DNA from: Pyrinomonadaceae bacterium
GTDB lineage: Bacteria > Acidobacteriota > Blastocatellia > Pyrinomonadales > Pyrinomonadaceae
Direction: 5' to 3'
DNA length: 59,317 nt
Assembly: GCA_025922875.1 (NCBI GenBank)
Contig: JAICGZ010000004.1
Coordinates: 1-59,317, forward strand
Positions 1 through 59,317 of the stretch are shown here, one piece after another. Under the pieces are notes generated by a model that made no database searches, had not been told where the DNA came from, and saw only the letters and a program-made list of their open reading frames with translations. Position 1 is the stretch's first letter; each line of letters starts with the position of its first letter. A program made the translations under genes and the position numbers.

Positions 1-430
1 GACTTGGGGAGAGATGAAGGAGCCGATACTAAAAGCAACAACGAAGGGCGGGGCAAGGAGAAAACCGACCAAAAGTTTGCTCACGCTTTCTTCCTGGATA
101 ATCGAAGAAAAACGATGAGCCACCTCGATGACAGCCGGCGAGCGATAACGTACAGATGGGCCAACCAGCCTGACTATCAATAGCATTTGTGCATTGAACG
201 TGAAGTTAGTTGGCTTACGCTTGTAAGCGCTTGGGTATATGAGTGCAAATATTAAAAGACAGACCAAGAACATCAAACAGGAGCCATTTGTTTATACTCA
301 TTGATTATGCAGTGATGAATAACAGACGATCGAAGAGCTAACAAGATAAATAGCACCATTCGGTCCATCAATTACCGTCAACAGGCAAGGAAATTGGTTA
401 GGCTGGCGCCCGTTGCTCGCGAGTTCGTTC

Positions 431-631
431 TTACAACTGGCGCTTAATTTTGTCCCGTACTCTTCTCAGCACCTCAGCGCGTGCCGCATCTTCAGCTTGC
501 AATGACTTCTCAATGTCTGTTGGAAGAGGTGGTAGATACTCATCTCTGCGCATTTGTCGATATCGCTGCGACTCAAGCTCCGTATCAATTGCACGGAGCA
601 ATACTGCGCCATCTTCTTTGGTTAGTCTCAT
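431..631 (-). CDS. small hypothetical protein (66 aa, charged, helical-looking)
   Basis: Intact ORF with protein-like composition and no overlapping better candidate; no family recognised and only a weak RBS. Confidence 0.4.
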   Translation of the reverse strand: MRLTKEDGAVLLRAIDTELESQRYRQMRRDEYLPPLPTDIEKSLQAEDAARAEVLRRVRDKIKRQL

Positions 632-784
632 AAAGTAAAAGCCTTTCGTGTCATTGTTAAGTTCCAGTTCCTCTTTCCTTACTCATCTAGCGCCAGGCCA
701 GGACGATTTCTAAGCAATGTCGAACCACAGAGAACACAGAGTTGCACAGAGAGACGCGGAGTAGAGACTTGCGGAAAAGCCCTC

Positions 785-1714
785 TCAACTATTCGCCACG
801 ATCAACGACGCTCGAACTCCGAGCATGTCGGAGAAGTCTTTGGAATAGACCGAACCGACTTTCCTCACGCGTCCAATCTTCTCCACCAACTCTTCATTCG
901 AGATAAAACCATTTTCCGTGTGTGCGATGGCCCATGCAGGAATATGTGATGCGGTGCGCAAGAGGTCTTCAACAAACCCGAGATACTGTTGTTTGCTCTG
1001 CACTCTCGATCCGAGTCGTGCGCCACGTTGTTTTTCAAGCTCCAGCCAGAAGTCATCGCTGCCACGCAGCCACTCCTCGCGCCAGGTCACGATCGGATCT
1101 TTCGCAGTATTTGTTTGCAACACCGGAACCGGTAGTCGGAGGAACAGCAAGTCGGTGTGATGTCGCTCGGCGACGAAGTTCCGCACGTCCTGATTCGTGC
1201 TTTTGTTGCGCATCGAATTGTCCTGCGGCTTCGGCAGGCAAGCAAGCATGCGATGAAAAACTTCGGGCAGTGAAAAAGGTTTCCGCAGAGTGCGTGTCTG
1301 CTCGTTGAAGGAGAGAACGTAATCGCCGGTCATCATTCCGGCAGTCAGCGCGAGGGCGCGTTTGTAAGGCTCGAGACGTTCGGCGTTGAAGCGCAGATTA
1401 TCAAACCACCAGGCATCGGTTTCGTTGAACCAATTCAGCAGCGCGGCGTTTTCGAATTTATCACGAGGAACATAAGCATCGTCGAGCAAGACGTTGAGAT
1501 CGTCTTCGTCGAGTTGCTCGCTGTTATTTTCAACGAGGGCGAAAGCTTTGGTGTAAGACCAGATCATCGGGTCGTTCGCGGCCACACGAACTTTCCAGTT
1601 CTTCAATTGAACACACATCTCCGGCTCGCCGGTAAAGGGCACTGCCACTGAAGAGAATTTCAGTCGCCGAAGAACACCCAACTCGAAAGCCAACCAACCA
1701 TTTGAGAATTGCAT
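785..1714 (-). CDS. hypothetical protein with remote resemblance to D12-class DNA adenine methylases, catalytic motif apparently lost
   Basis: VAVPFTGEP...VAANDP resembles the PFxGxG...ND region; KPFSLPEVF resembles NVPFG; HIPAWAIAHTENGFISNEELVEKIGRVRKV resembles the D12 C-terminal SYNxxGFIS segment; TDLLFLRLPVP stands where DPPY is expected. Confidence 0.6.
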   Translation of the reverse strand: MQFSNGWLAFELGVLRRLKFSSVAVPFTGEPEMCVQLKNWKVRVAANDPMIWSYTKAFALVENNSEQLDEDDLNVLLDDAYVPRDKFENAALLNWFNETDAWWFDNLRFNAERLEPYKRALALTAGMMTGDYVLSFNEQTRTLRKPFSLPEVFHRMLACLPKPQDNSMRNKSTNQDVRNFVAERHHTDLLFLRLPVPVLQTNTAKDPIVTWREEWLRGSDDFWLELEKQRGARLGSRVQSKQQYLGFVEDLLRTASHIPAWAIAHTENGFISNEELVEKIGRVRKVGSVYSKDFSDMLGVRASLIVANS

Positions 1715-1719
1715 AGTAA

Positions 1720-2409
1720 CTACGTCGAGTACGATGAAAACAGATCCTCTCCACGGTTCTTTTCCGCAGCCGTATCCAGGGCCGCCAAGTCTTCGTCAAT
1801 CTTAGCGAACGATTCCAACTCGGGAATTCCTTCCAGTGACAGAAACACCTTAACCACGCCCGGATCGAATTCTATTCCAGCGCGATCGACAATCACGCGT
1901 TTGGCAGCGTCTTCAGTCAATGCCGGTCGAAACGGCCGCGCGTCTGTGAGCGCTGCATAGGAATCAGCGACACGTAGTATGCGAGCGGCCAACGGAATCT
2001 CTTCGCGCCTGAGAGCGTCGGGGTAGCCTGCGCCATTCCACCACTCGTGAGACCAGCGCACCAGCAGTTGGGCAGCGCGATCTGCTCCGACTCTCGATGC
2101 TTCGCGTTCACCAATTACCGGATGACGCGCCAGATCGAGTCGCTCTTCATCTGATAGAGGTCCGGCGGCCTGTATGTAATCGCGCTCCATCGCGACCTCG
2201 CCAAGATCGTGTAACAAGGCTGCGGTGTGCAACGATCCGCGATCGTGCTTCGCGAGGTGAAACGCCCTGGCGATCTCGTCGGCGATGCCGGCGATGCGTT
2301 GAGCGTGCGGGTTCTCGTAGCGCTCGAACTTGTCCACGGTCTTCGCAAGCTGTATGAACGCTTCCGCCGCTGCGCTATCGATCAAGTCTGTACTTTGCAC
2401 TGCTACCAT
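1720..2409 (-). CDS. HD-GYP-like phosphohydrolase domain protein (divergent motifs)
   Basis: HDLGE and SHEWWNGAGYP motifs resemble HDxGK and HHExxDGxGYP of HD-GYP domains. Confidence 0.8.
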   Translation of the reverse strand: MVAVQSTDLIDSAAAEAFIQLAKTVDKFERYENPHAQRIAGIADEIARAFHLAKHDRGSLHTAALLHDLGEVAMERDYIQAAGPLSDEERLDLARHPVIGEREASRVGADRAAQLLVRWSHEWWNGAGYPDALRREEIPLAARILRVADSYAALTDARPFRPALTEDAAKRVIVDRAGIEFDPGVVKVFLSLEGIPELESFAKIDEDLAALDTAAEKNRGEDLFSSYST

Positions 2410-2442
2410 GTTTTCACGGCGTTGCTCGACAAGTCAGTTTTA

Positions 2443-2493
2443 GAGGATTTACATGATTACCAAGATTGACATGTAAATTCTGTAATCCTGTAA
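2443..2493. repeat. imperfect intergenic palindrome, AGGATTTACA family
   Basis: GGATTTACATG...CATGTAAATTCTGTAATCC. Confidence 0.7.
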
Positions 2494-2497
2494 CAAA

Positions 2498-3997
2498 CTA
2501 TTGCAATGCTCGCAACAGGTCACGAGCCTTTCGGTTGTTCGGATCGGTGGCGATCGCGCGCTCAGCTTCGCCCTTCGCCCGCAGTTTCAATCCCAGATCT
2601 CGATACAACTCCGCCAGCATCACGCGATATTCTGCATTATTCGGGTCGAGCTTGATCGCTGCCTGCAATTCTGTTTCAGCCGCACGCCTTGTATCCTCAT
2701 TGCCCGCCAGCATGTGACCATAAAACGCGCGGTACCGCGCTTCATTCGGAACGGCCCTCGCCGCCGATGCAAATAGTCTAATCGCCGCTTTCTTCTGTCC
2801 TAACTCGAGCGCTGCAAAGCCTTCTTTAAACTGAATCTCAGCGCGTTCAGCCAACGGTATGACAGGCTCTGCGACACCTTCAGTAACCGGTTCCGGCTGT
2901 GGCGCCGTCGTCGTTGCTTTCGGTGCTGACTCGGCTAACTGTTCGGCCTTCTTTCTCGCGGCGAGCTTCGAGTTGTAAGTCGCGCGCACGTTGTCATCAC
3001 GCAACGTATCGTAAGCCTGTGTGATTCGCGCAAATGCCGATTCGATACGAGCCAGGAGAGACGCATCAGATTTGCGGAATCGATCGGGGTGATAACGCCG
3101 CGCGAGTTGGTAATAGGCATTCTTCAGATTCTGAGCCTGCTCATTAAAAGTAACACCCAACACGTCGTAGTGCGTTTGCGCCTTTTTTACTCGTGCCAGG
3201 AAGTTCTCGACGTCGTTTGGATCGGCTTCCGGTTGCTCGGGCTTGGGGACTTCCTTTTCGGGTTCCGGCTGTGGACTCGGTTGAGGACCGGGTTGGGAAT
3301 CACGAAAGGCGCTCTCCCAGCGTTCTCGTATGACCAGTCCGCCCAAGGCCAGTGAATAGACAATCCCCAACGTCTCTGTCTCACCCATTCCGCTAACAGC
3401 AACAAGGTCTTTCAAAATCATCGGTCTATCAAGACGCGAAAGCAGAAAGCCCTCGGCAGTTAATAAGTTCTCATGAATCGTTCGTTCGGTGAGTGGTGTA
3501 ATCAATTCACCGGGATTTCTAAAGCGTGACGCAGCAAACTTCGGCGGCAACCGGCGTCCAGCCTCGAGCAGCAGCGAACCTACATCGATGTTGAGATTCA
3601 ACTGTTCGTTTAGGCGAGATCTGGAATCGAAATCCCACGTGCCTTCAGTCCATAAAAGCGCGAGGCGTAGGATGTCTGAAACCAGCTTCGTCTGCACTTG
3701 CCCGGCAGCACTCGGAGTCAGCAGATTCTGCGCACACAGCACTTTGACGAGGTCGAAATCGGAAACTCGATCGTTAAACTGCCTGAGATCCTGATCCGAA
3801 ATCAGGTTGTTCTTCAAGAGAGAATCGCGCAGGCGCAGGGTGCGCAGGTTGGAGGCCGCATAGATGCAGTTGCCGTTATCGAAATAGGCGACGACCTTGA
3901 CGCGCTCGTGCTCGAGGCGCAAACGGCCGCCCAGAGACTTCGACGAGATTTCACGAATGAGTTCCACGAGCGGCTGCTCGCTGAGTTGGCCGTTCAT
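2498..3997 (-). CDS. DUF4388 + J-domain + TPR protein
   Basis: N-terminal MNGQLSEQPLVELIREISSKSLGGRLRL (DUF4388/PATAN-like); J-domain HPD motif in ARRYHPDRFRK; C-terminal TPRs. Confidence 0.85.
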   Translation of the reverse strand: MNGQLSEQPLVELIREISSKSLGGRLRLEHERVKVVAYFDNGNCIYAASNLRTLRLRDSLLKNNLISDQDLRQFNDRVSDFDLVKVLCAQNLLTPSAAGQVQTKLVSDILRLALLWTEGTWDFDSRSRLNEQLNLNIDVGSLLLEAGRRLPPKFAASRFRNPGELITPLTERTIHENLLTAEGFLLSRLDRPMILKDLVAVSGMGETETLGIVYSLALGGLVIRERWESAFRDSQPGPQPSPQPEPEKEVPKPEQPEADPNDVENFLARVKKAQTHYDVLGVTFNEQAQNLKNAYYQLARRYHPDRFRKSDASLLARIESAFARITQAYDTLRDDNVRATYNSKLAARKKAEQLAESAPKATTTAPQPEPVTEGVAEPVIPLAERAEIQFKEGFAALELGQKKAAIRLFASAARAVPNEARYRAFYGHMLAGNEDTRRAAETELQAAIKLDPNNAEYRVMLAELYRDLGLKLRAKGEAERAIATDPNNRKARDLLRALQ

Positions 3998-4011
3998 CCC
4001 GGCACATACTT

Positions 4012-4072
4012 AACCACAAAGGCACAAAGACACAAAATAGTGAATAAAGAGGTCTATTTTCCTTGTGTTTTA
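4012..4072. repeat. intergenic repeat, CACAAAGGCACAAAG family
   Basis: AACCACAAAGGCACAAAGACACAAAAT...TTTTCCTTGTGTTTTAAGG. Confidence 0.6.
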
Positions 4073-4190
4073 AGGCCGTCGACTAAATCTTTAGCCTTTG
4101 ACAGGTCTTCAAGGCGAATTCTATATTGATGCCACATAACAACCTTGAATGACCCCCGGTTGAAGGAACTTCAAGCAGGTTGAGATCTAT

Positions 4191-5045
4191 ATGGACGAAC
4201 GAGCAAGCACTGGTGTCGACAGGCAAACCACCAATACCCCAGAGGGTACCGCCGTCAGCGCACCGGCAGACGAGAGCCCACATCAACGAGTCGAAGTCCT
4301 GATAGACGAGTTAAGGAAGCGCACTGCCGAACTCGAAGAAGCTAATCGTGAATTGCGACGGGTTTCTCACTACCGTTCGCTGTTTCTGGCGCGGATGTCG
4401 CACGAGTTGCGCACGCCTCTGACTTCTATTTTGGGATTTAGTGAGATCCTGCTCGATCAAGAGGAACTGACTGAGACGCAGCGGAGGTTTTGTCAAAAAG
4501 TCCAGGACTCCGGGTTTCAGTTGCAGGCGAGTTTGAATCAACTCGTGGATTTGTCGCGAATCGAAGCGGGGCACACGGAAGTCTTCGTCCAGGAGTTCTC
4601 GCTGCGAGAGGCGCTGCGCGAGTCATGTGCGGCAGCGGCCCGCATGGCGCAGAAACAACAGGTTAAGATCGACTACGAAGTCGCTCCCGAGGTCACCACC
4701 ATCGTCACCGATCAGGGAAAGCTGCGACAAACGCTTTTCAACTTTATTGCGTGGGCGGTTAGCCGCAGCCCAGCGGGTGAAGCAGTTGATGTCACCGCTG
4801 ATATCGATGGGCAGGGAATGCTGTGGATTAGAGTAATTGACAACGGTGAAGCGCGCGCGGACACGGCAAACATCTTCGATCCTGAGCACGGCTCGCCGGC
4901 CCGTGAGCCCAACATTAATGAGCTCGGAATTATTATCGGTCGTAAACTGCTGGAACTGATTGGCGGAAAAGTCAGTTTGGAAAATCTCGTCCCGCGCGGG
5001 CTCGCGGCGACGATTCAAATACCGGCACGTCCATCGAAGGGATAA
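4191..5045 (+). CDS. sensorless histidine kinase-like protein with degenerate ATPase domain
   Basis: HisKA H-box SHELRTPLTSILGFSEILL; weak N box (FNFIAWAVSRSP) and VIDNGEA in place of DxGxG. Confidence 0.8.
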   Translation: MDERASTGVDRQTTNTPEGTAVSAPADESPHQRVEVLIDELRKRTAELEEANRELRRVSHYRSLFLARMSHELRTPLTSILGFSEILLDQEELTETQRRFCQKVQDSGFQLQASLNQLVDLSRIEAGHTEVFVQEFSLREALRESCAAAARMAQKQQVKIDYEVAPEVTTIVTDQGKLRQTLFNFIAWAVSRSPAGEAVDVTADIDGQGMLWIRVIDNGEARADTANIFDPEHGSPAREPNINELGIIIGRKLLELIGGKVSLENLVPRGLAATIQIPARPSKG

Positions 5046-5054
5046 CGGCTGCGG

Positions 5055-5810
5055 ATGGAAGAGACGACAGTTCGGGAGTGCACGACGATCGAAGAGTTTG
5101 ATGGATGTGTTCAACTGCAACGCGAGGCATTCGGCCTTCCCGATCTGGAACTCTCGCCGCGCCGTCACTTAATCGTTTCACGCCAGGCCGGTGGTTGGAC
5201 GTTGGGCGCTTTTGCGGGAGACCGCATGGTCGGCTTCGTTCATCATCTCGCCGCGGTGCGTGGCAATGAGATGTTTGGCTACTCGCACGTAATGGCGGTG
5301 GCGAAGGATTATCAGAATAAGGGTGTGGGTGCGCGTTTGAAGTGGGCTCAGAGACAGCGTGCTCTTGCTGAAGGCAGGTCGTTCATCAAGTGGACCTGGG
5401 ATCCGATGCGGGCGCGTAACGCGCATTTCAATCTCAACCGGTTGGGCGCGACGGTCGATACTTACGCTGACAACTTTTATGGCATCGACTACGACGAACC
5501 GGCACTTGCGGGACAAGCAGGACTGCCAAGCGATCGATTGTTTGCGACGTGGAATTTGAATTCGCCGCGAGTTGTTGCACTCGCGGCGGGTACCGTAGCT
5601 CCGGTGGATGCGAAGCCGGTTATGACAGTGACCATACCGGCGGAATGGACCGTGCTGGTAAAGCAGGACGTTAGTCGCGCGCGAGACGAGCAAGCGCGCG
5701 TGCGAGAGGAGTTCAAAAAAGCGTTTGCACAGCAACTGATTTGTGCTGGATTTGAACGGGGCGAACAGCAATCGCGGTATCTGTTATTCGAGCGAAAATC
5801 TGGGACATGA
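5055..5810 (+). CDS. GNAT-superfamily acetyltransferase-like protein (COG3375 type)
   Basis: VKDYQNKGVGARLKWAQRQRAL acetyl-CoA-loop-like region and KWTWDPMRARNAHFNLNRLGA signature. Confidence 0.8.
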   Translation: MEETTVRECTTIEEFDGCVQLQREAFGLPDLELSPRRHLIVSRQAGGWTLGAFAGDRMVGFVHHLAAVRGNEMFGYSHVMAVAKDYQNKGVGARLKWAQRQRALAEGRSFIKWTWDPMRARNAHFNLNRLGATVDTYADNFYGIDYDEPALAGQAGLPSDRLFATWNLNSPRVVALAAGTVAPVDAKPVMTVTIPAEWTVLVKQDVSRARDEQARVREEFKKAFAQQLICAGFERGEQQSRYLLFERKSGT

Positions 5811-5853
5811 TTTACAGGATTTTGCATGATTTACAAGACCGGCCTTTTCGTGG

Positions 5854-7293
5854 ATGAGCTTTATTAAGTTTGACCGCTACGTAGATCGCCACGCACGCAG
5901 CTTCACTGAGCGCTTGCAGAACCTCTGCCGGATGCCTTCAGTTGCCGCGCGTGGCAGCGGCATGCGCGTCATCGCCGAAACGGTCGAACAGTCGATGCAG
6001 CGAATCGGCATCGGCACTCGTTCGTTTCGCGTCGGCTCCGGATATCCAATCATCTACGGTGAGTGCGGCGGTGGTCCAAAGACTTTCGTGGTTTATGGTC
6101 ACTACGACGTGCAGCCGGTGGGCCAACTGTCGGACTGGTCCTCAGGTCCTTTCGCGGCAACTATCGAAGACGGAAAGTTGTACGCACGCGGCGCGGCAAA
6201 CAGTAAAGGGGATCTCGTTGCGCGTCTCGCGGCGGTGGAAGCCTATCAAAAGACCTTCGGCAAGCTTCCGGTGACGTTGCGTTTCATCATCGAAGGAGAA
6301 GACGGTCTCGGCAGTCCCAGCCTCTATCGCTTCACTGCTGAAAACGCCGAGTTATTGAAAGCTGATGGCTGTTTATGGGACGAAGGTTCCAGCGACACCA
6401 AAGAGACGCCGATAATCAGCCTCGGCTTCAAAGGCATCACGTTTCTGGAACTCCGCGCGTTTGGCCCACGCTCAGACCTTCATTCAAAGTGGGGCGCTAT
6501 TGTTCCAAATCCCGCCTGGCGCCTGGTCCAGGCTCTCGCGACGATCACCTCGCCGAAAGGCGTGATTACAATCGACGGCTTCTCATCGCACATTGCGCCG
6601 ATCAGTGACGAAGACTCGGAAGTCCTGCGCGCGATTGAATTGGATGAAGCAGGATTGAAACGCGAGTTTCGTATCGGCGGCTGGGTCAGGGCAATGAAAG
6701 GCCCGATGCTGGTCAAGGAACACATCTTTGGTCCAACGTGCACGATCTGTGGTATTCACACCGGCCACACCGAAGCAGGCGCGAAAACCGTTTTGCCAAG
6801 CATGGCGATGGCGCGACTCGATTTTCGGCTCGTACCGGATCTAACGGCGCAAATTGTGGTTGGACTGCTGCGCGAACATCTCGACATTCGTGGTTTCAAA
6901 GACATCGAGATCATCGAACTCGGAAGTGCGCCCCTCGCGAAATCGTCGGCAAAGTCGCGCGTTGCTCGTGCGGTGATTGAGTCGACGGCTGAAGTGTACG
7001 GCAAGCCGCCGCTTATCTATCCGATGGATCCTTCGAGTGGGCCAGTCGGCGCGGTGTGCGGTGTTTCGGAGCCTCCTACGCCGATTGCGTCGTTTGGTAC
7101 GGGTTACGCTGGATCAAATCCTCACGGGCCAAATGAGAACATCCGCGTTGAAGATTTTTTGAAGAGCATCAAACTGATCGGACGCGTGATTCACAAGCTG
7201 GCTGCGTCAAAGTCTAAGGCAGCAATTGATCCGCACGAGGACAGCAAATCAACCGCGCCACTGCCGAAGGTAAAAACCGAGCCACGGATTTGA
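5854..7293 (+). CDS. M20-family metallopeptidase (dipeptidase-like)
   Basis: VVYGHYDVQPVG, YARGAANSKGDLVARL, EGEDGLGSPS and M20 dimerisation-domain features. Confidence 0.92.
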   Translation: MSFIKFDRYVDRHARSFTERLQNLCRMPSVAARGSGMRVIAETVEQSMQRIGIGTRSFRVGSGYPIIYGECGGGPKTFVVYGHYDVQPVGQLSDWSSGPFAATIEDGKLYARGAANSKGDLVARLAAVEAYQKTFGKLPVTLRFIIEGEDGLGSPSLYRFTAENAELLKADGCLWDEGSSDTKETPIISLGFKGITFLELRAFGPRSDLHSKWGAIVPNPAWRLVQALATITSPKGVITIDGFSSHIAPISDEDSEVLRAIELDEAGLKREFRIGGWVRAMKGPMLVKEHIFGPTCTICGIHTGHTEAGAKTVLPSMAMARLDFRLVPDLTAQIVVGLLREHLDIRGFKDIEIIELGSAPLAKSSAKSRVARAVIESTAEVYGKPPLIYPMDPSSGPVGAVCGVSEPPTPIASFGTGYAGSNPHGPNENIRVEDFLKSIKLIGRVIHKLAASKSKAAIDPHEDSKSTAPLPKVKTEPRI

Positions 7294-7309
7294 CGGATGA
7301 GTACGGATT
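7281..7309. repeat. CCACGGATT family half-element at gene 3' end
   Basis: GCCACGGATTTGACGGATGAGTACGGATT. Confidence 0.55.
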
Positions 7310-7323
7310 ATTTTAAGGAGTGA

Positions 7324-9338
<2,015 letters not shown>

Positions 9339-9339
<1 letters not shown>

Positions 9340-9407
9340 CCACAAAGAGCACAAAATGCACAAAAGAAAGAGATTTACTCTTTGTGCATTTTGTGCTCTT
9401 TTGTGGC
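9339..9407. repeat. near-perfect intergenic palindrome, CCACAAAG family
   Basis: GCCACAAAGAGCACAAAATGCACAAAAG...CTTTGTGCATTTTGTGCTCTTTTGTGGC. Confidence 0.9.
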
Positions 9408-9419
9408 AAAGGAGAAAAG

Positions 9420-9854
9420 ATGAGTGGCGCAGAACCAACGAAGAAACTCGAATTACTTTACACACTATTTTGTGACGATGTACGGCTGGAAGCAGGGAAC
9501 AAGCTCTCGTTCATGGGTGTCTTTCAGAACATCATGGTGCAGCAGTTACCGGTTTCGTTGATCAAGTTTGCTATCGTGAATCACTGGCAGGGCCAAGGCA
9601 GCTATCTCTCGGAGGTGCGAATCCTCACACCTGACCGGCGCCAGCCGGTCGTCGTGTCGCAGCCGACGCGGTTTGAAATTGCCTCCGGTGGATTCGCGGA
9701 TAACATCAGTTTCTTTGTTAACGTGACATTCCCGACCGCCGGTCGTTACGTAGTGCAGACCTTGATTGACTCAAATCTTTTTGAAGAGCAGTTGTTAACA
9801 GTCTCCGACGTTACCGAGGCTGAGCTACTCGGTACGTCGGAGGCGGTTAATTAA
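9420..9854 (+). CDS. DUF6941-like conserved protein
   Basis: LLYTLFCDDVRLEAGNKLSFMGVFQNI...; start moved to ATG at 9420 behind GGAG, outside the palindrome. Confidence 0.75.
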   Translation: MSGAEPTKKLELLYTLFCDDVRLEAGNKLSFMGVFQNIMVQQLPVSLIKFAIVNHWQGQGSYLSEVRILTPDRRQPVVVSQPTRFEIASGGFADNISFFVNVTFPTAGRYVVQTLIDSNLFEEQLLTVSDVTEAELLGTSEAVN

Positions 9855-9870
9855 GCCGTGGCTGGGGAGC

Positions 9871-10263
9871 CTAGCCTACGTCAATTTTGAACAGTTTAAT
9901 TTTGGAATTGAGAGTGGTTGCCTTTATTCCAAGGAGCCTTGCTGCCTTCGCCTGGTTTCCACCAGTTTCCGCCAGCGCCATCTTGATCAGGTGGGTTTCG
10001 AACCGTTGCACTTCATCGTAGAAATTGATCCCGCTGACAATATCCAGCGGTTTAAGTCTGGTTGCCTCCTCAGTAAAAGACTTATCACGTGCCAGCGTCT
10101 CTGCTTCTGACAAAAGTGCGTCAGCCAGATCGACAACCCTTTGAATGCGGTCTCGATCCGGTCGCTCAGCGAGTTTCAAACGCACAGTACGGTCAGGCAG
10201 TTGGCTAACACCCGAATGTCTCAAGTTGTCGGTTTCCATCACAGCTGCTTGCTCGACGTTCAT
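9871..10263 (-). CDS. Fis-type helix-turn-helix protein
   Basis: C-terminal FETHLIKMALAETGGNQAKAARLLGIKATTLNSKIKLF; start at MNVEQ with upstream GGGAG. Confidence 0.8.
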   Translation of the reverse strand: MNVEQAAVMETDNLRHSGVSQLPDRTVRLKLAERPDRDRIQRVVDLADALLSEAETLARDKSFTEEATRLKPLDIVSGINFYDEVQRFETHLIKMALAETGGNQAKAARLLGIKATTLNSKIKLFKIDVG

Positions 10264-10373
10264 TAAATACTCCCCTTTCGGACTGGACCTCTTGATACGA
10301 AAACACCAAGCTCCGAAAATACGTGACAATTTTTTTGGGGGATGAATTCGGATGAATTAAAAAGAGGGAAGGT

Positions 10374-10426
10374 TGGACAAAAAATTATCCACAGATTACA
10401 ACGGAATCAACTGTAATCTGTGGATA
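10374..10426 (-). terminator. Rho-independent terminator of tRNA-Leu
   Basis: On the minus strand a perfect 15-bp stem TATCCACAGATTACA/TGTAATCTGTGGATA followed by ATTTTTTG. Confidence 0.85.
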
Positions 10427-10433
10427 GGGTCTT

Positions 10434-10520
10434 TGGTGCGGATGAGAGGACTTGAACCTCCACGATGTCACCATCACAGGCTTCTGAGACCTGCGCGTCT
10501 GCCAGTTCCGCCACATCCGC
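10434..10520 (-). tRNA. tRNA-Leu (CAG), CCA encoded
   Basis: Minus strand GCGGATGTGGCGGAACTGGCAGACGCGCAGGTCTCAGAAGCCTGT...GGTTCAAGTCCTCTCATCCGCACCA; acceptor stem GCGGATG/CATCCGC; anticodon loop CTCAGAA; long variable arm. Confidence 0.95.
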
Positions 10521-10565
10521 AAGATAGGTCATTATGCGAATGCATCTGGAGGGTGTCAAGAATGG

Positions 10566-10871
10566 CTACCGCCGCCAGCGCCAGTTGCGATCACGGTCGC
10601 GACGCCGCTCTCGTCGATTTCTTACTTCGATGTCCCGGTTTCTACGATTACGCCGAAAGATGTTCGTAAGCGAGTCGCGGCGATCCGGCCCGCGGCCATC
10701 CAAACGGCCGTCACGCGCGTCGTGACAATTCACAAACTTGGCACACTTCCTATCCATTCGCGAGACTCTACGGCCACGTCCCTGTCCCATTGCTTCGGAC
10801 GACACACTCAGCATCGTCAAAAGAGCAAGCACTGTAATGCCAAACAACTTTCTCGAAGTTAAAAGTTTCAT
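10566..10871 (-). CDS. small secreted Arg-rich protein
   Basis: Signal peptide MKLLTSRKLFGITVLALLTMLSVSSEAMG followed by Arg/Asp-rich tail. Confidence 0.65.
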   Translation of the reverse strand: MKLLTSRKLFGITVLALLTMLSVSSEAMGQGRGRRVSRMDRKCAKFVNCHDARDGRLDGRGPDRRDSLTNIFRRNRRNRDIEVRNRRERRRDRDRNWRWRR

Positions 10872-11063
10872 GGGTTCCTCCTAAATACCACCTGTTTAAT
10901 GAGGTACAAGGGGCAGTTGGAACCATAGCATCAAACTTGATGCCGCTTCTACCACCTTTTGCTATCGGGTTATTATGATTCCTGTGATTCATCGGAAAAA
11001 ACATAAAAACCGCAAAGATTAGCGCGGTTATTTGTGCTTTGGTGTTTTTTTGTGGCTGAACCT

Positions 11064-11789
11064 ATGGTAAATGCGGAATCGACGACAGGGGAATTGGCTA
11101 CACGATTTGCGCACGTTCGCGCCCAAATCGTAGGGGCTGCCCAGCGCTGCGGCCGTGCAGCGGATGACGTCAAGCTGATTGCCATCAGCAAAACGCATCC
11201 GTCGTCTGCGGTAAGGGAACTGATTGAGCTTGGAGCAACGGACATCGGAGAGAATCGCGTCCAGGAGGCTGAAGCTAAGATTGCGGAAGTGGGTCGAGAT
11301 AAGGTGCGCTGGCATTTGGTTGGGCACCTTCAGGCAAACAAGGCACGGCGGGCGGTCGACCTCTTTGATGTCATTCACTCGCTCGACTCGATAGACTTAG
11401 CACGGCGCCTGGATCGTTTGTGTATGGAGAAACAAAGAGAAAATTTGTCCGTACTAATTCAGGTAGACTTGGGCCACGAAGAGACGAAGTCAGGTATTGA
11501 AGAAGCAGGGTTGGGTGAGTTGGCTGAAACGCTTGGTTCGCTTGAGCGACTCCAGTTTGTCGGGTTGATGACATTGCCGCCTTTTTTCGAGAATCCGGAA
11601 CATAGCCGTCCCTTCTTTCGACGGTTGCGCGAGCTGCGTGATGAACTTGCCGGTCGCGGAATGTTTGGAGATCGGCAAGGTGAATTGTCGATGGGTATGA
11701 CACATGATTTCGCAGTTGCGATCGAAGAGGGAGCGACGATGGTACGGATCGGCACGGCCATATTCGGCGAACGCTCCAGCAGACACTGA
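11064..11789 (+). CDS. yggS: YggS/PROSC-family PLP-binding protein
   Basis: LIAISKTHPSSAVRELIELGATDIGENRVQEA, WHLVGHLQANKAR, LSMGMTHDFAVAIEEGATMVRIGTAIFG. Confidence 0.96.
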   Translation: MVNAESTTGELATRFAHVRAQIVGAAQRCGRAADDVKLIAISKTHPSSAVRELIELGATDIGENRVQEAEAKIAEVGRDKVRWHLVGHLQANKARRAVDLFDVIHSLDSIDLARRLDRLCMEKQRENLSVLIQVDLGHEETKSGIEEAGLGELAETLGSLERLQFVGLMTLPPFFENPEHSRPFFRRLRELRDELAGRGMFGDRQGELSMGMTHDFAVAIEEGATMVRIGTAIFGERSSRH

Positions 11790-11795
11790 AAAAAT

Positions 11796-12404
11796 ATGCT
11801 CATTATTAGTCGCACCTTTTGGTTTTTGAACTGGGCCATTTCGGCGATTATCGTCGGCGTCATACTGCTCATGGTGGTTCGTTTGATAGTCGATGCAATG
11901 GATTTAAATCCATTTGGATGGATGTCGCGCACGCTTCGCCGGCTTACAGATGGGTTCGTCGTGCCCGTGCGCGGCGGACTACGTGGCTTCGGCGCCGATC
12001 CCAAGTTTGCTCCCCTGGTGGTGATCCTGATAGCGATATTGCTTGGTTATTTCCTTTTGCAACTGGTGGGAACTATCGGGGGCACGCTTATTGGCGTATT
12101 GCAGAGTCTACAGAATGGGGCAATGATCGCGGTGCTCGGTTTTATTCTTTACGGATTACTGTCGATCTACATTCTTTTGATCATTATTCGAATCGTGTTT
12201 TCGTGGGCGATGATTAGCTATACGAATCGCATCATGCGTTTTTTAGTTGATGCGACTGAGCCATTGCTCGGGCCGTTGCGGCGCGTCATTCCGCCGCTGG
12301 GATGGTTGGACATCTCTCCTCTGGTCGCGTTTTTGATCCTGTGGCTCTTTCAGGCGGCAGTCGCGGGAACGTTGTTGCGCGGCGCCACTATTCAGGCTTT
12401 TTGA
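11796..12404 (+). CDS. YggT-family membrane protein
   Basis: Multiple TM segments; YGGT-like IRIVFSWAMISYTNRIMRFLVDATEPLLGPLRRVIPPLGWLDISPLVAFLIL; follows yggS. Confidence 0.9.
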   Translation: MLIISRTFWFLNWAISAIIVGVILLMVVRLIVDAMDLNPFGWMSRTLRRLTDGFVVPVRGGLRGFGADPKFAPLVVILIAILLGYFLLQLVGTIGGTLIGVLQSLQNGAMIAVLGFILYGLLSIYILLIIIRIVFSWAMISYTNRIMRFLVDATEPLLGPLRRVIPPLGWLDISPLVAFLILWLFQAAVAGTLLRGATIQAF

Positions 12405-12408
12405 TCTA

Positions 12409-12500
12409 GCCACAACAAGGCACAGAATGCACAAAATGAGTAAAAGAAAACGTACACGTCAGTACTTATCTGTTTGTGTGCTTTTTGCGCCTTTTGTGGC
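12409..12500. repeat. intergenic palindrome, CCACAAAG family
   Basis: GCCACAACAAGGCACAGAATGCACAAAATG...TGTTTGTGTGCTTTTTGCGCCTTTTGTGGC. Confidence 0.85.
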
Positions 12501-12517
12501 TAAACAGTTTTGAGGCA

Positions 12518-15430
12518 ATGATGGAGACGGTGGCCCATTACAGGATTCTTGAGAAGCTCGGCGCGGGCGGGATGGGCGAGGTCTATCTTGCCGAAGACAT
12601 GAAGCTCGGACGCAAAGTCGCAATCAAGATCCTCAGTGAGGAATTCACCACCAATAAAGATCGACTGCATCGCTTCGAGCAGGAAGCTTCCGCGGCGTCT
12701 AATCTCAATCATCCAAACATTCTCACGATTCACGAAGTCGGTACCGATAATGGCCGTCATTACATCGCGACCGAATTTATCGATGGCGTCACGCTGCGCC
12801 GGAAGGCAGCAGGACCACAACTCGAGATGCCGGAGATCCTCGATATCGCGATCCAGGTTGCAAGCGCGCTCGAAGAAGCTCATGCCGCCGGTATCGTGCA
12901 CCGCGATATCAAGCCAGACAACATCATGGTGCGTCGTAACGGCTACGTGAAAGTGTTGGATTTTGGCCTGGCGAAATTGACTGAGACTGTCGACAGAAGC
13001 CCGCTCGATGCTGAAGCCGCGACCAGAGTGATGGTCCAAACTGACGCCGGCGTCGTGATGGGCACCTCGCATTACATGTCGCCTGAACAAGCGCGCGGCA
13101 AACCTGTCGATGCACGGAGCGATATCTGGAGTCTGGGCGCTGTGATCTACGAGCTGGTTGCGGGTCGAACGCCTTTCGAAGGCGAAACGTCAACCGACGT
13201 CGTCGTTGCGATCACGCAAAAGGAGCCGCCGCCACTCGCGCGTTTTGCGCCGAACGTGCCCGCGGAGCTTGATTGGATCGTGATGAAGGCGCTCCGGAAG
13301 GATCGCGACGAGCGTTATCAAACAGCCAAAGAACTTCTTACCGATTTGCGACGGTTGAAACAGCGCCTCGAGTTTGAATCGGAGCTGGAGAGATCGGCAG
13401 CGCCCGGCAGCTTCAGCGGATCGCGAATCAGTGCGCTGCCAACTACTCCCGAACGTGCCGTACCAACTGCTGAAAAGACCATTACACACGTTTCGAGTGC
13501 TGAGTACATCGCGAGCGGAATCAAACGGCATAAAATTGCTGCCGCCGTTATTGCCGTTGTGGTCGTAGCGCTGATTGGTTCAGCCTTTTACCTGTACAAA
13601 CGCAACTCCAACCGGCTTACCGATCGAGACACGGTCCTGCTTACCGATTTTATCAACACAACTGGTGAGCCGGTTTTCGACGGTACATTGAAGCAGGCAC
13701 TGGCGGTGCATCTTGGTCAAACACCGTTCTTGAATTTGTTTCCCGAAGAGCGTGTGCGCGAAACACTGCGTTTCATGGGCCGTTCACCCGACGATCGAAT
13801 CACGAAGGACGTTGGCCGCGAGATTTGCGAACGTCAGGGAATCAAGGCGATGCTGACCGGATCGATCGCGAGTCTCGGCAGTCATTACGTCATCACGTTG
13901 GAAGCGATGGATCCGCGTTCTGGTAATTCGATTGCGCGTGAGCAGATCGAGGCTGAGAGCAAAGAGAAAGTTCTTTCATCATTGGGGACGGCCGCGTCGA
14001 ACCTGCGACAGGAGCTTGGTGAATCGCTGAGTTCTATCAAGAAGTACGACGTGAGTATCGAGCAGGCTACGACTTCTTCGTTGGAAGCCTTGAAGGCGTT
14101 TGCGATGGGTAACGAAGAACGCGCTCGAGGACGCCCCCGAGAGTCGTTGACGTTTTACAAGCGCGCCGTCGAGATCGATCCAAACTTTGCAATGGCCTGG
14201 GCCCGCATCGGAGTCCACTACGGCAACTTCGAACAGGTGGAAACGGCGAAGGAGTATGTGCAGAAGGCCTACGATCTACGTGATCGCGTGAGCGAACGCG
14301 AACGATTCTACATCGCGGAAAAGTACTACACCTACATTACGGGTGAGATCGACAAGATAATCGAAACGCTGCAAACGTGGGCGCGCCTTTATCCGAACGA
14401 CTTCATCCCGCATAACAATCTGGCAATCAACTACAAGTATCTGGGGCGATATGAGGAAGCGTTGAAAGAAGGCCTCGAAGCGGTAAGACTGAGTCCGAAC
14501 AACGTCAACGCCAGAGACAACGTGATCTCCAGTTTTATTGCCCTCGGACGTTTCGACGAAGCAGAGCAGGCGACACGAGAAGGTCAAAAGATCAATCCGG
14601 ATGCGCTAAACGTCCACTTCAATAATTACTTCTTAGCTTTTTTCCGGCGCGATCAGGCGGGAATGGATCGCGAGGTGCAATGGGCCAAAGGCCGCCCGGA
14701 AGAGGCGGAATTTACGGTGATTGTAAGTGCGACCGCGATGTATTTTGGAAAACAGAAGCAGGCCGATGAACTAAAGAAACGCGCGGTAGAAATGTTGAAG
14801 AGCCAGAATCGTACTGAGACCGCGGCGACCGTATTGAACGCTTTAGCCGGCGAACTGGCAATTGTGGGTAGGTGCGAACAAGCCAAAGACGAGGCGAAGG
14901 CGTCTATGAACCTGGTCCGCGCTCAAATGACTCTGGCGAGGGCAGCTATGGTTTATGGCGCCTGCGGTGAGCAAAGTCAGGCGCAGTCGTTGCTCGATGA
15001 AGCGCGAACAGCCTATCCGAAGAATACAGTAATCGCCACTATGGTTACACCGTTAGTGGGCGCCGGCATTGAGAAGAGCCGGGGCAACTTCGCACAGGCT
15101 GTTCAGTTGATGGAGTCTGTTCGCAGTTATGAACGGGGTGCGATCCTTGGCATGTCTGTGAATTACGTTAGAGGAAATCTGTATTTGCAGCAGCGCATGG
15201 GTACTGAGGCAGCGAGGGAATTCCAAAAGATCATAGACCACCCCGGAATTGATTTCTTTTCTCCGGCGCATGCGCTCGCACACCTCGGCATCGGGCGCGC
15301 CGCGGCAATCAACGGCGATACCGCTGGGGCGCGCAAGGCCTATCAGGATTTCTTTGCACTCTGGAAAGACGCGGACGCGGACCTGCCAGTGCTGGTTCAG
15401 GCACGGAAGGAATACGAGCAGTTGAAGTAG
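12518..15430 (+). CDS. Ser/Thr protein kinase with TM segment and TPR region
   Basis: GAGGMGEVYLA, VAIKIL, HRDIKPDNIM, DFGLAKL, MSPEQARG; TM near residue 350 then TPR repeats. Confidence 0.95.
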   Translation: MMETVAHYRILEKLGAGGMGEVYLAEDMKLGRKVAIKILSEEFTTNKDRLHRFEQEASAASNLNHPNILTIHEVGTDNGRHYIATEFIDGVTLRRKAAGPQLEMPEILDIAIQVASALEEAHAAGIVHRDIKPDNIMVRRNGYVKVLDFGLAKLTETVDRSPLDAEAATRVMVQTDAGVVMGTSHYMSPEQARGKPVDARSDIWSLGAVIYELVAGRTPFEGETSTDVVVAITQKEPPPLARFAPNVPAELDWIVMKALRKDRDERYQTAKELLTDLRRLKQRLEFESELERSAAPGSFSGSRISALPTTPERAVPTAEKTITHVSSAEYIASGIKRHKIAAAVIAVVVVALIGSAFYLYKRNSNRLTDRDTVLLTDFINTTGEPVFDGTLKQALAVHLGQTPFLNLFPEERVRETLRFMGRSPDDRITKDVGREICERQGIKAMLTGSIASLGSHYVITLEAMDPRSGNSIAREQIEAESKEKVLSSLGTAASNLRQELGESLSSIKKYDVSIEQATTSSLEALKAFAMGNEERARGRPRESLTFYKRAVEIDPNFAMAWARIGVHYGNFEQVETAKEYVQKAYDLRDRVSERERFYIAEKYYTYITGEIDKIIETLQTWARLYPNDFIPHNNLAINYKYLGRYEEALKEGLEAVRLSPNNVNARDNVISSFIALGRFDEAEQATREGQKINPDALNVHFNNYFLAFFRRDQAGMDREVQWAKGRPEEAEFTVIVSATAMYFGKQKQADELKKRAVEMLKSQNRTETAATVLNALAGELAIVGRCEQAKDEAKASMNLVRAQMTLARAAMVYGACGEQSQAQSLLDEARTAYPKNTVIATMVTPLVGAGIEKSRGNFAQAVQLMESVRSYERGAILGMSVNYVRGNLYLQQRMGTEAAREFQKIIDHPGIDFFSPAHALAHLGIGRAAAINGDTAGARKAYQDFFALWKDADADLPVLVQARKEYEQLK

Positions 15431-15442
15431 GCTAGGATGTTT

Positions 15443-15474
15443 GAGGGCGCCTCCTTGGAGGCACCCTCGATTTT
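15443..15474 (+). terminator. putative Rho-independent terminator
   Basis: GAGGGCGCCTCCTTGGAGGCACCCTCGATTTT, long stem with one mismatch and short T tract. Confidence 0.7.
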
Positions 15475-15535
15475 GGGTGGCCTTGTGATATATTCCAGTC
15501 CCTGACAACCCACATATCAGAAGGATCTGAATCCA

Positions 15536-16279
15536 ATGTCCGGACATTCTAAATGGCATAGTATCAAGCACAAGAAAGGCGCGCTCGACGCCAAGCGCGG
15601 CAAACTATTCACGAAGTTTATTAAAGAGATCACGGTCGCTGCGCGCACGGGCGGCGGCGATCCCGAAGGCAACGCGCGTTTGCGCAAGGCGATCCTCGAC
15701 GCGAAGGGCGGCAACATGCCAAACGACACGATTGAGCGCGCGATCCGTCGTGGCACCGGTGAAGAAGAGGGCGTCAACTACGAAGAGATCACTTATGAAG
15801 GTTATGGTCCAGGCGGCGTCGCGTTGTTGATTCAATCGATGACCGATAATCGCAACCGCACGGTCGCTGAGATTCGTCACATATTCTCGAAGAACGGCGG
15901 CAACCTCGGTGAGAGTGGTTCAGTCGGCTGGATGTTTGAAAAGAAGGGTTACATCGTTGTCGAAAAGGCAGGACGATCCGAGGAAGAACTTTTTGAACTG
16001 GCTATCGAGGCCGGCGCCGACGATCTTCGCGATGACGAAGACAACTTCGAGATCATCACTTCTCCCGAGGCGTTCGAAGGAGTGTCGGCGGCGCTGAAGA
16101 AAGCCGGTATCGAACCACAAGTCGCGGAGGTCGAGATGGTGCCGCAGAACTACGTGCGGCTCGAAGGATCAGACGCGCGGCAGATGTTGAAGCTGATGGA
16201 AGCGCTGGAAGATCATGATGACGTGCAGAAGGTCTCGGCGAATTTTGATATCAGCGAAGCTGACATGGCGGCTGTTTAA
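15536..16279 (+). CDS. yebC: YebC/PmpR-family transcriptional regulator
   Basis: [32 protein letters not shown], full length 247 aa. Confidence 0.98.
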
Positions 16280-16380
16280 GCCGCGGATTACGCAGCTGAA
16301 CACGGATAGGAAAGCCTCTATGAGAGGAAACTTTTTTGCTCCTCTTTCTGATCTGCGGCATCCGCCGAAATCTGCGGCTC
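16278..16380. repeat. palindromic repeat, CCGCGGATT family, overlapping the 3' end of the glucan synthase gene
   Basis: AAGCCGCGGATTACGCAGCTGAACACGGAT...ATCTGCGGCATCCGCCGAAATCTGCGGCT. Confidence 0.65.
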
Positions 16381-19300
16381 ACCCATCACAATCCTAACAT
16401 TGTGCGTCTTCTCGTCGTCGACTACGGTGAACGCTGAGTCCGTTTGCACCACGCCATCCACTTCAACATTCACCACTCCACGACTAACACCAAGCGGATT
16501 CTCGACCTTGATCCGGTAGACCGCGCCGCCGCGCCGGTAAGTGATCTCAAAGTCGCGCCACCAACGCGGCACACAAGGATTAATCTCTAAACGATCCTTC
16601 TGGAGTTTGAAACCAAGTATCGACTCGAGCCCGGCCCGATACATCCAGCCCGCCGACCCCGTATACCACGTCCAGCCGCCACGGCCATTGTGAGGAGGCA
16701 CCGCATACACATCGCCCACTGCGACGTAAGGCTCGACTTTGTATTTGTGCAGGCCGGCGCGCGTTGACGAGTGATTGATCGGATTTAGCAGCGCAAACAG
16801 TTCACCGGCGCGCTCACCATCGCCCAGCATCGAATAGGCAATCATGGTCCAGATCGCCGCGTGAGTATATTGCCCGCCGTTCTCACGCACGCCCGGAACG
16901 TATCCTTTTATATAACCCGGATTGAGACTGCCTTTATCAAACGGCGGGGTGAACAGGATCACCAATCCGTCACCACGCCGGATCAGGTATTCCTCAACAG
17001 CGGCCATCGCGCGTCCCATGCGATACGGATCTGACGCGCCCGAGATCACTGACCACGACTGCGCGATCGAATCGATGCGACACTCTTCATTTCGCGCGGA
17101 GCCGAGCGGTGTACCGTCGTCGAAATAAGCACGCCGGTACCAGTCGCCGTCCCAGGCTTTTTCTTCGAGCGCTTTTCTCAGATTTTCCAGGTGTCTGCGA
17201 TAACGATTGCCGCGCGCTTTCTGTTTTCGTGCGTCCACGTGCGGTGTGAACGCAGCGATCGTCGTGTAAAGAAACCAACCAAGCCAGACGCTCTCGCCTT
17301 TGCCAAGATGTCCGACACGATTCATGCCGTCGTTCCAATCGCCGCCGCCCATCAAAGGCAAACCGTGCTTGCCGACTGCCAGGCTGCGATCGATAGCACG
17401 CGCGCAATGTTCGTAAATCGATGCCGACTCTTCGGACACTTGCGGTTGAGTGTAGCTCTCGAGTTCATCTCCCGATAGCAACGGCTGGTCGAGGAAGGGA
17501 ACTACCTCGTCCAAAACCGAAGCGTCGCCGGTGATATTGACGTAGACTGAGGTAACGAAGGGCAGCCAAACAAGATCGTCGGAGATCTTTGTACGCACAC
17601 CGCGTCCACTCGGTGGATGCCACCAGTGTTGCACGTCACCTTCCTTAAACTGGTGTGCTGCCGCGAGGAGAATTTGTGCTCGCGCAATTTCAGGGCTGCT
17701 GTAGATCAGCGCCATAACGTCCTGCAGCTGATCGCGAAAACCGAATGCGCCACCTGATTGATAGAAAGCGGTGCGCGCCCAGACGCGACACGACAGCGCC
17801 TGATAGAGAAGCCACCGGTTGAGCATGATGTCCAAAGCCGTATCCGGTGTTCTGACTTCGATCGTGCCGAGAAGCCGGTCCCAGTGGCCCAACACCTTTT
17901 CGAATGCCGCGTTGACGGGTCCTGCCTGGCGAAAGTTTGCGACGAGCGATTGTGCGGCCGTCTTCGACTCCGCCTCGCCCAGTAAAAAGATGATTTCGCG
18001 AGCTTCATTCGGCGCGAGCTCGATGCTTGTTTGGATTGCGGCGCAGGGATCCAATCCTGCCCCATCTCTGCCGGCCAAACCTGTCCGCCGCAGCGCGGCC
18101 GGTGTTTCCAGCGAACTGTTGCGGCCAATGAACTCCTTGCGGTCGCACGTCGCGCTGGAGATATTTTCACTTGTCGCAAAGAACGCCATGCGATCCGCAA
18201 ACTCGTTGTTGAAGGGGTTCTTTGCAAATATAGTGGACGCTGGTGCATCGATCTCAGTGATGATGTAAGGCGCCGAGGACGATCTCGAAACGCCAAGCAC
18301 GAGCTCGTTGTAGTTAGTGATCGTCAGTCTTCGTTTTCTGCCAGTGCGGTTGCGCAAACGCAACAGCGATATCTTCACTGGAGCATCGAGCGGCGCAAAG
18401 ACGAGCAGTTCCTGAGATATGCCGTGACTGGTATGTTCGAAGACGCTGTAGCCTTGTCCATGCCTGATAATGTACGGCTCACGCTCGCGAATCGGTAGAG
18501 GCGTGACGGACCATATCGAGCCCGAATCTTCATCGCGAAGATAAACCACTTCTCCAGACGGATCGCTGACCGCGTCGTTGGACCAGGGCGTCAGGCGATT
18601 CTCACGACTGTTGAGTGACCACGTACAACCACCGCCAGTTTCGGTAATCTGAAACCCAAACTCCACTGCGTTTCCGATCACGTTGCACCATGGCGCGGGT
18701 GTCCACTGTTCGGAGCCGAGCACGGTGACGTATTCGCGCCCGCCCTGGTGAAAGCCGCCGAGACCGTTGAAGAAGGAGAGATCGGGAGGCGCAACAGTTA
18801 TTTCGGGATATGTTTGCGAAGGCAACCGCGGCACAAACGGCGGCGGTAACGGCTCTTCAACTCGTCGCCGTTCAATCTGAGCCTCAAACGAGCCACGCTC
18901 CGCGACAACGACCACACGCGCCACAGCATGCAAGAGAATGCGATCGGCTTCCGGAATTTGATCGGCTTGCCGCAAATAAACACCGCCCGGTTTGTCCTGC
19001 AACGCCTGCAACCCGCTGGTGCGAACGATCGTGTCCAGTTCCTGTTGTAGCGACTGAAGATAACTCGTCGGCGTGTCGTTCAGGATCACGAGATCGGTTT
19101 TCAAGCCTTTGTAGTGCAGGTACTCGTGGCCGCGGACAAGCTTCCTCACTGTTCGCATGTCACCGGCCTTGTTGATCCTGACGACGACAATCGGCAGATC
19201 GCCGCTGATGCCATACGCCCAAAGACTCGATTGTGCTTTCGTGTTGAGAGCGAGTACGTGCGGTGTTGGCCGCAGTGAAGGATCGGAATAGACGATGCGC

Positions 19301-22300
19301 GCCGCGAGACGTTGAAACAGGTGCGCTTCTTCCGAATCGATCTTGAGGTGACTCATCTCGACCTGTGCCTTGGTCCAGGCCAGACGAAGCTCGCGTTCGA
19401 AGATGTTTGGATCGTGATACTTGTCAGCTAGGGCAAGCGCTTCTTCACGCGAATGCGCGACGGCCGTGCTGAACGTGCAGCTAACCGTTTGATTAGGTTG
19501 AATTCTCACGCGCCGCCGCAAACTGAAAACCGGGTCGAGCACTGCGCCTGTGGTATTAGAAAGCGGACGATCTTCCATTACCGCGATCGGGTTATTTACT
19601 GTTCGTCCGCGTCCAAGAAATCTGCCACGATCTGTTTCATACTGGACCGCGCCGACCAGTTCGCCTTCCGCAACTACCACGTGCACTCCCCAAATCGGGC
19701 GATCCTCAGGCGAGCGCCGGCGCCGGTTGGCCAGAATGGCGTTTTCACTGAGGAAAAATTCAGTCTCAACGAAGAGATTGCTGAATGCCTGGTGTGCAGC
19801 ATCCGCCTCGGGAGTGGCGAGCACAACCTCTGCATAGCTGGTTAATTCAATCTCGCGAACGCGCGTTGAGTTGTTAGTGAGAGATACTCGCCGTACTTCG
19901 GCGTTGTCTTCGGCGGAAACAACGACCTCCATTCGCGTGGAGATGCCTGAGTCAGTGCGGCGAAAGTCTGCTTTGTCTTCTGAAAACGCGACCTGGTACG
20001 ACTGTGGCTTCTGGCGTACCGGCTGATGTCCGGCGGACCAGACCATGCCACTTCGCACATCGCGCAGGTAAACAAATGCACCCCAGTTGTCCCTGGTGAC
20101 GTCTTCGCGCCAACGCGTTACCGCATTCCCTTCGCAACGCGAATAACCTGACCCGGCGGTCGTGATCATTACGTTGTAAGTTCCATTCGAAAGCAACTGT
20201 GTGCGTGGCGTGCTGTAGTCTGCAGTCTCGTAAACACGTGTAATCATACCGAGATTTGTTTGGGCCACCCTTCCGGTCAATACTTCTTCGGCGCGTGGAT
20301 GAGCAGCGGGCACTCCAACTGGAATTCTCTCTTGCAAGAGCAACTCAGTCGCTTGCACCGCAGGGTCCGAGTGAAAACGCCGCTCAGCCAGACCTTCATG
20401 CAGGATATTCGCGAGTGAGACGAGACTCATTCCCTGATGATGAGTCATAAAGGCTCGGATCAGGACTGACTTCTGGCCTTCCGGCAATCGCTCGGCCGTG
20501 TAGTCAACCGACTCGTAGAAGCCGTAGGGACCAAGCGCGCCTTCGTTTTTTAACCGGCGCAGGTTATTCATTGCCGATGCCGGATCGACCGTGACCGCCA
20601 GCATCGTTGCGTAAGGAGCGACGACGAGATCTTCGATCAAGCCACGCTTAAGTCCCAGACCGGGAACGCCGAATGGTCCATACTGATAATTGAATTGAAG
20701 ATCGCGGACGTTGTAAGCAGCTTCTGAAATGCCCCATGGAACACCACGCTCCTGCCCGTAATCAATTTGCCGCTCGACGACTGTTCGGTAAGTCTCCGCT
20801 AATAACGTGGCCGGATAATTACGCATCACTAGTAGCGGCATCAGGTATTCGAACATCGTGCCGGTCCAGGAGATCAGCGCGCGTCCGCCGTCAACCCTGG
20901 TGAGTGCGCGGCCCATGCGGAACCAGTGTTCCTGAGGTACGTCGCCTTTCGCTATACCGACGAAACTCGCGAGGCGTGCCTCTGAAGCGAGCAGATCGTA
21001 ATAAGAGTTGTCGGCCCGTGAGGCGGTGACGTTGTAACCGATCGTAAACAACTTACGCTCGACATCGAAGAGAAACGAGAAGTCCATCTCATCGACGATT
21101 TGATCGCATCGCCGCGCCAGGCGGCTCAGACGCGACAACATGTCTGACGAAGCACGGGCTGATTGTTCCAGCGCCTTTGTCAGTCGCGAAGCTGTTTGAG
21201 CGAGAGCTTCGGACGCGTGCTCCTGCATCGCGGAAAGTTGGACGAGCGCGTTGTCGCAGAGTTGTGGCGCCTCGGCGAGTGTGGGCACGCTTTGCAGAAG
21301 CTTGAGTATTGACGCCCAGTCTTTGTCCGAAGCCGCAGGTTCGGTTTCAATCAGTGGCAGCAAGCGGCACCAGTTGGTGAGCGCTTCGGCATCTCTTACA
21401 CGAGAGCCGACCTGGTGTTGCAGCGCGCCCACCCACGAACGCAATTCTTTGAAACTTATTTCGCCATGCTCCTGGACCAACGCGTTAACGATATCTTCAA
21501 TTTCAGAAGCACGACGTTTCAAAGAATCAAGCAGCACAATCCATGACGACAAACTATCACCGGGATCAGTCTTTAGTAATTGGCGGCAAGCGGCGATCTC
21601 GTCCTGTAACTCCCTCACGGTCACAACTTCAGTGCGTTGTCGAGCACTGCCCAAACGTGCTGCTTCCACCGTAATCGCGTCGATGGTGTCTGTGAATCCC
21701 TGGATAACATACTGATCAAACAACCTGTTTTCAGGAAACTCGATAAAGGCTTGCTTGACTGCGATCAGATGTCCCGCTAGATTGCCGCTATCCACGGTGG
21801 AGATGTATTGCGGCGATAGTGGTTCGAGCGTATTCGTGTTGTACCAGTTGAAATAGTGACCATGAAAGCGTCCCAACTGCGCCATCGTAGAGAACGTCAG
21901 TTCTTCTCGTTCAACTAACTCCAGTGCGCCCACGTAGCCGAGATCGTTCGCCGAGGAGGTAGCCAACAACAACAAGCCGATGTTTGTGGGAGAAGTGCGA
22001 TGCGCTACGACCGGCGTGGGATCTTCCTGAAAATTATCCGGCGGCAACCAGTTGTCTTCAGCGCCTACGAAAGCCTCAAAGAAGCGCCAGGTCCGGCGAA
22101 CAATCAAACGCGCAAACTTCTTGTCTTCCGCGCTCAACAACTTCTGTTCTAACGGTCGCGGTTTGCTAACCCAATAAGCAATCAGCGGCGACACGATCCA
22201 AATCGCGAAGAGCGCGCCCATGACGGGCAGCGCCGCCGGCTTTAGAGTCAAGGTGAGACCAAGCGCAACCAACGTCAACACTAAAGACGGCAGCATGAAC

Positions 22301-25119
22301 TTAACGAACGATCCAAGATCGTGTCGCGTGGATCTCTCAGCTTCTGCTGCTGACACCCACTCGAGCAGCTTCTTTCGTGAGATCAGTTGCCGGTACAGCG
22401 AGCGAATGATCGCATCGCACATCAGCCACGTCTGGTGCGGCAGAAAAATGAACGAGAGCGCTATCTGTGCCGCGTTCGTGCGAAAGTCACCCCAGAGACT
22501 GTAAAAGTGGCTGGTCCACGGAATACCGCGAGGATGAATCAGCAGACCCGTCGCCACGTGCAAATCAACAGGGAACGCGATTGTCAAGAAAACAAAAAGA
22601 CACCAGATGAGCGACGACCCGGGAAAGATTGTGCATGCAGCGACAAGCCACAGGAACAACGAGGGAGCAACGAGGCTGCGACGGAGATTGTCGAAAATCT
22701 TCCAGCGCGCGACCGCCGGAAGCACGTTGCGAACCTGGCGACCGTAACCATCAGGTACAGTAGGGAAAATCCAGCGCGCGATTTGCCAATCACCGCGGGT
22801 CCATCGATGCAAGCGTTTCGCGTAGGCTTCGTATGACCCCGGATAGTCATCGAGAAGCTCGATATCGGTGGTCAGGGCCGCACGTGCAAACAAGCATTCG
22901 AAAAGATCGTGACTGAGCAGGGTATTGGGAGGTACGCGGTTCTCGAGCGTGTCTTGAAAAGCGTCGACATCGTATAGACCTTTGCCGGTGAAGCTTCCTT
23001 CGCCGAAGAAGTCCTGGTAGACGTCTGACACTGCCGTCGTGTAAGGATCGATTCCGGTATAGCCGGAAAAGATCTGAACAAACTTTGAACGTGACGCGCT
23101 GCCAAGCGAGATGCTGACGCGTGGTTGCAGAATGCCGTATCCGTACGTGACAAGATTTCTTGATGGATCGATCCGCGGCTGATTAAGCGGATGAATTGCG
23201 GCGCCTACGAGTTTGCGAGCGACGTCGCGAGGAAGTTGCGTGTCTGAGTCGAGTGTGATGACGTAACGAATCTTTCTTAGCAAAGCGTCATCAGCAGTGC
23301 GCACGACGAAGCTGGTGTCGATGGCGCCGCGCAGTAAGCGATTGAACTCTTCGAGTTTGCCGCGTTTTCGCTCCCATCCCATCCATTTATTTTCACCGGG
23401 GTTCCACTGTCGCCGCCGGTGAAAAAGGTGAAACCGATCTCCGGCATGTTTTCGATTGAGTGCGTCGATACTGCTTTGCGCAATCGCGAGCAGATGTGAA
23501 TCCGTCGCTGTTTCTTCCGACTCTGCATCCGGAAAATCGCCGAGTAAGGCAAAGTAAATATGGTTGTCTTGATTGGCGAGATAGTGAACTTCGAGTCGTT
23601 CGACGAGTTCTTGCACCTGCGAGTCGTTCAGGAAAATCGTCGGCACCACAACAAAGGTGGCGGCATCTTCGGGAATGCCGCGCGCGGTGTCCATCCTTGG
23701 CAGCAGACGCGGCGGAAAGAAATGCGTGAGGTCCCAATTCAGCACTGTGAGCGCGAGATCGCTGGCGGGAATGAGGGCCAGTAATCCCGTCAGAATTAGG
23801 AACCGCCAATCGCCTCCGTAGCTAGACGTGAAGTAAAGCAGGAAGCTCAGGATCAGCAGTGTCAGGAACGTGAGTGTGCCGAGATAAACCGCGGTAGCAT
23901 GTCGCAACAGAAAACGTCTGAAACGTTCCGCGGTTCGTGGTTGATAATCGAAAGTGTTTTCCAGTTGCGTCAAGCCGGCGTCGATCAGGTAGTAGCCGAC
24001 ATGTTTTTGAGCGCCCTCGCCTTTGGTTTGGGCGGCGAGATCCACGGCAGCCTGGCCGATTTCGAGTTCGCTTGCTCGTGTACGTTTGCTGATTCGTTCG
24101 ATTACGTGCCGGTAACGATCGCGGGAGGCAAACTCCATCCGCGAATAAACGCCCGCCGGATCCTTTCCCAGCAGCGGCTCGATGAGACTGACCTCTTCGA
24201 AGAAATCATTCCAGTCGAGCGTTGAGAGCAGGCGCATGCTGGTGATGATGTTTCCGACAGTGACCTGCGCCGCTGCTTGTCGCTGGTGTTCGGAGTGAAT
24301 CGTCTGTTCGACGCTCGTGCCTTGCTGCACTAACTGCTTTTCGATCCAGTCCATCACCGGTATGACTGAAGGGTGCTGTTCGCGAAGCCTTTGGACCAGT
24401 TGGACTAGGAACGTTTGCCGTAACTCTTCCTGCTTTCCGACTCGCTCGTTTAGAAACGACATGACGTTCGCCGGCTGAAGTGAAGCAACTTCAAGCAGTT
24501 TATCGGCGAGTTCGTCGGCCTCATCGCGTTCGGCACGTGCACGCGCGATGGCGACGGCGAGACGGCGAAGGTTTTCCACCAGCGCGAGGCGCAAAGTGAT
24601 TGCGACGGCCCATAGTTCGCCAATCGAAAGTGGCGCTACGGTTTGGTAAGCGCGGATAAACCTTTGCAGCGTATGTGTGTCGAGACGCGAATCCGTGTGG
24701 GCGATTAGCGCGAGCGCGACCGAATAGATTCGCGGGTAATCTTGCAGTTCGCCCTCGGCGAGTTTAGGCAATTCGTGGTAGTAACTCCTGGGAAGGTCCT
24801 GACGAATCGCGCGCAGCTGTTCTTCGACAATGTGGTAGTTGTCTACAAGCCATTCAGCGGCAGGTGAAATTGCCCGGCCTTGACGAAGCGCCTCGACGAG
24901 TGCGCGGTAAGCGGATTCGAGTTTGCGGCCGTTGTCTTCGAGGCGGGGCAACAGTTGTGCGCGCCCCTTGCGAGTGACGGTTTTGTGTTTGGCTGCGAGT
25001 GTTTGAGCGTATTGCTCGAGGCGTTCGACGCTGAAGAACTCCGCCTGAAACGGCTTCTCCTCAGCATAGCCGGCGGGCTTGCGGGCAAATGAAAATAGCG
25101 ATTCGACGAGCTCCGTCAT
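16318..25119 (-). CDS. NdvB-type cyclic beta-1,2-glucan synthase (GT84/GH94-like, about 2,930 aa)
   Basis: Giant ORF with TM segments, TLDSDTQLPRDVARKLVGA glycosyltransferase region, LHRWTRGDWQIARW, glucoamylase-like central domain, C-terminal GH94-like DLVWLPFVTSVYV, GGGDWNDGMNRVG, HNGRGGWTWYTGSAGWMYRAGLE; MTELVES start preferred to the GTG at 25194. Confidence 0.92.
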   Translation of the reverse strand: MTELVESLFSFARKPAGYAEEKPFQAEFFSVERLEQYAQTLAAKHKTVTRKGRAQLLPRLEDNGRKLESAYRALVEALRQGRAISPAAEWLVDNYHIVEEQLRAIRQDLPRSYYHELPKLAEGELQDYPRIYSVALALIAHTDSRLDTHTLQRFIRAYQTVAPLSIGELWAVAITLRLALVENLRRLAVAIARARAERDEADELADKLLEVASLQPANVMSFLNERVGKQEELRQTFLVQLVQRLREQHPSVIPVMDWIEKQLVQQGTSVEQTIHSEHQRQAAAQVTVGNIITSMRLLSTLDWNDFFEEVSLIEPLLGKDPAGVYSRMEFASRDRYRHVIERISKRTRASELEIGQAAVDLAAQTKGEGAQKHVGYYLIDAGLTQLENTFDYQPRTAERFRRFLLRHATAVYLGTLTFLTLLILSFLLYFTSSYGGDWRFLILTGLLALIPASDLALTVLNWDLTHFFPPRLLPRMDTARGIPEDAATFVVVPTIFLNDSQVQELVERLEVHYLANQDNHIYFALLGDFPDAESEETATDSHLLAIAQSSIDALNRKHAGDRFHLFHRRRQWNPGENKWMGWERKRGKLEEFNRLLRGAIDTSFVVRTADDALLRKIRYVITLDSDTQLPRDVARKLVGAAIHPLNQPRIDPSRNLVTYGYGILQPRVSISLGSASRSKFVQIFSGYTGIDPYTTAVSDVYQDFFGEGSFTGKGLYDVDAFQDTLENRVPPNTLLSHDLFECLFARAALTTDIELLDDYPGSYEAYAKRLHRWTRGDWQIARWIFPTVPDGYGRQVRNVLPAVARWKIFDNLRRSLVAPSLFLWLVAACTIFPGSSLIWCLFVFLTIAFPVDLHVATGLLIHPRGIPWTSHFYSLWGDFRTNAAQIALSFIFLPHQTWLMCDAIIRSLYRQLISRKKLLEWVSAAEAERSTRHDLGSFVKFMLPSLVLTLVALGLTLTLKPAALPVMGALFAIWIVSPLIAYWVSKPRPLEQKLLSAEDKKFARLIVRRTWRFFEAFVGAEDNWLPPDNFQEDPTPVVAHRTSPTNIGLLLLATSSANDLGYVGALELVEREELTFSTMAQLGRFHGHYFNWYNTNTLEPLSPQYISTVDSGNLAGHLIAVKQAFIEFPENRLFDQYVIQGFTDTIDAITVEAARLGSARQRTEVVTVRELQDEIAACRQLLKTDPGDSLSSWIVLLDSLKRRASEIEDIVNALVQEHGEISFKELRSWVGALQHQVGSRVRDAEALTNWCRLLPLIETEPAASDKDWASILKLLQSVPTLAEAPQLCDNALVQLSAMQEHASEALAQTASRLTKALEQSARASSDMLSRLSRLARRCDQIVDEMDFSFLFDVERKLFTIGYNVTASRADNSYYDLLASEARLASFVGIAKGDVPQEHWFRMGRALTRVDGGRALISWTGTMFEYLMPLLVMRNYPATLLAETYRTVVERQIDYGQERGVPWGISEAAYNVRDLQFNYQYGPFGVPGLGLKRGLIEDLVVAPYATMLAVTVDPASAMNNLRRLKNEGALGPYGFYESVDYTAERLPEGQKSVLIRAFMTHHQGMSLVSLANILHEGLAERRFHSDPAVQATELLLQERIPVGVPAAHPRAEEVLTGRVAQTNLGMITRVYETADYSTPRTQLLSNGTYNVMITTAGSGYSRCEGNAVTRWREDVTRDNWGAFVYLRDVRSGMVWSAGHQPVRQKPQSYQVAFSEDKADFRRTDSGISTRMEVVVSAEDNAEVRRVSLTNNSTRVREIELTSYAEVVLATPEADAAHQAFSNLFVETEFFLSENAILANRRRRSPEDRPIWGVHVVVAEGELVGAVQYETDRGRFLGRGRTVNNPIAVMEDRPLSNTTGAVLDPVFSLRRRVRIQPNQTVSCTFSTAVAHSREEALALADKYHDPNIFERELRLAWTKAQVEMSHLKIDSEEAHLFQRLAARIVYSDPSLRPTPHVLALNTKAQSSLWAYGISGDLPIVVVRINKAGDMRTVRKLVRGHEYLHYKGLKTDLVILNDTPTSYLQSLQQELDTIVRTSGLQALQDKPGGVYLRQADQIPEADRILLHAVARVVVVAERGSFEAQIERRRVEEPLPPPFVPRLPSQTYPEITVAPPDLSFFNGLGGFHQGGREYVTVLGSEQWTPAPWCNVIGNAVEFGFQITETGGGCTWSLNSRENRLTPWSNDAVSDPSGEVVYLRDEDSGSIWSVTPLPIREREPYIIRHGQGYSVFEHTSHGISQELLVFAPLDAPVKISLLRLRNRTGRKRRLTITNYNELVLGVSRSSSAPYIITEIDAPASTIFAKNPFNNEFADRMAFFATSENISSATCDRKEFIGRNSSLETPAALRRTGLAGRDGAGLDPCAAIQTSIELAPNEAREIIFLLGEAESKTAAQSLVANFRQAGPVNAAFEKVLGHWDRLLGTIEVRTPDTALDIMLNRWLLYQALSCRVWARTAFYQSGGAFGFRDQLQDVMALIYSSPEIARAQILLAAAHQFKEGDVQHWWHPPSGRGVRTKISDDLVWLPFVTSVYVNITGDASVLDEVVPFLDQPLLSGDELESYTQPQVSEESASIYEHCARAIDRSLAVGKHGLPLMGGGDWNDGMNRVGHLGKGESVWLGWFLYTTIAAFTPHVDARKQKARGNRYRRHLENLRKALEEKAWDGDWYRRAYFDDGTPLGSARNEECRIDSIAQSWSVISGASDPYRMGRAMAAVEEYLIRRGDGLVILFTPPFDKGSLNPGYIKGYVPGVRENGGQYTHAAIWTMIAYSMLGDGERAGELFALLNPINHSSTRAGLHKYKVEPYVAVGDVYAVPPHNGRGGWTWYTGSAGWMYRAGLESILGFKLQKDRLEINPCVPRWWRDFEITYRRGGAVYRIKVENPLGVSRGVVNVEVDGVVQTDSAFTVVDDEKTHNVRIVMGEPQISADAADQKEEQKSFLS

Positions 25120-25179
25120 GAGATCGAAAGCGGTGCGACAACAAACAAGGTTAGGGGGAGACCTCAGAATATCATTTGT

Positions 25180-25220
25180 GCCACTAAGAAGCACAAAAGG
25201 CGCAAAAGCTTCTTTGTGGT
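25180..25220. repeat. short intergenic palindrome, CACAAAAG family
   Basis: GCCACTAAGAAGCACAAAAGGCGCAAAAGCTTCTTTGTGG. Confidence 0.65.
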
Positions 25221-25247
25221 TTTACAGATCTTTGTTTGCTGTATACT
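25221..25247 (+). promoter_or_regulatory. candidate ruvC promoter
   Basis: TTTACA-15 nt-TATACT, -10 ending 8 nt before the ATG. Confidence 0.4.
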
Positions 25248-25255
25248 TCCGCGCC

Positions 25256-25750
25256 ATGCGCGTGTTAGGAATCGATCCGGGCAGCCAGACAATGGGATGG
25301 GGCGTTGTCGATGGCGATGCACGCCGTTACTCACTCGTGGCTTTCGGTTCGATTCGTGCGTCTTCCGCTCTCAGATTTTCTGCGCGCCTGCTGAAGATGT
25401 GCAACGGGTTGGAAGAGGTGATTGCGGAACATCGTCCGGATGGATGTGCTCTTGAAGATGCGTTTCTCGCGACTAACGTCAAAGTCAGCATGAAGCTTGG
25501 GCAAGTGCGCGGTGTTGTGTTGTTATCGGCGGAGCGAGCAGGGTTGGAGATTCATGAGTATTCACCGCGACTCATCAAGCAGACGGTTGTCGGTTACGGC
25601 AACGCGGAGAAGCATCAGGTACAGGAGATGGTGCGTTTGCTGCTCCGGCTGAAGAGCCTTCCGACGCCTCACGATGCGGCGGATGCGTTGGCGGTGGCGA
25701 TCTGCCATTTTCATCACGCGCAGTTTCAAGAGAGAATAGCGGCCGTTTAA
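25256..25750 (+). CDS. ruvC: Holliday junction endodeoxyribonuclease RuvC
   Basis: MRVLGIDPGSQTMGWGVV, LEDAFLATNVKVSMKLGQVRG, HDAADALAVAICHFH. Confidence 0.97.
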   Translation: MRVLGIDPGSQTMGWGVVDGDARRYSLVAFGSIRASSALRFSARLLKMCNGLEEVIAEHRPDGCALEDAFLATNVKVSMKLGQVRGVVLLSAERAGLEIHEYSPRLIKQTVVGYGNAEKHQVQEMVRLLLRLKSLPTPHDAADALAVAICHFHHAQFQERIAAV

Positions 25751-25803
25751 ATTAATATAGGTCCAATAGGATCTATAACAAACCTCACGATTGGAGAACT
25801 ATC

Positions 25804-26517
25804 ATGAATCCTCACAAGCTCGCACTTTGCCTGCTTCTCATTCTTTTCGCTGCAAACACAATCTTTGCGCAGAGAAAGCCGCCATCAGGCGGTCGTCTCG
25901 CGATCGTGGCTGACGAACGACTCGCAGCCCTGCGCTCGACACCTCAACTAAACGGAAGGCTTTTGCGACGCCTCGGCCGTGGTCGAATGGTTGCAGTCAG
26001 GTCGACAAAGACCAGCGCTGACGGCATCACGTTTTTCCTCGTCAACGTAACTCGCCGCACGCATGGGTGGATCCAACGCGAAGCTATCGTTTCGCCTTCG
26101 CGTTTGGGCGATGATCGAAGGTTGTTACGGCTGATCGAAAGTTCACAAGATTTCGATCGCATCGCACGAGCGCGATTATTTCTCGACCATTTCCCGCGTT
26201 CGTCTTTGCGTCCTGAGGTTCTGTTGTTGCTCGGTGACACGGCCGAACAACTCGCGGCCAAACTCTCGACCGACGCCGCTCGCCGGCTGACGAAAAGCTT
26301 GGGCGACGCACCGGAATTCAGTTATTACCTGAATTACACCGGACTCGATCGTTACAACCGTCACCGAGTCGGATTTGTTTTCGATAAGTCGACCAAACGT
26401 TTCCATTACGACGGCGCCGCGTGGCGGGAACTCATTCGCCGCTACCCAAAGACGATACAAGCCGCCGAAGCGCGGAAGCGTCTGGAGGTGCTTTGCTCTC
26501 ATCTGCGTATGATGTAA
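25804..26517 (+). CDS. secreted hypothetical protein with SH3-like region
   Basis: Signal peptide MNPHKLALCLLLILFAANTIFAQ; followed by SH3-like VADERLAALRSTPQLNGRLLRRLGRGRMVAVRST. Confidence 0.7.
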   Translation: MNPHKLALCLLLILFAANTIFAQRKPPSGGRLAIVADERLAALRSTPQLNGRLLRRLGRGRMVAVRSTKTSADGITFFLVNVTRRTHGWIQREAIVSPSRLGDDRRLLRLIESSQDFDRIARARLFLDHFPRSSLRPEVLLLLGDTAEQLAAKLSTDAARRLTKSLGDAPEFSYYLNYTGLDRYNRHRVGFVFDKSTKRFHYDGAAWRELIRRYPKTIQAAEARKRLEVLCSHLRMM

Positions 26518-26571
26518 ACTGCGCAAATGCTATTAAGAGTAAGAAAACCTCTACCTCAAGGAGAAAGCAAG

Positions 26572-26940
26572 ATGGGCCTCACACATGTTGCGGTTAGGCT
26601 ACTACATTCAGACGCTAAGGATACGTACAACGCAGATTTTCTCGTTGATACAGGTGCCATGGACACCATGGCTCCGGCCTCCGAACTCAAGAAAATTGGC
26701 ATTCGACCAGTTGGCAAGGACCTTTATGAACTGGCGAATGGGGACATTGTCGAATTCGAGCATGGTAATGCGGAAATAGAGTTTATGGGTGAAATAATCG
26801 GCACTCGTATTCTCTTTGGCCCGGACCACAGTGAGCCGATCCTGGGCGTGATAGCCCTGGAAGCAGCAGGGTTCCTCATCGATCCGAAGAATCAGAGACT
26901 AACAAAGCGTCGGGCGCGCCCGCTGAAACGCGTGGCTTAG
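26572..26940 (+). CDS. retropepsin-like (clan AA) aspartic protease
   Basis: DFLVDTGAMDTMAP active-site-like motif, ILGVIALEAAGFLIDPKNQRL second half; ATG at 26572 behind AAGGAG. Confidence 0.8.
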   Translation: MGLTHVAVRLLHSDAKDTYNADFLVDTGAMDTMAPASELKKIGIRPVGKDLYELANGDIVEFEHGNAEIEFMGEIIGTRILFGPDHSEPILGVIALEAAGFLIDPKNQRLTKRRARPLKRVA

Positions 26941-27057
26941 CCGAAAAAACATATCGCCGCGCGGGCGATTCCACACTAAACTGCAAAAAATCTGACCTGC
27001 GGGTGTTAATAACGCCCCAAACCCTTCGTCTATCAGGGTGTAGACGGAGGAAACACC

Positions 27058-27627
27058 TTGCAGGCAGCAGCACTTAAACCCTTGCGATTAGTGACAAACC
27101 AACCCGCCAGCGAATTGGAAACGCTTTTCCAGGCGCACCATAGCCGAGTTTTTCGGACGGCTCAGCGTATCACCGGCAGTGCCGCTGACGCTGAAGATGT
27201 GCTCCAGACCGTCTTCCTGCGCCTGATTAAAGGCCAGGACGATTACGACTGGTCGCGAAACCCCGAAGCTTATCTCTCCCGCGCCGCTATCAACGCATCC
27301 CTGGATCTGTTGCGCAGTCGCACACGCTCGAAAGCCGTGGCGCTCGACGAATCTGAAATCGATTCCATCGCCGGAAGTTTCCGCAGTCCGGAGGCTGTTC
27401 ATGCTGACCGTGAACTGCAGACCCTGGTTCGTCAGGCTGTATCGCGACTGGGAAAAACCGCCGGGGAGATGTTTGTTCTCCGTTACTACGAAGGTTTTGA
27501 TAACAAGGAAATCGCCTCGCTAATGAAAACTTCGCCGCTGGTGGTGGGTGTCGTCCTCCATCGCGCACGTACAAAATTGAAAAAAGAGATTGGGCACTAT
27601 CTGGAGAAACATCATGAAAAGCAATAA
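27058..27627 (+). CDS. ECF-type sigma-70 family RNA polymerase sigma factor (TTG start)
   Basis: Sigma region 2 FQAHHSRVFRTAQRITGSAADAEDVLQTVFLRL and region 4 EMFVLRYYEGFDNKEIASLMKTSPLVVGVVLHRARTKLKK. Confidence 0.93.
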   Translation: MQAAALKPLRLVTNQPASELETLFQAHHSRVFRTAQRITGSAADAEDVLQTVFLRLIKGQDDYDWSRNPEAYLSRAAINASLDLLRSRTRSKAVALDESEIDSIAGSFRSPEAVHADRELQTLVRQAVSRLGKTAGEMFVLRYYEGFDNKEIASLMKTSPLVVGVVLHRARTKLKKEIGHYLEKHHEKQ

Positions 27628-30289
27628 CGAAGAGCAGATTCTCGACAAGGTTACTGCTGAGATCCGGAACGAAAAGGTAGACGACTCGGCGATATCAGCA
27701 GCGGCGGAGCGTGTTTGGGCACGCGTGGCCGCTGCCGCCGGTGAAACTCGATTCAGCTTGCCAACAGTCGAGCGGATCGAAGGGTGTGCAGATTTTCAGT
27801 CGCTGATTCCGGCGTACCTTGCAGGTAAACTTTCTGAAGCGCGTTCGCTCCTGCTCGTGGACCATACGCACGAATGCATCCCCTGTCGCAAAGCGATGAA
27901 CGAGGCACGTTCGCGACGTTCGGTCCCGATCAAACCGGCAGTTCGCCAGACGCGTTACACGATGCAACCGGCAGTTATGCGTTGGGCTATCGCTGCGGCG
28001 CTCGTGATCGGCTTTGGACTTTTGGCGGTTCCATTTGTGCAGAGGTTCTGGCCGTACGGTGACTTTGAAGCCACTGTTCAGGCCGCCGAAGGACAGGTGT
28101 TCCAGGTTGCTGACACGCACACGGCGTCAGTCAGCGCCGGAGCGAAGCTGCAAAAAGGTGAGAAGGTGCGAACGGCAAAAGACGGGCGCGCCGTGATTCA
28201 TCTGGGCGATGGTTCGTTGATCGAAATGAAAGATCGCTCGGAGTTGTACCTGACAAAGAGCGGTCAGGGAACAACGATTCACCTGGATCGCGGCAGCATC
28301 GTCGTCGAAGCAGCGAAGCAGAAAGACGGAAAACTGTTTGTTGAGACTGCTGATTCGCTTGTCTCAGTAACCGGAACCGTGTTCTCAGTGAACAATGGAA
28401 CGAAGGGTTCGAGAGTTTCGGTGATCGAAGGCGAGGTTAATCTTAATCACGCCGGCAGCGATCGCGTGCTTCGTCCCGGCGAACAGGCCACGACTAATCC
28501 GGCAATCTCTACGATTCCGGTAAAAGATGAAGTGGCGTGGAGCCGCAACGCAAATCGCTATGCGCAAGTGTTGTCAGGTCTGGCTTCGCTGAAAGCCGGC
28601 CTGAAGGGCATCCAGCAACCTGGAGTTCGCTATTCGACTCACCTGCTCGACATGATGCCCGAGAGCACAGTCGTCTACGCGGCCCTGCCGAATCTCGCTA
28701 ACTCGATTGCCGAGTCGCATCGCATTATTCAGGAGCGGATGAGTCAGAACGCTGCGCTGCGGGAGTGGTGGGAGAAAGAGCAGTCAGGCAGACGCCAGAA
28801 CATGGACCAGGTCGTCGAGACGATTCGACAGTTTGGCTCTTACCTCGGTGAGGAGATTGCAGTTTCAGTGTCCATGGACGATAAAGGTCGACCTGGCGAA
28901 CCGTTGGTGCTTGCCGATCTGAAGAACTCAGAAGGCTTCCGGCAGTTTCTCGAGCAGGAGATCGCGAAATACTCCGGCGACAAGAAAGGCGGGCCGCAGC
29001 TTCAGTTCATAGAGAATCCTGCTGCCGCCACTGCTGACCCGAATGACAAGCAGGAAAAACTCTACGTTTGGATTCAGGCGAACCTGTTTGCCGCTAGTCC
29101 CAAGTTGCAACAACTTCAGAGTCTCGCAACGGTGATGTCCGGCGGAGGTGTGAGCAGTTTCACCGCGACTCCCTTCCGCACCCGCATTGCACAGGTTTAC
29201 CAGGAAGGCGCCGGCTTAGTGGTCGCAGCCAATCTCGAAAAGGTTGTGGCGCAAACTAAATTGGAACGCGCGAAGGGGCCAGACGCTGAGAAACGCGAAA
29301 ATGCGTTGAACCAGTTGGGCATTCTCAGTGTGAAGTATTTCGTTCTCGACCAGAAGGATACGAGCGGAAAAACACACACGCAGGCTTCACTCTCCTTCAG
29401 CGATGCACAGCGCGGCATTCCTTCGTGGCTGGCCGCTCCCGGACCGATGGGCTCTCTCGAGTACATCTCACCGGACGCGAACGTTGTAGCTGCATTTGTA
29501 GTTAAGAATCCAGTGTCGCTGGTTGATGATCTACTCGGTGTGCTGGAAACGGTGTCACCGGAGTTGCGTAAGAACCTCGACAAACAGCAAGCGGATCGTG
29601 GCCTCGATATCCGTAACGATATTGCTGCGCCACTGGGTGGAGAGTTTGCTTTCGCGATTGATGGTCCGATTTTGCCGACACCTTCATGGAAACTGGTGTT
29701 TGAAGTTAACGACCCGGCGCACCTGCAGCAAACACTCGAACGTGTGGTGAATGAAGTCAACAAGCAGGCGGCGTACTTTGGCAGGTCCGGACTGGCCTGG
29801 CAAAAGGCCGACATCGGTGGCCGCACTTACTACACGCTTCGGTCACCGGACTTCGGGTTGGTGGAAGTGAACTACACCTATGCGAATGGATACCTGATCG
29901 TTGGTCCAAGCAGGGCATTGGTCGAGAGGTCTCTGACCACGCGTGAAAACGGACTGTCGTTGTTGCGCTCGGCCAAATTCACTGCGGGCTTGCCGGCGGA
30001 TGGTAACGCAAACTTTTCAGCGGTGTTCTACCACAACATTGCTGGATTGGTTCCGGCCGGACTTGCCAGCACTGCTGCGAAACTTCCGAGTGGACCGCAG
30101 GAAGCTATGAAGATGGCGTCAGACATGCCGCCAACGCTAGCCTACGCATACGCAGAAGGCGACAGCATCACGTTTGCGGCGAACACTGAAGGTGGACCAT
30201 TCGGTTTAGGACCGGCAACGCTGCTCGGAATGCCTAACGCGTTGGAGATGCAGCACATCATCCAGCGAGGCATGAGCGGCAAGAAGTAA
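27614..30289 (+). CDS. anti-sigma (HxxxCxxC) + TM + FecR + DUF3352-like protein
   Basis: HTHECIPC motif, [21 protein letters not shown], FecR domain, large C-terminal region; ATG at 27614 overlaps the sigma gene by 14 nt. Confidence 0.85.
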
Positions 30290-30359
30290 ACAGGATTGAC
30301 AAGATTTGGACAGGATTTACAGGATAAGAAATTATCCTGTAAATCCTGTTAATTCAGTC
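30289..30359. repeat. intergenic palindrome, CAGGATTTACAGGAT family
   Basis: AACAGGATTGACAAGATTTGGACAGGATTTACAGGATAAGAAATTATCCTGTAAATCCTGTTAATTCAGTC. Confidence 0.9.
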
Positions 30360-30380
30360 AAACAAGAAACATCAGACATC

Positions 30381-30743
30381 ATGAAGTTAGTCGCTATCTC
30401 CCTCATCTCCTGGCTGCTCGGCTTGTCACTCATCCTGTCTCAGTTTACTGAGGTCAACGGCGCGACAGTCACGTCCCTGATCATGGCAGCGCTCCTGTTC
30501 TCGCTAGCCTATGCACCCTCTCTCTTCTGGCTTCGCCAGCGCATGGGTGGCTGCAAACCAGCACTGCTGTTTCCACTTGCTTCCGCTGTTGTACTCAACC
30601 TACCTGTGTTCCTGATCGAGATTCTTGCAATAGGCAGAACTTTAGCTGCGTCAGAAGCGTTAGCATGCATCGTGGCTTTTCTGCTTATGGGCACGGTCTT
30701 CGGACTCGGCTTCGTTTGGAATTATCAGGACAGAGCGATATAA
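30381..30743 (+). CDS. small membrane protein (about 4 TM)
   Basis: Hydrophobic 120-aa ORF from [22 protein letters not shown]. Confidence 0.7.
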
Positions 30744-30750
30744 AAAGAGT

Positions 30751-31737
30751 ATGGCACTCCCCGCTTCGGTTCCCCAGGAACCGATCACAGCTCAAACGGC
30801 TCTCATAGCGCCGCCGGTGATCGACCTTCATGGTCTCAGCGTCTCATTCGGTCGCCGGCAAATCCTTAAGAACCTTCGCGGCGACCTGCGTGGCAAAGCG
30901 ATTGGTCTGCTCGGTCCGAATGGCGCCGGCAAGACTACTCTGATTCACACGCTCCTCGGATTTCACGAGGCGTCCGCAGGCACTGCTCAAATCTTCGGAC
31001 TCGACATCCACAACGAAGCGAAACAGATCAAGTCGCTGATCGGCTATATGCCCGAGCGCGACTCGTTCATCGCCAAGATGAGCGCAGTGCACTTCGTTCG
31101 CCTGATGGGTGAGTTGTCAGGGTTACCGCCTGAAGCGGCTTTGGAGCGAGCTCACGAGGCACTCTTTTATGTCGGCCTCGGTGAGGCGCGTTATCGCCGG
31201 CTCGAAACGTACTCCCTGGGAATGAAGCAACTCGCCAAGCTCGCGCAGGCGATCGTTCATGGTCCAAAGTTGATCTTTCTCGACGAACCTACAAACGGGC
31301 TCGATCCACCGGCGCGCCTGCGCATGATCAAACTGATACGCGAGATTCGCGACAGTGGTCACGCCAACATCGTGTTGTCGTCGCACTTGTTGCTCGACGT
31401 TGAAGAGTGCTGCGACGAGATTTTGATACTTCGCGACGGCCAGATCGCCGTCTATTGCAACCTCGAGGAAGAGCGGAAGTCGAACCGCAAGTTTCTCATG
31501 CTGGAAACGCGCGGCGATCAGGACAAATTCGTTAAAGCGCTCGCAAAACTCGGTTGTGAGTATGCGTTGTCGGGCGGTAATCGTCTCAAGGTGGTATTGC
31601 AGGAGGGCATCGAGGTGCGCGACCTCTATCGTCTCGCTGCCGAAGAAGACGTGCAGATCCGGCGTCTCAGCTACAAGCGCGATTCGCTGGAAGATATCTT
31701 CCTGAAAGCGATGGAGAACGGCTATGGCGGTTTATGA
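30751..31737 (+). CDS. ABC transporter ATP-binding protein
   Basis: Walker [10 protein letters not shown], signature [15 protein letters not shown], Walker [14 protein letters not shown]. Confidence 0.96.
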
Positions 31738-32644
31738 ACAGACGTACAGGCGTTACACCGGCAAGCTGACTCCTGAGTGGAGCCGGTTCCTGATCATTCC
31801 GCGGCACGCGTATCGAGCGGTGTTCAATTCCAAACTGTTCACGGCGTTCTTCGTCATCTGCTTTATACCGCTACTCGTCGAAGCGATTCTGATCTACCTG
31901 CATCACAACATCAGCGCTATCGCGATCATGCAAATCGACGTCAGGGCACTCGTGCCGATCGATGCCTCGTTTTTCGAAACGTTTGTAAGCATCCAGGGCG
32001 GATTTGCTTTCTTTGTCGCGCTGCTTGTTGGACCGCCGCTTGTTTCTCGCGACCTGCGCAACAACGCTCTGCCGCTTTATCTCTGCCGTCCCTTTTCACG
32101 CACTGAATACGTCGTGGGAAAGATGTCAGTGATATTGATTCTTTTGTCGGCAATCACGTGGGTGCCTCAGTTGCTGCTCTTTCTGTTCCAGTCGTACCTG
32201 GAAGGGTTCGCGTGGTTCAGAGCAAACCTTTGGATTGCGAGCGCCATAATTATTGCCGGCATCGTTTGGATACTTCTGCTGGCGCTTCTTTCACAGACGA
32301 TATCCGCGCTGGTGAAATGGCGCGTCGTTGCTAGTGCAGCGCTGCTGGGATTGTTCTTCATTCCTTCAGTGTTTGGCGAGTTCATCAACGTCGTGTTTCA
32401 AACCCGTTGGGGAAATATCGTTAGCCTGGGCGCGTTGATGAGAAATGTGACCAAGGGACTTTTTGGCACTTTCGATCGTGTCTCGGGATCGATTCAAATC
32501 AGAGATTTCGATGACGTCGTAATCAGGGAAGTACTTTTAATGGAGCCGCCGCTTTGGGCTTCGTGGGCTGTGCTTTTCATTGTGTGCGCCGTCTGCCTTG
32601 CGTTGTTGCACTGGAAAGTTAAGGCTTACGAAGTGGTTCGTTAA
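31724..32644 (+). CDS. ABC transporter permease
   Basis: About 6 TM segments; overlaps upstream ATPase gene by 14 nt. Confidence 0.88.
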
Positions 32645-32645
32645 T

Positions 32646-33596
32646 ATGTCTTCTGCCGATCAATTAATCATCTTCGACAACGTCTCCAAGTTTTACGGCG
32701 AGATACTCGGAGTGAATCGCGTCAACTTGCAGATCGCGCCCGGCATTACGAGTCTTGTCGGCCCGAACGGAGCAGGGAAGTCGACGTTGATGAATTTGAT
32801 GACCGGATTGCTGCGTCCCACGCGCGGCGCGATCACGATCTTAGGCATTCCCACGGATCAGCCGGAACGACTCTTTCGCAAAGTCGGTTACTGCACGCAG
32901 TTTGACTCTTTCCCGCGAGGTATGACTGGACGCGAATTTCTCAACGCGTTCTTGCTGGTGCACGGCTACGATCGAAAACGAGCGAACGAGTTGAGCCAGG
33001 TTGCACTCGAGCGCGTCAATCTCGTAGAAGCCGCCGATCGCAAAGTTGCGGGTTACAGCAAGGGCATGCGACAACGCATCCGGCTCGCACAATCGATCGC
33101 TCACGAGCCGTCGGTGTTGATTCTCGATGAACCGCTCAACGGTCTCGATCCGATGGTGCGCGCCGAAACGATGGCGCTATTTCGTAAGCTCGCGTCGGAA
33201 GGCCTGCATCTGATTATCTCGTCACACATCCTGCACGAAGTGGACATGATGTCTGACCGGGTCGTTCTCATAAACAACGGTTACATCGTCGCTGAAGGAA
33301 ACATTCACGGCGTGCGCGACGAGATGGAAGAGCATCCGATGCAGATCCTGATCCGTTGCGATCAACCGGCAAAACTCGCTTCTTATGTTTTCGCTCAGAA
33401 TCACGTCGTTGAAGCGCGGCTTCATGACGACCGTGGCGGGCTATTTGTGAAGACACGCGACGCCGATCGGTTCTACTTGTTGTTGAATCGCGCTATTGCT
33501 GAAGGTGAATTGAATGTGGAATCGGTAGCGCCGGTCGATGATGATATGAGCGCTGTGTATCAATACTTGATCGGCACAACGGGAGGCAGTGCATGA
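32646..33596 (+). CDS. ABC transporter ATP-binding protein
   Basis: Walker [10 protein letters not shown], signature [15 protein letters not shown], Walker [13 protein letters not shown]; start [12 protein letters not shown]. Confidence 0.96.
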
Positions 33597-34459
33597 GCTC
33601 TGCGGTCGAAGTAGTTTCAACCAAACCTGAGCAACAATCCTCTCAGTGGGCGCTTTGGCTCCGGCAGGTCAGCGCGATCTTCCGTCTCGAAATTCAGAAG
33701 AATTTTCTTGGCCGTCGCGCCATCCTGATCTACCTGATTGCGTTGTTGCCGCTCTTTCCGTTGTTGGTTCTGGCCGTCGTTCGCCCCCCGGGAAACGAGT
33801 GGAAAGACTTCAATACATACGGCATGATCTACGCCATTCTTTACAACGGCTTGATCCTGCGCACGGTTGTCTTTTTCGGATCCGCATGGATCTTCATGAA
33901 CCTGTTTCGCGGCGAGTTGGTCGATCGCAGTTTGCACTACTACTTTCTGAGTGCGGTGAGAAGAGAGGTGCTGGTCGTTGGCAAGTATGTTTCAGGGCTT
34001 GTGACCTCGATCGTTCTGTTCACGAGCACAACGGTCATCTCCATGCTGCTCCTTTATCTGCCGCACTTTTACTCGCAGAGCTCGCGGTACTTCACGGAGG
34101 GCCGCGGGCTTTCTCAGATTCTCACTTATGCAGGCATCACGATGCTTGCTTGTGTAGGCTATGGCGCTTTCTTCTTATTCGTCGGCCTGTTCATTCGCAA
34201 TCCGATCATTCCCGCGGTGCTGCTTTACGGTTGGGAGTGGCTGAACTTCCTTTTACCTCCATTGCTGAAAAAGATCAGCGTCATTCACTATCTCAACTCG
34301 CTGGTGCCCGTACCGATTTCCGAAGGACCGTTCGCGGTTGTTGCCGATCCCACGCCGGCATGGATCGCGATTCCGAGTATGTTGCTGGTCACAGTGGTGG
34401 TGCTTGTCCTCGCCGCCTATCGCATCCGCCACATGGAAATCCGCTACGGTAGCGACTAA
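33593..34459 (+). CDS. ABC transporter permease
   Basis: Multiple TM segments, 4-nt overlap with upstream ATPase. Confidence 0.88.
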
Positions 34460-34469
34460 GAGGAACCTT

Positions 34470-34510
34470 AACCACGGATTTCACGGATAAATCCGGATCA
34501 AATCCGTGTT
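34470..34510. repeat. intergenic palindrome, CCACGGATT family
   Basis: AACCACGGATTTCACGGATAAATCCGGATCAAATCCGTGTT. Confidence 0.75.
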
Positions 34511-34518
34511 TATCGTGT

Positions 34519-34578
34519 CCTAAAGTTTTAGTTGACAGCCGGCGTTTAATTACTATACTCTCCGCCTAAAGTCTTAGG
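34519..34578 (+). promoter_or_regulatory. promoter bracketed by two BlaI-like operators
   Basis: CCTAAAGTTTTAG (34519-34531), TTGACA (34532-34537), 16 nt, TATACT (34554-34559), CCTAAAGTCTTAGG (34565-34578). Confidence 0.75.
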
Positions 34579-34587
34579 AGACCCTCG

Positions 34588-34974
34588 ATGCCGCGCCGCA
34601 AGAGTGAGCAGATGACGCCCCTGGAGCTGGAGATCATGCAAGTGCTCTGGGACACAGGACCTGCCAACGTTCAGACTGTACAAAAGCAACTCAAACGCGA
34701 GCTGGCCTACACCACGGTCCAAACGATGCTCACCGTGCTTCACCGGAAGAACAAAGTTAAGCGTACGCTCAAAGATAAAGCCTACATCTACCGTCCGGCG
34801 GTGAGCCGCACGAAGTTTACCGGTCACGCCGTGCGTGAATTTATCGATCGGATGTTTGGCGGCTCAGCTGAAGGTCTCGTCATGAACCTACTGCAAGAGA
34901 ATCATCTGACACCGGAAAGGCTCGCGAGGCTTCATGCGCTTGTAGAAAAGGAAGAACGGGATGCTGAGAATTAG
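34588..34974 (+). CDS. BlaI/MecI/CopY-family transcriptional repressor
   Basis: LTPLELEIMQVLWDTGPANVQTVQKQL...LAYTTVQTMLTVLHRKNKVKRTLKDKAYIYRP. Confidence 0.95.
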   Translation: MPRRKSEQMTPLELEIMQVLWDTGPANVQTVQKQLKRELAYTTVQTMLTVLHRKNKVKRTLKDKAYIYRPAVSRTKFTGHAVREFIDRMFGGSAEGLVMNLLQENHLTPERLARLHALVEKEERDAEN

Positions 34975-36808
34975 CGAGTTCATCCTGAATTTTGTTTTGA
35001 ATTCGTTCTGGCAGATCGCTGTGATTTTCGCGATCGCCGCCAGCGCATCGTGGCTTTTGAGGAATGCACCGGCCCGCTATCGACATACGCTCTGGGTTGC
35101 GGCGCTCAGTGTGTCTTTGATCGCGCCGCTATTCCCGGCAAATCGCTGGATTTCTAATTTTCGAATCGCCACCCCGGACACTCGACCTGCCATTATCGCC
35201 GCGCTGAAGAATGTTGCTCCAGTAGCGAGCCAGAGCGATAAAGAAGAAGTCGCAGTCGATCATGTGGGTAGCCGTCGCTCGCAAACGATTAGCACAAGCA
35301 TTCGAACCGCATCACTTCTCGCATTTGCTTATGTGCTCTTCATCGTCTGGCGAGCGATCAGGCTTATTCGCTTCTGGAGGCGCAAGGAAAAGTTAAGTCG
35401 CACCGCAACTGACATCGGTTTATCAGAGGAAGTCGAAGCGGCCGCGAAACGTAGTCGCAGCCTTTTAGGTGTCGATAACGTGCGGATCACCAAATCCAAC
35501 CAAGCACATGTACCTTATACATTGGGTTGGCGGCGGCCGATGATTGTCCTGCCTGAAGCTTTTTGCGCAGAGACCAACGAAGGCCGGTTGCTCTCTGTTA
35601 CTGGGCACGAGATGGCCCACGTCGCGCGTCGCGATTTCCTGGTGAATTTTATTTGCGAGCTTATAGCTCTGCCGATCTCGTTTCATCCACTCACCTTTCT
35701 AGTCAAAAAGCAGATCAATCGCGCTCGGGAGCTTGCATGCGACGAACTTGTAACCAAACGCGTCCTTGCGCCGCGTGTTTATGCGCGTTCACTGCTGTGG
35801 GCAGCAGATCTTACGAGCCACTATTCGTCGCAGGCATTCATGTTGAGCATCTTTGACGCACACATCCTGGAGGAGAGAATCATGAGACTGACGAGAAACA
35901 AAAAGACCGTCGCACCGGGCATAGCGAGAGTCATCATGTTCGCGGCACTTTCGATTCTTTTCGTGTCCGTGATGTCGCTGTCGATGTTCTCGTTAGAATT
36001 GCAAACCCAGGCGCGTGCGATCGAATCGATTCAGTCGCTGAACATTCCCGCGATGCAGCATCCAGTTGCTCCCGATGTCGCAACTTCACAGTCTCCTCGT
36101 GAAACTCAGATCAACGCTCCGGGCGACGACGATCGTGCCACGACGGCGTGCGAGGCTGGCCGGCGAGGCGACGTGCAGGCAATTCCGTTGCTGATCGCGC
36201 AGCTTGGCGATGATAGTAAAACTCAATTCGTGAAATGCTGGGCCAGTCGCTGGAGTCCTGCTCTGCAAACTTTCAAACACTCCTCGCCGGGTGAGCAGGC
36301 GTCGCTTGTGCTTGCATCCTTCGGACGTCCGTCATTTGGGCCGTTATCCAACCAACTCGACAATCCAAACGCGACGGTACGGCGGAACGCAGCGTGGGCC
36401 ATCGGCGAGCTGACGAACATGCTTCCGGGCGAAAGAGCGGGTGCTGTGCCGCAACTGATTTCACTGCTTGGCGACTCTGATGAGTGGGTGCGTATGGCGT
36501 CTGCGCGTGCACTGGGAGAATTGCGCGATGAACGCGCGCTGCCGCGATTAGTCGCCACACTCGCTGACGATAACTGGCGCGTTCGCCAATTGGTCGTGTG
36601 GGCGTTGAGTGAAATGAAAGACGATCGAGCGGTGACGGCACTATGTAACGTTCTGCTGGCGGATAAGCGAGTTGAGGTACGACGCGGCGCGGCGGAAGCA
36701 TTGGGGGAGATCAGGAGTGCCGAGGCGCTTCCTTACCTCAAGCAAGCGCTGAACGACAGCGAAGTGAGCGCAAAAGCTGCATGGGCCATTTCCGAGATTG
36801 AAGGATAG
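34961..36808 (+). CDS. M56 (BlaR1-like) membrane peptidase with C-terminal HEAT repeats
   Basis: VTGHEMAHVARRDFLVN zinc motif, TM segments, NRARELACDELV; HEAT/PBS-lyase-like repeats (VRMASARALGELRDERALPRLVATL...). Confidence 0.93.
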   Translation: MLRISEFILNFVLNSFWQIAVIFAIAASASWLLRNAPARYRHTLWVAALSVSLIAPLFPANRWISNFRIATPDTRPAIIAALKNVAPVASQSDKEEVAVDHVGSRRSQTISTSIRTASLLAFAYVLFIVWRAIRLIRFWRRKEKLSRTATDIGLSEEVEAAAKRSRSLLGVDNVRITKSNQAHVPYTLGWRRPMIVLPEAFCAETNEGRLLSVTGHEMAHVARRDFLVNFICELIALPISFHPLTFLVKKQINRARELACDELVTKRVLAPRVYARSLLWAADLTSHYSSQAFMLSIFDAHILEERIMRLTRNKKTVAPGIARVIMFAALSILFVSVMSLSMFSLELQTQARAIESIQSLNIPAMQHPVAPDVATSQSPRETQINAPGDDDRATTACEAGRRGDVQAIPLLIAQLGDDSKTQFVKCWASRWSPALQTFKHSSPGEQASLVLASFGRPSFGPLSNQLDNPNATVRRNAAWAIGELTNMLPGERAGAVPQLISLLGDSDEWVRMASARALGELRDERALPRLVATLADDNWRVRQLVVWALSEMKDDRAVTALCNVLLADKRVEVRRGAAEALGEIRSAEALPYLKQALNDSEVSAKAAWAISEIEG

Positions 36809-36818
36809 TTGAGAAAGT

Positions 36819-36905
36819 TTTCGCGCAAAAGCGCAAAGAAGGCAAAGACGCAAAGAGAGAATTGAATCAGGATTTACTTTGCCATCTTTGCGGCTTTGCG
36901 CGAAA
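36819..36905. repeat. intergenic palindrome, CGCGCAAAGCGCAAAG family
   Basis: TTCGCGCAAAAGCGCAAAGAAGGCAAAGACGCAAAG...CTTTGCCATCTTTGCGGCTTTGCGCGAA. Confidence 0.85.
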
Positions 36906-36925
36906 TTCCTGGGAGGGCATCGCGT

Positions 36926-38380
36926 ATGTCTAGCTACAAGTGTGTCTCGGCAACGATCTTTTTACTGTTGCTTACTGGAACGACGGCGGCGCAACCGAAA
37001 GCCGGCACTCTTAAGATCAAGCCGTACACCTTTGAAAACAGTAAAGGCGAGAAAGTCCCGGCGGAATTTGGAACGTTGCTTGTGCCGGAAAACCGCTCCG
37101 ACCCCCAAACCAACTTGATCGAACTCGCCTTTGTGCGTTTCAAAAGTACCGCGAAAAATCCCGGTCCTCCGATCGTCTATCTCGCCGGTGGTCCAGGCGG
37201 TTCAGGAATCGGCACGGCCACTGGCTCACGGTTTCCCCTGTTCATGGCGCTACGTGAAATCGGTGACGTGATCGCTTTCGATCAGCGCGGCACAGGCTAT
37301 TCCAAACCCAACCTCGGCTGCTATGAACGAATGTCTCTCCCGCTGGACGTGCCGCCATCGCGTGAAGCCGTATTAAAGGAGTTGGCCGTAAACGCGCGCG
37401 GTTGTGTCTTCTACTGGAAGGATCTTCAGCGCGTCGATCTCACGGGTTACAACACCAACGAAAGCGCAGATGACCTCGAGGATCTGCGAAAGGCGCTCGG
37501 AGCAAATCAGATAAGCCTTTGGACCATCAGCTACGGAACTCATCTCGCCTTCGCAACGATGCGGAGACATCCCAAAAGTATTCACCGGGCAATCCTCGCC
37601 GGCGCCGAGGGACCCGATCACACTTACAAGCTTCCCGGCAACGTTCAGAAGCACCTCGAAGATCTTGCAGCTCTGATCAAAGCTGACCCTGTCATTGGCA
37701 AGGACATTCCGGACTTCCTTGGCTTGATGAAGTCAGTATTCGATCGCCTGGATTCTCAACCCGAGACTGTAGAGATCACCGATCCACGCACAAAGCAAAA
37801 GGTCAAAGTGATCGTGAATAAGTTTGTCATGCAATACATTGTTGCTAACAACATCGGAACCACCGTCACGGAAAGGTTCCCGGCGCTGTTCTATCGCGCA
37901 TCGAAGGGGGACTTCAGCAATCCCGCGCAGGTTTGGCTGAATGAATCGCGGCGTGGCATCGGATCGGCAATGTCATACATGATGGACTGCGCCTCCGGAC
38001 AGACTGCGGTCCGCCGTGAGCGCATTGAACGTGAAGCGAAGGGGGCGCTGTTGGGAGATATCTCCAACTTCCCGTTTCCTGAGGTCTGTCAGGAGTGGAA
38101 AGCTCCTGATGTTGGCGATGAGTTTCGATCGCCATTGCGCTCAGACGCGCCGGTGCTTTTTATTAGCGGTACGTTGGACGCGCGCACTCCGGTGAGCAAT
38201 GCTGAAGAGTATCGGACTGGTTTCACGAACAGCACTCACATGATCATCGAAGGTGCTGTTCATAGTGATCCGTTGTTTCTATCGTCGCCGAAGATAAAAG
38301 ATGGGATGATGGAATTTTTAAGAGGACAGCCAGTGACGACCACTAAGATTGCGGCGCCGCCAATGAAGTTCAAGCTTTAA
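36926..38380 (+). CDS. secreted alpha/beta hydrolase, S33 peptidase (TAP-like)
   Basis: Signal peptide, VYLAGGPGGSGIG, AFDQRGTGYS, TISYGTHLA, C-terminal LFISGTLDARTPVSNAEEY. Confidence 0.9.
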   Translation: MSSYKCVSATIFLLLLTGTTAAQPKAGTLKIKPYTFENSKGEKVPAEFGTLLVPENRSDPQTNLIELAFVRFKSTAKNPGPPIVYLAGGPGGSGIGTATGSRFPLFMALREIGDVIAFDQRGTGYSKPNLGCYERMSLPLDVPPSREAVLKELAVNARGCVFYWKDLQRVDLTGYNTNESADDLEDLRKALGANQISLWTISYGTHLAFATMRRHPKSIHRAILAGAEGPDHTYKLPGNVQKHLEDLAALIKADPVIGKDIPDFLGLMKSVFDRLDSQPETVEITDPRTKQKVKVIVNKFVMQYIVANNIGTTVTERFPALFYRASKGDFSNPAQVWLNESRRGIGSAMSYMMDCASGQTAVRRERIEREAKGALLGDISNFPFPEVCQEWKAPDVGDEFRSPLRSDAPVLFISGTLDARTPVSNAEEYRTGFTNSTHMIIEGAVHSDPLFLSSPKIKDGMMEFLRGQPVTTTKIAAPPMKFKL

Positions 38381-38440
38381 CCACGGATTACACAGATAAT
38401 TAGTAATCCGATCCGTGAATCATCTGTGTCAATCCGTGTT
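38379..38440. repeat. intergenic palindrome, CCACGGATTACACAGAT family
   Basis: AACCACGGATTACACAGATAATTAGTAATCCGATCCGTGAATCATCTGTGTCAATCCGTGTT. Confidence 0.85.
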
Positions 38441-39110
38441 ACCTGCTTACGTAACTATTGTTCTTAATCCAAAATCGCCACGGCTTGTCGATCCACGCTT
38501 CAGCGTAGTCGATGCCGATCCGCGGGCCTTTAGCGATGCGGCGCGTTGAGACGCTTTCGTACTCCTCGATCCAAACTCGATCACCTAAAAGATCCGCACC
38601 ATCGAGTTGTCGGTCGATACCCATTGCGATGCACAGTTTGCCTGGTCCATTCGTGAGATTGTGATCCGGATGAGAATGCCTGCGCTCTCTCATTGTCTCT
38701 ATTCCCTCAACCGGCTCGAGGGCGCGGACCAGGATCGCATGCGGAACGTCACCGACATTGCTCACGACGTTGAACTGGTAGTACATGCCGTAAACGAAAT
38801 AGACATATGCCACGCCACCTGTCCTGTACATCGTCTCGGTTCGTTTCGTTCGCCGGCCGCCGTATGCATGTGAAGCTCTGTCTTCAGGCCCGCGATAAGC
38901 TTCGACCTCTACGATCTTCCCCGACACACGTTTACCATTTGAATCAGGCACGACTAAAAGCTTCCCGAGCAGATCTCGAGCAACGGTGAGGACATCCGGT
39001 CGAAGGTAAAACTCGCGCGGCAGTTTGGCGGCTTTAATGATCAGTACAGTCTCCAGGCCATTACGACAAAGATTATCAATCCAATCACTACTATCCCCCG
39101 GCGTACCCAC
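38439..39110 (-). CDS. DNA-3-methyladenine glycosylase (AAG/MPG family)
   Basis: ARDLLGKLLVV, IVEVEAYRGPEDRASHAYGGRRTKRTETMY, YVYFVYGMYYQFNVV, NGPGKLCIAMGI; true start uncertain, the reported ATG overlaps the upstream gene by 70 nt. Confidence 0.92.
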   Translation of the reverse strand: MGTPGDSSDWIDNLCRNGLETVLIIKAAKLPREFYLRPDVLTVARDLLGKLLVVPDSNGKRVSGKIVEVEAYRGPEDRASHAYGGRRTKRTETMYRTGGVAYVYFVYGMYYQFNVVSNVGDVPHAILVRALEPVEGIETMRERRHSHPDHNLTNGPGKLCIAMGIDRQLDGADLLGDRVWIEEYESVSTRRIAKGPRIGIDYAEAWIDKPWRFWIKNNSYVSR

Positions 39111-39808
39111 TTCTGCCCAACGCGCATCGCCATGCTAGCGCCGAAGTAGCCGCCGGCCAGCGCGCCAACAGCCATTACGAGCGCATCTTCCCAGACCACC
39201 AGTCCCGCGAGCGCGAAAAGCAATACCGCGACGCTGTTGATGCAGATGCCGAGAAAGTTTTTGATGCCGTTCGCTCGATGGAGTTCGTTGAGACCGAGCA
39301 AGCCCATGGCTGCCAGCATCAGGATCCCATTCCCGGCGCCAAAATAGCCTCCATATGTCGCAGAGAAGAACTGGAAGATCATGGCGCCGCTCCACCACAG
39401 TCCCATCGGCTTATCGTCGAGCGAACCGAGGCGCAGCCGCTTATTGATTACGCCATGCGACATGAAAAGAAGTGTGGCGAAGAGGATCAGGAACGGAACG
39501 AGGTTCGAAAACACGCGCGACGGCGTGCGAATCAACAGCCACGCTCCGAATGCGCCGCCGATGATACTGGTTACGCCGAGTCGAAAGAGGATGGTGGAAC
39601 TATTTTCGAGTTCCTTTCGATAACCGAATAGACCACCGAAGAGGCCCGGCCAGAGCGCAACCGTGCTCGTCCCATTCGCAACTCGCGGATCGAGTCCGAG
39701 CCAGATCAGCACCGGAAACGTCAGCAGCGTCCCTCCACCCGCAATAGAATTGATCGCGCCGGCAGCAAACGCGGCGCACAGCATGACAAGCCAGGGGAAG
39801 AGACGCAT
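39041..39808 (-). CDS. TauE/SafE (TSUP) family membrane protein
   Basis: AGAINSIAGGGTLLTFPVLIWLGLDPRVANGTSTVALWPG and TM pattern. Confidence 0.92.
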   Translation of the reverse strand: MRLFPWLVMLCAAFAAGAINSIAGGGTLLTFPVLIWLGLDPRVANGTSTVALWPGLFGGLFGYRKELENSSTILFRLGVTSIIGGAFGAWLLIRTPSRVFSNLVPFLILFATLLFMSHGVINKRLRLGSLDDKPMGLWWSGAMIFQFFSATYGGYFGAGNGILMLAAMGLLGLNELHRANGIKNFLGICINSVAVLLFALAGLVVWEDALVMAVGALAGGYFGASMAMRVGQKWVRRGIVVIGLIIFVVMAWRLY

Positions 39809-39860
39809 TTTGTACAAAGTACAAAGTCGCGAGCATAAAGCACAAGCGCTGCATGTTAAT

Positions 39861-40664
39861 ATGCGCGCCGTGTATCGCTATTTTTCGCGAGTTGCGCTGT
39901 GCTTAGTGTTCGCGCTGGCCCTGCTTTGGCCTGCCCGAATCACGACAGCGAAAAAGACCCTTCGCGTGATGACATACAACATTCATGTCGGCGTCGGCAT
40001 GGACAAGAAGTTGGATCTTCAACGCATCGCTGATGTCATCAATCATCAGCGACCGGATCTTGTTGGATTGCAGGAAGTGGACAGGAACGTCAAGCGGACT
40101 GAAGGTAAGGACGAGATTGCCGAGCTCGCGGCTCTGACGCGAATGCATTTCTCTTTTGCACCAAATCTCGATTACCAGGGCGGAAAATACGGCGTCGCGA
40201 TTCTTTCGCGCCTGCCTATCAAGGGCACCGTACATCGAATGTTCGAAAACAAACGCGAGACTGAGCGGCGCGGCCTGCTCAAAATCGATGTCGAAGTTGA
40301 TGGGAAGCCTGTCAGTTTTGTCACCACACATCTCGACTACCAGTTTGAAGATGGCCGTTTGTTTGAGACCGAACAGCTAATGAAGTTTCTTGCTGAGGTG
40401 AAGGGACCTCTGATCGTTGTGGCGGATCTGAACGATGTTCCCGAAGGCAGCGCTTACAAACTCATGCGCACGGCGTTTGAAGATGCGTGGGTGACGAGTC
40501 GTGCCAAAGGCGATGGATTTAGTTATCCTGCGGACAAGCCTGTGAAGCGGATCGATCACATTTTTTATCGACCCGGAGCTGGCGTGCGCGCGAAGAAAGC
40601 ATGGGTTGTTGCGTCGTTAGCTTCAGATCATGTACCAGTGGTGGCGGAGTTAGAAGTTCAGTAG
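39861..40664 (+). CDS. secreted endonuclease/exonuclease/phosphatase (EEP) family protein
   Basis: VMTYNIHVGVG, LVGLQEVDRN, VVADLNDVPEGSAY, ASDHVPVVAELEVQ; N-terminal signal/TM. Confidence 0.92.
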   Translation: MRAVYRYFSRVALCLVFALALLWPARITTAKKTLRVMTYNIHVGVGMDKKLDLQRIADVINHQRPDLVGLQEVDRNVKRTEGKDEIAELAALTRMHFSFAPNLDYQGGKYGVAILSRLPIKGTVHRMFENKRETERRGLLKIDVEVDGKPVSFVTTHLDYQFEDGRLFETEQLMKFLAEVKGPLIVVADLNDVPEGSAYKLMRTAFEDAWVTSRAKGDGFSYPADKPVKRIDHIFYRPGAGVRAKKAWVVASLASDHVPVVAELEVQ

Positions 40665-40747
40665 AAGCCATAAAGAGGCACAAAAACACAATTGAACATC
40701 TCCCTTTAGCAAGGTCCCCCGGAATTAAACTCGGAAACCAAAATTGT

Positions 40748-41227
40748 ATGCCTAAAGATGCTTATGAGATGACGGACAATGAAGTCCGCCAGCGTATCGT
40801 CACCCTTGGCTTTGGTGGCGACGAACGCCTCTTCATCGCGTTCTATCGCAAGCTGCAACAGGGACTTCCCGAAGGAACCGGAATCGTGTTGCGCGGCAGT
40901 GTGGTGACGAACAAACGTCACGAAGATGGTGCCCCTTTCGACTCTCAAGGCTCTCAAACAAGCGATCTTGATGTGACTCTGGTGGGCAGCAAAGTGATGG
41001 AAGAGTGGTCGCCGGACGCTTATTATCTTCCCGGGCTGCACACAAAGCCACTGTGTGATAAGGATCCGGACATCGCTCCTAACCTGAATCCTCTCCGCGA
41101 GTCGTTGCAGAAACTGGTCGGACGTCCAGTGAACATGCAAGCGACGTCAAGCCTCGTGCTTTATGGCCGCGACGTGTTGTTCGGCGAGCCGTATTTCGTT
41201 GTTGTCCCGCCCGGTGAAACTGCGTGA
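40748..41227 (+). CDS. nucleotidyltransferase-like protein
   Basis: GIVLRGSVVTNKRHEDGAPFDSQGSQTSDLDVTLVG resembles the GS...DxD motif of the Pol-beta NTase fold. Confidence 0.6.
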   Translation: MPKDAYEMTDNEVRQRIVTLGFGGDERLFIAFYRKLQQGLPEGTGIVLRGSVVTNKRHEDGAPFDSQGSQTSDLDVTLVGSKVMEEWSPDAYYLPGLHTKPLCDKDPDIAPNLNPLRESLQKLVGRPVNMQATSSLVLYGRDVLFGEPYFVVVPPGETA

Positions 41228-41976
41228 CCCTCAGGCTGCTCAGCTACAACATCAGGTTTGGTGGCGTGGGCCGGGAACAAGCATTGGCGGAAACGATCGT
41301 CGCGGCTGCACCCGATCTCGTTGTGTTTCAGGAAGCAACGCATCCTAAAGTCATTGAACGTCTCGCACAAGCAGCGAAGTTTCCATTTTGGGCGGCGCGG
41401 CCAAATCATTCGATCGGGTTTCTCAGTCGACAGGCAGTCGATTATCACGAGTGGCACTATCCAGCGGGCGCGCGGCATTCGTTTCTCGAAATCGTGCCTG
41501 CCGGAGGTAAGACTCGTGTGTTTGGTTTGCACTTGAGTGCACGGTTTTCGAAATGGGATGAACGCCGTCGAACACGCGAGATCCGCTCGCTCCTGGCAGG
41601 AATCAAACGACACCAGGACGGTTTTCACGTTTTGGTCGGAGACTTCAATACGCTCGCGCCGGGGGAAGCTTTGAATGCCGATCGTATGCCGGCGTGGATT
41701 CGAGCGCTCATCTGGATTAGTGGGCGTAAGCTTCAGCGCGAGACGATCCAACTGATGCTCGATGCTGGATATGGTGATGGTTACCGGATGCTAAACCCTG
41801 AAGTTAAGGGATACACGTTTCCAACGTGGGATCCGCATGTGAGGCTCGATTACGTCTTCGTGCCGGGAGTATTCGCGAATCGGTTGGTTAGGTGTGAGGT
41901 GATTACGGAGCCGAAGGAGCGAATACAGGCGGCCTCGGACCACTGTCCGCTGGTCGCTGAACTGCGGCTTGATTAA
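41224..41976 (+). CDS. EEP-family phosphohydrolase (GTG start)
   Basis: LRLLSYNIRFGGVG, LVVFQEATH, LVGDFNTLAPGEAL, ASDHCPLVAELRLD; 4-nt GTGA overlap with upstream gene. Confidence 0.9.
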   Translation: MTLRLLSYNIRFGGVGREQALAETIVAAAPDLVVFQEATHPKVIERLAQAAKFPFWAARPNHSIGFLSRQAVDYHEWHYPAGARHSFLEIVPAGGKTRVFGLHLSARFSKWDERRRTREIRSLLAGIKRHQDGFHVLVGDFNTLAPGEALNADRMPAWIRALIWISGRKLQRETIQLMLDAGYGDGYRMLNPEVKGYTFPTWDPHVRLDYVFVPGVFANRLVRCEVITEPKERIQAASDHCPLVAELRLD

Positions 41977-42046
41977 TCTTGTGAATCCTGAAAAATCGTG
42001 CAAATCCTGTTATCGGATTACAGGATTTTCAAGATTTGCAGGATTT
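41975..42046. repeat. intergenic palindrome, CAGGATTTGCA family
   Basis: AATCTTGTGAATCCTGAAAAATCGTGCAAATCCTGTTATCGGATTACAGGATTTTCAAGATTTGCAGGATT. Confidence 0.85.
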
Positions 42047-42572
42047 GGCCAGTGTAGCCATGAGGGAGTTCAATCGCAGTGGGACTGTGAATGCAGAACT
42101 CGGTCGCTGGTCCAAGAGTCATTTGACGACCCCACAATGCGACTCCCGGCTGCGAGGTGAGTGGTTGCAACGCAGCATAGAAGTCGCTGTAGGAAATACC
42201 GGCGGGTTTGCTTAACCAAACGGCAAATCTCGATCGGGCCAGATCCTCTTGGCCGGTCCGCAGCCGATACAAACCACCGACGCCGTCCGCCGCCTCTCGC
42301 GCCACTCTGTTATGTGGCTCTTCACACGCGCCTGAAACGGCTGCTTCGTTGAGCGGATCCATCGCAGCCGAGTCGTCGAGCAGGTACCACTCCTCGTACG
42401 CATCGCCTTGCGTGTTCAACCACCCGGCACCATGAATGCGAAAGACGGTGGAGTGATGAAAGCCGGGCGGTTTATTCGACGCGAGCGTTCGGTGAAAAGC
42501 GCTCAAGTGGTCGACGTACGTATCCTGATCGATGTTCGGCTGTGGCCAGTGCCAAAAGACATATGCGAGCAT
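42018..42572 (-). CDS. conserved-looking hypothetical protein, C-terminus encoded by repeat
   Basis: MLAYVFWHWPQPNIDQDTYVDHLSAFHRTL... with ...YTGQILQILKIL* ending in the palindrome. Confidence 0.7.
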   Translation of the reverse strand: MLAYVFWHWPQPNIDQDTYVDHLSAFHRTLASNKPPGFHHSTVFRIHGAGWLNTQGDAYEEWYLLDDSAAMDPLNEAAVSGACEEPHNRVAREAADGVGGLYRLRTGQEDLARSRFAVWLSKPAGISYSDFYAALQPLTSQPGVALWGRQMTLGPATEFCIHSPTAIELPHGYTGQILQILKIL

Positions 42573-43039
42573 CAGCTACTGGCCTGCATTTGTTTGATAT
42601 CCTGAAGCAGCATTTGCTCGTGACCTTCAGGATTCACTTTGAGATACGTTTTGCGCAACTTACCTTCGGGATCGATCACGAAGCTCGTGCGGTCCCAGTA
42701 CATCGTTCCCTTGTAATCACTCTGCCCGACACCCGCGGCCTTCAACAACTCATGATCGGGATCGGCAAGCAGATCGATAGTGAAGCCAAATTTGTTAGCG
42801 AAGTTCTTGTGTGAGTTGACGTCGTCCTCACTCACGCCGACGACTGCAATGTTCGCGTCGTCAAAGTCCTGCTTGCTTGCGGTGAATGATTTTCCCTGGA
42901 TTGTGCAGCCAGGTGTGTCGTCCTTTGGATAGACATAAACGACGAGCCACTTGCCCTTGAAGTCGTCAAGCGTCACGGTTTCGCCGTTCTGGTTCTTGAG
43001 TTTGAAATCTACAAAGCGTTGACCTTCTTGCAAAGCCAT
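42572..43039 (-). CDS. bcp: Bcp-type peroxiredoxin (thiol peroxidase)
   Basis: LVVYVYPKDDTPGCTIQGKSF, AVVGVSEDDVNSHKNFANKF. Confidence 0.94.
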   Translation of the reverse strand: MALQEGQRFVDFKLKNQNGETVTLDDFKGKWLVVYVYPKDDTPGCTIQGKSFTASKQDFDDANIAVVGVSEDDVNSHKNFANKFGFTIDLLADPDHELLKAAGVGQSDYKGTMYWDRTSFVIDPEGKLRKTYLKVNPEGHEQMLLQDIKQMQASS

Positions 43040-43092
43040 GTTTTCCCCCACTGCTTATCTGTGTATTTTGTGCCTTTTTGTGGCGCGGATTA

Positions 43093-44964
43093 TCACCATG
43101 CAACTGCGTAGCGACTGCGACGCGGGTCCGCACCCGCTGACGCTACACCATTCTTCGGATCGTAAAGGACCACCGTGGGTGCAGACAGCGTGCCCCATTC
43201 ACCCTGGACCTTTACCTTGTGTCCCTTCTGAGACAGCTCTTGAATTGTTTTCAGATTCACACGCGATTCGACGTTGAGTGATCCGGGCAGGAACTCATGA
43301 TCGTCGAATGAACTGACGTAATGTTGTGTGTCGAAGCGAGGTGCTTCCACCGCTTCCTGTGGATTCATTTCAAACTCGATCACGTTCAACAACACCTGAA
43401 GCAGCGCCTGATCCTGGTTGTCACCGCCGGGCGTGCTCAACACCATGTAAGGCTCGCCGCGCTTGAGCACAAGCGTGGGCGTCAACGTGATTCGCGGACG
43501 TTTGCCCGGCGCCACGACGTTCGGACTGTTTGGATCAGTTAGTGATGACTGTAATCGTTGGCCCATCAACACGCCGGTGTCGCCCGCTACTACTGCGGGT
43601 AGCCACGCACCGCTGGGAGTTGCACTGAACAGGTTGCCGTCTTTGTCGATGACGTTGACGCAGGTCGTGTCGTTAGCTCGCTCGATCTCAGGCAACGCGG
43701 AAGCACGGCCGATGGTCTGCACGGCACTGGCGAGAACAGCCTTCATGTTTAGCGGGTCGCCAGGTTGCTGTGCCAAAGACGCTTGCCGTTCATCGATCAA
43801 CGGACGCCGCAGGGCTGCGTAGTCTTTAGACAGCAGTTCCGCCATCGGAATCTTCACGAAATTAGGATCGCCGTAGTAGCGGTCGCGATCGGCCATGCCG
43901 AGTTTAAGTGCTTCTGTCAGCGTGTGAATGTAAGAGACCGAGTTATGGCCCATCTTCTTTAGATCGAAGCCCTCGAGCATGTTTAATGTCTGGAGCAGTG
44001 CCGGACCCTGGGTCCAGAACCCCGCCTTGTACACCTGATAGCCGCGATAATCAGTTTCGACCGGTTGGCCTACCTTTGCAGCGAAGCGTGCAAAGTCGCC
44101 GGCGGCGATCAGGCCGCCATTCGCTTGCATGTAGTCGCCTATGCGACGAGCGATCGGACCGCGATAAAAATAATCACGTGCCGCCATTAGTCCGGCGTGA
44201 CGACTATTGCGAGTACCCCTTGACGCGAGCCGTTCGGCGCGAACGATCTCGCGCAATGTTCGGGCGAGGTCAGCTTGCACAAAAATATCGCCTACTTTAG
44301 GTACTTCGCCGCCCGGCAGGAACACGCGTCTGGCGTCGGGCCATTGAGAGAAGATTGGAGATCTTGTCTTGATGTATTGCACTCGCAGTTCGTCGATCGG
44401 GAAGCCGTCCGCGAGTTGAATAGCGGGTTCCATCACTTCGGCGAGAGTTTTCGTTCCGAATTGATCGAGAGCAGTTACGCAGGCATCGAGCACCGCGGGT
44501 ACTGTTGCGGACAATGGGCCGGTTGAGGGAATCAGTCCGGTTTTCCTGGCGCCCGGCATCGTGGTCTGACCCGGAGACGTTAACGACGGTTGCTCTTCCG
44601 CCCTGTTGACGAAGAATTCACGGGTGGCTTTCATCGGCGCCTGGCCCATGCCCTCGATGACCACCACCTTCTGACCTTTCAACTTGATCAGGATCGGCAC
44701 TTCGCCGCCGAATGAGAAGTGAGAAAACTCGATTACCGATGCTGCAAGGATCGTCGCCACTCCGGCATCGACAGCGTTACCGCCTTGTTGCAGAATCCGT
44801 AGTCCGGCCTCGACTGACAAAGGCTGGCCGCCGGCAACGACCCCGCGTTTACCACGCACCACGGGGCGGAAAGTATCGGCGCGCGAGGTTGACGTTGGAA
44901 TGCCGGCAAAGATGAAGGACGCGACGAGGCAAAAGACGAATAGCGTTCGTTTGCTGAGTAGCAT
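43093..44964 (-). CDS. gamma-glutamyltransferase family protein
   Basis: VVAGGQPLSVEAGLRILQQGGNAVDAGVA, NDTTCVNVIDKDGNLFSATPSG, STPGGDNQDQALLQVLLNVIEFEMNPQEAVEAPRF. Confidence 0.95.
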   Translation of the reverse strand: MLLSKRTLFVFCLVASFIFAGIPTSTSRADTFRPVVRGKRGVVAGGQPLSVEAGLRILQQGGNAVDAGVATILAASVIEFSHFSFGGEVPILIKLKGQKVVVIEGMGQAPMKATREFFVNRAEEQPSLTSPGQTTMPGARKTGLIPSTGPLSATVPAVLDACVTALDQFGTKTLAEVMEPAIQLADGFPIDELRVQYIKTRSPIFSQWPDARRVFLPGGEVPKVGDIFVQADLARTLREIVRAERLASRGTRNSRHAGLMAARDYFYRGPIARRIGDYMQANGGLIAAGDFARFAAKVGQPVETDYRGYQVYKAGFWTQGPALLQTLNMLEGFDLKKMGHNSVSYIHTLTEALKLGMADRDRYYGDPNFVKIPMAELLSKDYAALRRPLIDERQASLAQQPGDPLNMKAVLASAVQTIGRASALPEIERANDTTCVNVIDKDGNLFSATPSGAWLPAVVAGDTGVLMGQRLQSSLTDPNSPNVVAPGKRPRITLTPTLVLKRGEPYMVLSTPGGDNQDQALLQVLLNVIEFEMNPQEAVEAPRFDTQHYVSSFDDHEFLPGSLNVESRVNLKTIQELSQKGHKVKVQGEWGTLSAPTVVLYDPKNGVASAGADPRRSRYAVAW

Positions 44965-45033
44965 CGGCGGAGGTACCTCTTTTCGATTTGAACTGGCGAA
45001 TTGTCGGCTTGTTTTTGGCGGCAGTCAACAAGG

Positions 45034-45216
45034 AAAACATTTTTCTCGCGCAAAGGCGCAAAGGGGCAAAGAAACCGTTTAGAAACGCGGCAGCGCTTTG
45101 CGCCTTTGCGCGAGCAAACTTCTGCGACCGGAAGATTCGAGTAGCTTTTGCCCGAAAACTCAAATCACGTTTGGAGACCTCTGTGCAAAACATTTTTCTC
45201 GCGCAAAGGCGCAAAG
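45034..45216. repeat. cluster of CTCGCGCAAAGGCGCAAAG elements (two direct, one inverted)
   Basis: Perfect 30-bp direct repeat AAAACATTTTTCTCGCGCAAAGGCGCAAAG at 45034-45063 and 45187-45216; inverted 19-mer at 45096-45114. Confidence 0.9.
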
Positions 45217-45281
45217 AAAACCCTTTACAGTTTTACGGGAAACTTCAACTACGAATGAGTTTTGCTGGTAAGATAAGTTAC

Positions 45282-45324
45282 AGACAAAAAGAGAGGGCGC
45301 TGACCTCCCCCAAGACCAGCGCCC
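45282..45324 (-). terminator. Rho-independent terminator, minus strand
   Basis: Minus strand GGGCGCTG...CAGCGCCC then TCTCTTTTTGTCT. Confidence 0.7.
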
Positions 45325-45354
45325 TTGCCTTTATCTCAGTTCTCCCATGGAGAA

Positions 45355-45486
45355 TTAACGACGGGGCAGATAGTAGCCGCGTATAGACCGGAGTAGGTTG
45401 CGCCTAGCTTGTAAAGTCTTTGCGAGGTTGTGACGAAAGTTTTTCAAATTCTCACTGACCACCGAACGATGCAGTTCGGAGATCAC
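45355..45486 (-). CDS. candidate small ORF (up to 43 aa)
   Basis: GTG-started VISELHRSVVSENLKNFRHNLAKTLQARRNLLRSIRGYYLPRR*, immediately upstream of the minus-strand terminator; below the ORF-track length cutoff. Confidence 0.4.
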   Translation of the reverse strand: MISELHRSVVSENLKNFRHNLAKTLQARRNLLRSIRGYYLPRR

Positions 45487-45503
45487 GAAATCGAGGGATC
45501 ATC

Positions 45504-47444
45504 TTGGCAAATTCACCAACAATAGCGCCGTATGGCTCATGGAAATCACCCATCACTTCGGACCTGATCGTCGAAGGGTCGGTGGGTCTTAGTCAGCCGA
45601 CGTTTGATGGCGACGACATTTATTGGCTTGAGTTGCGCCCAAAAGAGGGTGGGCGCAACGTGATTGTTAAAAGAAATGCGACAGGCGATTGTATCGATGT
45701 CACCCCAGCTGCATTCAACGCCCGCACGCGGGTGCACGAATATGGCGGCGGAGACTATTTAGTCAGCAACGGAATCGTTTACTTCTCAAACTTTTCCGAT
45801 CAGCGACTTTACCGGCAGGAAGGTTCGGGTACGCCTGAACCGCTCACGGGCACTGCGGACATGCGTTATGCCGATGGCCGCTTGGACCATGCACGGGGAC
45901 GTTTGATATGTGTCCGGGAAGATCACACTGGCGATGGCTCGGAGCCCGTAAATTCAATCGTAGCGGTTGACGTGCAACCTGGCGATGGCTTTGGTTCCGT
46001 GCTGGTCGAGGGTAATGACTTCTACTCATCACCAAGGCTCAGCCCTGACGGAACTCAATTAGCCTGGCTCACCTGGAACCATCCGAATATGCCCTGGGAT
46101 GGTTGCGAACTCTGGGTGGGAGAATTTGGGGAGGACGGCAAGTTAGCTTCGACGAGATGGGTAGCCGGCGGTGCCGCGGAGTCGATCTTTCAACCTGAAT
46201 GGTCACCTGACGGTGTGTTGTACTTCGCCTCCGACAGGAGTGGCTGGTGGAATTTGGAGCGGATTACTCCTGACGGCGGAATCGAACGTGTCACGCAATC
46301 AAAAGGTGAGTTAGGAATGCCACAGTGGGTGTTTGGCATGTCGTCTTACGCTTTTGCCTCAAACGATGTGGTGGTTTGTAGTCATATCGAACAAGGTGTT
46401 TCGACGCTCGCCACACTTGATTTGCAATCCGGCAAGTTAATATCCATCGATTGCCCCTACACGGATATTCAGTATGTGCGAGCAGCGAACGGGCAAACGG
46501 TATTTCGTGGCGGCTCGCCAACCGACGTGGCGTCGATCGTCAAATTCGATCTAAACCCAGGCCAGTTTGGGACGCTGCGTCGATCGAACGATCTCGAGAC
46601 GTATCCACAATACTTCTCAGTGCCGCGCGCGATTGAATTTCCGACCGAAGGCGGATTGACCGCACACGGATTTTTCTACCCGCCACAGAACCCTGACTAC
46701 CGCGCACCGGCTAATGAAAAGCCACCGCTGATCGTGAAGAGTCATGGTGGTCCAACGGCGGCAGCGTCGACCGCGCTGAGTCTGTCAGTTCAGTATTGGA
46801 CCAGCAGGGGATTCGCGGTGCTCGACGTCAATTACGGCGGCAGCACCGGATACGGCAGGCAGTATCGTGAAAGACTAAACAAGAAATGGGGCATAGTCGA
46901 TGTCGATGATTGCGTGAACGGCGCTCGTTATCTTGCCGAACGAGGGGAAGTGGATGGCGAAAGACTGATCATCACCGGCGGCAGTGCGGGCGGTTACACC
47001 ACGTTGTGTGCGCTAACGTTCCGCAACGCCTTCAAAGCAGGCGCGAGTCACTTCGGGATCAGTAATACTGAAGCAATGGCACGGGACACTCACAAGTATG
47101 AGTCGCAGTACCTGACCGGTTTACTTGGGCCATATCCTGAGCGAAAGGACATTTACTTCGATCGCTCGCCAATTAATTTTCCCGAGCGGCTATCGTGTCC
47201 CGTGATCTTTTTCCAGGGTCTGGAAGACAAGGTAGTCCCACCGAACCAGGCGGAGAAGATGGTGGAGGCGATCAGAGGCAAGGGAATTCCGGTTTCGTAC
47301 GTAGCGTTTCCGGGTGAGCAGCACGGATTCAGACAAGCGAAGAACATCAAACGAGCATTAGACGGCGAGCTCTATTTTTACTCACGAATCTTTGACTTCG
47401 AGCTCCCGGACTCGGTCGATCCGATCGAGATCGAGAACATCTGA
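45504..47444 (+). CDS. S9-family prolyl oligopeptidase-like peptidase (TTG start)
   Basis: Beta-propeller N-terminus; catalytic GGSAGGYTTL, VIFFQGLEDKVVPPNQAEKM, GEQHGFRQ. Confidence 0.95.
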   Translation: MANSPTIAPYGSWKSPITSDLIVEGSVGLSQPTFDGDDIYWLELRPKEGGRNVIVKRNATGDCIDVTPAAFNARTRVHEYGGGDYLVSNGIVYFSNFSDQRLYRQEGSGTPEPLTGTADMRYADGRLDHARGRLICVREDHTGDGSEPVNSIVAVDVQPGDGFGSVLVEGNDFYSSPRLSPDGTQLAWLTWNHPNMPWDGCELWVGEFGEDGKLASTRWVAGGAAESIFQPEWSPDGVLYFASDRSGWWNLERITPDGGIERVTQSKGELGMPQWVFGMSSYAFASNDVVVCSHIEQGVSTLATLDLQSGKLISIDCPYTDIQYVRAANGQTVFRGGSPTDVASIVKFDLNPGQFGTLRRSNDLETYPQYFSVPRAIEFPTEGGLTAHGFFYPPQNPDYRAPANEKPPLIVKSHGGPTAAASTALSLSVQYWTSRGFAVLDVNYGGSTGYGRQYRERLNKKWGIVDVDDCVNGARYLAERGEVDGERLIITGGSAGGYTTLCALTFRNAFKAGASHFGISNTEAMARDTHKYESQYLTGLLGPYPERKDIYFDRSPINFPERLSCPVIFFQGLEDKVVPPNQAEKMVEAIRGKGIPVSYVAFPGEQHGFRQAKNIKRALDGELYFYSRIFDFELPDSVDPIEIENI

Positions 47445-47445
47445 A

Positions 47446-47517
47446 GCCACAAAGAGGCACGAAAAGCATGAAAGAATTTGGTGAAAACCATTTGTGCTTT
47501 TTGTGCCTCTTTGTGGC
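47446..47517. repeat. intergenic palindrome, CCACAAAG family
   Basis: GCCACAAAGAGGCACGAAAAGCATGAAAG...CATTTGTGCTTTTTGTGCCTCTTTGTGGC. Confidence 0.9.
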
Positions 47518-47554
47518 CTAACCGGCTTTGCCCGAAAAGTCGTTATCCGAGCTC

Positions 47555-47652
47555 TTCTCTGTGCAACCTCAGTGTTCTCTGTGCCTCGGTGGTTAGTATT
47601 CTTAGTAAAAACAACCACAGAGCACACAGAGAGCACTGACTTTCACTGAGAA
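47555..47652. repeat. intergenic palindrome, CCACAGAG family
   Basis: TCTCTGTGCAACCTCAGTGTTCTCTGTGCCTCGGTGGTT...AACCACAGAGCACACAGAGAGCACTGACTTTCACTGAGA. Confidence 0.85.
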
Positions 47653-47692
47653 GAAGTCTACCAAGAGACTTTTCGGGGAAAGACGGCCTAAC

Positions 47693-50044
47693 CTATTGTA
47701 TTGGTGGGTCGGAGCTGGTCGCTGAGGCTCCGTTCCGATCGCCGCCGCGCAGGACGCGAGTGGTATCGATGAAGTATGACCTGCTGCCGGTTTTTCCATA
47801 CTCCAACGGAACCGCAGACACTTGAAACGTATCCGCGCTGACAGTCAGTTCAAATTTATAACCCGAATTCTCAACCATTTCCTTCGGAACCAGGTTGGCC
47901 GCAATTAACTGTTCGAGCGTTCCGTAACTGCCGTTACCTTTGTTCTTTTTGTACTGCTCCTGGGCGAGGGCGATTGAGTACATCACGCCCAGGGCCATTT
48001 GTTCATTGCGAATCTCTGGCGGTGGGTTGGCTGCGCCTGAGATTCCGACCACCGCCATCAGCACCAAATTCTTTGGAAGATGGATCTCATGCAGTGGTCC
48101 AAATCCTTCGTTGGAAAGCGAGTGGGTAATTGGTTGAGGCGTGGTGGTCAAACGCGTCAAGTAGCCCCGTGTTTGCTCGCTGATCAGCGTGCTCTCGCCC
48201 AAACTCTTGTAACTCTCCATCATCGCCGGAGAGATGTAAAGCTGGCCTTGCAACGGTCGCGGTATCCAGCGTGTGTAGCTTCTAAACTGAGTCTCGCTTG
48301 CAAGCGTATCGTGTTTTAAGTAGGAGTCGACGACGTGTCGAACGGTGGCGGGGTCTGGCGAAAGCACAAGAAAGTTTCCCACGAAAGCGTAAGAGAAGAG
48401 GTTGACGTAAGAAACTATTTCCGTGTCTTCTCGTCGCTCTGTTTGCGCGAACGAGTTCGCTCCTTTGAAGCCTAAGGCATCGACTAACTTTGGCATCAGG
48501 GCGCGCATGGCTTCGCGGTCTTTAAGGGAAATAGCGATTACGGGACCAGCGTTTGCCGGTGCTTGATTCGCCGAACTGTCTTTACTTTCGACCGCGATAG
48601 CCGTCCCTCTTGTCAGGCCGAATATACCGAAATCGTTAATGGGTAAGCGGAGCGCAATCTCTGAACCAAGCAACGGCAGAAGATCATCTTTGATTTTGAT
48701 CTTTAACTGCCTCTCGATTGCGGCAAAGGGCGACTCCAATTCTATTTCGTTCACGGGTCCCGTCCTGCTACCCATGACAACAAGCTCAGACCTCCGCTGC
48801 GGCTTTGTCATCGCCTCGTAAATTTGTGGGAGATCCAGTGACATCATTGCTAACAGTTCAGTGTCTGCCGGAAGGATGTTCGGCGACTCGGGTACCACTG
48901 GCGGACCGGGAACCAGCATTGGCAGAAAGGGAATAGCGCCGGATTTTTCCCCTGGTGGGTCCACAAACAGCGCGCGAAAATCGAAAGAGTCGTTTTCGAA
49001 GGACAAGGCCAGGCCCAGTCCGTCGGGCCACTCTGTCTTTCCACTGAAAAACGATCTACCGAGCGCTGATAGTGCGGTCGAGACGGGGTTGGGCGTTGGC
49101 GCTTCTTTCACCACCTCAGGAGATTGCGCGGCTTGGAGTTTCGCCATCTCTTCAGCTATCAGGGCGGCTTTTTCCTCGTTGGTCAATCCGGGCTCTGGCA
49201 CTTCTTCGACTTGCTTCGATTCTGCTCGAGCAGCTTTTAATCTCTCCTCCTCTTCCTTCCTTATCGTCTCGTAGCGTTTTTGCCGCTCTTCTTCTTCTCT
49301 TTGTATCGCTTTGAAATCGATGAACACGAAGAGCGGTTCGGAGTGGAAACGATTGCGGGCCGCGCGGAAGTTTTGGTCTTCAGCCAGAGGTTTACTTCCA
49401 GCCGCTTTGAGCTGCTTGAGCGTCATCGGTTTTGGCGTAAGCAGGATCAGCGACCCGGCTTGCTGAAAGTAGTAGCCCGGACGTTCCACCATGGTTGTCA
49501 CTGTGAGTTTATCGGGCGTGTTGAATATGTCGGGCATGACAGGCTTATCAGGTTGACCAGGCGTACTCCCGGGCGGTGGCGGCAGGATGGTTGGCAAAAC
49601 TTCGTTCAACGGCTTCGCAAATTTAGCTGCTTCCTCCGCCGAAGCGAACTCAATCGCAACTATCGCGTCGGGCAGATCTTTAACCCTGGGCCACATGGCG
49701 ACCAGCAAACGCGAGGACATCACTTCGTCCGCATGCGCGTTCAGCCACTTCACGATCGTCTTGAATTCTTTAGGTGGTCCAGCGAGTTTCAGGATGGGCT
49801 CGATCAGTTCATTTACCGCACTGGATTGAACCAGTTGGCCCACACCTCTTACTTCACCATAGATGGTATAAGAGTCCGCGGGGATCAACGTATCGAACGT
49901 CAGCGCCGGCGTGGGAGTAACGGCGGCCCTGGGTGGTGTCTTCGCAGGTGTTTGACGTTTTTGCTGAGCGGCGGTTGTAGCTGTCAGGAAAGTTGTGAGC
50001 AGTATCAACAATGCAGCCGCTGTCGGGCGCGTGAATACGTTCAT
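47693..50044 (-). CDS. secreted DUF3352-like protein with charged insert
   Basis: Signal peptide; DDLLPLLGSEIALRLP and FVGNFLVLSPDPATVRHVVDSY resemble the C-terminal half of the 27614-30289 product. Confidence 0.75.
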   Translation of the reverse strand: MNVFTRPTAAALLILLTTFLTATTAAQQKRQTPAKTPPRAAVTPTPALTFDTLIPADSYTIYGEVRGVGQLVQSSAVNELIEPILKLAGPPKEFKTIVKWLNAHADEVMSSRLLVAMWPRVKDLPDAIVAIEFASAEEAAKFAKPLNEVLPTILPPPPGSTPGQPDKPVMPDIFNTPDKLTVTTMVERPGYYFQQAGSLILLTPKPMTLKQLKAAGSKPLAEDQNFRAARNRFHSEPLFVFIDFKAIQREEEERQKRYETIRKEEEERLKAARAESKQVEEVPEPGLTNEEKAALIAEEMAKLQAAQSPEVVKEAPTPNPVSTALSALGRSFFSGKTEWPDGLGLALSFENDSFDFRALFVDPPGEKSGAIPFLPMLVPGPPVVPESPNILPADTELLAMMSLDLPQIYEAMTKPQRRSELVVMGSRTGPVNEIELESPFAAIERQLKIKIKDDLLPLLGSEIALRLPINDFGIFGLTRGTAIAVESKDSSANQAPANAGPVIAISLKDREAMRALMPKLVDALGFKGANSFAQTERREDTEIVSYVNLFSYAFVGNFLVLSPDPATVRHVVDSYLKHDTLASETQFRSYTRWIPRPLQGQLYISPAMMESYKSLGESTLISEQTRGYLTRLTTTPQPITHSLSNEGFGPLHEIHLPKNLVLMAVVGISGAANPPPEIRNEQMALGVMYSIALAQEQYKKNKGNGSYGTLEQLIAANLVPKEMVENSGYKFELTVSADTFQVSAVPLEYGKTGSRSYFIDTTRVLRGGDRNGASATSSDPPIQ

Positions 50045-50376
50045 TTTTCAATTACCTCTGGGTCAGGACCCATCAATAAGCAACTTGGTGGCTACGGGCC
50101 ACCTTACTATACCGCCGTTCTACGATTCTGTTCCAACTTTGTGTCGCAAACTCCAAACCTGCGCTGGACCTGCCCAAACGTCTTCCCCGTTAACTGGGCT
50201 TTGATGCGGGATACTTTCGGCATAAAAAAGTAATGTAGCTTGGGCCAACTTTGCCGGAAAAGACTGTTGCAAATTCCAGCATTGGCGGGTAGATTGATTT
50301 GGTTGCATACAAGGTAGAGGTGCTCTCCCGGCTTGGGGTGTACCCTGCCTCACATAAAGCGTGGGAGGAAGAAACT

Positions 50377-50562
50377 GTGCCGACCGGAACTTGCCCTGAA
50401 TGCGATGCTGATGTCCACGTTGATTTGGACACGGACAAGGGCGAAATTGTGTCTTGCGAAGAATGTGGAACGGACCTGGAAGTTGTTGGACTCGATCCCG
50501 TTGAGTTAGACATTGTAGAAGAAGAAAGCTACGACGAAGACGAGGACGAAGACGAATACTAA
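50377..50562 (+). CDS. LysW-like zinc-ribbon protein with non-canonical C-terminus
   Basis: TCPECDADVHVDLDTDKGEIVSCEECGTDLEVVGLDPVELDIVEEESYDEDEDEDEY; GTG at 50377 behind GGGAGGAAG. Confidence 0.8.
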   Translation: MPTGTCPECDADVHVDLDTDKGEIVSCEECGTDLEVVGLDPVELDIVEEESYDEDEDEDEY

Positions 50563-50564
50563 AA

Positions 50565-50648
50565 GATTGCCAATTCCCGATTGTCAATTTCCGATTGTGT
50601 TATTGCAGTCTAACAAATTGGCAATCGGCAATTGGAAATCCGCAATTT
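50565..50648. repeat. intergenic palindrome, GCCAATT/GATTG family
   Basis: GATTGCCAATTCCCGATTGTCAATTTCCGATTG...CAAATTGGCAATCGGCAATTGGAAATCCGCAATTT. Confidence 0.8.
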
Positions 50649-51687
50649 ACCTGCTCGCCGCTCGATACTCAGAGCGGCTTTGTCGCAATGTTAACCCGCG
50701 TGGGCCCTCAACCCTGATCGTGTGTAGTTGCCCATCTCTGCGCTTTTCTTCAGGCGGATAAAACGCCAAAACGTAGGCTGAACTGACTTCCTCCGCCAAA
50801 GCGCGAAACAACGGCGCGTAGTTGTTGTCGTTCGCATATACATTTCTGCCGCCCGTCATTTCAGCTAAACCGCTGACGTCGAGTGGAGTTGGTAAGGGAG
50901 TTTGTTGCGTCGATGCCATGACACGGGAATAAGACGGCAGCGTTACCACGAATACGCTGACGTCCGCCGCATTGGCCCTCTCGATCACCGTTTGCGGTTT
51001 TACTGTGTCGCCCACCGGAAACCCATCGGTCACGACGAGCACCGCGCGTTTCATCAATCGTTTCTCGCGCGTCCGCGGCGCGCTCCTCACGAGCATCCGG
51101 ATCGCATCGTCAACAGCATCGTACGTATGCGTCGACAGCCCGCTGGGTGAATCCTTTGCAATTCGCTCGAGGGTTTCATCCAGTTTGCGTGGATTCGACG
51201 TGAACTTCTGCACCGTTTTCACGTGCATCCCGAAAGTCATGACTGCATACGCAACCGGGTGACTCGCGAGGTGATTTGAAAACGACTGCAGCGCGTCACG
51301 AAGTCGAAGGATCTCTTCCGAAGTCATGCTACCTGATACGTCGAGAGCGAAAACTATTGCGAGCGGTCGTGCCTCGCCTTGCCGTTTCTCAATTTGAAAA
51401 AAGGAGATCGGTTGCTCGCGCCCGTCGGAATAAAGCTTGAAGTCTTCCTGGCGAAGGTTGCGGACCGGACGGCCCTGGGCATCGATCGCGATCACATCGA
51501 CTGAAACGAGATCAGTGTCAAACCGCAAAACATCTTCAGGTTCCTGCTCTTTGGGAAATACTTTGCGCGGCCTCTGACTCGTCGCCGCCGGGTCCTGCGT
51601 CTGCGGGACGCCGGCCATGGCGAGAGCTATGAGCAGAAGGGGAGGAAGGGATAATTGCGCTATAAGAGCCGCGGATTTCTTTGGCAT
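50647..51687 (-). CDS. secreted VWA-domain protein (acidobacterial VWFA-related)
   Basis: Signal peptide; VDVIAIDAQGRPVRNLRQEDFKLYSDG; MIDAS-like FALDVSGSMTSEE. Confidence 0.92.
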   Translation of the reverse strand: MPKKSAALIAQLSLPPLLLIALAMAGVPQTQDPAATSQRPRKVFPKEQEPEDVLRFDTDLVSVDVIAIDAQGRPVRNLRQEDFKLYSDGREQPISFFQIEKRQGEARPLAIVFALDVSGSMTSEEILRLRDALQSFSNHLASHPVAYAVMTFGMHVKTVQKFTSNPRKLDETLERIAKDSPSGLSTHTYDAVDDAIRMLVRSAPRTREKRLMKRAVLVVTDGFPVGDTVKPQTVIERANAADVSVFVVTLPSYSRVMASTQQTPLPTPLDVSGLAEMTGGRNVYANDNNYAPLFRALAEEVSSAYVLAFYPPEEKRRDGQLHTIRVEGPRGLTLRQSRSEYRAASR

Positions 51688-51822
51688 TAATACTCTTTCC
51701 TCGGGGTGCCGTTCACGGATTATACGGGCGCGACCGGTGGAAGCAAACGGTGATATCATCCAGAGCGTCTCAAACCTGTGCGCGCGCCTAATCTGTCTGA
51801 GGTAGTACGTGAAGGATTGGCT

Positions 51823-52443
51823 ATGAGATTCAATAAAACTCTGTTTATGCTGGCGATCATACTCCTGGCAGCGAGCATTTCGTTTGCTCAGGACAAGTCG
51901 CTCGGCTCGATCAAGGGCAAGGTCCGAGTTGAAACCGGAACTCCGGCCGGTGTTGCAGTTGTCGTGCGGCGTGGAGAAACCGAAGTCACGCGGGTCACCA
52001 CAAACAAGAACGGGGAGTTCGTAGTTTCACGGCTAACGCCCGGCAAATATGGTCTCACGTTTCGGAAGCCTGGTTTGAGCATCGGTTCGGTGGAAGACAT
52101 TGAGGTCAAGGCGGGCAAGACTCGCTCTCTTGGAGATCGTTTGATACTGACGATCGATGAAGGCTCGATCGCGTTTCTCAGTGGTAGCGTTTTTAGTGCA
52201 GGTGGGCGAAGCGTGCCGAATACTAAAGTTGAGTTAGCGAAAATTCTTGAAGACGGCACGACCAAAAAGATCGATGGACGCATCACGACCGAGACGGGTT
52301 CGTTTAAGTTTCGCCTTTCTCCGGAACCGGGCAAGTATCGGGTAAGTGTTAAGGCTGATGGCGCCGAAACAGTGAGCAAAGACGTGGAGATCGATGGCGC
52401 GGCAGTTTATCGGGTGGCTTTGTCGTTGCCACCAAAACCTTGA
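51823..52443 (+). CDS. secreted carboxypeptidase-regulatory-like (Ig-fold) protein
   Basis: Signal peptide; GVAVVVRRGETEVTRVTTNKNGEFVVSRLTPGKYGLTFRKPG and a second repeat. Confidence 0.85.
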   Translation: MRFNKTLFMLAIILLAASISFAQDKSLGSIKGKVRVETGTPAGVAVVVRRGETEVTRVTTNKNGEFVVSRLTPGKYGLTFRKPGLSIGSVEDIEVKAGKTRSLGDRLILTIDEGSIAFLSGSVFSAGGRSVPNTKVELAKILEDGTTKKIDGRITTETGSFKFRLSPEPGKYRVSVKADGAETVSKDVEIDGAAVYRVALSLPPKP

Positions 52444-52529
52444 AACAGTTTCCCGCAAAGGCGCAAAGTTGCAAAGTCATTTGTTTGGCTCTTTCCTTTG
52501 CTTCTTTGGGCCTTTGCGGGAAAACAGTC
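52444..52529. repeat. intergenic palindrome, CCCGCAAAGGCGCAAAG family
   Basis: AACAGTTTCCCGCAAAGGCGCAAAGTTGCAAAG...CTTTGCTTCTTTGGGCCTTTGCGGGAAAACAGT. Confidence 0.9.
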
Positions 52530-52535
52530 TGAATC

Positions 52536-52790
52536 ATGGAAGAGCGAGAGGAATTTCTGACAGCCAAGCAGATCGCCGCATACCTGCAAGTCAGTGAATC
52601 GACAGTGCGGCGCCTCGCTGCGAAACGTCGCATACCGTCAGTCAGGATAACGCCCCGCCTAATTCGGTTTCATCTCGACGCAGTGCGCGAAGCCCTCGAC
52701 GTACCACGCCATCGCATTCGTCACGGTGAGTACACCGAGCCTGTAGACGATGCCCAACTGTCTTTTGACGATCTGCTGTTGTTGAGTTAA
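52536..52790 (+). CDS. helix-turn-helix (excisionase/MerR-like) DNA-binding protein
   Basis: FLTAKQIAAYLQVSESTVRRLAAKRRIPSVRITPRLIRFHLDAV. Confidence 0.88.
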   Translation: MEEREEFLTAKQIAAYLQVSESTVRRLAAKRRIPSVRITPRLIRFHLDAVREALDVPRHRIRHGEYTEPVDDAQLSFDDLLLLS

Positions 52791-53320
52791 CGCCTGTTGC
52801 CGCGCCGCGGGTTGAACTCAATCCATTTATCGTTCTGCTTGATGTAGATCCGCGGCGGGCTGATCCTGAAACTCTTGCTGAACCCCGGATTCGCGGCCAG
52901 AAACTTTCGCACCGTTGATTGATCGCCGGTGGCCACCCGCCATTTTCCATCTTCACGCAGCAGATACTGCTGGACCACAATCTTTCCTTCCGCCTGGATC
53001 GGAGCGACTACTCGCCCGTAAAGCACCGTGTCGACCACCGCAAGATTACCCATGACTTTCGTCGAGCCGATCTCCAGCCGATCGAGTTGGTAAAACTCCT
53101 GTGCACGCTGAAGCGCGCTGACGAAACGATCGCGCGACATGCGGCTGCGTGAGGAGCCGGGCAATAGATCGTAAAGATCGTTGTAGTTGTGAGCCTTCAA
53201 CTGGTCGAACACGCTTTGGACCGTGGCGCGAACGTCGGATTGATCTGATGCGCTAACTAATACCTGTGACGATAGACAGATTAAAACTAAAACCGCGATA
53301 TTAAGAACGTACTTCTTCAT
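52787..53320 (-). CDS. secreted NTF2-like hypothetical protein
   Basis: Signal peptide MKKYVLNIAVLVLICLSSQVLVSA; VRATVQSVFDQLKAHNYNDLYDLL...REDGKWRVATGD. Confidence 0.7.
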   Translation of the reverse strand: MKKYVLNIAVLVLICLSSQVLVSASDQSDVRATVQSVFDQLKAHNYNDLYDLLPGSSRSRMSRDRFVSALQRAQEFYQLDRLEIGSTKVMGNLAVVDTVLYGRVVAPIQAEGKIVVQQYLLREDGKWRVATGDQSTVRKFLAANPGFSKSFRISPPRIYIKQNDKWIEFNPRRGNRR

Positions 53321-53507
53321 CAGACTCCTCATTTTCAGATTTCTCGTGCAGCGCCAGCGACTCACGTAGTTGTTGTCGATAATTCAGAAACCAGCAAACC
53401 GCTCCGCCGGCCGCGGCGACGAAAGCCTTTTCATAATCTCCCTGAAACGTAAAGAACAGGGCGATTACACCGCACGCGGCCGACATGATTACCCAAAACG
53501 TCTTCAC
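53301..53507 (-). CDS. small membrane protein (GTG start)
   Basis: VKTFWVIMSAACGVIALFF...; GTGA overlap with upstream gene. Confidence 0.6.
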   Translation of the reverse strand: MKTFWVIMSAACGVIALFFTFQGDYEKAFVAAAGGAVCWFLNYRQQLRESLALHEKSENEESDEEVRS

Positions 53508-54046
53508 TTGATGTTCACCGGTACCTTTAGATCGAGTGCGCCTGGCGCATAACAAACTTTGTCATCACATGCCTGGACGCGCAATTTCGCGAAAAGGTTG
53601 TGTTTGCCGGTCTGGACGGCGTGATCTACCTTCAGCCGCGCCGTCAGCGTGGTCTCTCCTTCGTAAACAGCCAGTGGCTTGTCGGCAAAAGAGAACTTTT
53701 TCGTCAGCGGGTCCGGGTACCTCATAAACTCGACCGCGATGCCATCTGCGGGTTGGATTTCGAGTTCGGTTGGTTTCAAGTATGAGAAGCTCGGAGGATT
53801 GGCGTTTACGTGATAACCGTCGGCGATCTTGAGTGACACTAAGACGTCGCCCGATTCGCCGCGCGCGAGAGTGGCTTCTTGTGGAGTCGCCTTGACGACA
53901 TCAGTCGAAGCTATGCGCGGCGGTTCGTTGGCTATGGCTCCGGGTGTTTCCGTGTTAGTCGCCGGTGATTTAGAACACGAGACCGCCAGCAAACCTAAGA
54001 TCAGCAACACGGTTCCTCTGCGTATCTCTGCGTTAGTTTTTCGCAT
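53504..54046 (-). CDS. lipoprotein with DsbD N-terminal-like domain
   Basis: Lipobox LAVSC; DGYHVNANPPS...KLRVQACDDKVCYAPGALDLKVPV. Confidence 0.85.
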   Translation of the reverse strand: MRKTNAEIRRGTVLLILGLLAVSCSKSPATNTETPGAIANEPPRIASTDVVKATPQEATLARGESGDVLVSLKIADGYHVNANPPSFSYLKPTELEIQPADGIAVEFMRYPDPLTKKFSFADKPLAVYEGETTLTARLKVDHAVQTGKHNLFAKLRVQACDDKVCYAPGALDLKVPVNIK

Positions 54047-54088
54047 GGATTTAGTTTAACGCAGAGACCGCAGAGAAATGCAGAGGCC
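54017..54088. repeat. palindrome, GCAGAGA family, spanning the start codon of the DsbD-N-like gene
   Basis: CCTCTGCGTATCTCTGCGTTA...TAACGCAGAGACCGCAGAGAAATGCAGAGG. Confidence 0.85.
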
Positions 54089-54099
54089 CACTAGAAAAT

Positions 54100-55029
54100 T
54101 TACTCTGCACTCGGAGTCGACAGCGCTTCCGCTAAACGCATCCGCTTCGCGCGACGCACCACATACCGGAGTACCAAACCCGAGGGCAACACGACAAACA
54201 CCAGCACCGGAAGTATCACGATCACAAAGCGAACAAAGAAGAGAACCATTTCCGATGCTAATTCGAGACTGTCTGAAACAGCGTCACGCAAGTTGCTGCG
54301 AAAACCTGTCGTGCTCACTGTTACCACTTTCGGCGCCTGAATGTTGATCGTGATCGTCGAAAGGCGCGAACGGTTTTCGAGGAAGCGTTTGCGTCCTTCC
54401 AACTTCTCAATGTCGGTTCTGACTTCAGCGATCTGGCGCTGTACTTCGAGTGCATCAGCGACTTTACTCGCGTCTTTCATTATCTCGAGAAACTGAAGTT
54501 CGAGAGCTTTCTGCGTCTTGATACGCGCTTCGAGATCGATAAAGTCTTCGGTTACGTCCTGGCTGGTTACGTTTGCTTCGGGAATGTTGCCGGCCAATGT
54601 TTTGATCTGATCGAGTGCGGGCCCAAATTGCGTCGCGGGAATACGGACCACGAGCTTGATGTCGAGGGTACGTTTCGCCGGATCGATGTTCTCTCGTTGT
54701 TTTGCTTCCGAGGTGACGACGAAGCCGCCATGCGATTCGGCTATGGCAGTCACGCGGTGCTGTGCTTCGGTTGTCGAAGCAACTTCCATCGTGATATCGG
54801 CGTTGCGAATGATCTTCCGGTCGGCAGCTTCGGCAGTTGACTCAGCTCTATCGACATCAGTGAGCGAGACTTTCTGCTGTTGCGCACCATAATTTTCCGT
54901 TTTCGCCTGCTCAGCAGCAGTATGCGCAGGCTGGGTGGCGGTAACGGACCGCATTTCGGATTGATATTGCCGGGAGCAGGACAATGAGAAGCTCAGCAGG
55001 GCAAGCAACAGGATGATGGGAGATTTCAT
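54100..55029 (-). CDS. DUF4349-family lipoprotein
   Basis: Lipobox FSLSC; RKIIRNADITMEV...GGFVVTSEAKQRE...DVTEDFIDLEARIKTQKALELQFLEIM...IEKLEGRKRFLENRSRLSTITINI. Confidence 0.9.
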   Translation of the reverse strand: MKSPIILLLALLSFSLSCSRQYQSEMRSVTATQPAHTAAEQAKTENYGAQQQKVSLTDVDRAESTAEAADRKIIRNADITMEVASTTEAQHRVTAIAESHGGFVVTSEAKQRENIDPAKRTLDIKLVVRIPATQFGPALDQIKTLAGNIPEANVTSQDVTEDFIDLEARIKTQKALELQFLEIMKDASKVADALEVQRQIAEVRTDIEKLEGRKRFLENRSRLSTITINIQAPKVVTVSTTGFRSNLRDAVSDSLELASEMVLFFVRFVIVILPVLVFVVLPSGLVLRYVVRRAKRMRLAEALSTPSAE

Positions 55030-55162
55030 GATTGGCCTCCATGCAAGTATCGGTATTACGGTGTTGGAACGTTAGATACACCGAACACTTGCACGTATTG
55101 TTATTGAGACCAACGTGAGTTCCCACAGTCTCGCGGGGTGGAAGCCCGTTATGATGAGAAGA

Positions 55163-55351
55163 CTAGTCGACGGTCAACAAGCGCTTGCCATGAACGATAG
55201 CAGCAATCGTAACGACGTTTTCATCAACTCGATAGATGATTCGATAGCTATAAGCGAACCATTCACGAATACTTTCATCAAGAGAGATATATTGAGCAAT
55301 CGCTTCGAGGTCTTCAACAGCGCGTGAGGACCACTCTACTCGGTAAGCCAT
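55163..55351 (-). CDS. RelE/ParE-family toxin, internally shortened
   Basis: MAYRVEWSSRAVEDLEAIAQYIS...DESIREWFAYSYRIIYRVDENVVTIAAIVHGKRLL, 62 aa against roughly 95 aa typical. Confidence 0.8.
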   Translation of the reverse strand: MAYRVEWSSRAVEDLEAIAQYISLDESIREWFAYSYRIIYRVDENVVTIAAIVHGKRLLTVD

Positions 55352-55587
55352 TTGCCTGGCTGCCGCTCGACTTCTTCTTGAGGAATGGTTCCTTGAGCCT
55401 CAGCTGCTTCAAGCCCATTACGCACCTTCTCGATGACATACAGGTGGTATTGAATGTCCTCAAGCGAACAATCGTCAGGCAATCTATTTAACAAGGCGTG
55501 AACTTCTTGCTTAACCGTATTCAGATGCAGGAATTTACCATAAGATTGCGAAGCCCCGCACGTGAATGGGAGCATCGGTAATATCAC
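55336..55587 (-). CDS. antitoxin of the ParE-like module
   Basis: VKQEVHALLNRLPDDCSLEDIQYHLYVIEKVRNGLEAAEAQGTIPQEEVERQPGKWL; overlaps toxin start by 16 nt; own start uncertain. Confidence 0.8.
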   Translation of the reverse strand: MILPMLPFTCGASQSYGKFLHLNTVKQEVHALLNRLPDDCSLEDIQYHLYVIEKVRNGLEAAEAQGTIPQEEVERQPGKWLTE

Positions 55588-56936
55588 TCGCCTTCTTCGC
55601 CGTCCCTGTCGCCGTCGGGCTTCTTGATGCCGAACTTTTCCAAACGATATTGAAGGGTTCTAAAAGTGAGGCCGAGGAGTTTGGCGGCTTTGGTGATGTT
55701 GTAGTCCGTCTGCTCCATGGCCTGGGTGATCAGGTTGCGCTCGACGTCTTCGAAGTTGATTCCCTCGGCAGGTAACTTGAATGCTCCGTCCGCCGCTGGT
55801 CCAATTTCCTGACGTACCTCAGAAGGCAAGTCTTCCAAAGTGATCAGATCGCCTTCGCTCAAAAGTATCGCGCGCTCGATTGCCGACTCCAGTTGACGCA
55901 CGTTCCCCGGCCAACTGTACTCGTTCATTAACTTCTTCGTCTCCGGAGTTAGACCATTCACCGGCCGCGATGAGTTGTTCGTGTGTTTCCTGAGGAAGTA
56001 GTCGATCAAAACCGGAATGTCCTCACGTCGTTCGCGCAGCGGTGGCACGTCGATGGACAACACATTGATGCGGTAATAAAGATCGTCTCTGAAACGCCCG
56101 TCAGCGACCATCGCTCGCAGATCTCTGTTCGTCGCAGCAATCACTCGAACATCCACGCTGATCTCGTGGGTACCACCGACGCGCCGGATCTTCCGCTCCT
56201 GGAGTGCGCGCAAAAGCTTCGCTTGAATGCCAACATCAAGCTCGGCAATCTCATCAAGAAACAACGTCCCGCGATCCGCGATCTCAAACAGTCCTTTCTT
56301 CTCCGCATGAGCGCCGGTGAACGACCCCTTCTCGTGTCCGAACAGTTCCGACTCGAGCAGGTTCTCGTTGATCGCAGCGCAGTTCACTGCCTGAAACATT
56401 TCCTCAGAACGCGGCGACTGATTGTGGACCGCTCTCGCAATCAACTCCTTGCCGGTACCAGACTCGCCGCGAATCAACACCGTCGAGTTTGAGCGCGCGA
56501 CTTTCAGGATCATCTTTTTCACTGACTCCATCTTCGGAGACGCGGAGATGATCTCGGTATCGATAGCATCGAGACGATCCAGTGCGCGATTGATTGTTTC
56601 CAGCAGCGCGGCCTTGTCATAAGGTTTTTCGAGATAGTCGAACGCGCCGCGACGCAGTGCTTCTTTCGCCGACTCGATCGATCCATGCGCGGTGAGCAGG
56701 ATCACGATGATGGAAGAGTCGTAGGCCAGCAGGTGTTGCAGCAACTCGATGCCGTCCATGCCCGTCATCTTCAGATCAGTCAACGCCAGATCGAATCTTC
56801 GATCCCTGGCGAACTTGAGTGCTGCCTCGCCAGACGCTGCTGTCGTAACGTCGTAACCTTCCTCCGCGAGGATCAACTCGAGAATTTCTCTCTGCGACTT
56901 TTCGTCGTCTACAACCAAAATGTTTTTTCGTGCCAT
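55584..56936 (-). CDS. NtrC-family sigma-54-dependent response regulator
   Basis: Receiver domain, Walker A GESGTGKE, GSFTGA loop, C-terminal Fis HTH. Confidence 0.97.
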   Translation of the reverse strand: MARKNILVVDDEKSQREILELILAEEGYDVTTAASGEAALKFARDRRFDLALTDLKMTGMDGIELLQHLLAYDSSIIVILLTAHGSIESAKEALRRGAFDYLEKPYDKAALLETINRALDRLDAIDTEIISASPKMESVKKMILKVARSNSTVLIRGESGTGKELIARAVHNQSPRSEEMFQAVNCAAINENLLESELFGHEKGSFTGAHAEKKGLFEIADRGTLFLDEIAELDVGIQAKLLRALQERKIRRVGGTHEISVDVRVIAATNRDLRAMVADGRFRDDLYYRINVLSIDVPPLRERREDIPVLIDYFLRKHTNNSSRPVNGLTPETKKLMNEYSWPGNVRQLESAIERAILLSEGDLITLEDLPSEVRQEIGPAADGAFKLPAEGINFEDVERNLITQAMEQTDYNITKAAKLLGLTFRTLQYRLEKFGIKKPDGDRDGEEGE

Positions 56937-56939
56937 ATT

Positions 56940-58445
56940 CTATTTCTCTTTCGCCGGCAGGATTATCGTGAACGTCGTACCGCCACCTTCCTTTGAAGCA
57001 ACACTGATCGTGCCGCCATGATCGTCGACTGCTTTTTTTACAATCGCGAGGCCCAGGCCAGTGCCAGTCTCCTTCGTCGAAAAATACGGTTCGAAAACTT
57101 TCGAGATATCCTGGGCCGCAATACCACATCCACTGTCGGTGATTTCAACCTTAACAAAGTCCGCGTCCGTGTTCGATAACTTGATCGAGATACTGCCTCC
57201 TGCGCCATCGATTGCTTCGACCGCGTTAATGACGAGATTAGTGAAAACTGATCGCAACGATTCGCGATCGGCAAGTACCGGCGGCAGCGTGCCGTCTTGA
57301 ATTATTTCGGTCTCAATGCCGCATTCCTCAGCCCTGGCTTCAACAAGACGGAGCGCATCTTCCGCTTCGATACGGATATCCACGTTTTGCAGATCGAGTT
57401 TTGACGGCCGCGAATACTTCAGGAAGTCGGTAATGTGACGGTTGATGCGGGCGACTTCGGTCTTTAATTGATCGGCAAGCCGGACGAACGTCGCTCTCTT
57501 GTTCGGATCGCTCGGAGCAAATGAAGATCGAAGGTGATCGAGCGTCAGGTTGATGTAGTTAAGCGGGTTACGAATCTCGTGTGCGATCGCCGCGGCGAGC
57601 CGTCCGACGACTGCGCCTTTCTCGGCTTGATGAAGCTGAGTCTCGAGTTCGCGAGCTCGTCCGAGTTTCGCAGTCATCTCGTTGAAGGCGGAAGCGAGCG
57701 TGCCCATCTCGTCGTGTCGATCGGACTGCACCTGAACATCGAAGTTGCCGCCGGCGACTTTACGCGCGGCGATTGAAAGTTCCTTGATCGGCCGAGTGAA
57801 ACGCCAAACGAAGAAGCCGGTGATCAGCGTAGTAACGAACAACACTGCGAGCGTATACAGCGCAGAACGCGACGCCTGTCTTTCCAAAACATTTGTCAGT
57901 ATGTTGGCGGAATCGAGCACGACGATGATGAAGCGCCGGCCGCGATCAGTCTGCACCGGAAAATAGAACGCGCCCGCTTGACCGAAATCAGTAGTCGCCG
58001 AGGGCGGAATCCAGGCAGGAAGTTGTTCGTGCTGGTTTGTAAACTGGACCGCACTTCTCAGCGGCAGGAGTTGAATGTCTTTGAACTGAACATAAGTGGT
58101 TTGATCTTCGCGTTCCCGTGGATTGAATTCGGGGATAACGCTATCAAGCACGTTACCGTCATCGTCCAGCACCAGAATGTTTTTGACTCGAACATTCTTT
58201 TGATTCAGTAATGGCTCCTGCAGGCCGCCGATTATCTGATCAAGGTACTGCTCGCTCTGGAGGCTTTCCAAACCCAGCGCGATGCCGGTCATGATCGCTT
58301 GTTCCTGTTCGATGATCATGCGCGCGTTGGCGCGAACCGTGCGCAGGTTGAAGTAGTACTGAATGCCGAGGGTCAGACCGAGCATCAACGCCAGCAACAG
58401 CAGGAGCCGGGCTCGAAAACTTTGTATCTGGGCGCGCAGTCTCAT
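56940..58445 (-). CDS. membrane histidine kinase (HAMP, HisKA, HATPase)
   Basis: AAIAHEIRNPLNYINLTLDHL H box, FTNLVINAVEAI N box, DSGCGI, GTGLGLAIVKK; 3-nt gap to the regulator. Confidence 0.97.
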   Translation of the reverse strand: MRLRAQIQSFRARLLLLLALMLGLTLGIQYYFNLRTVRANARMIIEQEQAIMTGIALGLESLQSEQYLDQIIGGLQEPLLNQKNVRVKNILVLDDDGNVLDSVIPEFNPREREDQTTYVQFKDIQLLPLRSAVQFTNQHEQLPAWIPPSATTDFGQAGAFYFPVQTDRGRRFIIVVLDSANILTNVLERQASRSALYTLAVLFVTTLITGFFVWRFTRPIKELSIAARKVAGGNFDVQVQSDRHDEMGTLASAFNEMTAKLGRARELETQLHQAEKGAVVGRLAAAIAHEIRNPLNYINLTLDHLRSSFAPSDPNKRATFVRLADQLKTEVARINRHITDFLKYSRPSKLDLQNVDIRIEAEDALRLVEARAEECGIETEIIQDGTLPPVLADRESLRSVFTNLVINAVEAIDGAGGSISIKLSNTDADFVKVEITDSGCGIAAQDISKVFEPYFSTKETGTGLGLAIVKKAVDDHGGTISVASKEGGGTTFTIILPAKEK

Positions 58446-58667
58446 CGAAAACTAAGAGGAGCGTATGAGCATCAGACGTTGCGTCTTGGAGAAACGAACG
58501 CTTTAGGCGTTTATCTTTATTTTACGGTCTGACAAACACAGGGCCCGCGCGAGTGGAACCCTCTAAATTGGAACAACCCGATGGCGGTAGCACATTGCGT
58601 TCCAGCGAAATATGTATAATCGATTACTTTTTCATTGCCCTCAAGTAGCTGTTGATGTTATATTTGC

Positions 58668-58863
58668 GGCGGTCTCAAATCAATGTCCCCAGAGACCGCC
58701 CGTTAGGGAAACTCTTCCCGCCCTCAATGTTGCAGCAGAAGGTTTGTAGAAGTACGAAAAGAGGCGTTTTTGAGAAAGCTCAGAACTGCAAAAGGTTTTT
58801 CATTTGAGGAAGGTTGCCAGACTCGGCAACTGAAGTTTCGACGTACTCACGAGTTGGTGAGTA
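58668..58863 (+). promoter_or_regulatory. candidate structured 5' leader RNA
   Basis: Four hairpins: 58668-58676/58692-58700, 58706-58710/58715-58719, 58813-58818/58825-58830, 58844-58850/58857-58863. Confidence 0.5.
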
Positions 58864-58891
58864 ATCCCTAAAAGAAAGGTACTGAGGCCTG

Positions 58892-59317
58892 ATGACTCTA
58901 GATTTCTATTCCCCTAAGTCCCGGCGGTTCGTTTTTGTGCTATTTATCTTAATTTGCCTGGCTTTTTCCGGGACAGTCTTCGGGAAGAAGAAACAATCCT
59001 CGGGCAGAAGTGCCCGCAGTCAGAAAAGTAAAAAATCCACTGCAAAAAATCGCTCGACGTCACGGCGAGGTCGCCAGGTTGCGAGGAGTTCGCGACGCGG
59101 CCGCGGCAGCCGTCTTTCGGCTCGTGAAGCTCGGCGACAAGAAGCTAATTCGGTACGCGCGCTACAGCGAAGACTCGGCCGGCCGCTCACTAAGCGCGAG
59201 TTGCGTCGCATGTCCGCTCGTAATCGTCGAGCCGTTCTCGCCGCGCGACGCAGGGCGGAAGCGGCACGCCGGGCCGCAATCGCACGACAGATCGCTTTGG
59301 ATAGGGCCATGCGCGCA
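58892..59317 (+). CDS. secreted basic protein, truncated by window end
   Basis: ATG at 58892; MTLDFYSPKSRRFVFVLFILICLAFSGTVFGKKKQSSGRSARSQKSKKSTAKNRSTSRRGRQVARSSRRGRG... open to the last base (142 codons). Confidence 0.8.
   Translation, partial: MTLDFYSPKSRRFVFVLFILICLAFSGTVFGKKKQSSGRSARSQKSKKSTAKNRSTSRRGRQVARSSRRGRGSRLSAREARRQEANSVRALQRRLGRPLTKRELRRMSARNRRAVLAARRRAEAARRAAIARQIALDRAMRA

Follow-up and report, generated by a model that had tools for sequence, protein, structure and literature searches.

Comparative genomics has brought to light structured autoregulatory or cis-regulatory mRNA leaders such as Actino-pnp and rne-II (PMC2864571). The leader described here is likewise a conserved, covarying 5′-leader RNA of one gene in one bacterial lineage, but differs from both in sequence, structure, phylum and the gene it precedes, which encodes a transpeptidase. 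Structured RNAs of Acidobacteriota also include Acido-1 and Acido-Lenti-1 (RF01686, RF01687), which are classed as non-coding RNAs, not leaders (PMC2864571), and match neither our window nor its relatives.

Two further systems resemble the leader in placement. 5′-terminal stem-loops stabilize bacterial mRNAs, ompA among them (papers cited in PMC7509114). The ompA 5′ UTR and the present leader share a stem-loop at or near the mRNA 5′ end, a long untranslated leader and an envelope protein gene; unlike in ompA, loop and single-stranded bases are conserved here. The putL element of HK022 comprises ~70 nt with two stem-loops just downstream of PL (PMC9378689). Our leader also places two stem-loops directly behind its promoter, a likeness in shape only, whereas putL is a phage element and the hairpin sequences of the leader differ widely between genera. 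The core of the c-di-GMP-I (GEMM) riboswitch also holds a GCAAA-CC stretch; the leader, however, yields no RF01051 match at E ≤ 1 and is built without the multi-helix tetraloop/receptor architecture.

The transpeptidase locus of Pyrinomonadaceae

Acidobacteriota are abundant, hard-to-culture soil bacteria whose cell-wall regulation is little studied, and it would be unusual for a penicillin-binding transpeptidase to be under conserved RNA control. The window, i.e. the whole stretch of 59,317 nt that was analysed, belongs to a 6.8-Mb draft genome of Pyrinomonadaceae (Acidobacteriota) and ends with contig C4; the named relatives used for comparison are Pyrinomonadaceae metagenome assemblies. The leader is flanked by a divergent histidine kinase gene on its 5′ side and by the transpeptidase gene on its 3′ side, with the following features:

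56940–58445, − strand: HAMP/HisKA/HATPase sensor histidine kinase, divergent, conserved neighbour (Pfam)
58635–58664, + strand: predicted sigma-70-type extended −10 promoter TTGCCC-N18-TATATT, its −10 hexamer preceded by TG (consensus scan and conservation)
58668–58700, + strand: H1 (P1), 5′-terminal stem-loop (37-sequence covariance-model alignment A5 and phylogeny-aware null)
58706–58719, + strand: H2 (P2), stem-loop GGGAA-ACTC-TTCCC (covariance-model alignment and swapped-arm test)
58813–58830, + strand: H3, hairpin GTTGCC-AGACTC-GGCAAC, not conserved (sequence; relatives compared)
58844–58863, + strand: H4, stem-loop TACTCAC-GAGTTG-GTGAGTA (swapped-arm test, 10 genus members)
58873–58880, + strand: probable Shine-Dalgarno sequence GAAAGGT, nearly invariant in the genus (genus alignment)
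58892–59317, + strand: putatively regulated gene, 5′ part only owing to the contig end (relatives' ORFs, Pfam)

The ORF at 58892 encodes 142 aa before the contig end, corresponding to a secreted, Lys/Arg-rich N-terminus. Its earlier description as a secreted basic protein is apt for this N-terminal part, but not for the whole protein, which in relatives is a penicillin-binding transpeptidase: comparison of full-length ORFs places the transpeptidase domain PF00905 behind the N-terminus (E = 7.8e-43 for the protein of relative G010, Pfam). The nearest solved structures are SpoVD, FtsI, and MrdA. The transpeptidase is encoded in 108 of 119 family genomes, and the gene order kinase–leader–transpeptidase is kept across the family: of the 71 locus sequences examined, 63 have the kinase next to the leader. 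Four paralogous transpeptidase genes (L063, L064, L068, L072), present as second copies, are devoid of the leader, and the kinase is found beside none of them. Beyond the sensor kinase follows a sigma-54 response regulator, an activator of the NtrC type (Pfam). Downstream of the response regulator gene, two small adjacent ORFs on the − strand (55163–55587) resemble a ParE/RelE-type toxin plus antitoxin when their translations are inspected by eye.

The promoter of the window reads TTGCCC-18-TGtTATATT, and the consensus scan predicts an RNA start at ~58668–58672, within a few nucleotides of H1. The earlier note had held that a start site downstream of the hairpins would speak against a leader; the predicted promoter lies instead just upstream of H1. 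The relatives found by BLASTN align to a common promoter, TTGCC-N17/18-TGTTATA[GT]T, followed by H1 and H2. Moreover, the promoter is kept in all leader-bearing relatives, distant genera included, and its spacing to the leader is fixed among relatives. Upstream of the −35 element, positions 58610–58634 (TATGTATAATCGATTACTTTTT) are also conserved in the genus alignment and may serve as promoter for the divergent kinase or as a shared regulator site.

Rfam 15 returns no match at E ≤ 1 for positions 57500–59317 of the window. Among the upstream regions of 20 diverse relatives, the same models give a single chance match, to a plant miRNA family; it falls outside the leader, on the minus strand. 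The initial impression that the region fits no known riboswitch consensus is thus borne out for the window region and the 20 relatives. As, in addition, a literature search returned no paper pairing Pyrinomonadaceae with a penicillin-binding protein, we call the leader a new RNA family among structured mRNA leaders, with newness defined against the Rfam 15 models; the Soil-1 and Solibacter-1 motifs were published without such models (PMC2864571). Across the whole window, only a tRNA gene at 10437–10520 on the − strand scores above the gathering threshold of an Rfam model.

Conservation of the leader hairpins

All four hairpins proposed from the single sequence are present. H1 forms nine perfect base pairs (58668–58676/58692–58700) around a 15-nt loop, AAATCAATGTCCCCA, which family-wide reads roughly ACGCAAACUCCCC. 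H2 has 5 bp (58706–58710/58715–58719); the conserved CUCUCC-type element makes up its 3′ arm, and CCUCA comes next. H3 comprises 6 bp (58813–58818/58825–58830) and H4 7 bp (58844–58850/58857–58863) just upstream of the ribosome-binding site. H1 is rarely matched by chance (4/500 shuffles), as is the combination of H1 and H4 (11/500), and H2 and H3 each alone are unremarkable against shuffles. Since the folding energy of 58640–58910 is ordinary overall (z = −1.1), the leader would escape a single-sequence energy screen.

BLASTN detects the leader at the same locus position in 11 further genomes, and the search was extended to many genera with a profile first and a covariance model next. At E ≤ 0.1, model R1 matches 43 of the 119 genomes of the family, and its strong matches are all one per genome and all upstream of the transpeptidase. 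Among 162 genomes of the class, model R2 matches 51 at E ≤ 0.01 and gives no convincing match beyond the family; among 396 genomes of the phylum, it matches 4 at E ≤ 1e-4, each of them a family member. As judged from these searches, the element occurs once per genome, accompanies a single gene and is confined to a single bacterial family. It occupies a fixed position on the sense strand before one orthologous gene, as a cis-regulatory leader should.

Covariation supports both 5′-terminal helices. In the covariance-model alignment A5 of 37 sequences, 98.4% of the H1 cells and 97.8% of the H2 cells are paired, absolute percentages that are biased towards the structure by the fitting of the alignment to it. 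Changes on both sides are seen in six of seven H1 pairs and three of four H2 pairs, and these 9 of 11 pairs, a level reached by 0/500 shuffles, also lie far above slid controls. Because shuffles ignore relatedness, we added a phylogeny-aware null, in which the substitutions of each column are re-placed at random on the tree of the same sequences; here, the summed G of H1 and H2 amounts to 91 compared to 17 ± 10 (0/400). Further, H2 arms are more complementary to their own partners than to swapped ones (0/300).

The remaining mismatches bear on whether the repeats act as RNA or as DNA. An inverted repeat downstream of the promoter could serve as an operator for a transcription factor, for example from the neighbouring kinase/response-regulator pair, and the fixed promoter spacing, the 15-nt gap between the repeats and the conserved divergent regulatory genes nearby would suit such a site. 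A DNA palindrome, however, would be expected to accept G·T as readily as A·C mismatches, whereas the mismatch cells of H1 and H2 comprise 36 G·U and 3 A·C, which argues for selection on the sense RNA. Moreover, different hairpins replace the repeat in distant genera, and an NtrC-type sigma-54 activator such as the neighbouring regulator would be expected to bind upstream of a sigma-54 promoter. A DNA operator is therefore very improbable and nearly excluded. As shown by comparison of the relatives, the RNA sense strand is under selection to keep its helices, at a fixed promoter spacing.

Conservation of H4 is confined to the genus. With the arms of 10 genus members aligned by hand, own arms give 68 paired cells compared to 60.6 ± 2.0 for swapped arms (1/2000), and compensatory changes keep the stem but not the loop. 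The loop reads GTCA, ATCTT, GCCT, GCCA, GCTT and others in relatives; consequently, loop–loop complementarity is not conserved. The nearest relative, L004, has no H3, and elsewhere the position of H3 varies. The earlier note had proposed mutually exclusive kissing of the H4 loop with H3 or H2. While GAGTTG is indeed complementary to GACTC and ACTC in the window, we rejected this mechanism, as H3 and the loops of H3 and H4 are not conserved. What stands of the original proposal is the structured 5′ leader itself, supported by promoter placement, the lack of an Rfam match and covariation across homologous leaders, which is found in many genera for H1 and H2 and within the genus for H4. On this comparative evidence, conservation as RNA helices holds for H1, H2 and H4 but not for H3, nor does conservation extend to the kissing loops.

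Between H2 and H3, UUGCAG (58730–58735) has a perfect complement in CUGCAA (58786–58791), and the nearest relatives retain both sequences; they may form a long-range helix closing a domain, although without informative covariation. A small upstream ORF in the window, ATGTCCCCAGAGACCGCCCGTTAG, was rejected as it is absent from the relatives' alignment.

Short leaders in distant genera

Genera at about 40–50% transpeptidase identity carry a shorter leader (~100–115 nt in many), in which the H1/H2 model finds no match. These leaders share the same promoter and place GCAA 15–17 nt after the −10 hexamer, a spacing rule that was formed on 20 leaders and fits 17 of 20 new distant ones. Directly behind GCAA stands a hairpin whose arms are very diverse yet complementary (own 14.9 compared to 12.3 ± 0.44 swapped, 0/300), usually followed by a CUCUCC/UUCCCC stretch. 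Of 41 genomes from one distant genus, 14 contain the exact promoter-plus-GCAA pattern, each at one site, and wherever coordinates were compared, this site was the transpeptidase upstream region. The pattern is absent upstream of transpeptidase homologues in other families of the class. Promoter–RNA spacing in the short-leader genera is, by sequence comparison, strikingly rigid. In short-leader genera (L165–L184, L078–L102), GCAA is also preceded by UUAG[C/U]UU, and the distance to the −10 element is almost constant at 16 nt.

Thus, a 5′ RNA element keeps its promoter spacing and a few loop bases, while the surrounding hairpins are rebuilt between genera.

Possible roles of the leader

The leader hairpins are kept across Pyrinomonadaceae before the same enzyme and probably form a control element for it. 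We see about an even chance that the leader is a family-specific 5′-terminal cis-regulatory RNA of the cell-wall transpeptidase mRNA, acting via a trans-acting factor or polymerase or via mRNA stability. The region would then represent a ~220-nt 5′ untranslated leader, the first 50 nt of which form a conserved RNA domain, H1 then H2, at the predicted transcription start, while H4, as the third conserved hairpin, stands directly before the ribosome-binding site. Such a leader would set the amount of transpeptidase made, likely through mRNA stability or translation. GCAA/CAA of the first loop and the CUCUCC strand would be the most likely contacts of the trans-acting factor, either an RNA-binding protein or RNA polymerase itself, and the 5′-terminal stem may also protect the mRNA end. 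As the element combines a clear consensus with a fixed position and a single target, its action should be testable by a simple reporter.

The conserved, covarying and aptamer-like structure in the 5′ leader also raises the question of a metabolite or ion riboswitch of a new class, in which H1/H2 would form the aptamer and alternative pairing of GGGA or CUCUCC would alter access to the ribosome site; given the lack of an Rfam match, any ligand would be new. Loop nucleotides are strongly conserved while the stems covary, and the GGGA strand can pair with UCCC of loop 1 or UCUCCC of H2 in most members. This alternative pairing, however, does not covary: a pseudoknot between loop 1 and the H2 5′ arm scores 11.25 with own and 11.26 with swapped partners and was rejected. 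In favour of a switch, some genera have a Shine-Dalgarno sequence with a perfect nearby complement (CCUCG/CGAGG, CUCUC/GAGAG). Sequestration by a local anti-Shine-Dalgarno strand is nevertheless only suggestive in a few genera and was rejected, since pairing is overall not above swapped controls (11.79 compared to 11.69). Likewise, Shine-Dalgarno accessibility shows no consistent difference from shuffles across genera, and no terminator or attenuator was found inside the leader, the only terminator-like site lying upstream of the promoter. Neither Shine-Dalgarno sequestration nor an attenuator is thus supported by the alignments, and an expression platform, be it a terminator or a sequestering switch with conserved alternative pairing, was not found. 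Consequently, no regulatory output can be read from the sequence.

Moreover, most riboswitch classes occur at several genes, whereas the leader is found at one gene, in one copy per genome and in one family. With a single target gene and no recognizable expression platform, a small-molecule switch becomes less likely, and action through a trans-acting factor or mRNA stability is more probable than a metabolite riboswitch, which we regard as unlikely. Distinctly unlikely, in our view, is a new riboswitch or RNA-sensing class in Pyrinomonadaceae that would read a cell-wall signal, such as a peptidoglycan precursor or second messenger, via the GCAA loop and the CUCUCC strand and thereby directly control the transpeptidase.

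H1 begins at most a few nucleotides from the predicted 5′ end, as a passive mRNA stabilizer, resembling the ompA 5′ stem-loop and devoid of regulation, would call for; such stem-loops stabilize bacterial mRNAs (ompA papers cited in PMC7509114), and the presence of a hairpin is kept here while its identity varies. A purely passive role (mRNA end protection) would leave much the same pattern with the exception of the conserved loop bases. It needs the stem only, yet the loop bases and CUCUCC rank with the best-conserved positions, and we consider passive stabilization improbable. By analogy with HK022 putL (PMC9378689), the ~55 nt with two stem-loops at the promoter might instead bind RNA polymerase as nascent RNA and suppress pausing or Rho-dependent termination over the long leader, in line with the fixed promoter spacing and the lack of a ligand platform. 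Hairpin sequences that differ widely between genera, the missing Rfam match and the absence of a visible downstream terminator to overcome make this analogy quite improbable.

Other long-leader genera (L046–L052, L053–L077) carry strong genus-specific hairpins of their own in place of H3 and H4, such as CGCGCGTCGCCCCTCGGCGCGC in g3, and some of these leaders contain a perfect complement of the Shine-Dalgarno sequence (CCUCG/CGAGG).
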